From Alienimonas chondri (GTDB lineage Bacteria > Planctomycetota > Planctomycetia > Planctomycetales > Planctomycetaceae): a stretch of DNA of 36,132 nucleotides. The position numbers and the translations under genes are program-made. Within the stretch, counting starts at the first letter, position 1; the number at the start of each line of letters is the position of its first letter. Where the stretch lies: positions 1 through 36,132 of the forward strand of contig NZ_WTPX01000035.1 in assembly GCF_013036045.1 (NCBI RefSeq), read 5' to 3'. The notes beneath the pieces were generated by a model. The model did no database searches and was not told the origin of the DNA. It saw only the letters and a list, made by a program, of their open reading frames with translations. Positions 1-36,132 of the stretch are shown here, piece by piece.

Positions 1-26
1 AGATCGATCTGCGACGGCGCCCCGGA

Positions 27-1445
27 TTGAAACAGGAAAATGACCCGCTTCGCCTTCGGCGCGACGTGCTGAACCGCTTCGGCTACGGCCTTGGCGGGAT
101 CGCGTTGGGTTCGTTGTTGAACCCGGCGAAGGCGGTCGCGGACGAGAACGGGCCGCACTTCGCGCCGAAGGCGAAGCGGGTCATTTTCCTGTTTCAATCC
201 GGGGCGCCGTCGCAGATCGATCTGTTCGATCCGAAGCCGGCGTTGGTCGCTCGGCACGGGGAGGAACTGCCGGACAGCGTGCGGGCCGGGCAGCGGCTGA
301 CCGGGATGAGCGCCCATCAGGCCAGCCTGCCGATGGTCGGGTCGCCGTTCGCCTTCCACCGTCACGGCGAGAGCGGCCAGTGGTTCAGCGAACTGCTCCC
401 GCACACGGCGAAGCTGGCGGACGATTTGTGCGTGTTGAAGGCGGTGCACACGGAGGCCATCAATCACGGCCCCGGCGTGACGATGATGCAGACCGGCAGC
501 CAGTTCCCCGGCCGCCCCAGCGCCGGCGCCTGGCTGTGGTACGGGCTGGGCAGCGCGAATGAGGATCTGCCGGCGTTCGTGGTGCTGGTGTCGAAGGACC
601 GCGGCGGTCAGCCGTTGGTCTCGCGGTTGTGGGGCAGCGGCTTCCTGCCGGGCAAGTTCGACGGCGTGCGGCTGCGGGCCTCCGAGGACGCCGTGCTCTA
701 TCTGAACAGCCCGCCGGGCGTCGATCGGGCCGCCCGCCGCGGGGCGCTGGACGGCTTGCAGGATCTGAACCGCCTGCGGCTCGCTCGCACCGCGGACCCG
801 GCGCTGGAGACGCACATCGCCCAGTACGAAATGGCCTTCCGCATGCAGACCTCCATCCCGGAGGTGACGGACGTTTCGCAGGAGACCGCCGCCACGCTGG
901 CTCTCTACGGCGACGAGGTGACGACCCCCGGGACCTACGCCGCGAACTGCCTGCGGGCCCGGCGACTCGCGGAGCGCGGCGTGCGATTTATTCAGCTCTA
1001 TCAACCCGGCTGGGACCATCACGGCGGGCTGCCGGGCGCCATTCGCAACTCCTGCCGCAAGACCGATCAGCCGACCGCCGGCCTGCTGACGGACCTCAAA
1101 CAACGGGGTTTGCTGGAGGACACGCTCGTCGTGTGGGGCGGCGAGTTCGGCCGCACCTGCTATTCCCAAGGCAAGCTGACGCCCAACGGCTTCGGCCGCG
1201 ACCATCACCCCCGCTGCTTCACGATGTGGATGGCCGGCGGCGGCGTGAAGGGCGGCGTGAGCCACGGTTCGACCGACGACTTCGGCTACAACGTCGCCGA
1301 GAACGGCGTCCACGTGCACGACCTGCACGCCACGCTGCTGCACCTGCTGGGCATCGACCACGAACGGCTGACCTACCGCTATCAGGGCCGTCGCTTCCGC
1401 CTGACCGACGTGCACGGGCATGTGGCGCAGGAAGTACTGGCCTGA
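27..1445 (+). CDS. DUF1501 (sulfatase-like) exported protein, 5' end uncertain
   Basis: The protein (472 aa from a TTG at 27) has the layout of planctomycete DUF1501 proteins, members of the alkaline-phosphatase/sulfatase-like fold whose substrates are mostly unknown. The N-terminus has a twin-arginine-like motif (LRRDVL, about residues 10-15) followed by a hydrophobic stretch, which suggests Tat export. Family motifs visible are FLFQSGAPSQIDLFDPKP near residue 55, VVWGGEFGRT near 368, GRDHHP near 390 and a C-terminal DLHATLLHLLGIDHERL segment. The reading frame stays open to the window edge, so the true start may lie upstream; the TTG has no clear ribosome binding site. DUF1501 genes usually follow a DUF1549/DUF1553 gene, which would be outside this window on the left. 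Family assignment is firm; the enzymatic activity is not known. Confidence 0.9.
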   Translation: MKQENDPLRLRRDVLNRFGYGLGGIALGSLLNPAKAVADENGPHFAPKAKRVIFLFQSGAPSQIDLFDPKPALVARHGEELPDSVRAGQRLTGMSAHQASLPMVGSPFAFHRHGESGQWFSELLPHTAKLADDLCVLKAVHTEAINHGPGVTMMQTGSQFPGRPSAGAWLWYGLGSANEDLPAFVVLVSKDRGGQPLVSRLWGSGFLPGKFDGVRLRASEDAVLYLNSPPGVDRAARRGALDGLQDLNRLRLARTADPALETHIAQYEMAFRMQTSIPEVTDVSQETAATLALYGDEVTTPGTYAANCLRARRLAERGVRFIQLYQPGWDHHGGLPGAIRNSCRKTDQPTAGLLTDLKQRGLLEDTLVVWGGEFGRTCYSQGKLTPNGFGRDHHPRCFTMWMAGGGVKGGVSHGSTDDFGYNVAENGVHVHDLHATLLHLLGIDHERLTYRYQGRRFRLTDVHGHVAQEVLA

Positions 1446-1477
1446 GGCTGACGTTTTCGACGCTATTTGAAGCGGGC

Positions 1478-1505
1478 GGGGATCGCGGGTCTTGACGCGA
1501 TCCCC
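1478..1505 (+). terminator. Possible hairpin terminator after DUF1501 gene
   Basis: A perfect 10-bp stem (1478-1487 with 1496-1505) encloses an 8-nt loop, 32 nt after the DUF1501 stop codon. It is followed by C-rich sequence rather than a T tract, so intrinsic termination is only a possibility. The rest of 1446-1601 shows no gene. Confidence 0.35.
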
Positions 1506-1601
1506 CCGTGCCCGGAACCGGGAATCGACCGGGGGCGGGTGAACGCTCCGGGTCTAGACTGCCCGCGTTCAGGAACCAAATATCCTTTCAGGACGAGAGC
1601 G

Positions 1602-2774
1602 ATGAAAGCCCTTTGCTGGCACGGCCGACACGACGTTCGGGTGGACAACGTCCCCGATCCCGAGATCCAGGATCCGCGGGACGTGATCATCAAGGTCACC
1701 ACCTCCGGCATCTGCGGCAGCGATCTGCACCTCTACAACGGCTATATGCCGACGATGCAGTCCGGCGATATCATCGGCCACGAACCGATGGGCGAGGTGG
1801 TCGAGGTCGGCTCGGCGATCACCAAGTTCAAGAAGGGCGATCGGGTGGTGGTGCCGTTCACCATCAGTTGCGGCTCCTGTTTCTTCTGCGAACGCACGCT
1901 GTTCTCGCTGTGCGACGAGTCCAATCCCAATGCGGAGCAGGCCGCGACGGCGCTGGGGCACTCCCCCGCGGGGCTGTTCGGATTCTCCCATATGCTGGGC
2001 GGCTTTCCCGGCGGGCAAGCGGAATATCTCCGCGTGCCGTACGCCGACGTCGGGCCGATTAAAGTGCCGGACGGGATCGAGGACGACAAGGTCGTGTTCC
2101 TGTCCGATATCTTCCCGACCGGCTATATGGCCGCGGAGAACGCGGACATCGAAGGCGGCGACACCGTCGCCGTGTGGGGCTGCGGGCCGGTCGCGCAGTT
2201 CGCGATTCAAAGCGCCTGGATGCTGGGCGCGGAGCGGGTGATCGCGATCGATCGCGTCGCCGGCCGGATGGATCTCGCCCGCCAGCACGGCAATGCGGAG
2301 ACGATTAACTTTGAGAAACAGGACGTTTACGAGACGTTGATGGAGATGACCGGCGGCCGCGGCCCCGATCGCTGCATCGACGCCGTCGGCGCCGAATCCC
2401 ACGCCGCCAACGATCTGAAAGAGACGCTGGACGACGTGAGGGAGGCGGCCCACCTTCCGAAGAACCACGTGTATTCGCTGGCCGAGGCGATCAAATGTTG
2501 CCGCAAGGGCGGGACGGTGTCCGTCCCCGGCGTGTACACCAGCCCCGTCGACGGCGTGCCGATGCACGCCCTGATGAACAAGGGCCTGACGTTGAAGGCC
2601 GGCCAGACGCATATGCAGCGTTATCTGGAGCCGCTGATGAAGAAGATCGTGGACGACGGCTTCGACCCGTCGTTCATCATCACGCAGCGGGCGTCGCTGG
2701 ACGAAGCGCCGGAGATGTACAAGTCGTTCGAGGCCCGCGAAGAGGGCTGCATCAAGGTCGTCTTGAAGCCGTAG
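1602..2774 (+). CDS. Zinc-dependent alcohol/formaldehyde dehydrogenase-like protein
   Basis: This 390-aa protein is a medium-chain zinc dehydrogenase that should oxidise an alcohol or aldehyde adduct using NAD(P). Catalytic zinc ligands are visible as C38 (GICGSDLH) and H60-E61 (GHEPMGE). The structural zinc site is C90, C93, C96 and C104. The Rossmann glycine motif is GCGPVA at 193-198. The length and the C-terminal region resemble the formaldehyde-dehydrogenase-like branch with its extended substrate loop, but the substrate cannot be read from sequence. The ATG at 1602 is chosen over the longer open frame because AGGA at 1590-1593 gives a good ribosome binding site and the protein begins directly with the family motif MKALCWHG. 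It is followed 64 nt later by a DJ-1/PfpI-type gene on the same strand, which may indicate a shared role in reactive carbonyl handling (inference). Confidence 0.92.
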
Positions 2775-2777
2775 CCG

Positions 2778-2795
2778 CCGCGTTTCAAGACGCGG
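2778..2795 (+). other. Small hairpin between dehydrogenase and DJ-1/PfpI gene
   Basis: A 6-bp stem (2778-2783 with 2790-2795) with a 6-nt loop lies just after the dehydrogenase stop codon. It lacks a T tract. It could attenuate or stabilise the upstream mRNA, or be chance in GC-rich DNA. Confidence 0.2.
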
Positions 2796-2838
2796 TCGAA
2801 CGATTGATTCTCCCAACTGACTCAAGCAGGTTTTCAAC

Positions 2839-3402
2839 GTGGCTGATCGACTCACCGGCAAACGCATCGCCTTTCTCGCGACCGACGGGTTCGAGCAGGT
2901 GGAGCTGACCGACCCTTGGCAGGCGATCAAAGACGCCGGGGCGGAGGTCGAATTGATCTCGCTCAAAAGCGGCGAGATCCAGGGGATGAACCACGACGAA
3001 AAGGGCGACACGTTCTCCGTCGACCAAACCGTCGACGCGGTCTCCGCCGGCGATTATCACGGTCTCGTGCTGCCCGGCGGGGTGGCGAACCCGGACACGC
3101 TGCGGACGGACGAGGGGGCGGTGGGGTTCGTTCGCGACTTCTTCCAGCAGCACAAACCGGTCGCCGCGATCTGCCACGGACCATGGACGCTGATCGAAGC
3201 CGACGTGGTCCGCGGTCGGAAGGTCACCTCCTGGCCGAGCCTGAAGACCGACCTCAAGAACGCCGGCGCCGAGTGGGTCGACGAGGAATGCGTTTGCGAC
3301 GAAGGCCTCGTCACCAGCCGCAACCCGGACGACCTACCCGCGTTCTGTGCCAAGGCGATCGAGGAGTTCGCCGAGGGCAAACACGCCGAGCAGACCGCCT
3401 GA
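2839..3402 (+). CDS. DJ-1/PfpI family type 1 glutamine amidotransferase-like protein
   Basis: This 187-aa cytoplasmic protein matches the DJ-1/PfpI superfamily, whose YhbO/PfpI-type members are described as stress proteins, proteases or deglycases that act on glyoxal adducts. The nucleophile elbow AICHGPW places the conserved cysteine at C112 with H113 beside it; the conserved acidic residue is E19 in DGFEQVE. LVLPGGVANPDTLR near residues 77-89 is also typical. The start is GTG at 2839 with AGCAGG at 2825-2830 as ribosome binding site. Length is normal for the family. Position just behind the zinc dehydrogenase suggests joint expression and a role in carbonyl stress, but this is inference from context. 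Confidence 0.92.
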   Translation: MADRLTGKRIAFLATDGFEQVELTDPWQAIKDAGAEVELISLKSGEIQGMNHDEKGDTFSVDQTVDAVSAGDYHGLVLPGGVANPDTLRTDEGAVGFVRDFFQQHKPVAAICHGPWTLIEADVVRGRKVTSWPSLKTDLKNAGAEWVDEECVCDEGLVTSRNPDDLPAFCAKAIEEFAEGKHAEQTA

Positions 3403-3415
3403 CCGATCGTTGCCT

Positions 3416-3452
3416 GGTTAACGGGCGCCCGGCCAACGGCCGCCCGGTTACC
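3416..3452. terminator. Imperfect inverted repeat between convergent genes
   Basis: An imperfect 12-bp inverted repeat (3416-3427 with 3441-3452, two mismatches) lies between the DJ-1/PfpI stop and the convergent ATPase gene, overlapping the stop codon of the latter (3448-3450). It could act as a bidirectional terminator. No T tract is present. Confidence 0.3.
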
Positions 3453-5142
3453 GCACCCGCCGCAGGGGGCCGGGTTGGCGGGCGTGTCGGGGGTTCTCGT
3501 CGAATAGACCCTCGAATTGCGGGTCGCGGCGGTAGTCGAGGCGTTCGGCCCGGCGTTCGACGCCGTCGGGCAGCACCAATAATTGCTCGTCGGCCCCGAG
3601 GTCGCGGAGCGTGGCGATCGGGGTGTCCAGCACCTCCGCCCACCCGCGGGCCGCGAAGGCGCCGCGGACGCCGAACACCTGCTTCACGCCGCTGTTGTTC
3701 AGCAGTCCCGGCCACGTGGTCGGGTAGCTCGCTTTGAGCTGCGTGAGGTCTTGCCAGAAGGTCCAGACGCGGGCGCCGTAGCCGCGGCAGAGCGTGACCG
3801 CCCGTTCGAGCGGCGGGAACTGACCGAGCTGCGCCGCCTCGTCCAGCAGGAACAGCGTCGGCACGGCCAGCCCTGTCTCGCGGCTCATCACCGCTTCCAA
3901 CAGCGTCGCGACCCACAACCGCAGCAGGCCGCGATGGCTGTCCAGCTTCGGCGGGGGGATGACGAGGTAGATCGTCGTCGGCCGGCCGTCCGCGAACGCC
4001 GCCAGATCGAAGCTCGACGACCCCGGCGGATAGGGCGGCTCCGGGGCGGGGGCGGGCTTCGTCTTCGCGGCCGCTTTGGAATCGCTCTTCGGAGCCCGCT
4101 TCGGTTTGTCGTCCCCCGGGGGGAGGTCGAACGCGGGGCCGCCGAGGGACTCCGGGACGCGGCCGCCGGCGAGGCACTTCAGATAGCTGGCCGCGGTGGC
4201 CTGCACCCCGGGACGGGTTTGGGCGTCGGCGTGCTGCAGGAAGGCGGCGATCTCCCGGTAGGCGAACCGGTTCATCGACTTGCCCTGGGTGTCCAGCAGC
4301 GTGGCGAGGTTGTAGGCCACGTCGTCGCAGTGCAGCCGCTCGTGCACCCAGGAGAGCGTGCGATCCGCCGGGTTCGGCTGGGTCGCCGCGTGGGCGATCA
4401 ACCCGCTGACCACGCCGATGCCGGACTCGTCCCAGAACGGGTCTTTCACGCCCCGCATGCCCGCCGCCAGCGACGCCGCCAGCCCGCGGGCGTCGGTCTC
4501 GACGTCGGCGCCGGGCAGGGTGAGCATGTCCAGCGGATTGAGCCGGCCGAACTCCGCGTCCGCCAGATCGCTCGTTCCCGCCGCCTTCTTACCCCGGGTC
4601 GTTTTGCTCGCCGTCGACTTGCGGACGCCCCGCTTCGAGCCGTCTGCGCGGGCTTCGGAGAGCACGCCGAACGGGTTCAACACGACCACGTCCTGGCCCA
4701 TCTCCCGCCGCCGACGGGCGGTGACGCGGAACAGTTCCCCCTTCGGATCGAACGCCACGACCGATCCGGGATGGCTCAGCAGCGCGGGGATCACGCAGGA
4801 GACGCCCTTGCCGGCGCCGGTGGGGGCGAAGGTGGCGAGGTGAGCGTCCCCGTCAGAGACGATCGGCCCGCCGAGGTCTTGGTCGCCTTCGGAGCGACGG
4901 CCGGCGAGGAAGCCGACCCCTCGGCCGTGTTCGGCGCCCCGCCCCAGCGGGAGGCCGGGATCGGATTCGGGAACGTCGGATTGTTTGCGGGAGCGGGGGG
5001 AAGTACGACGACGAGCGGGCACAGGCGGCAGGCGGTCCGGTGACGAGGCGGAATCCTCGAGGCGACCGTAGACCGGCGGTCGGGAGGGCGAAGCCGGTCG
5101 GCGCTCACCCCGATTCGAGGTGCGACCGCGAGCGGCGGCCAT
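3448..5142 (-). CDS. VirD4/TraG-like type IV coupling ATPase without membrane segments
   Basis: The 564-aa protein has the nucleotide-binding core of the VirD4/TraG/TraD family, hexameric ATPases that feed DNA or protein into type IV secretion channels. The Walker A motif is APTGAGKG near 106-113, followed by VVAFDPKGE at 128-136 and a later Walker B, LFLLDEAAQL, with D434-E435. The segment GYGARVWTFWQDLTQL fits the sensor region. Two basic, low-complexity insertions (around residues 160-195 and 345-375) separate conserved blocks, and the first 60 residues are Arg/Pro/Ser-rich. The usual N-terminal transmembrane pair is absent: an in-frame TAG at 5146-5148 lies two codons upstream of the ATG at 5140-5142, so no longer form is possible. 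No relaxase or type IV secretion gene lies nearby. Family confident, role unknown; start somewhat uncertain. Confidence 0.85.
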   Translation of the reverse strand: MAAARGRTSNRGERRPASPSRPPVYGRLEDSASSPDRLPPVPARRRTSPRSRKQSDVPESDPGLPLGRGAEHGRGVGFLAGRRSEGDQDLGGPIVSDGDAHLATFAPTGAGKGVSCVIPALLSHPGSVVAFDPKGELFRVTARRRREMGQDVVVLNPFGVLSEARADGSKRGVRKSTASKTTRGKKAAGTSDLADAEFGRLNPLDMLTLPGADVETDARGLAASLAAGMRGVKDPFWDESGIGVVSGLIAHAATQPNPADRTLSWVHERLHCDDVAYNLATLLDTQGKSMNRFAYREIAAFLQHADAQTRPGVQATAASYLKCLAGGRVPESLGGPAFDLPPGDDKPKRAPKSDSKAAAKTKPAPAPEPPYPPGSSSFDLAAFADGRPTTIYLVIPPPKLDSHRGLLRLWVATLLEAVMSRETGLAVPTLFLLDEAAQLGQFPPLERAVTLCRGYGARVWTFWQDLTQLKASYPTTWPGLLNNSGVKQVFGVRGAFAARGWAEVLDTPIATLRDLGADEQLLVLPDGVERRAERLDYRRDPQFEGLFDENPRHARQPGPLRRVR

Positions 5143-5258
5143 CGTCTATGGTGACCTTGGTTCGACCTGGGGATAGCGCTTCCCGGTCAAAGTCGTTCGA
5201 TTTTGCCGTTTCTCCCGCCGGCCGCGGCTTTCCGCGTGAGTCCCGCGCCCCGGCGTTC

Positions 5259-5338
5259 GTCACGCATGGCAGCCCGAGGCGCAAGCCGAGGACGGGTGAG
5301 CCTGCCACGCGTGACAACCTCGGCTCGCGCCTCGGGCT
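5259..5338. repeat. Interleaved inverted repeats in A-B-A'-B' order
   Basis: Two inverted repeats are interleaved. A (5259-5272) pairs with A' (5302-5315), 14 nt with one mismatch. B (5271-5291) pairs with B' (5318-5338), 21 nt with one mismatch. The order A-B-A'-B' means both helices can coexist only as a pseudoknot, or alternate. The element lies between the XylR-like regulator (stop at 5364, minus strand) and the start of the ATPase gene. A solo copy of B occurs at 11604-11624. It looks like a dispersed repeat, and may serve as a terminator for the regulator. The rest of 5143-5363 shows no gene. Confidence 0.75.
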
Positions 5339-5363
5339 ACCGCTGATCGGACGCCATGTTTTG

Positions 5364-6602
5364 TCAGTCCGGGCGGCGGCGGAAGGCGCCGGGGGTCTGG
5401 CCGGACTCCCGTTTGAAGAACCGGGCGAACGTCTCCGTGTGGAGGAAGCCGGTGCGGTCGGCGATCTCCGCGACCGTCAACGCGGTTTCGCCCAGCAGGT
5501 GCCGGGCGAGCGACAGCTTCGTGCGGCGAATCTCCCGGGCGGGACTGGAACCGAGCGCCTGCTTGAAACGCCGCTCCAGCGTCGCCCGGCTCAGCCCGAC
5601 GGCCCGGGCCGCCGCGGCGGCGTCGATCGGCTGGCCGACGTGGGCGCGAATCCACGCGATCGCCCGCCGCACCTCCGGGTCGTCCTCCAGCATCGCATCG
5701 ACGCTCAGCCGTTCGGCGACGCGGCGGGGCGGAATGAGAATCGGCGTCTCCGGCGGCGGGGCGCCGAGCATCATCGCCTCTAACAGTTCCGCCGCCCGGC
5801 GGCCGACCTGCCGCGGCGATTGGTCGATATACGCCAGCGGAATCGGGGAGAGCGCCGAGAGCAGCGGATCGAACTCGACGGCCAGCACCGCCACGCGATC
5901 CGGCACGCGCAGGTCCGCCGCCGCGGTCGTCCCGCGGCCCCCGCGGAGGGCCGCGTCCCGACAGAGGCAGACGATTTCATGGGCGATGTTCGTCGTCCAC
6001 ACCAGCAGCGCGACCGGCTTCGGCAGTTCGGACAGCCAATCCAGGAAGCGGTCCCGCTCCGCTCCGAGGTGCAAACGGTCCGAAGCCGGCGGATGCGGGA
6101 ACACGGCGAGCGTTCGCCCGCCGCCCGTTCCGTCGTCCAGGCCCAGCCCCACGCGAAAACCGCGTTCGACGGCGTCGGTGTAGTCCTGTCCGGGCGGGGG
6201 GCCGACAAAGCCGAACCGGGTGAACCCGCGGCTCAGATAGAACTCCGCCGCCATCCGACCGCAGGCGACCTCGTCGGAGGCCACCTGCGGACAGTTCGGG
6301 CGGTGCCCGCCGGCCCAACTGACGTTCACCGCGGGGACGCCGGCTCGCTCGACGGCGGCGCGGACCTCCGGGTTGGACATGCGGCAGATCAGCCCGTCGC
6401 CGTGCCAGTCCGCGGGGAGCCGGGGGTTCTCGTAGAAGCCGCGCGGTTCGATCCAGAGATCCCACCCACCGCCCGCCGCGGCGTACTCCGCGACGCCGAA
6501 CAGCACCTGCCGCGTCCACTCGCTGGAGGTGTGCACCAACGCCGCCACCCGCTCCCGACGCTGCAACCGATCGCCACGCTGGAGATCGGTCGGGGCGGAC
6601 AT
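5364..6602 (-). CDS. XylR-like transcriptional regulator (LacI-type sensor plus AraC HTH)
   Basis: The protein (412 aa from ATG at 6600-6602) has the architecture of XylR: an N-terminal periplasmic-binding-protein-like sensor of the LacI/GalR type (about 20-280) and a C-terminal AraC double helix-turn-helix (about 310-410). Visible AraC motifs are VGLSRATLERRFKQALG and EIADRTGFLHTETFARFFK. Planctomycetes carry many such paralogues, which usually control sugar-related genes; the ligand here is unknown because the sensor domain diverges. E. coli XylR has 392 aa, so the length fits. The open frame extends upstream to 6716, but the added residues resemble no known part of the family; alternative ATGs exist at 6686 and 6716. 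It is divergent from the lipoprotein gene at 6830, which may be a target (inference). Confidence 0.88.
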   Translation of the reverse strand: MSAPTDLQRGDRLQRRERVAALVHTSSEWTRQVLFGVAEYAAAGGGWDLWIEPRGFYENPRLPADWHGDGLICRMSNPEVRAAVERAGVPAVNVSWAGGHRPNCPQVASDEVACGRMAAEFYLSRGFTRFGFVGPPPGQDYTDAVERGFRVGLGLDDGTGGGRTLAVFPHPPASDRLHLGAERDRFLDWLSELPKPVALLVWTTNIAHEIVCLCRDAALRGGRGTTAAADLRVPDRVAVLAVEFDPLLSALSPIPLAYIDQSPRQVGRRAAELLEAMMLGAPPPETPILIPPRRVAERLSVDAMLEDDPEVRRAIAWIRAHVGQPIDAAAAARAVGLSRATLERRFKQALGSSPAREIRRTKLSLARHLLGETALTVAEIADRTGFLHTETFARFFKRESGQTPGAFRRRPD

Positions 6603-6829
6603 GCGAGAGAAACCCTTGGCTGCAACGCGGCGGGCCGCGGGCGAAGCGGCGATGCATGGAAGAGAAGCAGGGTGCGTTCTCTTCATGAACCTTTCGTCAA
6701 GGCCGCCCCAAAACACTCAGGGAGTTTGCCGCAAAACGTCATCGCCGGACACCGCATCGGGGAAGAACATCATCCCCGCAGCGAGGGTTCGCCCCACGCC
6801 GTTCTCCTGACTCTCTTGAAGGACGCCCG
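6603..6829. promoter_or_regulatory. Divergent intergenic region between regulator and lipoprotein gene
   Basis: About 227 nt separate the starts of two divergent genes and must contain promoters for both, unless the regulator starts further upstream. AAGGA at 6819-6823 is the ribosome binding site for the lipoprotein gene. The stretch is less GC-rich than its surroundings near 6700-6760. No operator could be identified with confidence. Confidence 0.4.
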
Positions 6830-7297
6830 ATGCCGCGACGCCTGACTCGATCCGTCCGTCTCGCCTCCCTGTTGGCCGGTCTGGCGTTGGCGACCGGGGC
6901 CGGGTGCAGCGGGGAGAGTCATTCCGCCCCTGTGCCGCTGACGGGTAAGTTAGTGGAAGGGACCGACCCGCGGGGCGGGGTGCGATTGAGTTTCTGGAAG
7001 GCGGACGGCCCCGTCGGGGGCGCGTCCGCCAGCGTGATCACCGGACCGGACGGCACGTTTTCACTGCCGGTCGGCCCGGAGGCGGCGCCGGGCGTCGGCC
7101 TGCCGGCGGGTCAATACAAGGTGACCGTCGAACGCTTTATGAGTCCGCTGTCGGCCGGCGCCGACCCGGACGTGAAACAGAACGAAGGCGCCCCGCCGCT
7201 CCGGAACATCGCGCCGGAGCAATTTCAAAACCGGACGACGACGCCGTTGTCCGTCACCGCTCCCGGCGAAGGCGTCCTGCTGGATCTGTCCGCATAA
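6830..7297 (+). CDS. Small predicted lipoprotein, transthyretin/CarboxypepD-reg-like
   Basis: The 155-aa product begins with a basic n-region, a hydrophobic core (about residues 11-22) and a lipobox-like GAGC with C26 as the probable lipidation site, so it is likely membrane-anchored on the outside of the cell. The rest resembles short planctomycete lipoproteins with a beta-sandwich of the transthyretin/carboxypeptidase-regulatory type: PVPLTGKLVEG, then ITGPDGTFSLPVG, then LPAGQYKVTVERF. Such genes very often stand next to DUF1559 pseudopilin genes, as here (93 nt upstream of one). The ATG at 6830 has AAGGA six nucleotides upstream. The molecular function is not known; a structural or surface-assembly role alongside the DUF1559 protein is inference. 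Confidence 0.85.
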   Translation: MPRRLTRSVRLASLLAGLALATGAGCSGESHSAPVPLTGKLVEGTDPRGGVRLSFWKADGPVGGASASVITGPDGTFSLPVGPEAAPGVGLPAGQYKVTVERFMSPLSAGADPDVKQNEGAPPLRNIAPEQFQNRTTTPLSVTAPGEGVLLDLSA

Positions 7298-7390
7298 CGC
7301 CGCGCGAGACCGCCCCGCCGCGGGCGAGTTTCAGTCTCTTCTCCCGTCGGTCTTTATGACCGCCTTATCCCCCCTCTCAATGGCTTCCCC

Positions 7391-8365
7391 ATGAACGTCC
7401 GTCGCGCCGCGTCCGCCCGGTCCGGTTTTACGCTGATCGAACTGCTGGTGGTCATCGCCATCATCGCGGTTTTGGTTTCCCTATTGCTGCCGGCTGTGCA
7501 GCAGGCCCGCGAAGCGGCTCGTCGCAGCCAGTGCCAGAATAATTTGAAGCAAATCGGCCTGGCTCTGCACGTTTATCATGATCTCCACCGGCGGTTCCCG
7601 ATCGGGGCGGAGAGCCACGGGGCGGCGTGGAGCGCCCGCATCCTGCCGCAGTTGGATCAGGCGAATATGTTCGAGCGCATGGCGCCGTGGTCCGAGGGAC
7701 ATAACTGGGGCAACACGGCCGGCGATTCCACCTCGGATCGCGTGCAAATGTGCGAAACCGTGCTGCCGACCTTCCGCTGTCCGTCCGCTTCGATGCCTGA
7801 ACATAAGTTCGACCGCTCCAGCGATAACTGGGCGATCTCCGAGCGGGTGCCGGCCAGTTATATCGGCGTGGTCTCCGGCGCGATCGACGACGACCTGAAC
7901 CTGCAAAACGGGGCGTCCGCGGCGAACAAGCAACTGTGGAACGGCATCTTCTTCACCAACAGCGGCATCGGCTTCCGCGACGTGAAGGACGGGACCGTCA
8001 GCACGGTGATGATCGGCGAGGCCGTCTCCGACACCGACCTCGACTTCAGCGGCCGCGAAGACTCCGACACGGAGAACGTCCGCAAGGACCATTGGTACTT
8101 CGGCGGCGATGACGTGGACGTGCTCCGCGACCTCTCCGAGTGCTTCGGCTCCACCGGCGTCGGCATTAATCAGGTCGTCCCCGGCGCCTCCTCCACCGAC
8201 CCGGAACACCTGCACGAATTGAGCTTTTCCAGCGAGCATTCCGGCGGCGCCCAGATGGGTATGGTGGACGGTTCCGTCCAGTTCTTCAGCGAGACGATCG
8301 ATCTGACGACCTGGAACGCGCTCGGCACCCGCAAAGGCGGCGAAGTGATCGACGACGGGTTCTGA
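7391..8365 (+). CDS. DUF1559 pseudopilin-like protein
   Basis: The 324-aa protein carries a textbook type IV prepilin signal: basic leader, G12-F13 cleavage site, then TLIELLVVIAIIAVLVSLL with the conserved glutamate at position +5 (E17). It is followed by LLPAVQQAREAARRSQCQNN and NLKQIGLALHVYHD, the signature of DUF1559 proteins, which are expanded to dozens of copies in planctomycetes. The C-terminus has the family's closing motif, here GGAQMGMVDGSVQFFSETID. The protein is probably processed by a prepilin peptidase and held in the cytoplasmic membrane or assembled into a pilus-like structure; the exact function is unknown. The ATG at 7391 has no recognisable Shine-Dalgarno, which is common in this phylum. 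The lipoprotein gene at 6830 is its likely partner. Confidence 0.96.
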   Translation: MNVRRAASARSGFTLIELLVVIAIIAVLVSLLLPAVQQAREAARRSQCQNNLKQIGLALHVYHDLHRRFPIGAESHGAAWSARILPQLDQANMFERMAPWSEGHNWGNTAGDSTSDRVQMCETVLPTFRCPSASMPEHKFDRSSDNWAISERVPASYIGVVSGAIDDDLNLQNGASAANKQLWNGIFFTNSGIGFRDVKDGTVSTVMIGEAVSDTDLDFSGREDSDTENVRKDHWYFGGDDVDVLRDLSECFGSTGVGINQVVPGASSTDPEHLHELSFSSEHSGGAQMGMVDGSVQFFSETIDLTTWNALGTRKGGEVIDDGF

Positions 8366-8426
8366 TCGCCGGTCAGACTCCTTCGTCTCCCTTCGACCTC
8401 GGCTCCTTTTGACTTCAGACCTGCCC

Positions 8427-9749
8427 ATGACCGTTCCCCCTCCTGAGGCATCGTCGTCCGCTCGTCGGGCGCCGCGCGACTCGTACGACGTGGCGGTGGT
8501 CGGCGGGGGGATCGCGGGGATGGGCGCCGCGCTGGCCGCGGCGAAGCGGGGCGAATCGGTCGTCCTGTTCGAGCGCACCCCGAAGGCCCGCGGCGCCAGC
8601 GTGCGGAACTTCGGCATGATCTGGCCCGTCGGACAGCCCGCCGGCCGGGCGCGCTCGTTGGCGCTGCGATCCCGGGCGATTTGGAAGGAGCTGGCGCAGG
8701 CCGGCGACTTCGACTGCACCCCCTGCGGCTCGTTGTTCGCCGCCTACCGGGAGGACGAAGCCGCGGTGATGCGGGAGTTCCTCTCCGGCTCCGCTGCGGA
8801 GGGGCTGGATGCGGAATGGCTCTCGCCGGAGGAGACGCTCAAACGCAGCCCGCGGGCGAACCCGGAGGGGTTGATCGGCGGGCTGTTCTCCGCGGCGGAG
8901 TGCGGCGTGCATCCGCCCTCGGCGATCGCCGGGGTGCGGGCGGCGTTGGAACAGCAGTACGGCGTGACGTTCCGCGAAGGCACGCCCGTCGTCGCCGTCG
9001 ATTCCGGCCGAGTCACGATCGCGGGGGGAGAGACGATCGCCGCACAGCGGATCATCGTCGCCGGCGGTGCGGAGGCGGCCTCGCTGTTCCCCGCGGAGCA
9101 CGCCGCCGAAGCGATGGTGAAGTGCAAATTGCAGATGCTCGAAACGGCCCCGCTTGAAGGGGGCGGTGAAGCCGGCGCCGAACCGTTCGGCCCGCACCTC
9201 GCCGGCGGCCTGACGCTGCGGCATTACAAGAGCTTCGCGGCCTGCCCGTCCCAGCCGGCGCTCGCCGCGCGCGTCGCCGCTGAGGCGCCCGAACTGGACC
9301 GGTTCGGCGTGCATGTGATGGCCGCCGAGACCCCGTGGGGCAGCCTGATTCTGGGCGATTCGCACGAGTACGGCGACGACGTCAGCCCGTTCGACAGCGC
9401 CGAGATCGACGCCCTGATCCTCCGCGAACTACGGCCGATGCTGAGCCTGCCCAGTTGGGAGATCGCCCGCCGCTGGCACGGCGTGTACCTCAAACACCCG
9501 ACCGAACTGTTCCTCGCCAAGCCGGTCGCCGAGGGGGTGACGCTGTTCAACGGCTTCGGCGGGAACGGCATGACGCTGGCGCTGGGCGCCGCCGAGACGC
9601 TGTTCGAACCGCCCGCCGTCGCGTCCACGACCGGCGACGAGCCGACGGACGAGATACCGATTCCGTCGGTCGCCCCGCGCTCGGACGCCCCGCGCTCCGA
9701 ATCGATGACGTCCGCTCCCCAGACTGCCCTGACAGGATTCCCGCGATGA
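8427..9749 (+). CDS. FAD-dependent oxidoreductase, TIGR03364-like
   Basis: The protein (440 aa from ATG at 8427) is a flavoprotein of the D-amino-acid oxidase superfamily. The dinucleotide-binding motif VVGGGIAGMGAALAA lies at 25-39 and the acidic end of the second strand at VVLFERTPKARGAS. The stretch RNFGMIWPVGQPAG and the C-terminal LFNGFGGNGMTLALGAAETL resemble the TIGR03364 family, which is often found in phosphonate-related loci beside phosphonatase-like hydrolases (family knowledge). Substrates of such enzymes are amines or amino acids; which one applies here is unknown. A TTG at 8409 could extend the protein by six residues, but the ATG is preferred. The last residues are Ser/Pro-rich and extend beyond the fold. 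The stop codon overlaps the start of the phosphatase-like gene (ATGA at 9746-9749), so the two are likely translated together. Confidence 0.85.
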   Translation: MTVPPPEASSSARRAPRDSYDVAVVGGGIAGMGAALAAAKRGESVVLFERTPKARGASVRNFGMIWPVGQPAGRARSLALRSRAIWKELAQAGDFDCTPCGSLFAAYREDEAAVMREFLSGSAAEGLDAEWLSPEETLKRSPRANPEGLIGGLFSAAECGVHPPSAIAGVRAALEQQYGVTFREGTPVVAVDSGRVTIAGGETIAAQRIIVAGGAEAASLFPAEHAAEAMVKCKLQMLETAPLEGGGEAGAEPFGPHLAGGLTLRHYKSFAACPSQPALAARVAAEAPELDRFGVHVMAAETPWGSLILGDSHEYGDDVSPFDSAEIDALILRELRPMLSLPSWEIARRWHGVYLKHPTELFLAKPVAEGVTLFNGFGGNGMTLALGAAETLFEPPAVASTTGDEPTDEIPIPSVAPRSDAPRSESMTSAPQTALTGFPR

Positions 9750-11632
9750 GCCGCCCAAACGTTCGCCCCCTGTTCGCCGCCGCGCTCGGCGCGGTTCTGT
9801 CGCTGCTCGTCGAGCCGGCGAGCGCCCATGACGGGCCGGACCCGCTGGTGTATTACCGGTTGAACGCCGCCGCGGTGGAGGGCGAGACCCTCAAGGCCCG
9901 GCTCGGCCCGCCGGCGGAACTGAGTGCCGCAGTTGAATCGGCCGACGACGGCGCCGCGCTGCGGTTCGTCGCGGAGACCGGCGGCGCCGTGATCGCCCCG
10001 ACCGTCGCCGCGGCCGGCGATTTGCTGCCGACGGCCGCCCTGACCGCCGCCGCGACCGTTTCGATCGAACGCCCAACTCGTTGGGGCGGGATCGTCGGGG
10101 CGATCAGCGACGACGGCGAGGACGAACACGGCTGGCTGCTGGGCTACGACGAAACCTCCTTCACCTTCGCGATCGCCGGCGCCGATGGAGTGTCGTTGAC
10201 CTATCTCAAAGGCAGAACACCCTATGAACGCGGCAAGCTGTACCGTGTGGTCGGCGTTTACGACGGCAAAACGATGCAGCTGTGGGTGAACGGCCAGCTC
10301 GACGCCGAATCGATGGAGCAGTCCGGCCCCGTGCGGTACGCCGCTGCGTCGCCTTTCGTCCTCGGCGCCTACCGCGACGGCAACGAGCATCACGGGCTCC
10401 AGGGCCGCCTGCGGAGCGTCAGCCTGTACGGCCTCGCCGCGAAGCAAAAGTGGGTCGAACATGACTTCGCCGACGTGAAAACCCTCACCACGGCGCCGGC
10501 GGATCTGTCCGGCGTGCCGTTGAAGTTGGTGGTCGAACCCTATCTGCAATACGGCACGCAGACCGGGATGACGGTCATGTGGCGCTCCACGATTCCCGCG
10601 ACCGGTGCCGTGCTCTGGGGCGAGACCGCCGAGTGCCCGCACCGCGTCGAGGGCGAGGCGGGGCGGGAGATCCACGAGATTCGCCTCACGGAATTAAAGC
10701 CGGAGACGCAATATTTTTATCGGACCGAAACGACGATCGAAGGCGGGGCGACCGTCGCCACGGAGGTCTCCACCTTTCAAACCGCGGTGAAGGAAAACAC
10801 CCCCTTCGCCTTCGCCGTCATCAGCGACACCCAGGGCAATCCGCAGGTCTCCGGCCAGATCGCCGCCGCCGCGTGGGAGCATCGCCCCAGCTTCGTGCTG
10901 CACCCGGGCGATCTGGTGAGCACGGGTTCCAACGCGGAACACTGGACGCAGCATTTCTTCCCGGGGATGAAAGAGCTGATCCGCTACGCCCCGTTCTATC
11001 CGGTGCTGGGCAATCACGAGCAGGACGCTCGCAATTATTACGACTACGTCAGCCTGCCGGACCCGGAGTGGTTCTATACGTTCCGCTACGGCAACGCGGA
11101 GTTCTTTATGGTCGATTCGAACCGCAACGTCGGCCCGGACTCGGAGCAGTACCCGCTGCTGGAAAAGGCGCTCGCCGGTTCGACGGCCCGGTGGAAGATC
11201 GTCTGCCATCATCACCCGCCGTACTCCTCGGACGAGAACGACTACGGCGACCTGTGGAAGTCGAACGTCTCCACTCGCGGCGACGACCGGATTCGCCAGC
11301 TCACGCCGCTCTATGAGAAGCACGGCGTGGACATCGTCTGGAACGGGCACATTCATAGTTATGAACGCACCTGGCCGATCAAAGCGGGCCGCCCGGTCGA
11401 GCGGCACGGGATCGTGTACATGATCACCGGCGGCGGCGGCGGGCCGCTGGAGACGCCCGGCCCGATCCGGCCGTCGTTCCAGAACACGGTCCGCCGCGGC
11501 CATCACTTCTGCATGGTGCGAGTAAACGGCGGCACGCTGGAGTTCACCGCCTACGCCCTCGACGGCGTCCCCTTCGATCGGCTGGTGATTCGCAAAGCTC
11601 CGCAGCCCGAGGCGCGAGCCGAGGCCGAGTGA
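9746..11632 (+). CDS. Secreted LamG plus purple-acid-phosphatase-like metallophosphoesterase
   Basis: The 628-aa protein has a signal peptide (cleavage after ASA, residue 27), a LamG/concanavalin-like domain (about 30-240), a fibronectin-III-like PAP N-terminal domain (about 255-345) and a calcineurin-like metallophosphoesterase domain (about 355-560). Metal-binding motifs are SDTQ with D361, HPGD with D389, GNHE at 422-425, HHHPP at 488-492 and NGHIHSYER at 533-541, all as in purple acid phosphatases. It should hydrolyse phosphate esters outside the cytoplasm; the LamG domain may bind a carbohydrate or surface ligand. ATG 9746 overlaps the upstream stop by 4 nt, with AGGA at 9734-9737. The final residues (QPEARAEAE) are encoded by a dispersed repeat, so the native C-terminus may have been replaced or extended. 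Confidence 0.92.
   Translation: MSRPNVRPLFAAALGAVLSLLVEPASAHDGPDPLVYYRLNAAAVEGETLKARLGPPAELSAAVESADDGAALRFVAETGGAVIAPTVAAAGDLLPTAALTAAATVSIERPTRWGGIVGAISDDGEDEHGWLLGYDETSFTFAIAGADGVSLTYLKGRTPYERGKLYRVVGVYDGKTMQLWVNGQLDAESMEQSGPVRYAAASPFVLGAYRDGNEHHGLQGRLRSVSLYGLAAKQKWVEHDFADVKTLTTAPADLSGVPLKLVVEPYLQYGTQTGMTVMWRSTIPATGAVLWGETAECPHRVEGEAGREIHEIRLTELKPETQYFYRTETTIEGGATVATEVSTFQTAVKENTPFAFAVISDTQGNPQVSGQIAAAAWEHRPSFVLHPGDLVSTGSNAEHWTQHFFPGMKELIRYAPFYPVLGNHEQDARNYYDYVSLPDPEWFYTFRYGNAEFFMVDSNRNVGPDSEQYPLLEKALAGSTARWKIVCHHHPPYSSDENDYGDLWKSNVSTRGDDRIRQLTPLYEKHGVDIVWNGHIHSYERTWPIKAGRPVERHGIVYMITGGGGGPLETPGPIRPSFQNTVRRGHHFCMVRVNGGTLEFTAYALDGVPFDRLVIRKAPQPEARAEAE
11604..11624 (+). repeat. Solo copy of the 5.3-kb repeat arm inside a gene end
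   Basis: This 21-nt stretch is identical to the reverse complement of arm B' (5318-5338) and differs by one base from arm B (5271-5291). It lies inside the last codons of the phosphatase-like gene and encodes part of its C-terminus. No A arm accompanies it. Confidence 0.8.
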
Positions 11633-11670
11633 CCGTCCGAGAAGTCAGCCACCCGACCGACCACGAACGC

Positions 11671-11703
11671 AGCGTCCCGGACGCTTGAAGCGTCCGGGAC
11701 GCT
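11671..11703. repeat. Perfect 33-nt palindrome
   Basis: Two 16-nt arms (11671-11686 and 11688-11703) are perfect reverse complements around a single central base. As RNA this would fold with a small loop, and it lies 39 nt after the phosphatase-like stop codon, so it may terminate that transcript; there is no T tract. It could also be a dispersed palindromic repeat or a dimeric protein site. Nothing else gene-like is seen in 11633-11869. Confidence 0.6.
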
Positions 11704-11869
11704 GGACGGACTCGCGAACGGACCGAGCGCCCCGATGCGTCGGCAGTGGACACGCCGCACGCGGCCCCGGACGATGATCGGACCGTCCCGATACGTATGT
11801 GGCGTCCAGATTGAATGAGGACGCTGCGCGGGCCGGTTCCCCTCCCAGCCCCTGTCGGAACGCTCGGAA

Positions 11870-14800
11870 ATGGCGTCCTCTCCCCTTCGGTCGGCTCGTC
11901 GGTTGTCGCTGCGATCGGCGGGCCCCGCGACTGCCGTGCGCGTCGGCCTCGCCTCCGCCGCGGTCGGCGCCCTGGCCTTGCTGGCGGCGCTCCCCGCGAT
12001 CGCCCGGCAGGACGACCCGCCGGCTGCCGTCGGCGACGCGACGCCGGACGATCCCGGGATCGCTCCGGAATCGGCGGAGATCGAGAAGGAACGCGAGACC
12101 GCGGAGCGGTTCCTCTCCCTGCTCGAACGCAACCCCCGCCCCGGCACGGCGCTGGATCGGGCCTACGCCTTCTTCGCCGAGCGCGGCGAGCTGGCCGCCC
12201 TCGCCGAGCGTCTCCGCACCCGCGCCGAGGAGAACCCCGCCGACGCCGCGGCCCCGGCGATTCTCGGTCTGATCGAAGCCCGCCGCGGCAACGACGAGCA
12301 GGCCGTCGCCGCCTTCGAGCAAGCCGCCGAACGCGCCCCCGACGATCCGAACCCCCGCGCCCGGCTCGCCGAGGCGTACGCCCTCGCCGGTCGGCACGCC
12401 CAAGCCGCGGAGGCGTACGAAGCCGCCCTCGCCCGCGATCCCTCCCGCCGCGACCTGCCGGACCTGCTCAGCGGGTTGGGCCGCGTGCTGACCCGCAGCG
12501 GCCAGGCGGAGGAGGCCGACGCCGTGTGGGATCGCCTCATCGAAAAGTTCCCCGGGGACGACGCCGTCCGCGAGCAGATCGCCGCCGTGCTGGAGGCGGA
12601 GGGGGATCTCGAAGGCGCCCTGGCCCGCTACGACGCCCTCGCCGCGGACACCACCGACGAATACCGCCGCGTCGCCTTCGGTTTGAAGGCCGCCTCCCTC
12701 AAGGTGCGGGCCGGCCGCAACGACGAAGCGGTCGCGGACTTCGAGAAGCTGCTGGCGAACCTCAACCCGGACAGCTGGCTGTTCCGCGAAGTCCGCAGCG
12801 GCATCGAACGGGCGTTCCTCCGCACCGACGACCTCGCCGGCCTCACCGCCTACTACGAAGGCTGGGTGGAGGATCATCCCGAAGACGTCGCCGCGATGGC
12901 CCGGCTGGGCGAACTGCTGGATCGGCAGAGCCGCACCGCGGAGGCCCGCGACTGGCTGGAGAAAGCGGTGGAGAAGGCGCCCGGCGACGGCCGGTTGCGG
13001 CGGGCGCTGGTCGATCAGCTGCTGCGGTCCGACGACTACGCCGGCGCCGCGAAGCAGTTCGAGGAACTGAACCGCCTGGCCCCCGGCGACTCGGACACGC
13101 TGCGGGACTGGGGTTCGATCTACCTCGACGACCCCTCACTGTCCGACGACGAGCGATTGGCGAAGGCGGAGGCCGTCTGGCGGCGATTGCTGACGGATCA
13201 GTCCGACGACCCGGTCGCCGTCACTCAGGTCGCCGACTGGCTGCGTCAGGCGGGGGCGAAGGAGCCCGCCAAGGCGCTGTATCGACAGGCGATCGAACTG
13301 GCCCCCGAAGACCCGCGATACGTGGAGTACCTCGGCGAGTACCTGCACATCCTGGGCGAGTCCGAGGAGGCGGTGACCGTTTGGGAGAGCTTGGCCGCGG
13401 GCGGGAAACGCTCCGTGGAGACGCTGGCCCGGCTGTCGGAGGTGTTCGGCGGGTTCGGCTACGACGACCGCGCCGCCGAGGCCGCCGCCGCCGCGGACGC
13501 GCTCGACGTGAAAGAATCCGGCGCCGACCCGACCGCGGGCACGCTGGAGTTCGCGGACCGGATGCGGTTCGCCGAACTGTTCGTGCGGGCGGAGAACGCC
13601 GCCGCGGCCGAGACGCAGATCGCGAAAGCGGAGGCGCTCGCCGTCACGCCGGAGGAACGCCGGGCCGTGTTGAACGCCGCGATCGACGCCGACGAAGCCG
13701 CCGGCAAGCTGGCCGAGCGGATCGCCGCGCTGGAACAGCAGGCGATCGACGACCCGAAGGAGGCCGACGTGCGGCTGCGGCTCGCGCTGTACCGCGACGC
13801 GGCGGGCGATGCGACGGGGGCGGCGAACGCCGCGGCGGAGGCCGTGAAGCTCGCCCCCGCGGACCCGACGGCGCTGATGACGCTGTCGGAGATGCAGGAG
13901 CGGGCCGGTCGGGTCGCCGATGCCGCGACGACCGCTCGCCGGTTGGCCGACATCGACCGCCAACGCCGGGCCGAACACCTCATCCGCGTCGCGGAATTGC
14001 AGCTGCGACTCGGGCAGCGGGTCGAAGCCCTGCGGACCGCCCGCGAGGTCGTCGCCGGCGCCCCCGGCAACCCGGACGGGCTGGCGTTCCTGTCGCGGGT
14101 CGCCTTCCGCGTGGGGGAAGAAGAGATCGGTCTGGACGCCCTCCGCCGGGCCGCCCGCACCGCGGGTCGCGATCCCGGTCCGTTGTTGGAACTGGCCTCC
14201 GCGTTGGCGGATCGGTTTCGCACGGACGAAGCGGTCGAGTTGCTGTGGCGGGCGTTCGCGGCGGCGGACGGTTTCGACGACAAGGGACTCGTGGTCCGCC
14301 GGCTCGCCGAACTGGCCCGCCGACAGGGTCGGTTCGCCCCGTTCCTGGAGAAGCTCGAGCGCACCGCCGCCGGCCCCCGCGGTCCGCGGCCCGGCGACGA
14401 GCCGGACCGCGAAACGGCGCTGCTGATCGCCGAAGCCCACCTCGCCGCGGACGACCCGGCGGCGGCCCGCGGGGCGCTCGAACCGCTGCTCTCCCGCGAT
14501 CCGAAGGACACCACGCTGCTGGCGCGGCTCGCCACGCTGGCCGAGAGCGCCGGCGAGATCGACGATGCGATCGCCTATCAGAAGCGGGTCGTGGACCTCA
14601 GCGAAGAATCGGCCGAACGCATGCGGCTGGCGGGGATGCTCGCCGCCTCCGGCGACGCCGAGGCCGCGGAGCGGTTCTACCTCGACCTGCTGGGAGGCAC
14701 GACGGACCCCGTGGAGCGGGTGCGGGCGATCGACGCCTTGCTGAAGGCCGGCCGCGAAGGACTCGCCTTCCAACTGGCCGACGCCGGTTTGGTCCGCGAC

Positions 14801-17800
14801 GGCGACGATTGGGAGTTGCTGGTGCGTCTGGCCGCCGCCGCGGTCAATGCGACCGGCGACGAGATCGATCAACGGCCCGTCTCGATCACGCTGGACGACG
14901 AAGTCGACGAGTCAGAGAGAGAGGGGCTTCCCGTCTCCCTACCGGACGTGGCGGACGCGGCCCTGCGGCGGGTGTGGGAGCTGGACCTGCCGCACGACAC
15001 GCTCTCCGCGGCGAAGCAGGCGGAGGAGGAACGCCGTCGCTCCCGTCGCGCCGGCAGCGGCGGCCGCACCGCGGGCCGCACGATCGGCGTGGGGGCGATG
15101 CCGGCGCCGATCCAGCGGATCCGCACGGCGAGCATGGGGTTCGGCGTGCTCGGTCTGTCGGGCCGCCCCTCCACCGGCATGGGCGCCAAGCTGACGATCG
15201 AACCGGACGACTACGGCGCCGCCCGCCTGCTGGCCGAGGGGTGGCTCGCCAAACGCGACCCCGACTTCGCCAAAGCCGTGTTCGCCGACGCCGGCGTGCT
15301 GCTGCCTGAGGAATCGAACGAGGCCGCGCCCGCCGCCGCACCGCCGTTGTTCGCCGAGGACGCGACGCCCACCGTCGAGGCACTGTGGGACGCCTGGTTC
15401 CTCGCCAGCGTCGGCCCGCAGTTCGAGGGGGTTCCGGCCGCCCTCAACAATCGGCTCCCGGATCTCCTGCAGGGGCTCGCGATGCGGCTGGTTCGGCGGG
15501 ACGGCGCCGAGCCGGGCACGGCGTACGTCTATCTGCAATCGCTGACCCAGCGCAGCCGGAATCCTTCCAACGGCGAGCAGATCGAACCGGACCCGCTGTC
15601 GGACGAGGAGCTGGATCTGCTCACCGCCTCCCTCGATCGGGTGAAGGCGGACGGGGCGAACGCCGGGATGCCGCCCAGTTACATGGAACGGTTACTGATT
15701 CAGGAACTGAAACGAGCCGGCAAGCAGGAGGCCGCGGACGCCCGCGTCGCGGAGCTGCTCGCCGGCGCCGTCGAACCGGACGAAATCAGCGCCGCCGCGA
15801 GCGTGCTGGCGTCGCTCGAACAGTCGGACGCCGTGCTGACGCTGCTGGAACGCGCCGCCGCCCTGCCCGTCAAAGATCGGGCGCGGGCCGTCCCCAACGC
15901 CTACACGCTCGGTCGGATCGTCGGCGAGCGGACCGCCGCCGGGGATTTGAAAGGCGCCTTCGCCGTGCTGGACGCCCACGCTGACGCCACCGCCGAACTG
16001 GCGGCCCAAAGCTCGACCGGCTCCTCCACCGCGGGACGCGCGCAGCGCCTGCTGATCGTCCGGCCGGACGGCAATATCAGCCAATCCTCCCAGGGGGCCA
16101 GCTTCCCGCCGCCCGCCGCCCCGATTCTGGACGATCAAGCCACCCTGCTGTACTCGCAGTTGCGTTGGCTCCGGGAGCCGGACCAGCTCAAACCGTTGAT
16201 GAAGAAATCGGGGGGGGACTCCGGCGAGCCGGTCGTCGGGGAAAGCGGCGCCGAGGCACTGACCCCTTGGGACGACGCCCCGCTGATCGAACATCTCAAG
16301 GCCAGAGCCGAACGGCCGGACGCCCCGCACCGCTGGCATGACCTGCTGCGTTTGGCCTGCCTGGAAGCATGGGACGGCGACGTGGACGGCGCCGTCGACG
16401 GGTTGCAGCGGGCGTTGGAGGCCGCCCCGGAGAACGCCGCGCTGCGTCGCGTGACCGCCGCGGCGCTGATCGAACGGGGCGACGCGGAAGCCGGTCTCGC
16501 CCTGCTGGACGCCGCGGAGCCGGCCGATCCGGACGAACTGCGGGACCGCGAACTACTCGCCTTGCGCACCGCCGCCCAAGCCGGCGACCTCGATCGGGCG
16601 CGGGCCGCGGCGGAGCGGTTGTTTGGCCTGCGGCTGGACAACGGCGAACAGCTCGAACTGGCCCGCTCGATGCAGCGGCTGGGGCTGGGCGATCGGGCCG
16701 CCGCGGTGCTCGCCCGGGTCCGCCGCGGCGGGGGGAACGACGCGACGACGCTCTCCGGCGTGATGGACCTGTACCGCCGTCGCGGCGACGACGAAGTCGC
16801 CGCGGAGATCGCCCGGTCGATCCTCGCCAACGTGCGCGCCCCCCAACCTCAACCCGGCCGCGGAACCACCAGCGCCCAGCGGGAAGCCGAGAGCGCCCGG
16901 GAGGCCGCGGTGCGGATGTTGAAGGAAGTCGGCGGACTGGACCCCGTGCTGGCCGACCTGCGGGCGAAGCTGGAGCGGAACCCGAACTCCAAGCGGGTGC
17001 GGAGCGATCTGATCGGCCTGCTGGTCGCCGCCGACCGCGGCGACGAGGCGGAGGCGCTGCTGAAGGAAGATCGCCCCGACGGCAACGACCCCGGCGCCCT
17101 GTACGCCGCCGGCCAGCGGCTCTCCCGCTCCGGCGACAGCAAAGCGGCCTCGGAGATGTACGAGAAGGTGATCGCCGCCGATCCCTCGATGATCGCCAAC
17201 GACTACTACGAGGTTCAGCGGGCCTTCCAGCAGGCCGAACGGCTTCCCGCGCTGATGGAAGCGGTCGGCAAAACCGACCCCGCCGACTGGGGGGGGAACA
17301 GCTACGCGATCACCAACATCATCTCGAACGCCCTGTCGAACTTCGACAATCAAGCCCGCAGCAGCCAATCGCCCGGAGACCAATCGGCCGACGACTCAGC
17401 GGATCCGAAGCCCAACCCGGCCGTCGCGGCGTTCAAGTCGATCTGGGATCGACACCCGGAGTCCCGGCAGATGCTGTTCCAGTCCGTCCATCAGGGCCAG
17501 CTGATGGGCGCCGACGGCGTCTACCAGTTCGCCGTGGACGAACTGCTCGGCAAGACGGGCCGGCCCGGCTGGGATCAGCTCTCGAACGTGCGGATGTGGT
17601 CCACGAACCCGCAATCGTTGACCGGGCTGGTGCTGGACGCGGCCCAGGAACGGGGCGAACTGCAGGCGTTCACCGAACGCATCGCCGCCGAGGTGAAGAA
17701 GCACCCGGACTGGCATCCCGGCCGCGGGCTGCTGGCCTCCGCTCATTCCAAAGCCGGGAACTACGACGACGCCCGCAAGGAGGTCGAAACGCTGCTCGCC

Positions 17801-20800
17801 CTGCCGAAGGACGAACAGCCCAGCGGACAGGGCGCCTGGCTGCTGAGCGTACACCTCGGCGACGACGAGCTGTCCGATCTGTCCCTCGCCCTAATGCGGC
17901 GGGCCGTCGAGACGAACGCCAACACCCCCTACTCCGGCAACGGCTACGAGTACTCCCCGCAGCGCCGCCTCAACGAGTTGCTGGTGAAGACCGGGGCGAA
18001 GGAAGAGGCCCGGCAGGGGCTGCTCAAGACGGTGTTCGAACCGGACTTCAGCAACCAATCGTTCCAGTCCTTCAGCTACAACAACCCGCAGTACGTCGCT
18101 CGACAGAACGTCCAAAGCTGGACGGGCATCGGCCGGCAGCTCGCGGAGATGGGCTACCCGCTGGACGCCCTGCGAGTGCTGAGCCACGCGGAGTCCGAAG
18201 GCGTCGCCCGGGCGGGGATGACCTCCGGATCGTGGGACCTGCGGCAGTTGCAGGATGCGACGAAGGAGGTGCACAAGGCCCTCACCCCCGCCGCCCTCGC
18301 CGACGATCTGCGATCGCGGCTGGAGGCGGAGCGGGCCGCGATCGAAGCGGGGAACGAACCGGACGCCGAACCGGTCCTCGACTTGCTCCTCGCCGCGACC
18401 GACGGCGGCGACGACATCAAAGACGCTAAGGTGACCAGCGGCCTGATCGCCGCCCTGACCGCCGTGCCCGACGGCCGACAGGCGAACGGCGGCGATCCGT
18501 TCGCCAACGGGATGGTGGTCCGAGCATCGCCCGCCATCCCCGTCCCGGCCGCCCGGGTCGTGCCCGCCCGGGCGGTCCCCGTGAAGGCGACCAGTTGGAG
18601 CGGGCTGATCGCGACGGCGGTCGCCACGCTGTTCAGCCCGCAGCCGGCCGCGGCGGCGCCGCAGGTCGTCGTGCTGGAAGAGGTGATAGAGGCTCAAGAA
18701 GACGCGGACCCCGCCCCCGTCGATCAGGCGGCGTTGGCGGCGCGGTTGGCCGAACTGCGGGAGGCGCTGGACGAGTACGCGACGATCCGGCCGAACGACG
18801 CCTCCCTGCACGCCGCCGCCGCCGAGAACGTGAACGAGAACGAGGGCGAGGACGCCGCCGCCGAGAGCGGCCCGACGCCGGAGTCGATCGGCGCCTGGTG
18901 GCTGACCGGCATCGAAGCCGTGCAGCATCCGGAGACGCGGGAGGACGGCCAGGCCCTGATGGACGCCGCCCTTGCCGCCGCCGACGAACTGTCCGACCCG
19001 GCGTGGCGGATCGCGATGCGCATCTCCGCCGGCAGCATGGCGGTGGAACGCGACGATCGCGCCGCCGCGGAGAAGCAATGGACCAAGCTGCTGGGCGACA
19101 TCCTCGACCGCGACCTGTCCGCAGACGGCGCCCCGCCGGGCGAGGCCGGCGCCGCGGCGTTCCCCCAGATCCTGTTCCCTCCGGCCGCGTTCCCCCCGGC
19201 TGCGTTCCCCCCGGCTGCGTTCCCCACGACGGGGGTGCGGGGGGCGTTGCTGGTCGCGATGCTCGCGGCGCCGGCGGAACCGAACTGGGAGCCGGATCAG
19301 GAACGGATCATCCCCGTCACCACCGGCCCGCGGGCCCGGCGGGCGTTGCAGTTGGCGAAGCTCGCCGCCAACCGGGGGCTGACCGAGCTGAGCCTGCGGG
19401 CCGTCCGCGAGACGCTGGGCGGCGGCGCCCCGCTGGGCGGCGGATCGAACAGCGGCCCTCCGGGCGGAATGTTCGGCGCGCCCGTCGTCGTGAACGACAG
19501 CGGCGGCCAGCCGTTGCAGGACAGCGAAGCCGCCTCCGATCTGGCGGAGCTGTCCAAATCCTGGAAGGCCGCCGCCGCCGACCCCGCCGCCGTCGCCGCG
19601 ACGCTCACGGAGATCGTGCTGCCGACCGCCCGGCCGACGGAAGCGTTCGTGTATCCCGGCACTTCGAACGTCTCCAACAGTCCGGCCCCGCCCGTCGACG
19701 CGCTCACCCCGCTGCTGGACTGGGCGACGCGGGCCGAGGCGCTGGGCGAGATCCGGGAGCGACTGGCGACCCGCTCCGCCGCCGGCTCGGCGGGCGCCGC
19801 GGTCGATCTGCTGCACGTCCGGTTGGCGTTGGCGACCGGGGAGACCGACGGCGTCGCCGAGCGGCTGGCGAAGATCGCGGAGGACGTCTCCCGCGGCGGC
19901 ACGCAGGCGGACGCGGAGATGGCGATCCACGCCGCCCTGCCCGCCCTCAACGCCGGCGTCGCCCCGGCGCCGGCGTACGACGCGCTGCTCGCCGGGGCGA
20001 GCGCCGTCGACGGCAACGGCAAAGTGAGCCACTGGTACCTCACCCGCCTGGCCCGCGAGGCGTTCGCCCGCGGGAAGCCGGACGCCGCCCAGGAATTCCT
20101 CGCCGATCACCTCAACGCGACCCGCGAGCAACACCGCAACTTCAGCGGCGATTACCCGGTTCGCCAGCTCCGCAATGCGACCGTGGACGCGATCCACGAG
20201 TTAGCCCGCGGCGGCGCGGCGGTCGCGGCGCTGGAACGGATCGAAGACCTCGACCGGCTGCCGACGTTCGACAACCAAAGCGGCATCACGCGCCTGGATC
20301 GGAACCGGCTGGCCGCGGACCTCGCCCGGGCCTTCGCGGCGATGCCCGCGGACGACGCCTTCGACGCGTTGCTCGCTTGGACCTTCCCGGAACCCGCGCC
20401 CGCGGGGGACCAAGTCGCGGACCAGCAAACGGCCGAGATACGGGGCTTCGCGGGAACGGTCCCGCCCGACGGCCCGCCCGCCGTCTTCGGTCGCCCCGCC
20501 GACCCGGCTCGTGCGCTCTCCACAGCTACGAATCGGTCGCCCGCGCCGCTGACCGGCACGCTGTTCGCGCTGGCCGCCGCGGCGGAGGCGTCGGGACGAA
20601 CGGACGAACTCGCCTTCGCCCTCGACCGGGCCGACGCCCTGCGGGCGAAGGCGCAAGCGAAGCGGGACGCCGCGGTTCAAGAGAAAGCCGATGCGACGAC
20701 CGCTGTGGAGAACGCCAAGGCGGAACTCGCTGCCGCTGCGGCGCAGATCAACGCGACGAACAACTCCCGCCCCGCGGCGGACGGGTCGCTGCCGGCCGGG

Positions 20801-23800
20801 GCGGACTCGGACAAGACGGCTTCGATGACGGACCTGCCGGGCACGATGCGGTCGACGACGCTGCGGCTGCTGGCCGGGTTGCCGGCGGACGTGCCCGCGG
20901 GCTTCGCCGCCGCCGCGACGCTGCGCACGGATCTCGCCGATAAACCCGTGCAGAACGACGCCAGCGAGTACCGCCAAATCGCTCAGCAGGCGTTTCTCGC
21001 GAATCTCTCGCTGACGTGGGCCGCGCTGGGGCAGCCGGAGCATCGGACCGCCGCCGCGGCGGATCTGGCGATCGCCGAACCCTGGGGCAACCAGAACGGG
21101 AAGATCGGCGATCCGTTTCGTCCGGTGATCCTGGTGCTACGAACGGAGGCGAAGGCGCTCGAGGCCCCCGCGGCGCCGCCGCTCACCAATGATTTCGGCA
21201 TGTGGCGCTCCGCGGCGCCGGGGTCGTACGCCACCGGTCCGAACGCCCGCCCGCCCTGGGTTCTGCTGCACGGGACGGCCCACGCCACCGGACCGGCGCG
21301 AGCCAATCTGCTGATGTTCCGCTATCCCCTCGCCGGCACGTTCCGCCTGCGAGTCGCCGCCAATCACGGGAGCCGTTCCGAAAGCGCCCCGCTCTACGGC
21401 GGGCTGATTCACGAGCCCTTCCCCCATAACCACACCTATCGGGCGCGGGATCTGGGCGGCACGCGGTACGCCGAACGCCCCGCCCCGTGGCTGCCGAGCG
21501 GACCCACGCAGCATTACCTGTTCGACATCAGCCCGGACGAAACCGTGTTGCGGGTCGGCGGGCGCGTGGTTCTGACCGACCCGGAGCCGGCGCCCGGCTC
21601 GCCGTTCGTCGGGCTGGCCGCCACGGACGGGCGTCGGTGCTGGTTCCGCACGGTCGAGGTGACCGGCGAACCGACGATCCCCCGCGAGGTCGATCTGCTG
21701 GCCGGCGATCGCTTCGACGGCTGGTTCGGACCCACCGGCCGCAATCCCGAAGTGCGCCCGGGACTGGAGACCAAGAACCAAAGCGGTCCCGAGCGCTGGT
21801 CCGCCGCGAACGGCGAGGCCGTCGGCCCGGCGACCGGCGAACGCCTCGTGCATCACCGCCCGCTGTTCGACGGCGATCGGATCTCGTTCGAGTTCCGCAC
21901 CGTCGGCACGGTCGCGACCGCGGTTCCCTCCCTGGATCGGATCGGCTTCGTGCTGGACCCGGAGGGCGTGCGGCTGCGGTTCCTCCCCGTCAGGGCGATG
22001 CCCGGCTGGTTTGAGGAGGACGGCGGCTTGAGCGCCCACGCGACCGTCCCGGCGCCCGGGGCGTTGGGCGCCGTCCCGCTGATCCCGAACGACTGGAACA
22101 CGGCGACGTTGGAGGCGGACGCCGAGCGACTGACGCTGTCGGTGAACGGCACGCCGGTGTTGGAACGCGACCTCGCCGCCGGCGCCGACACGCCGCACGG
22201 CGCCGCCCATCCGGATCGCCTGTTCGGCCTCGTCGCCAGCCCCGGCCGCGAGGCGCGGGTGCGGAACGTGGTCCTCTCCGGCGACTGGCCGGACCGGTTG
22301 CCGGAGACCTGGAAGGCGAACCTGCTGCTCGCCCCGTTTCTCTCTCAAGCGGAGGAGGATCCGCTGGCCGCTGCCGAACTGGATGACGAAGCCCGGGCGC
22401 TCGCCGAGGCGGCCGGCAGGCGGAACGTCGCGTTGGTCAGTCACGGGCAGGTGAGCCTCGGCACGTGGGAACTGCTCGTCGCCGCGGCGGCGTTGCCGGC
22501 GGAGGAGCGGTTCCGGTTGCTCGCTAAGTTCGTCCTCCCGCTGCCGGTCGATCCGCACTGGCGGACCGACATGGACTACTCCCCCGCGGACCCGCCGCCC
22601 GGCACGAACCTTCCGGGCGTCGAGAATCCGACGACCGGCCGCCGCGTGCCGACCGGCGGGAAGATGGTCAGCCCGACCGCCATGCTGGTCGACACTGCCG
22701 TCGAACTCGGCCGACTGGACGATCTGCGGGCCTACGCTCTCCGCACCCCGGGCAACGTGCCGTTGAACGAGGCGACGCGCCGGTCGTTCCTCGCCTCAAT
22801 CGAGGCCCGCGACGGCGGGGACTTCGGACCTCATGTCGCCTATCTGGAGCAGTACGCCGAGGGGCTGACGAAGGACTCCGAGCACTGGCGGGCGAAGTCG
22901 ATTCTGATCGCCGCCCGGGCCCTCGCCGACGCCTTCCTCGCCGATCCGCAGAACGAAGCCGCCCGCGACGCCGCGCAGCGGCTGGCGTGGGCGTACAGCC
23001 AAACGTTCCAGAACAACTTCGGCGGCAGCTGGACGCTGCCGAAGCGGCACGCCCGCGCCATCCGGGCGGATACCCTCGGCGGGAAGCCGCTCGGCGCCGC
23101 CTGGACGGTCGCCCCGGACGCCTCGCTGATCAAAGCCGAGCGCGGCCTGCCCGCCGCCCGCTGGACCGCCGCTTCGGATAGCGACGCCTCGGAGGAAGGG
23201 GCCGACGGCGCCGGCGTCGACCACCACGCCGGCGGGGAGCGGGACCGCCTGTTCGCCGTGCGACCGGCCGCGGCGGTTGACGGGGACGCGCTGACGCTGT
23301 CGGCGCAGCCGAGCGCCGGTTGGTTCAACATCGTCCACGTGCTGCTGGGCGGGTTGGGGGCGCAGCTGGAAGCGACCCGCGATCATGCCAACGTCCGTTC
23401 CCTCAACGAGCAGCGGGCCAGACCGAAGCTGGAGAAGAAGGTCGAAGGCAAGACCTACGACCTCACCCAAACGTTCGGCCCGGCCGGGTTCTCCGCCGCG
23501 ATCGAGCAGGCCGGGGGCGAGGTGTGGCGGACGCCGGCGGGCGGGGAGAAATTCGATTCGCCGCTGCCGTTCGTCGCCTTGCAGGCCCGCGGCGATCACG
23601 CCGGCGGCGTGCGGGCGCTGGCGCTGACCGGCGACGTGAACACGCCCGAGACCGTGAACCTCCTTCCGAGCGGCGGCCGCATCCCCGATTGGTGGCTCGA
23701 CGCCTACGGCGACGAGAACAACGCCCGCACGACCGCCGGTTGGACTTGGAAGGAGGACGGCCTGTACGGCGCCGCGAAGAGCCGCGGGACGTCCGGCGGG

Positions 23801-24355
23801 GCGTTCGAGGAGACGCTGCTGTCGTTCCCCCGCCCGCTGAGCGCCGCCACGGAGACGGTGCGGTTCGAGTTCCACGATCAGGCCGACGCTGACGGGGCCG
23901 ACGCCGACGGAAAGAAAGCCGACCGAGCCGGCGTGCACGCGGCGCTGGGCCGGATCGCCTTCGTGCTGACGAACGACGGCGTGCGGGTGCACCCGATCAC
24001 CGCCGGTCCGCAAGACCGCGTCCCGCACACCGCCGACGCGCTGATCGACGAACCCGCAAACCGTCGCGGCCCGGACGCGCTGGACCTCTCCTCCGGCCAA
24101 TGGCGAACGGTCGAGATGACGGTTACCGCCGCCGATCCGGCCGGCGGGGCGAAGGCGGACACCCTGACGCTCTCGCTGGACGGCACGGTGATCTACGAAC
24201 GCCCCATCGCCCCCGCGAACCGCCGCACCTTCGGCCTGTTCCGCTGGTCCGGCGACCGCGCGACCCGCGTCCGCAACGTCACCCTCACCGGCGACTGGGC
24301 GGATGTCCCCGCCGCGGTTCCGACGGAAGTTCCGAAGAAAGACGACGCCCCGTGA
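11870..24355 (+). CDS. Giant secreted TPR protein with DUF1583-like C-terminal domains
   Basis: One uninterrupted frame of 4161 codons. A basic N-terminus and hydrophobic segment ending in AIA (residues 43-45) suggest a signal peptide. Residues about 90-1000 are tetratricopeptide repeats (e.g. AVAAFEQAAERAPDDPNPRA), continuing with more TPR-like helices near 1480-1560. Around 2240 is a short hydrophobic segment and then a Pro/Ala-rich linker. Residues 2436-2452 carry a tandem FPPAA repeat, and about 2915-2965 an Ala/Lys-rich coiled coil. The C-terminal third has at least three beta-rich LamG-like modules (about 3120-3270, 3280-3480 and 3950-4140) with phrases such as GRIAFVLTNDGVRVHPI and LTLSLDGTVIYERP, resembling the planctomycete DUF1583/DUF1581 families. 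A scaffold or surface role is inference. The HEAT gene overlaps its stop codon. The ATG at 11870 has only a weak GGAA nearby. Confidence 0.9.
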   Translation: MASSPLRSARRLSLRSAGPATAVRVGLASAAVGALALLAALPAIARQDDPPAAVGDATPDDPGIAPESAEIEKERETAERFLSLLERNPRPGTALDRAYAFFAERGELAALAERLRTRAEENPADAAAPAILGLIEARRGNDEQAVAAFEQAAERAPDDPNPRARLAEAYALAGRHAQAAEAYEAALARDPSRRDLPDLLSGLGRVLTRSGQAEEADAVWDRLIEKFPGDDAVREQIAAVLEAEGDLEGALARYDALAADTTDEYRRVAFGLKAASLKVRAGRNDEAVADFEKLLANLNPDSWLFREVRSGIERAFLRTDDLAGLTAYYEGWVEDHPEDVAAMARLGELLDRQSRTAEARDWLEKAVEKAPGDGRLRRALVDQLLRSDDYAGAAKQFEELNRLAPGDSDTLRDWGSIYLDDPSLSDDERLAKAEAVWRRLLTDQSDDPVAVTQVADWLRQAGAKEPAKALYRQAIELAPEDPRYVEYLGEYLHILGESEEAVTVWESLAAGGKRSVETLARLSEVFGGFGYDDRAAEAAAAADALDVKESGADPTAGTLEFADRMRFAELFVRAENAAAAETQIAKAEALAVTPEERRAVLNAAIDADEAAGKLAERIAALEQQAIDDPKEADVRLRLALYRDAAGDATGAANAAAEAVKLAPADPTALMTLSEMQERAGRVADAATTARRLADIDRQRRAEHLIRVAELQLRLGQRVEALRTAREVVAGAPGNPDGLAFLSRVAFRVGEEEIGLDALRRAARTAGRDPGPLLELASALADRFRTDEAVELLWRAFAAADGFDDKGLVVRRLAELARRQGRFAPFLEKLERTAAGPRGPRPGDEPDRETALLIAEAHLAADDPAAARGALEPLLSRDPKDTTLLARLATLAESAGEIDDAIAYQKRVVDLSEESAERMRLAGMLAASGDAEAAERFYLDLLGGTTDPVERVRAIDALLKAGREGLAFQLADAGLVRDGDDWELLVRLAAAAVNATGDEIDQRPVSITLDDEVDESEREGLPVSLPDVADAALRRVWELDLPHDTLSAAKQAEEERRRSRRAGSGGRTAGRTIGVGAMPAPIQRIRTASMGFGVLGLSGRPSTGMGAKLTIEPDDYGAARLLAEGWLAKRDPDFAKAVFADAGVLLPEESNEAAPAAAPPLFAEDATPTVEALWDAWFLASVGPQFEGVPAALNNRLPDLLQGLAMRLVRRDGAEPGTAYVYLQSLTQRSRNPSNGEQIEPDPLSDEELDLLTASLDRVKADGANAGMPPSYMERLLIQELKRAGKQEAADARVAELLAGAVEPDEISAAASVLASLEQSDAVLTLLERAAALPVKDRARAVPNAYTLGRIVGERTAAGDLKGAFAVLDAHADATAELAAQSSTGSSTAGRAQRLLIVRPDGNISQSSQGASFPPPAAPILDDQATLLYSQLRWLREPDQLKPLMKKSGGDSGEPVVGESGAEALTPWDDAPLIEHLKARAERPDAPHRWHDLLRLACLEAWDGDVDGAVDGLQRALEAAPENAALRRVTAAALIERGDAEAGLALLDAAEPADPDELRDRELLALRTAAQAGDLDRARAAAERLFGLRLDNGEQLELARSMQRLGLGDRAAAVLARVRRGGGNDATTLSGVMDLYRRRGDDEVAAEIARSILANVRAPQPQPGRGTTSAQREAESAREAAVRMLKEVGGLDPVLADLRAKLERNPNSKRVRSDLIGLLVAADRGDEAEALLKEDRPDGNDPGALYAAGQRLSRSGDSKAASEMYEKVIAADPSMIANDYYEVQRAFQQAERLPALMEAVGKTDPADWGGNSYAITNIISNALSNFDNQARSSQSPGDQSADDSADPKPNPAVAAFKSIWDRHPESRQMLFQSVHQGQLMGADGVYQFAVDELLGKTGRPGWDQLSNVRMWSTNPQSLTGLVLDAAQERGELQAFTERIAAEVKKHPDWHPGRGLLASAHSKAGNYDDARKEVETLLALPKDEQPSGQGAWLLSVHLGDDELSDLSLALMRRAVETNANTPYSGNGYEYSPQRRLNELLVKTGAKEEARQGLLKTVFEPDFSNQSFQSFSYNNPQYVARQNVQSWTGIGRQLAEMGYPLDALRVLSHAESEGVARAGMTSGSWDLRQLQDATKEVHKALTPAALADDLRSRLEAERAAIEAGNEPDAEPVLDLLLAATDGGDDIKDAKVTSGLIAALTAVPDGRQANGGDPFANGMVVRASPAIPVPAARVVPARAVPVKATSWSGLIATAVATLFSPQPAAAAPQVVVLEEVIEAQEDADPAPVDQAALAARLAELREALDEYATIRPNDASLHAAAAENVNENEGEDAAAESGPTPESIGAWWLTGIEAVQHPETREDGQALMDAALAAADELSDPAWRIAMRISAGSMAVERDDRAAAEKQWTKLLGDILDRDLSADGAPPGEAGAAAFPQILFPPAAFPPAAFPPAAFPTTGVRGALLVAMLAAPAEPNWEPDQERIIPVTTGPRARRALQLAKLAANRGLTELSLRAVRETLGGGAPLGGGSNSGPPGGMFGAPVVVNDSGGQPLQDSEAASDLAELSKSWKAAAADPAAVAATLTEIVLPTARPTEAFVYPGTSNVSNSPAPPVDALTPLLDWATRAEALGEIRERLATRSAAGSAGAAVDLLHVRLALATGETDGVAERLAKIAEDVSRGGTQADAEMAIHAALPALNAGVAPAPAYDALLAGASAVDGNGKVSHWYLTRLAREAFARGKPDAAQEFLADHLNATREQHRNFSGDYPVRQLRNATVDAIHELARGGAAVAALERIEDLDRLPTFDNQSGITRLDRNRLAADLARAFAAMPADDAFDALLAWTFPEPAPAGDQVADQQTAEIRGFAGTVPPDGPPAVFGRPADPARALSTATNRSPAPLTGTLFALAAAAEASGRTDELAFALDRADALRAKAQAKRDAAVQEKADATTAVENAKAELAAAAAQINATNNSRPAADGSLPAGADSDKTASMTDLPGTMRSTTLRLLAGLPADVPAGFAAAATLRTDLADKPVQNDASEYRQIAQQAFLANLSLTWAALGQPEHRTAAAADLAIAEPWGNQNGKIGDPFRPVILVLRTEAKALEAPAAPPLTNDFGMWRSAAPGSYATGPNARPPWVLLHGTAHATGPARANLLMFRYPLAGTFRLRVAANHGSRSESAPLYGGLIHEPFPHNHTYRARDLGGTRYAERPAPWLPSGPTQHYLFDISPDETVLRVGGRVVLTDPEPAPGSPFVGLAATDGRRCWFRTVEVTGEPTIPREVDLLAGDRFDGWFGPTGRNPEVRPGLETKNQSGPERWSAANGEAVGPATGERLVHHRPLFDGDRISFEFRTVGTVATAVPSLDRIGFVLDPEGVRLRFLPVRAMPGWFEEDGGLSAHATVPAPGALGAVPLIPNDWNTATLEADAERLTLSVNGTPVLERDLAAGADTPHGAAHPDRLFGLVASPGREARVRNVVLSGDWPDRLPETWKANLLLAPFLSQAEEDPLAAAELDDEARALAEAAGRRNVALVSHGQVSLGTWELLVAAAALPAEERFRLLAKFVLPLPVDPHWRTDMDYSPADPPPGTNLPGVENPTTGRRVPTGGKMVSPTAMLVDTAVELGRLDDLRAYALRTPGNVPLNEATRRSFLASIEARDGGDFGPHVAYLEQYAEGLTKDSEHWRAKSILIAARALADAFLADPQNEAARDAAQRLAWAYSQTFQNNFGGSWTLPKRHARAIRADTLGGKPLGAAWTVAPDASLIKAERGLPAARWTAASDSDASEEGADGAGVDHHAGGERDRLFAVRPAAAVDGDALTLSAQPSAGWFNIVHVLLGGLGAQLEATRDHANVRSLNEQRARPKLEKKVEGKTYDLTQTFGPAGFSAAIEQAGGEVWRTPAGGEKFDSPLPFVALQARGDHAGGVRALALTGDVNTPETVNLLPSGGRIPDWWLDAYGDENNARTTAGWTWKEDGLYGAAKSRGTSGGAFEETLLSFPRPLSAATETVRFEFHDQADADGADADGKKADRAGVHAALGRIAFVLTNDGVRVHPITAGPQDRVPHTADALIDEPANRRGPDALDLSSGQWRTVEMTVTAADPAGGAKADTLTLSLDGTVIYERPIAPANRRTFGLFRWSGDRATRVRNVTLTGDWADVPAAVPTEVPKKDDAP
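19175..19225 (+). repeat. In-frame 15-nt tandem repeat (FPPAA units)
   Basis: Three 15-nt units (19175-19189, 19190-19204, 19205-19219) plus a partial fourth encode FPPAA repeated within the giant protein. Units two and three are identical and unit one differs at two third-codon positions, which suggests recent slippage or unequal exchange. Confidence 0.9.
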
Positions 24356-26457
24356 CGGCCCTCGCCCTCTGCTTGCTCGCACTACCGCCCGGGCCGACGA
24401 TCGATTCGTCCCCCGCCGGTTTGTTCTCGGAGGACCGGGACGACCGGATCGCGGCGGCGGAGGCGTTGGCCGACCGCGGCCCGGCCGCCCGGGAGTTCGC
24501 CCCGAGGCTGCTCGAACGAATTGCTGCCCCGGAGACGGAGCGGGGCCGGACCTTCATGGAGACCGGCGACGAAGACGTGATGTTGCGGGCCGTCGCCGCG
24601 ATGGAGGCGGACGCGGTGTCGGCGATCCTCGCGGCCCTCGCTGCGGACGATCCGGCGCTGCGAGCCGCGGGCGAGGCGGCACGGCGGGAACTGATCGGGT
24701 TCGGGGATTCGACGCCGGAGGAGCAAGCCGTCTCCGCGGTGCTCCTCACTGATTTGTGGGACCGCGTCGCCGCGTTGGAGGCGGAGGTCGCCGCGGCGCG
24801 CGATCGCCACGAGTCCGTCGACGATGTCTGGGGCGGTGAGACCGCACTACTCTCGTTGCTGCCCCGTGCCGACCCGACCGGCGGGCGCTCCGAGCCGGCG
24901 TTGCTGGGGGCGTTGAACGCACTGAGAGACAACCCCGCCGCAGGGACGGAGCGGGCGTACGCCGTCGTCGCGTTGGGAGAACTGGGCGCCGCCGCGACCG
25001 ATCGAGCCGTGTTCGTCCTCACGTCGGCGGTTCGCTCGGACAGCGATCCGAACGTGCGGGCGCGGGCCGCCCAGTCGCTCGCCGCGATCCGCCTCGAAGC
25101 CGGGCCGGAACGGTTCCCTCCGCCGGACGAAACGCTGGATCCAGACGGCGAGATTCACCTCACCGATTACGTCCTCGACGTCCTGCTCTGGGCGCTGATC
25201 GATACGAAGCCGTACTACGTGGGAACCTCCGCCCACCTGTGGACCACGGAGCCGGTCGTCTCCGCGGCGGCGGAGGCGCTCTTGGAGTTCCCGGCGCACG
25301 CCGACCGTAGCGCGGCCCACGCGGTTCGCGTGCTGGGGGTGTTCGTCCCGCCGGCGCCCGAGAAGGTGCGGGCGTACGGTGCGATCGCCCCGCTGGCCCG
25401 GCTGGCGGCGCAGCACGAACCCTCCGCACAGGCCGCCGCGGCGCTGCTGGGCGAACGGCTGTTCGTCGAACGTTGGACGCCCGATCCGGACGATGAGTGG
25501 AACGACGGTCTGCTGATCGACCCCGAGGCCGTCGCCGCCCTCGGCCCGGCGGCGAAGCGCCTCGTGCCGCGGATCGAACCGCTGCTGGGCGATCCGAACC
25601 CCGTGCGCCGCGTCGCCGGCGCCCGGATGATCGCGGCGTTGGCGCCCGATCATCCGAAGCTCATTCCCACGCTGCGGGGTCTGATCGAACGCGGCATGCC
25701 GCGTTATTCGACGGAGTACACCGAGCCGGAAGCGAAGGCCTACGAAGTCGCGGCGTCGCTCGGCAAGCGGGCGGCGCCGCTGCTGCCCTCCGTGCTGGCG
25801 ACGCTTGAGGAGGGCGAAGAGGACGAACTCGAACTGAACTGGTTCGCCGCGGAAGCGATCGAAGGACTCGGCCCCGCGGGGGCGGATGCGGCGCCGACGC
25901 TCTGTCGTCACCTCGGCGGTCTCGAAGTTACCAGTGGTGAGGCGGCCGACGCGCTGCTGGCGATCGGTCCCGCGGCGTTGCCGCACGTCGCCGCGGCCGC
26001 GCGGGGCGAATGGAGCGATCCGCCGCCCGAATGGGAACGCAACGACGCGAGACTATGGGCGTTCTTCCTGTTGGGATGGTCCGGTCCAGACGCGGGACCG
26101 TATGCGGAACCGCTTCTGGCCGCGGCGAGCGATCCGCAGCAAGCACGCCGCGACGAGCTATTGGAATCCGTCGCCGAACTGGGGCTGCCGGAGCGCTCGC
26201 TGCCGGTCTTGTTGGCTGCCGCGGCGGACGCCGATCCGATCATCCGAGCCGCCGCCGCCCGGTGGCTGCGGTCATTCCCGAAGGAATTCGATCGGTCGCG
26301 CGACGCCCTGCACGCGCTCGCCGGGGATGAGTTTGCGACGGTTCGCCTCTCGGCCGCGATCACACTGCGGGCGCTCGCCCTGAACGATCCAGTTCTGAAC
26401 CGGTTGAAGGACGATCCGAACCCCGCGGTGCGTTATGCCGTGAAGATGCCGGAGTGA
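24352..26457 (+). CDS. HEAT-repeat protein, translationally coupled to giant TPR gene
   Basis: From GTG at 24352 the product has 701 aa. It begins with a short hydrophobic stretch (MTALALCLLALPPGP) that may be a weak signal peptide, followed almost entirely by alpha-helical HEAT/PBS-lyase-type repeats: DRIAAAEALADRGPAA, DPNVRARAAQSLAAIR, DPNPVRRVAGARMIAAL, DPIIRAAAARWLRSF and DPNPAVRYAVKMPE. Such solenoids bind proteins; no catalytic motif is seen. The GTG overlaps the TGA of the giant gene (GTGA at 24352-24355), so translation is probably coupled and the two products may act together (inference). The open frame extends back to 24100, but that part lies inside the giant gene and is R/P-rich, hence rejected. 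It ends 49 nt before a perfect 21-bp inverted repeat. Confidence 0.88.
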   Translation: MTALALCLLALPPGPTIDSSPAGLFSEDRDDRIAAAEALADRGPAAREFAPRLLERIAAPETERGRTFMETGDEDVMLRAVAAMEADAVSAILAALAADDPALRAAGEAARRELIGFGDSTPEEQAVSAVLLTDLWDRVAALEAEVAAARDRHESVDDVWGGETALLSLLPRADPTGGRSEPALLGALNALRDNPAAGTERAYAVVALGELGAAATDRAVFVLTSAVRSDSDPNVRARAAQSLAAIRLEAGPERFPPPDETLDPDGEIHLTDYVLDVLLWALIDTKPYYVGTSAHLWTTEPVVSAAAEALLEFPAHADRSAAHAVRVLGVFVPPAPEKVRAYGAIAPLARLAAQHEPSAQAAAALLGERLFVERWTPDPDDEWNDGLLIDPEAVAALGPAAKRLVPRIEPLLGDPNPVRRVAGARMIAALAPDHPKLIPTLRGLIERGMPRYSTEYTEPEAKAYEVAASLGKRAAPLLPSVLATLEEGEEDELELNWFAAEAIEGLGPAGADAAPTLCRHLGGLEVTSGEAADALLAIGPAALPHVAAAARGEWSDPPPEWERNDARLWAFFLLGWSGPDAGPYAEPLLAAASDPQQARRDELLESVAELGLPERSLPVLLAAAADADPIIRAAAARWLRSFPKEFDRSRDALHALAGDEFATVRLSAAITLRALALNDPVLNRLKDDPNPAVRYAVKMPE

Positions 26458-26506
26458 CGTCGCGCCATGACTGGCAAGGGGCGATCGTACTGTCGCTTCG
26501 ATCGCA

Positions 26507-26562
26507 CGCTTGCGGTTTCGCGGGCGCTCGCCAGTCGTTCGGCGCCCGCGAAACCGCAAGCG
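26507..26562. terminator. Perfect 21-bp inverted repeat between convergent genes
   Basis: Arms 26507-26527 and 26542-26562 are perfect reverse complements with a 14-nt loop. The site lies between the HEAT gene (+, stop 26457) and the DUF6288 gene (-, stop 26594), a position that suits a bidirectional terminator. There is no T tract on either side, and the length and perfection also fit a dispersed palindromic repeat. Confidence 0.6.
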
Positions 26563-26593
26563 ACGAAGGACGCGGAGGCGACGGGGCTTCGCG

Positions 26594-29059
26594 TCAGCCG
26601 TCCAGTTCGATCAGCTCCGGCCGGGCGGTGGAAGCCTCGATCTCCGCGATCGCTTCGCGGACGAGCTTCGCCTTCTCCAGGCTCAGCTTGCGGGGGAAGT
26701 TTTCTTCCTCGGTCTCGAAGTAGACCGCCGCCGCTTCGAGTTCCGGGATGACTCGCTGGGCGTGGGCGCCGTAGCGGGTGAGGAGGTTCAGGATCGTCAC
26801 GATCCGCTTCTGGCTGCCGTGCTGCTTCTGGCCGCGGACGTATTCGGCGAGCAAGTCGATGCCTTCCTCGATGCGATGCTCCGCGAACAGTTCCAGCCCG
26901 GCGGTTTGGATGCCGTCGGCGAACATGATCCCGCTGGGCGCCGGCGTGGCGATCGCCTCGCGGATCGCCGGCAGCAGCGGGCGGAGTTCTTCGAAGCTCA
27001 GGTTTCTGTAGATCGACGAGAGGTTGCCGCGCGCCCGGCCGTCTTCGTTCTGCAGGCTGAGTCGCACCGCCTCCCGCAAGGCATCACGGTCCACGCCCTC
27101 CAACGAGCGACTGAGCAGCCCCCCGCGGCTGGCGAACAGGGCGCCGGCGAGATACCGCTGCTCCATCGCCCGCGGGTCGCCCTCGGGATCGTGAACGGCG
27201 AACCGGGCGAGCAGCGCCGGGACCGCGGAGCGGGCCGGATCGCCGATCCCGGCGAGCGCCTCGGCGGCGAGGATTCGCAGCCACAGGTCGTCCGCCTGAA
27301 GCGCCTCAATCAGCCGCGGCACCGCCTTGGCCCCGCGGCCGCGTTGCAGCTTCAACGCCTGCGCGGCGCCGTACCGGGCGTGCAGATCGGGCGCATCGAG
27401 CAGCGCGACCAATTCGTCGGAGACGTCCGCCTGACTGCGGCCCAGCGCGATCGCGGCCCGCTCGCGGACCGTCGGCGACCAACTGGCCAGCCGGTTCAGC
27501 AGTTCCTCCGTGCTCAGACCGTCGTAGAAGCTGTCGCGGTCGGCGTTTGACCAGCCGCGGCCGGCGTCCACCAGCGCCTCGGCGGTCGCCCGGTCGATCG
27601 GGTCGGCGGCGCGGTCGCCGCGTCCGGTGAAGACGGTGCGGTCCGTCCCCTGCAAATAGCCGAGCAGGTACAGGCCGGTGCAGTCCCAGTTGCGATAGGT
27701 CTGCGGCCGGGCGCCGGGGGCGCCTTGATAGAGGAACGACCCGTCCCAGCGGCGGGCGAGGTCGTACCGCCAGGCGGATTCCTCCAGCCACGCGCCGGTC
27801 GCCTGCGGGCCGAGCCGGGCGACGGAGGGCAACGCCCAGAGCGTGTTGAAGTACGGGCCGGTGTGACCGACGTCGCGCTCGGGTCCGTGGGAGGCGACGG
27901 CCATGCGGGCGAAGTAATCGGCGGCGGCTTCGTCGCCGAGGCGGTCGAACAGAACCGCGGCCATACCGTTCTTGCCGTTGTCCTCATGCGTCTGAATCCA
28001 CGGCCGATGGTCGCCGTAGGGGATGGCGCCCTTGCCGACGTAGAACCGCAGGAAGCGTTCGCTTTTGGCGATCGCCTCGTCCAATCCAGCGACCTCCGCG
28101 TCGGGTTCTTGGGCGAGGGCTTCGCGGGCGAGCACGAGGGAGAGCGTCAGCGGGATGCCCGGGGCGTTCATCATGCCGTAGCCGCCCAGTCGCTTCGCGC
28201 CTGTCGGGGAACGGGGATCGTCGCGGACGAAGTCGTGGCCCCAGGAACCGACGACGCTCTGGCCGTCGACGATCATCCGGGTCATGCGTTTGAGATCCGC
28301 GGCGACGGTTTCCGAATCGCCCGTGGCGAGCAGGTACTCGGCCAGAAACAGATTCACATAGGCGTATTGCCAGGTCCGCACGCCGGAGGGTTGGGCGTAC
28401 TCGGCGAGGATCGTCGCCTGTTCCTTCAGCAGCGGGAGATCCCGTTCGTCGCCGATCGCCAGCAGGGCGAGGGCGTTGAGGGAGCGGGCGATGATGTGTC
28501 CGCCGGCGGGGTCGCGACGCATCGTTTCGAGGAGCGTTGCGCGGCCGCGGTCCACGATCTTCGCGGATTTGGGGCAGTCGAAGGGGGCGGTCGGGCTGTA
28601 GCTCCCCATGACGGGCAGGCGGAGTTCCACTGTCTTTGTGTCGCCGTCCCGCCACCGCAACAGGACGAGCCGACCGCCGTTCGCATCGGTCTCCGCGGCG
28701 GTGATCGCCTCGCCGAACAGCACGCGCGGGTCGCCGTCGAAGGGTTTTGCCCCGACGCCGCCCTGTCCGACGCCGAGCAGCACGTCGTCGACTTTGATCA
28801 CGCCGTCGGCGGGCGAGCCGGCGTCCACCTGCGTCACGCGGATCTGCCGGGCGTCGGTCGTTTCCAGCTTCCGGCTGAACATCCAACCGCGCAAGCCCGT
28901 CGGGCCGAGGTTCCAGTCCTGCGTCCAGCCGTCGGGGATCGGATCGCCGGCGGTGAAGTCCGGGGGGGCGATCTCCCCCGCCGGCGGGGCGGCAATCGCT
29001 TGTGACGTCAGCGGAGCGATCGCCCACAGGGCGACGGCGAGGCGGAGCGAACGCGGCAT
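26594..29059 (-). CDS. DUF6288-like secreted protein with PDZ, alpha-toroid and HEAT regions
   Basis: The 821-aa protein starts with a signal peptide (about 1-23, cleavage after AIA). The opening APPDFTAGDPIPDGWTQDW and NLGPTGLRGWMF match the planctomycete DUF6288 family. A PDZ-like segment (about 75-150: IRVTQVDAGSPADGVIKVDD) is followed by an alpha/alpha-toroid region like that of prenyltransferases and terpene cyclases (about 180-470: GSWGHDF, GGYGMMNAPG, RRWDGSFLYQG), then HEAT repeats (about 505-620: SPTVRERAAIALGRS, WLRILAAEALAGIGDP). No catalytic residues are known for this family, so the activity is undefined; the toroid may bind a glycan or lipid (inference). It is separated from the upstream minus-strand operon by a clear terminator and probably has its own promoter in the short gap 29060-29082. 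Confidence 0.87.
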   Translation of the reverse strand: MPRSLRLAVALWAIAPLTSQAIAAPPAGEIAPPDFTAGDPIPDGWTQDWNLGPTGLRGWMFSRKLETTDARQIRVTQVDAGSPADGVIKVDDVLLGVGQGGVGAKPFDGDPRVLFGEAITAAETDANGGRLVLLRWRDGDTKTVELRLPVMGSYSPTAPFDCPKSAKIVDRGRATLLETMRRDPAGGHIIARSLNALALLAIGDERDLPLLKEQATILAEYAQPSGVRTWQYAYVNLFLAEYLLATGDSETVAADLKRMTRMIVDGQSVVGSWGHDFVRDDPRSPTGAKRLGGYGMMNAPGIPLTLSLVLAREALAQEPDAEVAGLDEAIAKSERFLRFYVGKGAIPYGDHRPWIQTHEDNGKNGMAAVLFDRLGDEAAADYFARMAVASHGPERDVGHTGPYFNTLWALPSVARLGPQATGAWLEESAWRYDLARRWDGSFLYQGAPGARPQTYRNWDCTGLYLLGYLQGTDRTVFTGRGDRAADPIDRATAEALVDAGRGWSNADRDSFYDGLSTEELLNRLASWSPTVRERAAIALGRSQADVSDELVALLDAPDLHARYGAAQALKLQRGRGAKAVPRLIEALQADDLWLRILAAEALAGIGDPARSAVPALLARFAVHDPEGDPRAMEQRYLAGALFASRGGLLSRSLEGVDRDALREAVRLSLQNEDGRARGNLSSIYRNLSFEELRPLLPAIREAIATPAPSGIMFADGIQTAGLELFAEHRIEEGIDLLAEYVRGQKQHGSQKRIVTILNLLTRYGAHAQRVIPELEAAAVYFETEEENFPRKLSLEKAKLVREAIAEIEASTARPELIELDG

Positions 29060-29082
29060 GGCGGCGGAGGAGGGAGGGGCGA

Positions 29083-29120
29083 AAACGAAAACGCCCCGCG
29101 AGCATCGCTCGCGGGGCGTT
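29083..29120 (-). terminator. Rho-independent terminator
   Basis: A 14-bp GC-rich stem (29090-29103 with 29107-29120) closes a 3-nt loop and, read on the minus strand, runs into TTTTCGTTTTCG. It lies 47 nt after the stop codon of the membrane/coiled-coil gene (29167) and just before the DUF6288 start at 29059. This is the best intrinsic terminator in the window and defines the end of the sigma-factor operon. Confidence 0.75.
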
Positions 29121-29166
29121 CGGGTGCGACTCAGACGGTTCGACTGGGAGGCTCAGACGGCGGCGC

Positions 29167-30726
29167 CTACTTCGCCGCGTCGATCTCCGCTTGGTCGGCG
29201 GCGTTGGGGCGGATCGCTTCGAAGTAGTCGCGGATCAGGCGGCGGTGACCGAGGGGGATGTCCTCCGATTCCAACACCTCTTCGGACCGCTTCTGGTACT
29301 CGGAGTACCGCTCCGAGTAGCCGCGGCGGGCGGACTCTTCGCCCTCGGGGCTGTTGGTGGTTTCGTACTCGCTGGGACCGTCGCCGGCGACGCCGGTGAT
29401 GTCGTCGCGGTTGCGGTTCCCGCCCAGGCCGGTCGCCGGGTCGTCGATGTTGCCCGCGGTCTTCATGCCCCAGGTGTTCTTCGGGCTGTTCGACCGCTTG
29501 CCCTGACCGAGCGCCGTGCTGTTCTTGCTGCCGTTGCACTTCCCGCCTTCGCACAGCTTCGAGCCGCAGGCGGAACAGGCGGACTTCGACAGGCAGGAGG
29601 AACACTTCGATTTGCACTCGCTGAGCCGGTCCAGCTTCTTCCGCAGCGACTGGGTCAGGGCCTTCTGAAAGGCGCTTTGCTTGAGCAGCGAACTGAGCTT
29701 CTTCGCCCCCGCGGAGGTCTTGGAGGAATCGCCCTCGCTCATGCCGTCGGCCATCTGGCCGGTGGCCTGCGACATCTGACCCATCCCGCCGTCGGACATC
29801 TTCTTGGCGGCCTTCTTCATCCGCTCGGCGGCGGCTTTCCGCTCGCGGCGGGGGGCGTTCTCGGGGGCGACCTGCTCCAGCTCCTCGGCGGCCTTCTTCA
29901 GGTCGTCCGCCTTCAACGCTTCGGACACCGGCGCCAACGCCTCGGAGGCTTCCATCGCGGCGGCGAGCGATTGCATGTTCGCCGTGACCGCGGCGGCGTC
30001 GTAGTCGGCCCGCTGGCGGATCGCTTCTTCCATCCGGGACAGTTCGGCGAGCGCCTCGCGGGCGTCGGTCTCCGGTTCCTTCAGGCGTTCGGCGTGCTCG
30101 CGGAGTTCCGCGATCAGCTCCTCGATCTCCGGCGAGGGGGCCTCGGCGTTCTCCTCTTCGAGCTTGTCGATCTCCGCCTCGACCTCCGCGGCGATGCTCA
30201 GCAGATCCTGGTCGGGACCGCTGATCTCCGCGGCGGCCTGCCGCGGGGCCGGGAACAGGGCGAGACCCAGCACGGCCGCGGCCAGCGCCGAGCCGAGCGC
30301 CAACCGGCGGGTCGGACGGAACGGCACGACCTGCTTCGGTTCGACGGAGGCGAGATGAGCCTCCGCGTCGGCCCGCTGCAGCGCCGTCCACGGCGAATCG
30401 CCGGCCGGCAGCGACAGGGCCGTGGTCGCCCGATCCTTCAGGCCGTAATGCGCGTCGACCGCTTCGGCGGCGTGGTTCAGGCCGTTCGTTTTGAGCAGGC
30501 CGGCGAGGGCGCCGAGGATCGGCCCCGCGGCGAGTACGGCGATCGCGATCCAGGGGGCGATCGTCGCGACCCCCAGCAGGTTCGCCGCCCCGAGCGCCGC
30601 GGCGACCGCGGCGCTGGGCAGCAAGCCCCACGCGGCCCAACGACCGGCGCGGGCCAGCCGCTGCCGGGACCGCACCGGGGAGAGACCCTGTTCCAGCGAC
30701 GAGCGAAGCGAACCGTGGTCGGCCAT
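29167..30726 (-). CDS. Membrane/coiled-coil protein with cysteine cluster, DUF4175-like N-terminus
   Basis: From ATG at 30726 the product has 519 aa. Two hydrophobic segments (about 30-50 and 52-77) are followed by AAEAVDAHYGLKDRATTALSL, which resembles DUF4175-type membrane proteins, and a third hydrophobic stretch (about 142-162). A long charged coiled coil follows (about 170-290), then a Met/Gly/Ser-rich region. Seven cysteines then fall within about 27 residues (about 371-398: CKSKCSSCLSKSACSAC and on), which could bind metal or form disulfides. The C-terminus is hydrophilic. No enzyme motif is seen. Alternative starts exist at 30741 and further upstream to 30861, but the latter would overlap the 71-aa gene. 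The gene is the last of a probable operon with an ECF sigma factor. Function unknown; an envelope sensor or anti-sigma role is only a hypothesis. Confidence 0.8.
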   Translation of the reverse strand: MADHGSLRSSLEQGLSPVRSRQRLARAGRWAAWGLLPSAAVAAALGAANLLGVATIAPWIAIAVLAAGPILGALAGLLKTNGLNHAAEAVDAHYGLKDRATTALSLPAGDSPWTALQRADAEAHLASVEPKQVVPFRPTRRLALGSALAAAVLGLALFPAPRQAAAEISGPDQDLLSIAAEVEAEIDKLEEENAEAPSPEIEELIAELREHAERLKEPETDAREALAELSRMEEAIRQRADYDAAAVTANMQSLAAAMEASEALAPVSEALKADDLKKAAEELEQVAPENAPRRERKAAAERMKKAAKKMSDGGMGQMSQATGQMADGMSEGDSSKTSAGAKKLSSLLKQSAFQKALTQSLRKKLDRLSECKSKCSSCLSKSACSACGSKLCEGGKCNGSKNSTALGQGKRSNSPKNTWGMKTAGNIDDPATGLGGNRNRDDITGVAGDGPSEYETTNSPEGEESARRGYSERYSEYQKRSEEVLESEDIPLGHRRLIRDYFEAIRPNAADQAEIDAAK

Positions 30727-30844
30727 GGGAGAGGCGGGCATGAAGAGGAGGGGGCCGCGGATTGTAACGAGTCCGCGGTTGCACGGGGGTGAAAGAAACA
30801 GCTCTCGGATCGACGCATTCTTCCAAGGACCCCGGCTCTCGAAC

Positions 30845-31060
30845 TCACTGCGATTGCACAACTTTCGCTCTCGCCTCCTCTAGAAGTGCTTTGTAATCCG
30901 ATCGGAAAAGTTCGGGAAGCGTGTTTTTAAACTGTGCCTGAATCTCCCAAACGACGGCCCGCTCGGCTTCATGATCGAAAGAGAAGTTGCCCTTCTCTTC
31001 CTGCTCGGTCAGCCACTCAAACAGGACCAACGCCTGGGCGTCTGATAAAGAGATATTCAC
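30845..31060 (-). CDS. Small conserved-type hypothetical protein (71 aa)
   Basis: A 71-aa acidic-to-neutral protein starting with GTG at 31058-31060. It opens with MNISLSDAQALVLFEWLTEQEE and ends with DYKALLEEARAKVV, a pattern I recognise from small uncharacterised bacterial proteins with an alpha-helical fold. There is no signal peptide or membrane segment, so it should be cytoplasmic. An ATG at 31077-31079 in the same frame is followed by a TGA four codons later, so the GTG is the only workable start; no Shine-Dalgarno is evident. It lies 58 nt after the sigma factor gene and 118 nt before the membrane/coiled-coil gene, all on the minus strand. Function unknown; its composition, sharply different from antisense noise, supports it as real. 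Confidence 0.78.
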   Translation of the reverse strand: MNISLSDAQALVLFEWLTEQEEKGNFSFDHEAERAVVWEIQAQFKNTLPELFRSDYKALLEEARAKVVQSQ

Positions 31061-31118
31061 GCGGTCAGGAGGTGTTCATGCTGAAAGGTTTGTCTTCTCC
31101 GAATCGCGTCATCGATGC

Positions 31119-31754
31119 TCACTCGACGCCGAACGCTTTCAGGTCCGCGTCTCTCAACTTCGACGCCTCCGCGGCGGCCTTCAGTTTGCTGACGGCGAAG
31201 TATTTATGATTCGCGACCGCCTGCTCCGTGATCGACAGGCGTTCGGCGACCTCTTTGTTTCGCATGCCGGCGACGAATAAGAGTTCGCAGCACATTAAAC
31301 GTTCCCACTCGCCGCCCTGCTTCCAACCGGCGATGAGGTCGCGGAGGGCGGTTTGCAGCAGGGCCGCCTGGGCGTCGCGGCCCTCGCGGCTGCGGGCGAT
31401 GCTGCTGGCGACCCGCGCCCGGCCGGCCGGCTCGCGGCCGGAGGAGCTGTCGCCCCGCGAGGAGGGGAACAGCGGCACCGTCGGGCGACGGCCTTCTTTG
31501 CGAAGGGCGTCCGTTAATTTGTGAGCCGTGATGGCGAACAGCCACGCCTCCAGCGATTGCGTCTCGTCGTAGTTCGGCAGGCTGACGAGGAACCCCAAGA
31601 ATGCCTCCTGCACGACGTCCTCCGCCCGCGCCCGGTTCCGCAAGCGGCTGTCCGCAAAGGCCAACAAGCGCCCTTCATAGCGAGCGATGAACTCCTCCCA
31701 CGCCCCGGAGTCCCCGGAACGCACGCGGTCGATCAACAGGCGGTCGGCGTCCAT
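31119..31754 (-). CDS. ECF-type RNA polymerase sigma factor
   Basis: The 211-aa protein has the two-domain layout of extracytoplasmic-function sigma factors. Region 2 covers about residues 10-85, with RAEDVVQEAFLGFLVSLPNY (region 2.2) and AWLFAITAHKLTDALRKEGR (regions 2.3-2.4) that recognise the -10 element. A Ser/Arg-rich linker (about 90-120) follows. Region 4 (about 135-200) has the helix-turn-helix MRNKEVAERLSITEQAVANHKYFAVSKLK for the -35 element. The ATG at 31752-31754 is the first in-frame start. It is the first gene of a likely minus-strand operon with a 71-aa protein and a membrane/coiled-coil protein; no classical zinc-binding anti-sigma factor is adjacent. Regulon unknown. Confidence 0.94.
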   Translation of the reverse strand: MDADRLLIDRVRSGDSGAWEEFIARYEGRLLAFADSRLRNRARAEDVVQEAFLGFLVSLPNYDETQSLEAWLFAITAHKLTDALRKEGRRPTVPLFPSSRGDSSSGREPAGRARVASSIARSREGRDAQAALLQTALRDLIAGWKQGGEWERLMCCELLFVAGMRNKEVAERLSITEQAVANHKYFAVSKLKAAAEASKLRDADLKAFGVE

Positions 31755-31821
31755 GACAGGGCGGAGGGGAGAATCGAACCGGGCGCGAGTCTAGGGACAT
31801 CGATCGTCCCCGTCTCGTTCT

Positions 31822-31983
31822 CCCCTCTCCCTCAGGGAGAGGGGCCGGGGGTGAGGGTGAGCGATTTCTCACCCGCAGGCGTTCGTAGAGCGATGCACAG
31901 AAGAGCGGCAGGACCGTGAACGGCGGCCGTTCGGTTCCAGCCCCCTCACCCCCAGCCCCTCTCCCCCAAAAGGGGGCGAGGGG
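31822..31983. repeat. Composite inverted-repeat element, copy A
   Basis: Left unit: a perfect 11-bp palindrome (31822-31832 with 31834-31844) followed by a C2-G5 tract and gtgaggg to 31857. Right unit: the inverted form, beginning at about 31943, with its own 12-bp hairpin (31956-31967 with 31972-31983, one mismatch). Between them lies a variable core holding a 7-bp hairpin (31855-31861 with 31868-31874). The whole measures 162 bp. It fills much of the 383-nt gap between the sigma factor start and the small secreted protein (31755-32137); no gene is seen in the rest of the gap, which must hold both divergent promoters. Confidence 0.88.
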
Positions 31984-32137
31984 AGTACGAAACGAGCGGC
32001 TGCGCGTCTTTCTGAAAATACCTCTCGAAACGTGAGAAGCAGTTCGGCGGGGGCGTCGTATCGCTCCGCGAGGGGGCCGAACGCTCCCCGCTTTTCAACC
32101 CTCGCCGCTCTCGGCTCCCCCCAACGAACACGTCCCC

Positions 32138-32419
32138 ATGATCGCCCGCCTGCTCTCCGCCGCCGCCCTCGCCGCTGTGTTGGCCGTTCCGCAAGTCGCC
32201 TCCGCCGGCGGTTGCTCCGGCGGGTCCTGCTACGACTCGGGATACAGCGACTACGAACCCTGCCGCTACGAGTGGGTCACGAAGTACCGCATCAAGATCG
32301 TCACCCGGCACAAGCACGTGGTGAAGTACGACCGCTACGACGAGCCGTACCTCGCGAAGGTGCCTTACCTCGCCAAGGTCCGCGTGCCCTACCGCGTGCG
32401 GGTGAAGGTTTGTCACTGA
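32138..32419 (+). CDS. Small secreted Tyr/Lys/Arg-rich protein
   Basis: The 93-aa protein has a clear signal peptide (about 1-23, cleavage after ASA), leaving a mature chain of about 70 residues. The mature part begins GGCSGGSC, has further cysteines in EPCRYEW and at VCH near the end, and is dominated by alternating basic, aromatic and valine residues (KYRIKIVTRHKHVVKYDRYD). A short internal repeat is visible in YLAKVPYLAKVRVPYRVRVKV. The alternating pattern suggests beta strands, and four cysteines could form disulfides. The charge suggests binding to polyanions or the cell envelope (inference). No family is recognised with certainty. No Shine-Dalgarno precedes the ATG at 32138. It stands between composite repeat copy A and the DUF1549/DUF1553 gene. 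Confidence 0.75.
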   Translation: MIARLLSAAALAAVLAVPQVASAGGCSGGSCYDSGYSDYEPCRYEWVTKYRIKIVTRHKHVVKYDRYDEPYLAKVPYLAKVRVPYRVRVKVCH

Positions 32420-32526
32420 GGACCGATCCGACGACGGCCGATCCGGCGGCGGCGGGGCGGTAAGATGGCACGCGGCCGATGGGTCGCCCCATTCGCCCCC
32501 CGCCGTCGTCTCGTTTCGGTCGTTGT

Positions 32527-35500
32527 ATGTCGAGGACGCCTTCGCCTGTCGCAGCCGCCTCCGTCGGATTGGCGCTGCTCCTCGGTCTGTGCGGCGGGCC
32601 GTCGTTCTCGCTCGGCGAGGAACCGGCTGACCCGGCGCCGAACGAAACCGCGCCGGCGGAGGCCGTCTCCTTCAACCGCGACGTGCGGCCGATCCTGTCG
32701 GACCGCTGCTTTCACTGTCACGGGCCGGACGCCTCGAATCAGGATTCCCCCTTCCGGCTCGATACGCGGGAGAACGCGACCGCCGACCTGGGCGGATACG
32801 TCGGCGTCGCGCCCGGCGATCTGAAGGGCAGCGAGCTGCACGCCCGCATCCATGCGGACGACTGGTCGAAGATGCCGCCGGCGGACTCGAACCGCACGCT
32901 GACCGACGCCGAACGGGACATCCTGGACCGCTGGATCGAAGCCGGCGCCCCCTTCGAGGCTCACTGGTCGTTCCAACCGCTGCCGGACGCCGTGGCGGTG
33001 CCCGAGGCCGGCGGGGGATGGGCCGTCTCGCCGCTGGACCGGTTCGTCGCCGCGACCCATGCGGAGCGGGGACTGAACCCGGCGCCGCCCGCGCCGCCGG
33101 AGGCGTGGCTGCGTCGCGTGACGTTCGATCTGACCGGCCTGCCGCCGGCGCTGGCGGAGCTCGACGCGTTCGCTGAAGCCTTCACAACCGACCCGAAGAC
33201 CGCCCGGGCCGAGGCGGTGGATCGGCTGCTGGCCAGCGAGGCCCACGCCGAACGGCTGACGGCGGAATGGCTGGACGTGGCCCGCTATTCGGACAGCAAC
33301 GGCTATCAGCGGGACGATGCGCGGTTCGTCTGGCCGTATCGCGATTGGGTGTTGAACAGCTTCCGCGACAACAAACCGTACGACGCGTTCCTCACGGAGC
33401 AGCTCGCCGGCGATCTGTTGCCGAACGCGACGCCGGAGCAGCGCCTCGCGACCGCGTTCAACCGGCTGCACTCCTACAAGAAGGAGGGCGGCTCTCCGCC
33501 GGAGGAGTTCCGCGTGGAGAACGTCGCCGACCGCACGCACACCGCCGCCGCGGCGTTCCTCGGGCTGACGATGGAGTGCGCCCGCTGCCACGATCACAAA
33601 TACGATCCGATCACGCAGCGGGACTATTACGCGATGTCCGCGTTCTTCGCGAACGTGGAGGAACGCGGACTGATTTCCTTCTTCACCAGCGCCGTCCCCA
33701 CCCCGGCGATGAACTGGCCCAACGACGCGCAAGCCGCGGAGATCCACGCCGCCCGCTCGGCCGTGGAGGACCTCGAAGCCCGCTTGGAACGAGTGCGGAC
33801 GGAGGCGAACGATGACTTCGCCGCGTGGATGGCGAAGCGGGGTGAAGAACCTGTCTCCCCTCTCCCCTCTTTTAGGGGAGAGGGGCCGGGGGTGAGGGGA
33901 GAGGAACCGACCGCTGAACGTTCCGCGCCCGACAACTCTCCGGAGTCCTCTCAGCAAGCGAATGCGGGTGAGGGCTCGTCACCCTCACCCCCGGCCCCTC
34001 TCCCTCAAGGGAGAGGGGGGGACAAAACGCCGGGCCTCGTCGCCAGTCTGTCGTTCGAGGCGACCGCACCGCCGCCGGAGGGGGCGAAGCACGAGACCGC
34101 CGGCAATCTGACGCCGACGACGGGGCACGCCTTTCCCAACACGGCGGGCGCCGATGCGATTAGCCCGACGGCGAACGAACTAGTCGACGGCCGCGTCGGC
34201 AACGCGGTGCGACTCAATGGCGACGACGCCGTCGTGCTGCCGGGCGCCGGGCATTTCGAACGGCATCAGCCGTTCTCCTTCGCCCTATGGATCAAACCGC
34301 CGGAGCTGACCGAGCGCGGCGTGATCGTCCGCCGCTCTCGCGGCTGGGACGACGCCGGATCGGTCGGCTACGAACTGACGAAGCGGGGCGACAAACTCGC
34401 CGCCCGCATCGCCCACTTCTGGCCCGGCGACGCGCTCGGCGTGGAGACGACCGAACCGCTGGTCGCCGACCGTTGGACGCACGTCGCGGTCACCTACGAC
34501 GGCTCCAGCCGGGCCGCGGGGCTGCGAATGTTCATCGACGGCGAACCCGCCGCGATCCGCGTCACGGCGGACTCCCTCACCCGCACCATCGCCAAGTGGG
34601 GCGGCGGCTACCCGGATCTCGCCATCGGTTCGCGGTATCGCGACCGCGGCTTCAAGGACGGGATCGTGGACGAGTTCCGCCTGTTCGATCGCTCGCTGAC
34701 GCCGATCGAAGTCCGCGGGCTGTACGAACCGGGATCGACCGACGCCCTGCTCGCCAAGCCGGCCGAGACGCTGAACGAGGCGGAGCGGAACGCACTGCGG
34801 GCGTACTTTCTCGCGACGGTTCACGAGCCGACCCGCGAAGCCCGGGCGGCGCTGACCGCGGCCCGGGAGCGGCTCGGCAAAGCGGTCGACGCCACGCCGG
34901 CGATCACCGTGATGCGGGAGATGGAGACGCCCCGGCAGACCTACCTGCTCAACCGCGGCGCCTACGACCAGCCGGGCGAACCGGTCGACGCGGAGACCCC
35001 CTCGTTCCTGGCGCCCTTCCCGGAGGGCGCCCCCCGCAACCGGCTCGGCCTGGCGAACTGGCTGACGGAACCGAGCCACCCGCTGACGGCCCGCGTCGCG
35101 GTGAACCGCTACTGGCAACTGCTGTTTGGCGAGGGGTTGGTGAGCACGCCGGAGGACTTCGGCAATCAGGGGGCGCCGCCGTCGCACCCGGAACTGCTCG
35201 ATTGGCTCGCCCGGGACTTCGTGAACCACGGCTGGGACGTGCGACGGTTGCTGCGGCAGATGGCTCTCTCGGCAACCTACGCCCAAGACAGCGTCGTCAC
35301 CCCGCAGGCCCGCGACCGTGATCCCGAGAACCGCTGGCTGACCCGCGGCGGCGGCGCCCGGCTCTCCGCGGAGATGATCCGCGACAATGCGCTCGCCGTC
35401 AGCGGGCTGTTGGAGGAACGCTTCGGCGGCCCGCCGGCCAAGCCGTACGACGTGGCGCTGGCCTACACGCCGCTGACGCCGGACAAGGGCGCCGGCCTCT

Positions 35501-35958
35501 ATCGCCGCAGCCTCTATACGTTCTGGAAACGCACGGCCCCGGCGCCGGTAATGCTGGCGATGAACAGCGGCCGCCGGGAGGTCTGCCGGTTGAAGCGGGA
35601 CGTGGTGCAGTCGCCGCTTCAGGCGTTGGTGCTGCTGAACGGCACGCAGTTCGTCGAAGCCTCCCGGGCCTTCGCCGGCCGCCTGCTGCAAACCCACGGC
35701 GAGAACCACGACGCCGCGACCGCGGAGGCCTTCCGCACCCTCACCAGTCGCCCGCCGACCGAGGCGGAAACGGCCGTCCTGCAACGCCTGTACGCCGATC
35801 AGTTCGCCCGGTTCGAGGCTGATCCGAAGGCGGCGGAGGAACTGTTGAACGTCGGTTCCGCCCCCCGCTCCGCCGACCTCGATCCCGCCCGACACGCCGC
35901 CCTGACGGCGACCGTCAACGCCCTGATGAACCTTGATGAAAGCGTGAGGCGACCGTGA
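32527..35958 (+). CDS. Cytochrome-like PSD1/DUF1549/LamG/DUF1553 protein with in-frame repeat insertion
   Basis: From ATG at 32527 the protein has 1143 aa. A signal peptide (about 1-30) is followed by a planctomycete cytochrome C (PSD1) domain with a CxxCH heme motif at 61-65 (CFHCH, after [10 protein letters not shown]). DUF1549 spans about 165-400 and includes a second CxxCH at 351-355 (CARCH). A LamG-like domain covers about 510-735 ([29 protein letters not shown]). DUF1553 occupies about 820-1110 ([53 protein letters not shown]). Such proteins are exported and usually paired with a DUF1501 gene, suggested to act in glycan breakdown or electron transfer; the mechanism is unproven. Residues 444-497 are encoded by a composite repeat. 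No DUF1501 gene follows within the 174 nt left. The 32479 start is rejected because it puts residues before the signal peptide. Confidence 0.93.
   Translation: [1143 protein letters not shown]
33857..34018. repeat. Composite inverted-repeat element, copy B, inside a coding sequence
   Basis: Left unit: a perfect 12-bp hairpin (33857-33868 with 33874-33885) followed by the C2-G5 tract and gtgagggg. Right unit: inverted form from about 33982, with a perfect 11-bp stem (33995-34005 with 34008-34018). Outer ends are 162 bp apart, a multiple of three, with no stop codon in the host frame. It encodes about 54 residues including [10 protein letters not shown] and [12 protein letters not shown], between the DUF1549 and LamG domains. 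Confidence 0.9.
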
Positions 35959-35994
35959 CGAACGATGAACTCACCGGCGCCCGCCCCCTCTCCT

Positions 35995-36132
35995 CCCCTC
36001 TCCCTCAGGGAGAGGGGCCGGGGGTGAGGGTGGGCGAGCCTTCGCAGGCTCGCGATCATGGTGCGGCCCGCTCAGGACGGGTGCGGAGCATCGGGGGCGT
36101 GTCTGGCGATCGGCCGGTTCCAGCCCCCTCAC
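35995..36132. repeat. Composite inverted-repeat element, copy C (cut by window end)
   Basis: Left unit: a perfect 11-bp palindrome (35995-36005 with 36007-36017) followed by the C2-G5 tract and gtgaggg to 36030. The core contains an 8-bp hairpin with a TCGC loop (36034-36041 with 36046-36053). The right unit begins at 36115 with an 18-nt match to copy A (31932-31949) and runs off the window. It lies 36 nt after the DUF1549/DUF1553 stop codon; no gene is seen in 35959-36132. Confidence 0.88.

Follow-up and report, generated by a model that had tools for sequence, protein, structure and literature searches.

Results

The window, by which we mean the whole 36,132-nt stretch of DNA that was analysed, holds two interleaved inverted repeats at 5259-5341, located between the stop codon of a regulator gene and a VirD4/TraG-like gene. 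The regulator is of the XylR-type AraC class (5364-6716, minus strand; HTH_18, Peripla_BP_3 and PBP1_XylR), and its stop lies 22 nt from the element. The next gene, on the same strand, encodes a VirD4/TraG-like coupling protein (3448-5142; T4SS-DNA_transf).

Inverted repeat A (5259-5272 / 5302-5315) is 14 nt long and 93% matched, with one mismatch, and inverted repeat B (5268-5291 / 5318-5341) is 24 nt long and 92% matched, with two mismatches and 26 nt between its arms. The A-B-A'-B' order described in an earlier sequence-only reading is therefore confirmed, as are the length and single mismatch of A; B had been given as 21 nt with one mismatch and is longer, with a second mismatch. The two repeats overlap by five bases (5268-5272, GGCAG), which form the outer end of a REP arm. 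The parts of B are a first REP arm (5268-5291, plus strand) reading GGCAG followed by CCCGAGGCGCAAGCCGAGG, a 26-nt spacer with its GGGTGA side first (5292-5317, plus strand), and a second REP arm on the minus strand (5318-5341), both arms being inverted-repeat members of one family. The spacer contains A' (5302-5315), and across the family its length is nearly fixed while its sequence is variable. The outer part of A (5259-5267, plus strand) lies outside the conserved element, in the flank of the window copy, where it can pair with the spacer.

Folded as RNA, either strand of the stretch 5250-5350 is predicted to form the B/B' hairpin (-59.4 and -66.6 kcal/mol; z -4.9 and -6.8), with A/A' left unpaired. 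A shorter piece without B' (5259-5315) does pair A/A' in the model (-30.5 kcal/mol, z -3.4). As single-stranded DNA, the window doublet is likewise predicted to fold into a hairpin (-31.8 and -33 kcal/mol; z -6.7 and -7.6). The proposed hairpin of a single window arm reached -2.7 kcal/mol, no better than shuffled sequence, and the other arm, as well as an arm of the sibling REP called T below, folded otherwise; thus the energy model gave no stable hairpin for either single arm, W or T. A search of the window for Rfam families returned none at the gathering threshold.

The arms of B belong to a dispersed REP, here called W, which reads CCCGAGGC-GCRA-GCCGAGG. A BLAST search with 106 bases against the window's own genome, a 5.3 Mb draft in 355 contigs, gave 82 matches, palindromic sites being counted on both strands. 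Allowing up to two mismatches, the W core matched 73 times in this genome versus 11 for a reversed control, and 56 times versus 12 in the sister genome, the one other genome of the genus returned by the relatives searches. Exact CRA cores numbered 48 and 26, respectively, with none in the control, and the matches merge into 40 and 34 sites. Among these are 41 clean inverted doublets (26 in the own genome and 15 in the sister genome) with a core-to-core length of 64-67 nt; a longer doublet, of 87 nt, was excluded from this set. Since B/B' recurs genome-wide, it stands far beyond chance, and the earlier suggestion that two oppositely oriented units of a dispersed repeat are present was right in essence. 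Single REPs occur besides the doublets: of the 40 own-genome sites, 13 are something other than W doublets, a hybrid among them, and the window itself carries a single REP of the same family (11605-11624, plus strand) that overlaps the 3' end of the ORF at 9335-11632. In 79 of 82 arms the fourth position is C, which gives the foot GGCAG, and the second arm of the window copy reads GGTAG. At E 1e-6, matches were limited to the two genomes of the genus among the 40 searched, the own genome included.

The A/A' match does not share this distribution. Across the 82 element ends, the flank-to-spacer match is best in the window copy, with a score of 10 (13 positions, one mismatch), the runner-up scoring 8. 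A match of this length is found at that one end only, being confined to the window copy among the 41 clean doublets; the other 81 ends show none as long, and hence there is no conserved pseudoknot. Runs of A/A' quality appeared in 0.063% of 100,000 shuffles of the window flank and, with all 82 ends included, in 0.12% of 8,200 shuffles. The chance per end is thus 0.0006-0.0012, so that roughly 0.05-0.1 such cases would be expected among 82 ends, figures to be read with the fact that the pair was singled out for being noticeable. We take A/A' to be accidental or the result of a single change beside the window copy; chance fits, and so does a single copying event that the GGCAG/CTGCC pair would have primed.

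Nor do the two arms of an element, or its two spacer halves, vary together. The two arms of an element differ at 2.34 of 25 positions, compared with 2.42 for arms paired at random (41% of 1000 resamplings were as low), and at the single position that varies freely, the choice of A or G in one arm is independent of that in the other (Fisher p 0.54). The spacer halves pair at 3.66 of 10 positions with their own partner and at 4.53 when permuted, 5000 of 5000 permutations being at least as high. Compensatory change was looked for in both the arms and the spacer halves of the clean doublets, and none was found. Arms as different as random ones, and spacer halves that pair less with their own partner, indicate that pairing between the arms is not what is conserved; rather, each arm is kept independently and the spacer has two unlike sides.

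The sequence-only reading had noted that the two helices would need a pseudoknot or would exclude each other. These results bear directly on a proposal in which helices A and B make up a conserved pseudoknot or RNA switch where the regulator transcript ends. The repeats do interleave, the B hairpin is strong, and A/A' folds once B' is cut off. Against this, an A-length match occurs at 1 of 82 element ends, neither arms nor spacer halves show compensation, no Rfam family matched at the gathering threshold, and the energy model picks B alone for the full stretch. The homologous copies thus lack compensatory change, the first of the two observations that the earlier reading had named as telling against its proposal; on the second, the independent occurrence of A and B, the result is that B recurs without A. 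We therefore rejected the pseudoknot, which we consider highly improbable.

The family has a preferred position relative to genes. In the two genomes, gaps that hold elements were 33 convergent, 28 co-directional and 2 divergent, versus 16, 81 and 29 among the other gaps of the same loci (Fisher p 1e-8 for convergent and 3e-4 for divergent gaps); these other gaps, of at least 30 nt, were taken from the neighbourhoods of elements, and all gap numbers are approximate, the gene finder being a simple codon-based one trained on nine long ORFs of the window. Distances of 40 nt or less made up 46 of 98 to flanking stop-codon ends versus 5 of 32 to start ends. By this crude gene finder, none of the 40 own-genome sites was called intragenic, 8 of the 40 being unclassifiable at contig or locus edges, and 3 of the 34 sister-genome sites were. 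A few own-genome sites overlap a gene end by about 30-40 nt.

Such placement could mean that the element, a REPIN by origin, has been kept here for a hairpin that protects or ends the mRNAs of the flanking genes. The excess of short distances to stop codons and the strong excess in convergent gaps speak for such a function, and the REPs described in PMC3733652 are placed alike. However, the hairpin has no T run after it on the strand of the regulator and is therefore not a standard intrinsic terminator; furthermore, selection against insertion at promoters could give the same bias. We regard a retained 3'-end function as possible, while not favouring it. The earlier idea of a structured RNA at the regulator's 3' end keeps some ground as a possible secondary role, the element lying 22 nt past the stop and the family lying behind genes, and loses some because no Rfam family reached threshold. 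On the folding model, the window copy would probably, as a side effect, give the regulator mRNA a strong hairpin at its 3' end.

A sibling REP, T, reads CCCGAAGC-GCAA-GCGAGG; it has 33 matches in the own genome and 91 in the sister genome, against none for its control. W can be viewed as a form of T in which a G-C pair takes the place of an unpaired A, a reading that is our own. T flanks a RAYT gene of the sister genome (G001:3812193-3812654), and it also combines with W: there are 11 distinct T+W hybrid doublets, all but one of them in the sister genome and the remaining one in the own genome, a count that excludes row L245 of the own genome (G000) as a repeat of row L195 of the sister genome (G001). 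All hybrids are 67 nt long with a 26-nt spacer, and in every one the T arm lies on the side of GGGTGA, which one hybrid has as GAGTGA. The window spacer is up to 0.77 identical to hybrid spacers and 0.88 and 0.81 identical to those of two W+W copies. One hybrid occupies the same place in both genomes of the genus, and some copies must therefore predate their split. At another site, a doublet is present in the own genome and the sister genome lacks about 105 nt holding it, with a boundary that is not clean. The sister genome was also searched for an ortholog of the window locus that might show an empty site, and none was found: the best sister-genome DNA matches to window 3400-6800 are REP copies, together with a few short matches to the regulator part, and among the REP regions of the sister genome the clear match at gene level is to the ORF at 2839-3402, neighbouring the locus.

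Matches to the Y1 transposase family were present in 16 of 21 genomes examined, own included, the own genome having seven, five of them above the Pfam cut-off. W flanks none of the 14 RAYT-like loci of the genus (two genomes, within a flank of roughly 1.5 kb), a set in which one locus (L159) ends early, some matches are weak and the own genome is represented by its 355-contig draft. At two further Y1_Tnp matches (L065 and L067), no W was found with the search patterns used there. Most of the 14 loci have inverted short repeats around them, of differing types, for example CCGGAGC-GCAA-GCTCCGG, CCGACGC-GCCA-GCGTCGG, CCCGAAGC-GTCA-GCGAGGG and T. In another genus (four genomes), 4 of the 11 RAYT loci examined have W on either side of the RAYT gene: both copies are exact at L163 and L170, one is exact and the other has one mismatch at L164, and the two have two mismatches and one at L161. 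The distances from W to these RAYTs are about 20-125 nt, greater on one side of L163, and these RAYT-flanking copies have GTAG, CTAG or CTAA as their foot.

Across the loci L061-L067, L125-L129 and L158-L187, most RAYT-like genes of the genus have their own flanking REP type, several with GNNA loops, and the two genomes of the genus hold at least six RAYT-flanking REP types. The RAYT frames at L062 and L125 extend into a flanking REP, which adds a C-terminal PTRSVSEG stretch.

The RAYTs tested exceed the Pfam Y1_Tnp cut-off. Against the NCBIfam REP transposase model, the T-type RAYT scored 27.7 bits versus a cut-off of 80 and the W-flanked RAYT gave no match; against the NCBIfam IS200 model, the tested RAYTs scored 30.3 and 34.2 versus 55. 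The Y and Q of Y----Q are present in 9 of 9 aligned RAYTs and NHVH in 8 of 9. No relative with a solved structure was found by sequence at E 0.01. A tree was built from 10 of 19 intended proteins, the other nine not having been extracted by the motif filter. Three W-flanked RAYTs of the other genus group together (support 83/89), as do three RAYTs of the present genus with X, T and V types (83/83, at an open fork), and the T-flanked RAYTs do not form one group. The tree speaks, weakly, against a recent transfer of a W-flanked RAYT between the genera.

The exact W core occurs in 9 of 397 genomes of the class. It is numerous only in this genus (48 and 26) and in one genus of another family (162, 38, 9 and 3), with single occurrences in three further class genomes. 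Parallel origin and old transfer could each account for a 19-nt core common to the two genera. Named genomes were scanned with a 21-nt pattern that takes in the core, a scan that may omit records of the window's own genome; 52 of 55 stretches carried planctomycete names, including Blastopirellula marina DSM 3645 and four Kuenenia stretches that we take to be planctomycete; the other three names were a Rubrivivax MAG, a Hyphomicrobiales MAG and an unnamed bacterium. A search with a planctomycete REP consensus found a related family in 7 of 59 relatives, with 183 matches in G028 (control 0), and pointed to the RAYT loci. The identical 19-nt core stands in G000 and G001 on one side and in G028, G105, G086 and G068 on the other, two genera of different families, at 3 to 162 matches per genome.

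Discussion

In the present study, an interleaved repeat behind a regulator gene was traced to a dispersed family. The element is of a known kind, a REPIN, and not a new RNA pseudoknot. It is a short, probably mobile piece of DNA present at about forty places in the genome, mostly just behind genes. Taken together, the results lead us to a probability of about 0.88 that the feature consists of two inverted REPs and a 26-nt spacer that are non-autonomous and spread as single-stranded DNA through a RAYT recognising the REP hairpins. The evidence consists of the dispersal, the doublet form, the near-fixed spacing, the placement behind genes, the same REP at RAYTs in another genus and the hybrids with a RAYT-linked sibling in this one. 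Several results weigh against it: W at none of the 14 RAYT-like loci of the genus, a GGCAG in place of a GTAG foot, single-arm hairpins that are unconvincing by energy, an insertion boundary that is not clean at the one informative site, RAYT scores below the NCBIfam cut-offs, and the lack of the compensatory changes reported for SBW25. Movement itself was not observed. Recognising a dispersed, probably mobile repeat in the apparent pseudoknot thereby prevents a false RNA call.

A short, palindromic and dispersed element might also be a MITE derived from an ordinary DDE insertion sequence that has terminal inverted repeats. This explanation is improbable, given that 13 of the 40 own-genome sites hold no W doublet (one has a hybrid instead), that doublets mix two REP types, and that the same core flanks genes for Y1 tyrosine transposases.

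For the REPIN, we propose that a RAYT, an IS200-like tyrosine transposase, would bind and cut the arms as single-stranded DNA and so move the doublet. The enzyme for W in this genus may have been lost, may be absent from the draft, or may be a T-type RAYT that acts on hybrids and thereby on W; a T-type RAYT could in that case move W in trans. The window copy may no longer be mobile, or may move only rarely. Most likely, then, it is a satellite REPIN, moved in trans or now stranded, which may double as the 3'-end hairpin of the XylR-type regulator mRNA.

We also consider, as less likely than not, a more specific version in which W is an orphan, directional REPIN family that has no transposase of its own in the genus and rides the T transposase through T+W hybrids, an identical 19-nt core having arisen or been kept separately in another family with its own RAYTs. 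If so, REP type and transposase can uncouple and re-couple, and the arm shape GGC-GCRA-GCC inside two GA steps would be a preference of class-3-like enzymes.

In E. coli BIMEs, Y and Z REPs pair. Doublets here can similarly join two related REP types, and the REP sequences and transposase subclass differ from those of BIMEs as mentioned in PMC6006769.

The element is also closely akin to the REPINs of Pseudomonas fluorescens SBW25 (PMC3116915, where REPINs are defined). In both, an inverted REP doublet has conserved arms and a variable spacer of fixed length, is extragenic, and is accompanied by singlets. In contrast to the SBW25 elements, which are reported to carry compensatory changes, none were found here, the REP foot and sequence differ, and no cognate RAYT was found in the genus.

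From Planctomycetes, PMC6006769 reports class 3 TnpA-Y1 genes that have atypical structures on their flanks and reach high copy numbers. The RAYTs, as distinct from the window element, resemble this class in NHVH and Y----Q, and the W family does so in its high copy number and may do so in a CCGA, fitting the stated CnGA foot, just 5' of GGC-GCRA-GCC, a comparison made with the written description. The weak atypical hairpin at that position of the W arm lacks energy support. Unlike the class 3 entries in the table of the same source, the RAYTs here carry YVRDAQ and similar sequences in place of the Y motif YV[VI][AENY]EQ.

A superfamily of GTAG-tagged REPs has also been reported in Planctomycetes (PMC3733652). 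Like W, these REPs lie between convergent and co-directional genes and form dimers in opposite orientation, yet the GTAG (or GTGG) foot that marks them is replaced by GGCAG in nearly all arms here. Among the literature matches listed, with subscription journals and supplements outside the scope, no paper on the W REP family was found.

The two genera, each with more than one RAYT/REP pair, together with hybrids of REP types and one enzyme-less REP in one genus, provide a small testable system that bears on how strictly a RAYT is tied to its REP.

The window holds other repeats as well. Another dispersed repeat, with five matches to a GGGAGAGGGGCCGGGGGTGAGGG core at up to two mismatches, is found at 31820-34021 and 35988-36065, and sequence similar to it adjoins REP sites at one locus in both genomes and at another in the own genome. 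Finally, a 69-nt, 99% inverted repeat (1-69 / 155-223) stands at the very start of the contig, within a coding frame, and looks like an assembly artefact at the contig end.
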